NCBI GenBank assembly: GCA_031278145.1
Contig: JAITLA010000261.1
Span: 1-6,011 of the forward strand
Length of the DNA: 6,011 bases
DNA from: Eubacteriales Family XIII. Incertae Sedis bacterium
GTDB taxonomy: Bacteria; Bacillota_A; Clostridia; Peptostreptococcales; Anaerovoracaceae
Direction: 5' to 3'
Shown: positions 1-6,011 of the stretch, piece by piece
How the letters are laid out: every line of letters begins with the position of its first letter
How positions within the stretch are numbered: position 1 is the first letter of the stretch
Notes under the pieces: model-generated
What the model saw: the letters and a program-made list of their open reading frames with translations, nothing else
What the model was told of the DNA's origin: nothing
The model's database searches: none
Program-made: the position numbers and the translations under genes

Positions 1-43
1 TCATTTGTGTAACACATACAATGTTGGAATTGCGCGATTTACC

Positions 44-61
44 GGCACGGGCCACAGTGCC
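44..61. repeat. Small inverted repeat (GGCAC/GTGCC) in the intergenic start of the window
   Basis: GGCAC at 44-48 pairs with GTGCC at 57-61 around an 8-base loop. It lies in the 145-base gene-free stretch beyond the 3' end of hypF. No run of T follows on either strand, so it is not a convincing intrinsic terminator. No reading frame with a ribosome binding site is visible in 1-145. The function is unknown; it may simply be part of the same small repeat element as 74-100. Confidence 0.35.
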
Positions 62-73
62 AAACCTGCCCAA

Positions 74-100
74 TACACAAAAGAACCGTCCCCGTGTGTA
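74..100. repeat. REP-like inverted repeat, TACACA/TGTGTA around a conserved-looking core
   Basis: TACACA at 74-79 is the exact reverse complement of TGTGTA at 95-100. Between them is the core AAAGAACCGTCCCCG (80-94). From memory, a very similar string (ACACGGGGACGGTTCTTTTGTGT on the other strand, given here only as a resemblance) recurs as a dispersed extragenic repeat in many Clostridia and related genomes, sometimes near IS200-like REP-associated transposases. No transposase is present here. It lies 46 bases past the hypF stop codon. The inverted repeat is seen directly; the element family is recalled, not searched. Confidence 0.45.
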
Positions 101-145
101 CTTTGTCAGTGACCTCGGCAAGGGCCGGGGCGTTTTCGCCAAAAT

Positions 146-2674
146 TCAACCGCCGCGCTTCCGCTTCTCCGCATGCTTCATGCCGATATAGGCTTGGCCC
201 AACGACAGGCCGCCGTCGTTCGGCGGCACGGCGATGTTGCAGTACACGGAAAAGCCGGCCCCCCGGAGCAGGCGCAGCGCCTCGTCCGTCAGGACGCGAT
301 TTTGGAACACGCCGCCGCTGAGCGCCGCCGTCGATACGCCGGTCTTTTCGCGGATGCGCGCGCAGCCCTTCAGGATCACGGCGGCCATATCCCTGTGGAA
401 TCGCAGGGCCAGATCGTCTTTCCGGTTCCTGCCGGGCGCGGCGATTGCGCGGGCCGCCGCGTTTTCGAGCAGGATCGCGCATTCGCCTTCGTAGCGGTTG
501 ATATGCCCGATGTCCAAAAGCGACGCCACGGCGTCGAACAGGCGGCCCGCGCTCGTGCTTTCCACGGTGTTCACGCCCGCGCGCAGGGCGGAGAATACCT
601 GCTCGCGAAGCGGGTGCGCCAAGATATCGCCGCAAGCCAAAATCTCCGAGATGTCTGCGGAAAGGATCTCCGGCGCTTCGCCGGCGCCGTCCGAAGCCGC
701 CCGCGCGTGCCCGCTCTCCGCGCCGGCGTCCGCGCCGAGGGCATATGCGAAGCACAGCGCCGATTTCCATGCATCCACCACGGACGAATCCCCGCCGATC
801 ATGCGCACAGGGCGCAGATGCGCCATGCGCCGGAAGGATGCGCCCTCGCACAGGAGGAATTCGCCGCCCCATATCTGCCCGTCCGTTCCGTAGCCCGTTC
901 CGTCGAAGGCCACGCCTATGACGGGGCCGTCCAGCGCGTGCTCCGCCACGACGGAGGCGATGTGGGCGTGGTGGTGCTGCACGCGCAGGAGCTCGATCCC
1001 GGCGGAGGTTGCGGACGGAACGCGCGAGGCGGGCATATCCCCGCAGCCGAGCGCCCGCGCGCCGTGCGGCGACAGGCCCGCGCCGCGCGCCGCGTATTCC
1101 TCCGCCATGCGCGTCGTCGCGTACAGGGGGTGCAGGTCGCAGACCACCGTGCGCGGCGCGATGCGGAAGAGCGTCCGCATGCGGACAAGCCCCTCGCGGT
1201 AGGCCTCTTCCGCTTCCATCGTGTCGAGATCCCCAAAATACCGGCTCACGTAGGCGGCCTTGCCCTTTGTCAGCGTGAAGGTCGACTTGAGCTGCCCGCC
1301 CGTCGCCCATATCATGTCGTCCTTCGTCAGCCCCTCCGCGCGGTCCGCGAAGATCGGCGCCGGCACATAGCCTTTGGCGCGCCGTATCATCCGCGCGCGG
1401 CCGTCCGATACGCAGGCGACGGAATCGTCCATGCGCGCGCGAATGACGCGTTCATTGCCAAGAACGCCCGCGATCCGCGCCTGCTTCCGCATGAGGCGCA
1501 GCATCTCTTTGTCGTCCTTGATCATGGGCATGTCGGACAGGTTCGCGCTCGTCATGATCAGCGGCCCCAGATCCTCCGTCATCATGTATTGCAGACCCAT
1601 GGCGGGCAGGAAGGCGCCCATGTACCGGCTGCCGCGATACAGCTCCGGCGACATCGCGCGCGCGCCGGAAGGCGCGTCCGCTTCCCCGTCCCTCCGTTCC
1701 AGCAGCACGATGGGCCTGGCCCGCGAGGTCAGGAGGGCTTCCTCCTCGGCGCTCACGCGGCAATACGCGCGTATGGCGTCCGTGTCGGCGAACATGACCG
1801 CAAAGGGCTTTTCCTCGCGCAGCTTGATCTCGCGTAGCCGCAGCACCGCGTCCTCGTCAAAGGGCGAGCAGACGAAATAGTAGCCGCCGACGCCCTTCAG
1901 CGCGATGACGCCGCCCGCCGAAATCGCCCCCTCGGCGCCGGCGAGCGGTCCGAACACCCTGTCGAGAAGCTTCCCGGGAACCGGCGTGCCGTCCTTCAGG
2001 CCCGTTTGCAGGACCCGGCCGGCGGGGGAGGGCGCCACGGGTGCGCCCTTTCTTCCCTTCCAGATCAGCATGGGGCCGCAGTCGTGGCAGGAGATCGTCT
2101 GCGCGTGATAGCGCCTGTCGCTGCGGTCGCCGTACTGCCCCTCGCACAGCGGGCACATGCGAAAGTCCGCCATCGAGGTGTTGTGTCGGTCGTAGGGCAC
2201 GCGGTCGATGATCGTGTAGCGCGGCCCGCAGGACATGCAGCTGATGAAGGGGTGCATCCACCGCGGGTTTGCGGGATCGCGCAGCTCCGCGAGGCAATGC
2301 GCGCAGACGGGCAGATCCGCAGGCAGCATGCTCGCCTCGTCGCCGCCTTCGGCGCTCTCCGATATGGAAAAGCCCTCGAAGCTTTGAAGCGCGGGCAGAA
2401 CGCGGCGTTCGCAGCGAAGGATCTCCGCCGGCGGCGGCAGCTCCGCGCGCAAGCAACGCAGAAAGGTCGCGATGCGCGCCTCCGTATCCGTGAGCGTGAT
2501 CTGCGCCAAGCCGCCCGTGTTTCGCACCTCGCCCGACATGCCGAGCCGCTGCGCCAGCTTTGCGGCAAAGGGCCTGAAGCCGACCCCCTGCACGATGCCC
2601 CACAGCGTTACGATCTCCGTCCGCGGCGCCTCCGCCGACGGATTGTGATTGTCCGATGATTTCCCCCGATTCAA
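146..2674 (-). CDS. hypF: Carbamoyltransferase HypF, [NiFe]-hydrogenase maturation protein
   Basis: HypF converts carbamoyl phosphate to a carbamoyl-adenylate and passes the carbamoyl group to the C-terminal Cys of HypE, the source of the CN ligands of the [NiFe] centre; it acts in the cytoplasm. All expected domains are present (numbered from the TTG at 2674). Residues ~19-90 are acylphosphatase-like, with VQGVGFRPF and GEVRN. Residues 124-199 hold a double zinc finger with exact CxxC-18-CxxC-24-CxxC-18-CxxC spacing, ending RRYHAQTISCHDCGP. Residues ~250-420 are YrdC-like, with KGVGGYYF, REEKPFAVM and MTSANLS. Residues ~430-832 are Kae1-like, with VQHHHAH (565-571), VAFDGTGYGTDG, LSGGVFQNR and PPNDGGLSLGQA. 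At about 842 residues it is longer than the usual ~750, through Ala/Gly-rich insertions near 525-555 and 645-670. The usual PGGD..PW.. motif reads MIGGDSSVVDAWK. The start is uncertain: an in-frame ATG at 2743 is upstream of the apparent promoter, so TTG at 2674 is preferred. No hyp neighbours are visible. Confidence 0.96.
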   Translation of the reverse strand: MNRGKSSDNHNPSAEAPRTEIVTLWGIVQGVGFRPFAAKLAQRLGMSGEVRNTGGLAQITLTDTEARIATFLRCLRAELPPPAEILRCERRVLPALQSFEGFSISESAEGGDEASMLPADLPVCAHCLAELRDPANPRWMHPFISCMSCGPRYTIIDRVPYDRHNTSMADFRMCPLCEGQYGDRSDRRYHAQTISCHDCGPMLIWKGRKGAPVAPSPAGRVLQTGLKDGTPVPGKLLDRVFGPLAGAEGAISAGGVIALKGVGGYYFVCSPFDEDAVLRLREIKLREEKPFAVMFADTDAIRAYCRVSAEEEALLTSRARPIVLLERRDGEADAPSGARAMSPELYRGSRYMGAFLPAMGLQYMMTEDLGPLIMTSANLSDMPMIKDDKEMLRLMRKQARIAGVLGNERVIRARMDDSVACVSDGRARMIRRAKGYVPAPIFADRAEGLTKDDMIWATGGQLKSTFTLTKGKAAYVSRYFGDLDTMEAEEAYREGLVRMRTLFRIAPRTVVCDLHPLYATTRMAEEYAARGAGLSPHGARALGCGDMPASRVPSATSAGIELLRVQHHHAHIASVVAEHALDGPVIGVAFDGTGYGTDGQIWGGEFLLCEGASFRRMAHLRPVRMIGGDSSVVDAWKSALCFAYALGADAGAESGHARAASDGAGEAPEILSADISEILACGDILAHPLREQVFSALRAGVNTVESTSAGRLFDAVASLLDIGHINRYEGECAILLENAAARAIAAPGRNRKDDLALRFHRDMAAVILKGCARIREKTGVSTAALSGGVFQNRVLTDEALRLLRGAGFSVYCNIAVPPNDGGLSLGQAYIGMKHAEKRKRGG

Positions 2675-2685
2675 TCCTGCACCAT
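2671..2685 (-). other. Possible 4-codon leader ORF overlapping the hypF start
   Basis: On the minus strand an ATG at 2685 reads ATG GTG CAG GAT TGA (Met-Val-Gln-Asp-stop). Its TGA (2673-2671) overlaps the proposed TTG start of hypF (2674-2672) as TTGA, an arrangement typical of translational coupling. The TTG has only a weak GGA-type ribosome binding site about 10 bases upstream, which is why a coupling ORF would make sense. The ORF is very short and could be chance. Confidence 0.2.
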
Positions 2686-2701
2686 CCGTTCTTATGTTTC
2701 T

Positions 2702-2730
2702 ATTATGGCACGTTTGCGCGGCGTTTGCAA
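2702..2730 (-). promoter_or_regulatory. sigma70-type promoter for hypF
   Basis: On the minus strand TTGCAA (2730-2725) is followed by exactly 17 bases and then CATAAT (2707-2702), matching 4/6 and 5/6 of TTGACA/TATAAT at ideal spacing. Transcription would begin near 2695, giving a leader of about 20 bases to the TTG at 2674. This placement excludes the ATG at 2743 as the start for transcripts from this promoter. The 7-bp repeats starting at 2711 and 2722 lie in its spacer and over its -35 box. Confidence 0.6.
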
Positions 2731-2743
2731 TGCGCTTCCGCAT
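2711..2743. repeat. 11-bp-phased direct repeats over the hypF promoter (candidate operator)
   Basis: CGTTTGC occurs at 2711-2717 and again at 2722-2728, exactly 11 bases apart with GCGG between. A third, 5/7 match (CGCTTCC) sits at 2733-2739, in the same phase. A 7-bp conserved block plus 4-bp spacer is the geometry of binding sites of PhoB/OmpR-type regulators, and such a regulator is encoded from 2878 on. The array covers the spacer and -35 box of the hypF promoter and ends about 26 bases before the -35 box of the regulator promoter. A bound protein could therefore repress hypF or control the regulator itself. The repeats are seen; the binding role is inferred. Confidence 0.4.
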
Positions 2744-2768
2744 AATGAAAATTCACAGCAGGGCTTCC

Positions 2769-2797
2769 TTGCCTTTCCGCGCGGCTTGTGGTATGCT
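2769..2797 (+). promoter_or_regulatory. Extended -10 sigma70-type promoter for the two-component operon
   Basis: TTGCCT (2769-2774), then 17 bases, then TATGCT (2792-2797); each hexamer matches 4/6 of consensus. The -10 box is preceded by TGG (2789-2791), giving a TGN extended -10 that would offset its imperfect match. The predicted transcript start is near 2804, leaving a leader of about 75 bases before the GTG at 2878. It is arranged back-to-back with the hypF promoter, the two -35 boxes being about 38 bases apart. Confidence 0.5.
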
Positions 2798-2815
2798 TTT
2801 GCGTGGGAAGGCCTT

Positions 2816-2857
2816 GTCCCGCGCGTGACCGATCACCGTCCCCGCGCGCGGCGGGAC
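2816..2857 (+). other. GC-rich stem-loop in the 5' leader of the regulator mRNA
   Basis: GTCCCGC (2816-2822) pairs exactly with GCGGGAC (2851-2857). Inside it GTGA (2825-2828) pairs with TCAC (2833-2836) around CCGA. It would form near the 5' end of the predicted transcript, ending 5 bases before the AGGAAAGG ribosome binding site (2863-2870), which it leaves free. There is no T-run, so it is not a terminator. It may stabilise or modulate the mRNA; no known riboswitch is recognised. Confidence 0.35.
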
Positions 2858-2877
2858 CCGGCAGGAAAGGAACGCCC

Positions 2878-3564
2878 GTGAGCGGCATCTTGATCTGTGA
2901 CGACCAACCGATTATCCATGACTCGCTCGGCATCTATCTGACGGATGCCGGGATGTCGTTTTTCAGCGCTTACGACGGAAACGAGGCTCTGGAATTGTTT
3001 GCGCGGAAGAACCCGGATCTGGTGCTTCTCGATGTCATGATGCCGGGGCGGGACGGCATCGAGGTCTGCCGCGAGATACGAAAATCCAGCCGCACGCCCA
3101 TCATCATCCTCAGCGCCAAGGGGGAGGAGCTGGACCGCATATTGGGGCTTGAGCTGGGCGCGGATGACTATATCGTGAAACCGTTCAGCCTGCGGGAGGT
3201 CGTGGTGAGAATCAAGACGATCCTCCGTCGCGTTCGCATTCCCGACGAGGACAAGGATACGGCGCTGCACTTCCCCGGAATGGACATCGACGGCGGGCGT
3301 TACGAGGTGCGCATTGCCGACGCGGCGATCCCGTTCACGCCCAAGGAGATCGCGGTGCTGCATTTTCTGGCTTCAAATCCCGGCTTTGTGTTTGGGCGCG
3401 AGAGGATTCTGAACGAGGTCTGGGGCTACGACTATTACGGGGATACCCGCGTGGTCGATACCATTGTGAAGCGGATACGGCAGAAGCTGTGCGCCTGTTC
3501 CCATACCATCAAGAGCGTTTACGGCGTCGGCTACAAATTCGAGAGGGAAAACGAAAATGGGTAG
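2878..3564 (+). CDS. PhoB/OmpR-family response regulator
   Basis: A cytoplasmic two-domain DNA-binding regulator of 228 residues, the normal family length. The receiver domain (about 3-118) has the acidic pair D8/D9 (ICDDQ), the phosphoacceptor D52 (LLDVMMPG), S79 (ILSAK) and K101 (VKPFSLRE). The C-terminal winged helix (about 128-222) has FTPKEIAVLHFL, the recognition-helix region DTRVVDTIVKRIRQKL and the terminal hairpin SVYGVGYKF. The GTG start at 2878 is chosen because AGGAAAGG (2863-2870) lies 7 bases upstream and the receiver begins directly after it; longer frames upstream add only non-conserved leader. Its 3' end overlaps the kinase gene by 8 bases (ATGGGTAG), so the two are co-transcribed and probably translationally coupled. 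The input signal cannot be read from the sequence. The 11-bp repeats at 4995-5027 and 2711-2743 are candidate targets. Confidence 0.95.
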   Translation: MSGILICDDQPIIHDSLGIYLTDAGMSFFSAYDGNEALELFARKNPDLVLLDVMMPGRDGIEVCREIRKSSRTPIIILSAKGEELDRILGLELGADDYIVKPFSLREVVVRIKTILRRVRIPDEDKDTALHFPGMDIDGGRYEVRIADAAIPFTPKEIAVLHFLASNPGFVFGRERILNEVWGYDYYGDTRVVDTIVKRIRQKLCACSHTIKSVYGVGYKFERENENG

Positions 3565-4978
3565 CAGCATCTTTCTGCGCCGCATCGTCGTGCTGGTGGC
3601 CCTGGCCCTCCTGATCGCCGGCATGCTTTCAATCGGTATTTTCAACATCGTGATGCGGCATACCTACAAGGAAATCCAGACCGACGAGCTGCTGCCCATC
3701 GCGCACACGATTGCGGGGCTGGCGGCGCAGAGCGAGCAGACCAAGGTGCCCCTGGATATGGACAGGCTCCAAAGCCACAATTTTATGGATGCGCGGCTGC
3801 ATATGTTCGACGCGAGCGGGGAACCCGTCCTGCCCGACGCGGATCCCCGCGCCGAACCGCCGCGAAGTCCTCCGCCGGACGCGGAGTCGGAGCATATGCG
3901 GAATTTGCTGGCGCGGGTGCTTGCGGGACAAGAGATACTCCTGCCGGAAACGCGGATAGACGACGTCGGTTTTTTGGCCGTGGGCGTCCCGATCCTCGCC
4001 GACAACGGACGCGTGATAGGCGCCGTCATGTTCACCAAGCCCATTTCCGATCTGCAAAAATCCTTTAAGCGCTTCAGCCTCGCCGTGCTTCTGAGCATGG
4101 GTTTGGCGTTTTGCGTCATGCTTTTGCCCGTGTATTTTATCGCGCGAAGGCTGACGCTCCCCCTGACGCAGATGCGCGACATCTCACGGCGCATGGCCGG
4201 CGGGGATTTTTCACGGTACGCCGACGAGAGCCCGAAGGGGGAGATCGGAGAGCTGGCGGCGGCGATGAACCACTTTGCCGCAGAGTCGCAAAAGCTGGAA
4301 AAAACCCGGCAGGACTACGTCGCAAATGTTTCGCATGAACTCAAGACGCCGATTGCCGCGATAAGGGTCATGAGCGAAACCCTGTCCGACGGCATGATCG
4401 GGGATGAAGGCAAAAAGCGGCAATACTACGCCCTGATCTTGAATGAAACGCTCGGTCTGTCGCGCCTGATCGACGATCTCCTCGAACTGTCGCGCTTCCG
4501 GACGGGGGAAATGTCGTTTGCCAAGGAGCGCTTCAATCTGCGCGAGCTGCTGGAGAATTGCAGGGAATCCTTCGCGCTTGTCGCGCAGAACGCGGGGATT
4601 TCGCTGCATCCGGTCGCGATCTCGGACGCCGTGGGCGCGGCCTATTCCGTTCCCGACCGCATCAGGCAGGTGCTGCGCATCCTTCTGGACAACGCGGTGA
4701 AGCACGCCCCCGTCGGCGGGCGCATCGAAATCAGGGCCGCAGCGCGTGGCCGGCGCATCGAGGTTTCCGTCTGCGACGACGGGGACGGGATCCCACGGGA
4801 GGATTTGCCGCATATCTTCGAGCGGTTTTACAAGGTGGACAAATCCCACGCGTCGGCCGGCCACGGTCTTGGGCTTTCGATTGCGCGCGAGGTCCTGACG
4901 CTGCTGGGCGAGAGCATCACCGCGGAGAGCGAGCCGGGCGTCCGCACCGTTTTCACCTTCACGGTGGAACGCGCGTAA
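3557..4978 (+). CDS. Membrane sensor histidine kinase (HisKA/HATPase_c), partner of the adjacent regulator
   Basis: A 473-residue kinase expected to autophosphorylate and pass the phosphate to D52 of the regulator encoded just before it. TM1 is at about 10-33. An extracytoplasmic sensor of about 140 residues (34-172) contains a Pro/Asp-rich stretch at 92-110 and a Cache-like pattern (LHMFDASGEPVL, then FLAVGVPILADNGRVIGAVM). TM2 is at about 174-195. A HAMP linker follows to about 248. The H box VSHELKTP carries H260. The N box is ILLDNAVKHAP (N379), the G1 box DDGDGIP, the F box FERFYKVDKS and the G2 box GHGLGLSIA. All catalytic boxes are intact and the architecture is that of PhoR/ResE-type kinases. 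The start ATG lies within the 3' end of the regulator gene, with GAGAGG 10 bases upstream. No terminator with a T-run follows. The ligand is unknown. Confidence 0.95.
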   Translation: MGSSIFLRRIVVLVALALLIAGMLSIGIFNIVMRHTYKEIQTDELLPIAHTIAGLAAQSEQTKVPLDMDRLQSHNFMDARLHMFDASGEPVLPDADPRAEPPRSPPPDAESEHMRNLLARVLAGQEILLPETRIDDVGFLAVGVPILADNGRVIGAVMFTKPISDLQKSFKRFSLAVLLSMGLAFCVMLLPVYFIARRLTLPLTQMRDISRRMAGGDFSRYADESPKGEIGELAAAMNHFAAESQKLEKTRQDYVANVSHELKTPIAAIRVMSETLSDGMIGDEGKKRQYYALILNETLGLSRLIDDLLELSRFRTGEMSFAKERFNLRELLENCRESFALVAQNAGISLHPVAISDAVGAAYSVPDRIRQVLRILLDNAVKHAPVGGRIEIRAAARGRRIEVSVCDDGDGIPREDLPHIFERFYKVDKSHASAGHGLGLSIAREVLTLLGESITAESEPGVRTVFTFTVERA

Positions 4979-4994
4979 GCCTTCCTTTATTGTT

Positions 4995-5027
4995 GTATTT
5001 GTGCCGTATTTCCGCCATATTTGTCCC
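4995..5027 (+). promoter_or_regulatory. Three contiguous 11-bp direct repeats: candidate response-regulator operator
   Basis: GTATTTGTGCC (4995-5005), GTATTTCCGCC (5006-5016) and ATATTTGTCCC (5017-5027) follow one another without gaps. Copies 1-2 and 1-3 each differ at two positions. The array ends one base before a perfect TATAAT. Tandem 11-bp repeats placed where a -35 box should be are the hallmark of operators for PhoB/OmpR-family activators, and such a regulator and its kinase are encoded immediately upstream. The core TTTGYGC is shared with the phased repeats at 2711-2717. The repeats are seen directly; regulator binding is inferred. Confidence 0.55.
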
Positions 5028-5028
5028 T

Positions 5029-5034
5029 TATAAT
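5029..5034 (+). promoter_or_regulatory. Consensus -10 box (TATAAT) for the 208-residue protein gene
   Basis: A perfect TATAAT, but the hexamer at 17-base spacing (5006-5011, GTATTT) matches TTGACA at only one position, so the promoter probably needs an activator. The 11-bp repeats occupy the -35 region. Transcription would start near 5041. An alternative pair, TTGTAT (4993-4998) with CATATT (5016-5021) at 17 bases, is possible but weaker at -10. Confidence 0.55.
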
Positions 5035-5042
5035 AATAGCAT

Positions 5043-5060
5043 CCGGGGCACGCGCCCCGG
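5043..5060 (+). other. GC stem-loop at the extreme 5' end of the predicted transcript
   Basis: CCGGGGC (5043-5049) pairs exactly with GCCCCGG (5054-5060) around a 4-base loop (ACGC). It begins within a few bases of the predicted transcript start near 5041. It is followed by CAAACGG, not a T-run, so it is not a terminator for the kinase gene. A stable hairpin at the very 5' end would fit an mRNA-stabilising leader for a highly expressed gene (inference). Confidence 0.45.
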
Positions 5061-5103
5061 CAAACGGCAACGGCAGAGGATAAGAGAAAGGAAGGGATGA
5101 TTT

Positions 5104-5730
5104 ATGGTATCGGGTATCACAGGCTCGGGCGCGAGTTCGATTATTTACGAGCTTCTCCAAGAGAAGAAAATCGCTGTTTCCGAGGACGGCAAGACCGAAC
5201 AATCGGAAGAAACCACGTGGAAGTACGACACTGTTTCCGTCAGCGACGCGGCGCGCTCCTATTCGCCGCCCGCGCCGCCTCCGGATTTTTCCGACATGGA
5301 CGACGAGGAACTGACCGCTTGGCTGCGCGAGGCGGAATCCAAATACGGCGTCACGCTTAGCGAGGACGGATCGAAATCCGCGGAGGACCTCAGCGCCGAG
5401 GAGCTACAGTCCATCCGCGAGGCTCTGTCCGCAGGGCCTCGCGGCGGAGCGGGCGGACCGCAAGGGCCTCCCCCGGCAGGTGGAGCGGGCGGGCCGCAGG
5501 GCGCTCCCCCGGCGGGCGGACCGCAAGGACCTCCCCCGGCGGGCGGAACGGGCGGCGCTCTCGCGGCGGAATCCGAAAGCGACGAGGAAGAGAGCTTGGC
5601 GGATTACATCGCCGCGCTACGCGAGCAGCTCCGGCAGGAATACGCGGAAGGAGAGAGCCGCAAAGCATCCGCGTCCTACGCGGTGGACCCGACGGTGCAG
5701 GCCGCCATCGCGGCCTACGCGTCCGACTGA
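5104..5730 (+). CDS. Unrecognised acidic protein with a Gly/Pro/Gln-rich repeat linker
   Basis: No family is recognised. The 208-residue product has no Cys or His, no signal peptide and no membrane segment, and is rich in Asp/Glu. Three parts can be seen. Residues 1-110 start MVSGITGSGASS and include a Pro-rich break (YSPPAPPPDF, 53-62) and an acidic, probably helical stretch (DMDDEELTAWL, then EDLSAEELQSIREAL). Residues 114-151 are a low-complexity linker of 12-residue units. Residues 152-208 form a likely amphipathic helical tail (SLADYIAALREQLRQEY) ending AAIAAYASD. The segments around SEDG at 26-29 and 86-89 look weakly alike. The ATG at 5104 is chosen because AGGAAGGG (5089-5096) lies 7 bases upstream; the ATG at 5097 abuts that site and opens another frame. 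The gene has its own promoter with 11-bp repeats, suggesting control by the adjacent two-component system. A non-classically exported or scaffold-like role is only a guess. Confidence 0.8.
   Translation: MVSGITGSGASSIIYELLQEKKIAVSEDGKTEQSEETTWKYDTVSVSDAARSYSPPAPPPDFSDMDDEELTAWLREAESKYGVTLSEDGSKSAEDLSAEELQSIREALSAGPRGGAGGPQGPPPAGGAGGPQGAPPAGGPQGPPPAGGTGGALAAESESDEEESLADYIAALREQLRQEYAEGESRKASASYAVDPTVQAAIAAYASD
5443..5556 (+). repeat. In-frame 36-bp tandem repeats coding a Gly/Pro/Gln linker
   Basis: Units encode GGAGGPQGPPPA (5443-5478), GGAGGPQGAPPA (5479-5514), a shortened GGPQGPPPA (5515-5541, 9 bases fewer) and a remnant GGTGG (5542-5556). Units 1 and 2 differ at only a few bases, mostly third positions, indicating recent duplication or selection on the peptide. 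All changes keep the frame. The peptide is not a strict Gly-X-Y collagen repeat. It is probably a flexible spacer between the two halves of the protein. Confidence 0.85.
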
Positions 5731-5732
5731 CC

Positions 5733-5757
5733 GGACCGCGCCGGGCCAGCACGGTCC
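5733..5757 (+). other. Short hairpin just after the stop codon (GGACCG/CGGTCC)
   Basis: GGACCG (5733-5738) pairs exactly with CGGTCC (5752-5757) across a 13-base loop. It starts three bases after the TGA of the 208-residue protein gene and is followed by CTGAAGG, without a T-run. It may act with the palindrome just downstream to protect the mRNA 3' end or slow transcription. Confidence 0.35.
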
Positions 5758-5764
5758 TGAAGGA

Positions 5765-5812
5765 AGCGCCCCCGGCGGGATGAGGGCATGCCCTCATCCC
5801 GCCGGGGGCGCT
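5765..5812. terminator. Perfect 48-bp palindrome, candidate bidirectional stem-loop terminator
   Basis: Left arm 5765-5788 and right arm 5789-5812 are exact reverse complements, 24 bp each with no spacer, centred on GGGCATGCCC. The RNA from either strand would form a very stable GC-rich stem of about 22 bp. It sits between the stop of the 208-residue protein gene and mutY, as a terminator would, but no T-run follows (CGGCCATCCC downstream; TTCCTTCAGG on the other side). It may instead be a U-less terminator, a 3'-end protective hairpin or a copy of a dispersed palindromic repeat. Confidence 0.6.
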
Positions 5813-5859
5813 CGGCCATCCCTCTTGTGTGGCGCAGAGCAAAGGAGTGCAGCCGCAAA

Positions 5860-6011
5860 ATGAATCCATCGAAGGACGCCGCGTTTTTTACAGAGGCCCT
5901 GCTTTCGTGGTATCGCGCGAACGCGCGCGATCTGCCGTGGCGCGCGGATCGCGCGCCTTATCGCGTCTGGCTTTCGGAGATCATGCTGCAGCAGACCCGC
6001 GCGACGGCGGC
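5860..6011 (+). CDS. mutY: Adenine DNA glycosylase MutY, N-terminal part (cut by window end)
   Basis: Only the first 50 codons plus two bases are in the window. MutY removes adenine mispaired with 8-oxoguanine, starting base-excision repair. The visible sequence shows the family signature: [15 protein letters not shown] (14-28) and [17 protein letters not shown] (32-48). The Glu in WLSE (residue 40) corresponds to the catalytic E37 of E. coli MutY, and LQQT is the conserved adenine-pocket motif. The helix-hairpin-helix, catalytic Asp, [4Fe-4S] loop and NUDIX-like domain would lie beyond the edge. The ATG at 5860 follows AAAGGAG (5841-5847) at 12 bases, slightly long. No clear promoter is visible between the palindrome and this gene, so it may depend on read-through. 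Confidence 0.93.

Follow-up and report, generated by a model that had tools for sequence, protein, structure and literature searches.

A predicted OmpR/PhoB-type direct-repeat promoter beside a two-component gene pair in a Family XIII bacterium

Introduction

In the window, by which we mean the whole stretch of 6,011 nucleotides that was analysed, three direct repeats of 11 bp lie between a two-component gene pair and a gene that starts at position 5104. The question raised by this locus is which protein would dock on these repeats, and with what effect on the following gene. Most likely, the array is the operator of the neighbouring OmpR/PhoB-family regulator and forms a promoter without a -35 box for the 5104 gene.

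Results

Genes of the locus

The genes in the window are ordered hypF (minus strand), response regulator (RR), sensor kinase (HK), spacer, orphan open reading frame and the start of mutY. The pair and the output gene are:

2878..3564, + strand: OmpR/PhoB-family RR with GTG start (Response_reg and Trans_reg_C), the proposed DNA-binding protein for the array
3557..4978, + strand: HAMP-HisKA-HATPase HK, overlapping the RR gene (Pfam; family kinases 46-49% identical)
5104..5730, + strand: output gene for a 208-aa orphan protein with Pro/Gly-rich repeats (ORF, family searches)

The preliminary description of this DNA had placed a regulator at 2878-3564, in a two-component operon, and ORF and Pfam analysis recovered it there, with the kinase at 3557-4978. 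The two RR domains scored above the cut-off (PF00072, E 4.2e-30; PF00486, E 4.4e-23), which identifies a member of the OmpR/PhoB family. The term 'PhoB-type' used before thus holds for the family, but not for PhoB itself, as the RR reached 196.8 bits against the PhoB equivalog TIGR02154 (NCBIfam), below the cut-off of 296.2. The NCBIfam cut-offs for WalR/WalK were likewise not reached (YycF, 217.1 of 340 bits; WalK, 238.6 of 725 bits).

For the orphan protein, no Pfam or NCBIfam family was found above cut-off. Four clear homologues (P0002-P0005) were identified on contigs of 2.1-3.7 kb, together with the weaker P0127, P0128, P0006 and P0129. A pattern search of genome contigs returned 156 matches and no relatives among them, and a search of 391 genomes of the class gave weak matches (8e-5 to 8e-4) in 2/391 with query A2 and 2/391 with query A4. 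Within the orphan protein (5104-5730), the unit PDFSxMSDDEL...LSAGPGG occurs once, as in P0005, and it occurs twice in P0003 and P0004. No htrA was found among the five window proteins scanned by Pfam.

A direct-repeat array next to a -10 element

The spacer between HK and the orphan gene (4979-5103) contains the following elements:

4995..5005, + strand: repeat unit -3, GTATTTGTGCC (repeat search, period count)
5006..5016, + strand: repeat unit -2, GTATTTCCGCC, at the -35 position (repeat search, period count, anchored comparison with relatives)
5017..5027, + strand: repeat unit -1, ATATTTGTCCC, between -35 and -10 (repeat search, period count, anchored comparison)
5029..5034, + strand: -10 element TATAAT, after the array and one base (similar geometry in relatives L101, L001, L100 and L099)
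5041, + strand: predicted transcription start, 7 bases after TATAAT

The tandem repeat was confirmed as real. The stretch 4995-5027 consists of three abutting 11-mers with 25 of 33 pairwise identities at period 11, the unit pairs being 64-82% alike, and the best counts at other periods (7-15 compared) were 18/36 at period 12 and 18/42 at period 14. A count of 25/33 did not occur in 5000 dinucleotide shuffles of the spacer of 125 bases (best shuffle 22), nor in 1000 shuffles over periods 9-13 or 200 shuffles of the entire window. A repeat search returned the identical repeat family. Of the earlier reading of the repeats, the three contiguous 11-mers stand, but the consensus RTATTTGTSCC had to be replaced by the strict form RTATTTSYSCC, with CCG in the middle unit against GTG in the first.

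As previously described, a perfect TATAAT follows one base after the array (T5028, then 5029-5034); no other TATAAT was found on the + strand anywhere in the window. Its upstream region, said before to be non-consensus, indeed contains no -35 hexamer: TATTTC, GTATTT and CGTATT, at distances of 16, 17 and 18 bases from TATAAT, each share a single position out of six with TTGACA. The array/TATAAT site was absent from the listing of a sigma-70 promoter scan of the window. By a common spacing rule, transcription starts about 7 bases downstream of TATAAT. Computed from a start inferred in this way, the units would lie at about -46 to -36, -35 to -25 and -24 to -14. The 11-bp direct repeats of an OmpR/PhoB-type operator promoter are present, and by sequence reading the array stands in for the -35 box in the window, from which L099 may differ.

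Relatives with the same pair

Relatives were identified via HK. Among the matches listed in the genome contigs, L001 was found in a Clostridiales Family XIII draft genome (G001), which at E 1e-85 was the only one among 297 genomes of the order; the best HypF match among 398 genomes of a phylum sample was also located in G001. At E 1e-75, 5 of 296 genomes of one family encoded the kinase, and the same five had been returned by an earlier search of 197 genomes; G1055 and G1097 belong to one genus. Viral contigs, queried with HK, A2 and exact matches to the 33-mer, yielded no relative.

ORFs of the fetched loci showed RR-HK pairs in L001, L099, L100 and L101. The L102 contig (G1066), on which the kinase begins at base 106, has no listed RR. 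The window RR is 58-61% identical to the RRs of the four loci, and all have in common the VVDTxxKRIRxKL region, which we take to be the recognition helix. A Trypsin_2 (HtrA-type) protease adjoins the pair in L099, L100 and L101, with PDZ domains also present in the L100 and L101 proteins. It is divergent from the RR in L099 and L100, and in L101 it follows the kinase directly, in the place that the orphan gene occupies in the window. L001 carries a divergent 181-aa ORF with no Pfam match at E 0.01, the product of which was read as secreted-looking from its N terminus. The output gene beside the pair thus varies, being an HtrA-type protease in three relatives and an uncharacterised gene in L001 and the window.

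Arrays beside the pair

An array of similar period and core was observed beside the pair in four of the five family genomes with the kinase, G1066 (L102) being the one without. The link between regulator and array proposed in the preliminary description is well supported by this, and conservation beside the regulator, as in an OmpR/PhoB-type operator promoter, holds for these four.

Twelve regulatory regions, two of which overlap in L100, were scored with a PWM of the three window units, with 1000 shuffles each. The best period-11 triples were found in the HK/htrA spacer of L101 (19.2, 0/1000 shuffles), in L001 (14.2, 2/1000) and upstream of htrA in L099 (16.8, 3/1000). L100 was the weakest array locus by the window motif (htrA-upstream, 7.7, 33/1000), and the RR-upstream regions of L101 and L100 scored 5.0 (35/1000) and 5.5 (64/1000). 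No signal was obtained downstream of HK in L102 (419/1000), L100 (652/1000) and L099 (973/1000), in the HK/aroQ region of L001 (920/1000) or upstream of the RR in L099 (928/1000). With a fixed background, the triples of L101 (19.3) and L099 (16.6) exceeded the best score in 812 kb of 79 other loci (15.8), and those of L001 and L100 did not. For unit pairs, L101 (17.8) was above the background of 17.2, and L001 (15.5) and L099 (14.7) were below it.

In all five loci with an array, a unit is followed by one base and a -10 hexamer, namely TATAAT (window), TAAGCT (L101), TAAACT (L001), TAGACT (L100) and TACACT (L099), where the hexamers were picked by eye and the promoters were anchored on the unit nearest to -10. 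Repeat units overlie the -35 position in the window, L101 and L001, and do so less clearly in L100. In L099 the upstream units are shifted by one base, and TTGTCA, 16 bases before TACACT, is a possible -35 element.

Downstream of the G1066 kinase (L102:2250-2288) a different 11-bp tandem repeat is present, GCGTTGTTTTG-like and with 29/33 identities. It fails to match the motif and was rejected as an equivalent array.

Leave-one-out and de novo searches

Leave-one-out PWMs were scored over the whole locus on both strands. With one upstream unit, the site ranked first in 5/5 loci, and the number of background positions reaching it was 16 for the window, 1 for L101, 0 for L001, 0 for L100 and 5 for L099 (of 1,619,164). 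With two upstream units it was first in 4/5 loci and second in L099; no background position of 1,617,426 reached the site of the window, L101, L001 or L100, and 8 reached that of L099. Here the window site scored 22.5 and the runner-up in the window 5.4. A third upstream unit left the ranks unchanged, with background counts of 0, 0, 0, 0 and 2 (L099) of 1,615,688.

A de novo motif search with no assumed period, seeded with the window and L101 regions, identified array sites in all five regions. At width 29 the RR-proximal array of L001 and L100 was picked, and at width 40 the other array. The score was reached by 0/40 shuffled sets and 0/40 real intergenic sets, both nulls being built from every second seed only. 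Run on the four relatives alone, and without a null, the search gave similar sites. A PWM built from the RR-upstream block of L001, L100 and L101 ranked the window spacer first, at 14.3 versus 10.2 for the next separate place; this block is conserved in an alignment without the window, and it was noticed through the window's motif. Two further PWMs also ranked the spacer first, with sites that had been located in a run including the window.

Proposed mechanism and alternatives

Since similar arrays precede different genes beside the same pair in the relatives, the array is a likely docking site of the RR. In the proposed mechanism, the sensor kinase would phosphorylate the RR, and the phosphorylated RR would bind the 11-bp units head-to-tail. 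Units -3 and -2 would then cover the -35 position, so that bound RR could recruit a sigma-70-type (sigma A) polymerase to TATAAT and turn the 5104 gene on. That the effect would be activation rather than repression is inferred solely from the missing -35 box. A PhoB dimer sits over the region that matches the two distal units, and coverage of this region favours activation. To the whole explanation, in which the phosphorylated regulator on the array recruits polymerase and switches on the 5104 gene, we assign a probability of roughly three quarters.

Because unit -1 reaches the spacer between -35 and -10, the same regulator might instead repress, with unit -1 blocking polymerase and phosphorylated RR shutting off a basal TATAAT promoter. 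The position of this unit, about -24 to -14 from the predicted start, would suit such a role; in Streptomyces, according to PMC12802291, a CutR site lying 17 bp ahead of the start is linked with repression and a site at 62 bp with activation. However, basal activity is expected to be low in the window, which has no -35 hexamer, and the course of the units through the -35 position in the window, L101, L001 and, less clearly, L100 also speaks against repression, with L099 as a locus that may have a -35; we regard it as unlikely. Still lower is the chance that the array serves another DNA-binding protein, for instance an OmpR-family regulator encoded elsewhere, since the best intergenic arrays in G001 were found at this RR-HK locus and the arrays follow the RR in four genomes while the neighbouring genes change. 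Perfectly abutting units of such similarity (25/33 overall) could also have arisen through tandem duplication by replication slippage and play no part in regulation. This reading is already disfavoured and hardly credible, as arrays that share period and core but differ in sequence stand beside the RR-HK pair in four other genomes at a similar distance to -10.

Regulon and autoregulation

That sensor, regulator and output gene form one local module, and that the motif could reveal a regulon in a genome scan, had both been put forward in the preliminary description. Such a scan was run in the relative G001, over 874 kb of about 900 kb, with a PWM from the loci other than G001, in which the register of the L100 units was aided by alignment with L001. 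Outside ORFs of at least 60 aa, the six best triples all fell, as overlapping frames, in two arrays that separate the 181-aa ORF from the RR. The best intergenic triple at the RR-HK locus scored 20.7 and the best elsewhere 14.3; when coding positions were included, one coding site scored higher (22.4) and others lay between 18 and 20. The top intergenic arrays being at the pair's own locus, the picture in G001 fits a local module, and the predicted regulon looks mainly local there.

The two-unit pattern ATTTNCGCCNNATTTNCGCC, allowing up to 2 mismatches, was searched in 20 genomes and showed no clear enrichment where the pair is present, with 22 matches in about 10.0 Mb (5 kinase genomes) versus 37 in about 25.7 Mb (15 family genomes without the kinase), and 14 and 18 for the reversed controls. 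It is a poor test, because it has no match on the contigs of the known arrays. Near-identical copies of ATAATTATGCGACATTTGNTTCATGCGTTTGTC, with weak motif scores, were observed on two G001 contigs (L148:119-162 and L215:6856-6899, minus strand); they are candidates for a repeat element or for further targets.

In L001, L100 and L101, the distances from the RR-upstream block to the next TATAAT toward the RR (49, 49 and 48 bases, with a second TATAAT at 69 in L101) suggest possible autoregulation. For the window, one stretch was considered:

2710..2742, + strand: weak second period-11 stretch between hypF and RR, 20/33 identities; candidate autoregulatory site, not supported

With the window PWM, the hypF/RR triple scored 5.2 (83/1000 shuffles) and the best triple lay elsewhere in the region. 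One of the PWMs that rank the window spacer first also matches at 2703 on the + strand, but only in fifth place. The RR promoter of the window thus offers no good site, and autoregulation in the window is not supported. On the minus strand, a promoter-like TTGCAA-17-CATAAT is present in the same intergenic region (2702-2730), overlapping the weak period-11 stretch.

Comparison with known systems

PhoB binds head-to-tail to 11-nt repeat units and contacts sigma-70, as stated in the part of PMC4415409 that deals with these sites. Like the pho-box promoters of E. coli, the window combines an RR of this family with 11-nt direct repeat units and lacks a -35 hexamer. It differs in its core, which is ATTTNCGCC-like and not CTGTCAT, in its third unit, which reaches to one base from -10, and in its RR, which stays below the PhoB cut-off (see above). 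ArcA sites of E. coli also contain multiple repeats, spaced 11 bp from centre to centre, the majority with three to five; the portions of PMC3798270 on this point further describe ArcA as a global regulator whose site location and orientation are not conserved. In contrast, the window-type array lies at a seemingly fixed distance to -10 and is seemingly local.

The two-component pairs CssRS and CutRS are tied to HtrA-type proteases, and the CutR motif is TAWATAAA (PMC12802291). A Trypsin_2 protease likewise stands beside the pair in L099, L100 and L101, with arrays in front of it; the window has an 11-bp array rather than TAWATAAA, and the five window proteins scanned include no HtrA. The orphan protein would be tied to a sensor whose relatives adjoin HtrA-type proteases, which suggests a role in envelope stress.

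The window promoter is thus a predicted promoter of the OmpR/PhoB operator type, with a sequence of its own and a differing output gene, and does not represent a new kind of system. For an apparently clostridial family of two-component systems, on which no published work was found in a limited literature search that falls short of proof of absence, it provides a predicted operator, promoter geometry and first local target, all from sequence. The locus could also serve as a small test case of a regulator that keeps its operator while the target gene changes.

Predicted RNA structures

Four elements were found at the RNA level:

4980..4988, + strand: anti-Shine-Dalgarno (anti-SD) CCTTCCTTT, just after the HK stop codon and only in read-through RNA; 9-nt perfect complement of 5087-5095
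5087..5095, + strand: Shine-Dalgarno (SD) region AAAGGAAGG of the output gene (complement search, folding)
5043..5060, + strand: 7-bp GC hairpin at the predicted mRNA 5' end (folding)
5765..5812, + strand: perfect palindrome of 48 bp, located between orphan gene and mutY, a possible transcript end or stabiliser (folding)

Nine complementary bases were reached in 10/3000 shuffles of the upstream part and in 0/821 other 62-nt windows. The mean predicted unpaired probability of the SD was 0.81-0.82 for RNA starting at 5041 and 0.07-0.17 for RNAs starting at 4600-4979. It is predicted that read-through RNA hides the ribosome site of the 5104 gene and that RNA from the array promoter exposes it. 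Read-through kinase RNA would thus carry an anti-SD that masks the SD, so that protein would be made mainly from the regulated promoter. A ribosome terminating HK translation would probably sit over CCTTCCTTT, and the effect would accordingly depend on HK translation. A broader reading, in which the locus is a cassette with kept pair and array promoter and a swapped output (HtrA-type protease, 181-aa protein or 208-aa orphan), the window output being also insulated at the RNA level, is tentative and on balance doubtful.

Taken as a whole, the 5' region showed no unusual folding compared with shuffles (z 0.38 for the 90-nt RNA, and -0.20), and an Rfam search gave no match at the gathering score. 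The RNA around the palindrome (5720-5850), which has no obvious T-run, was predicted to be far more stable than shuffles, with a z of -5.02.
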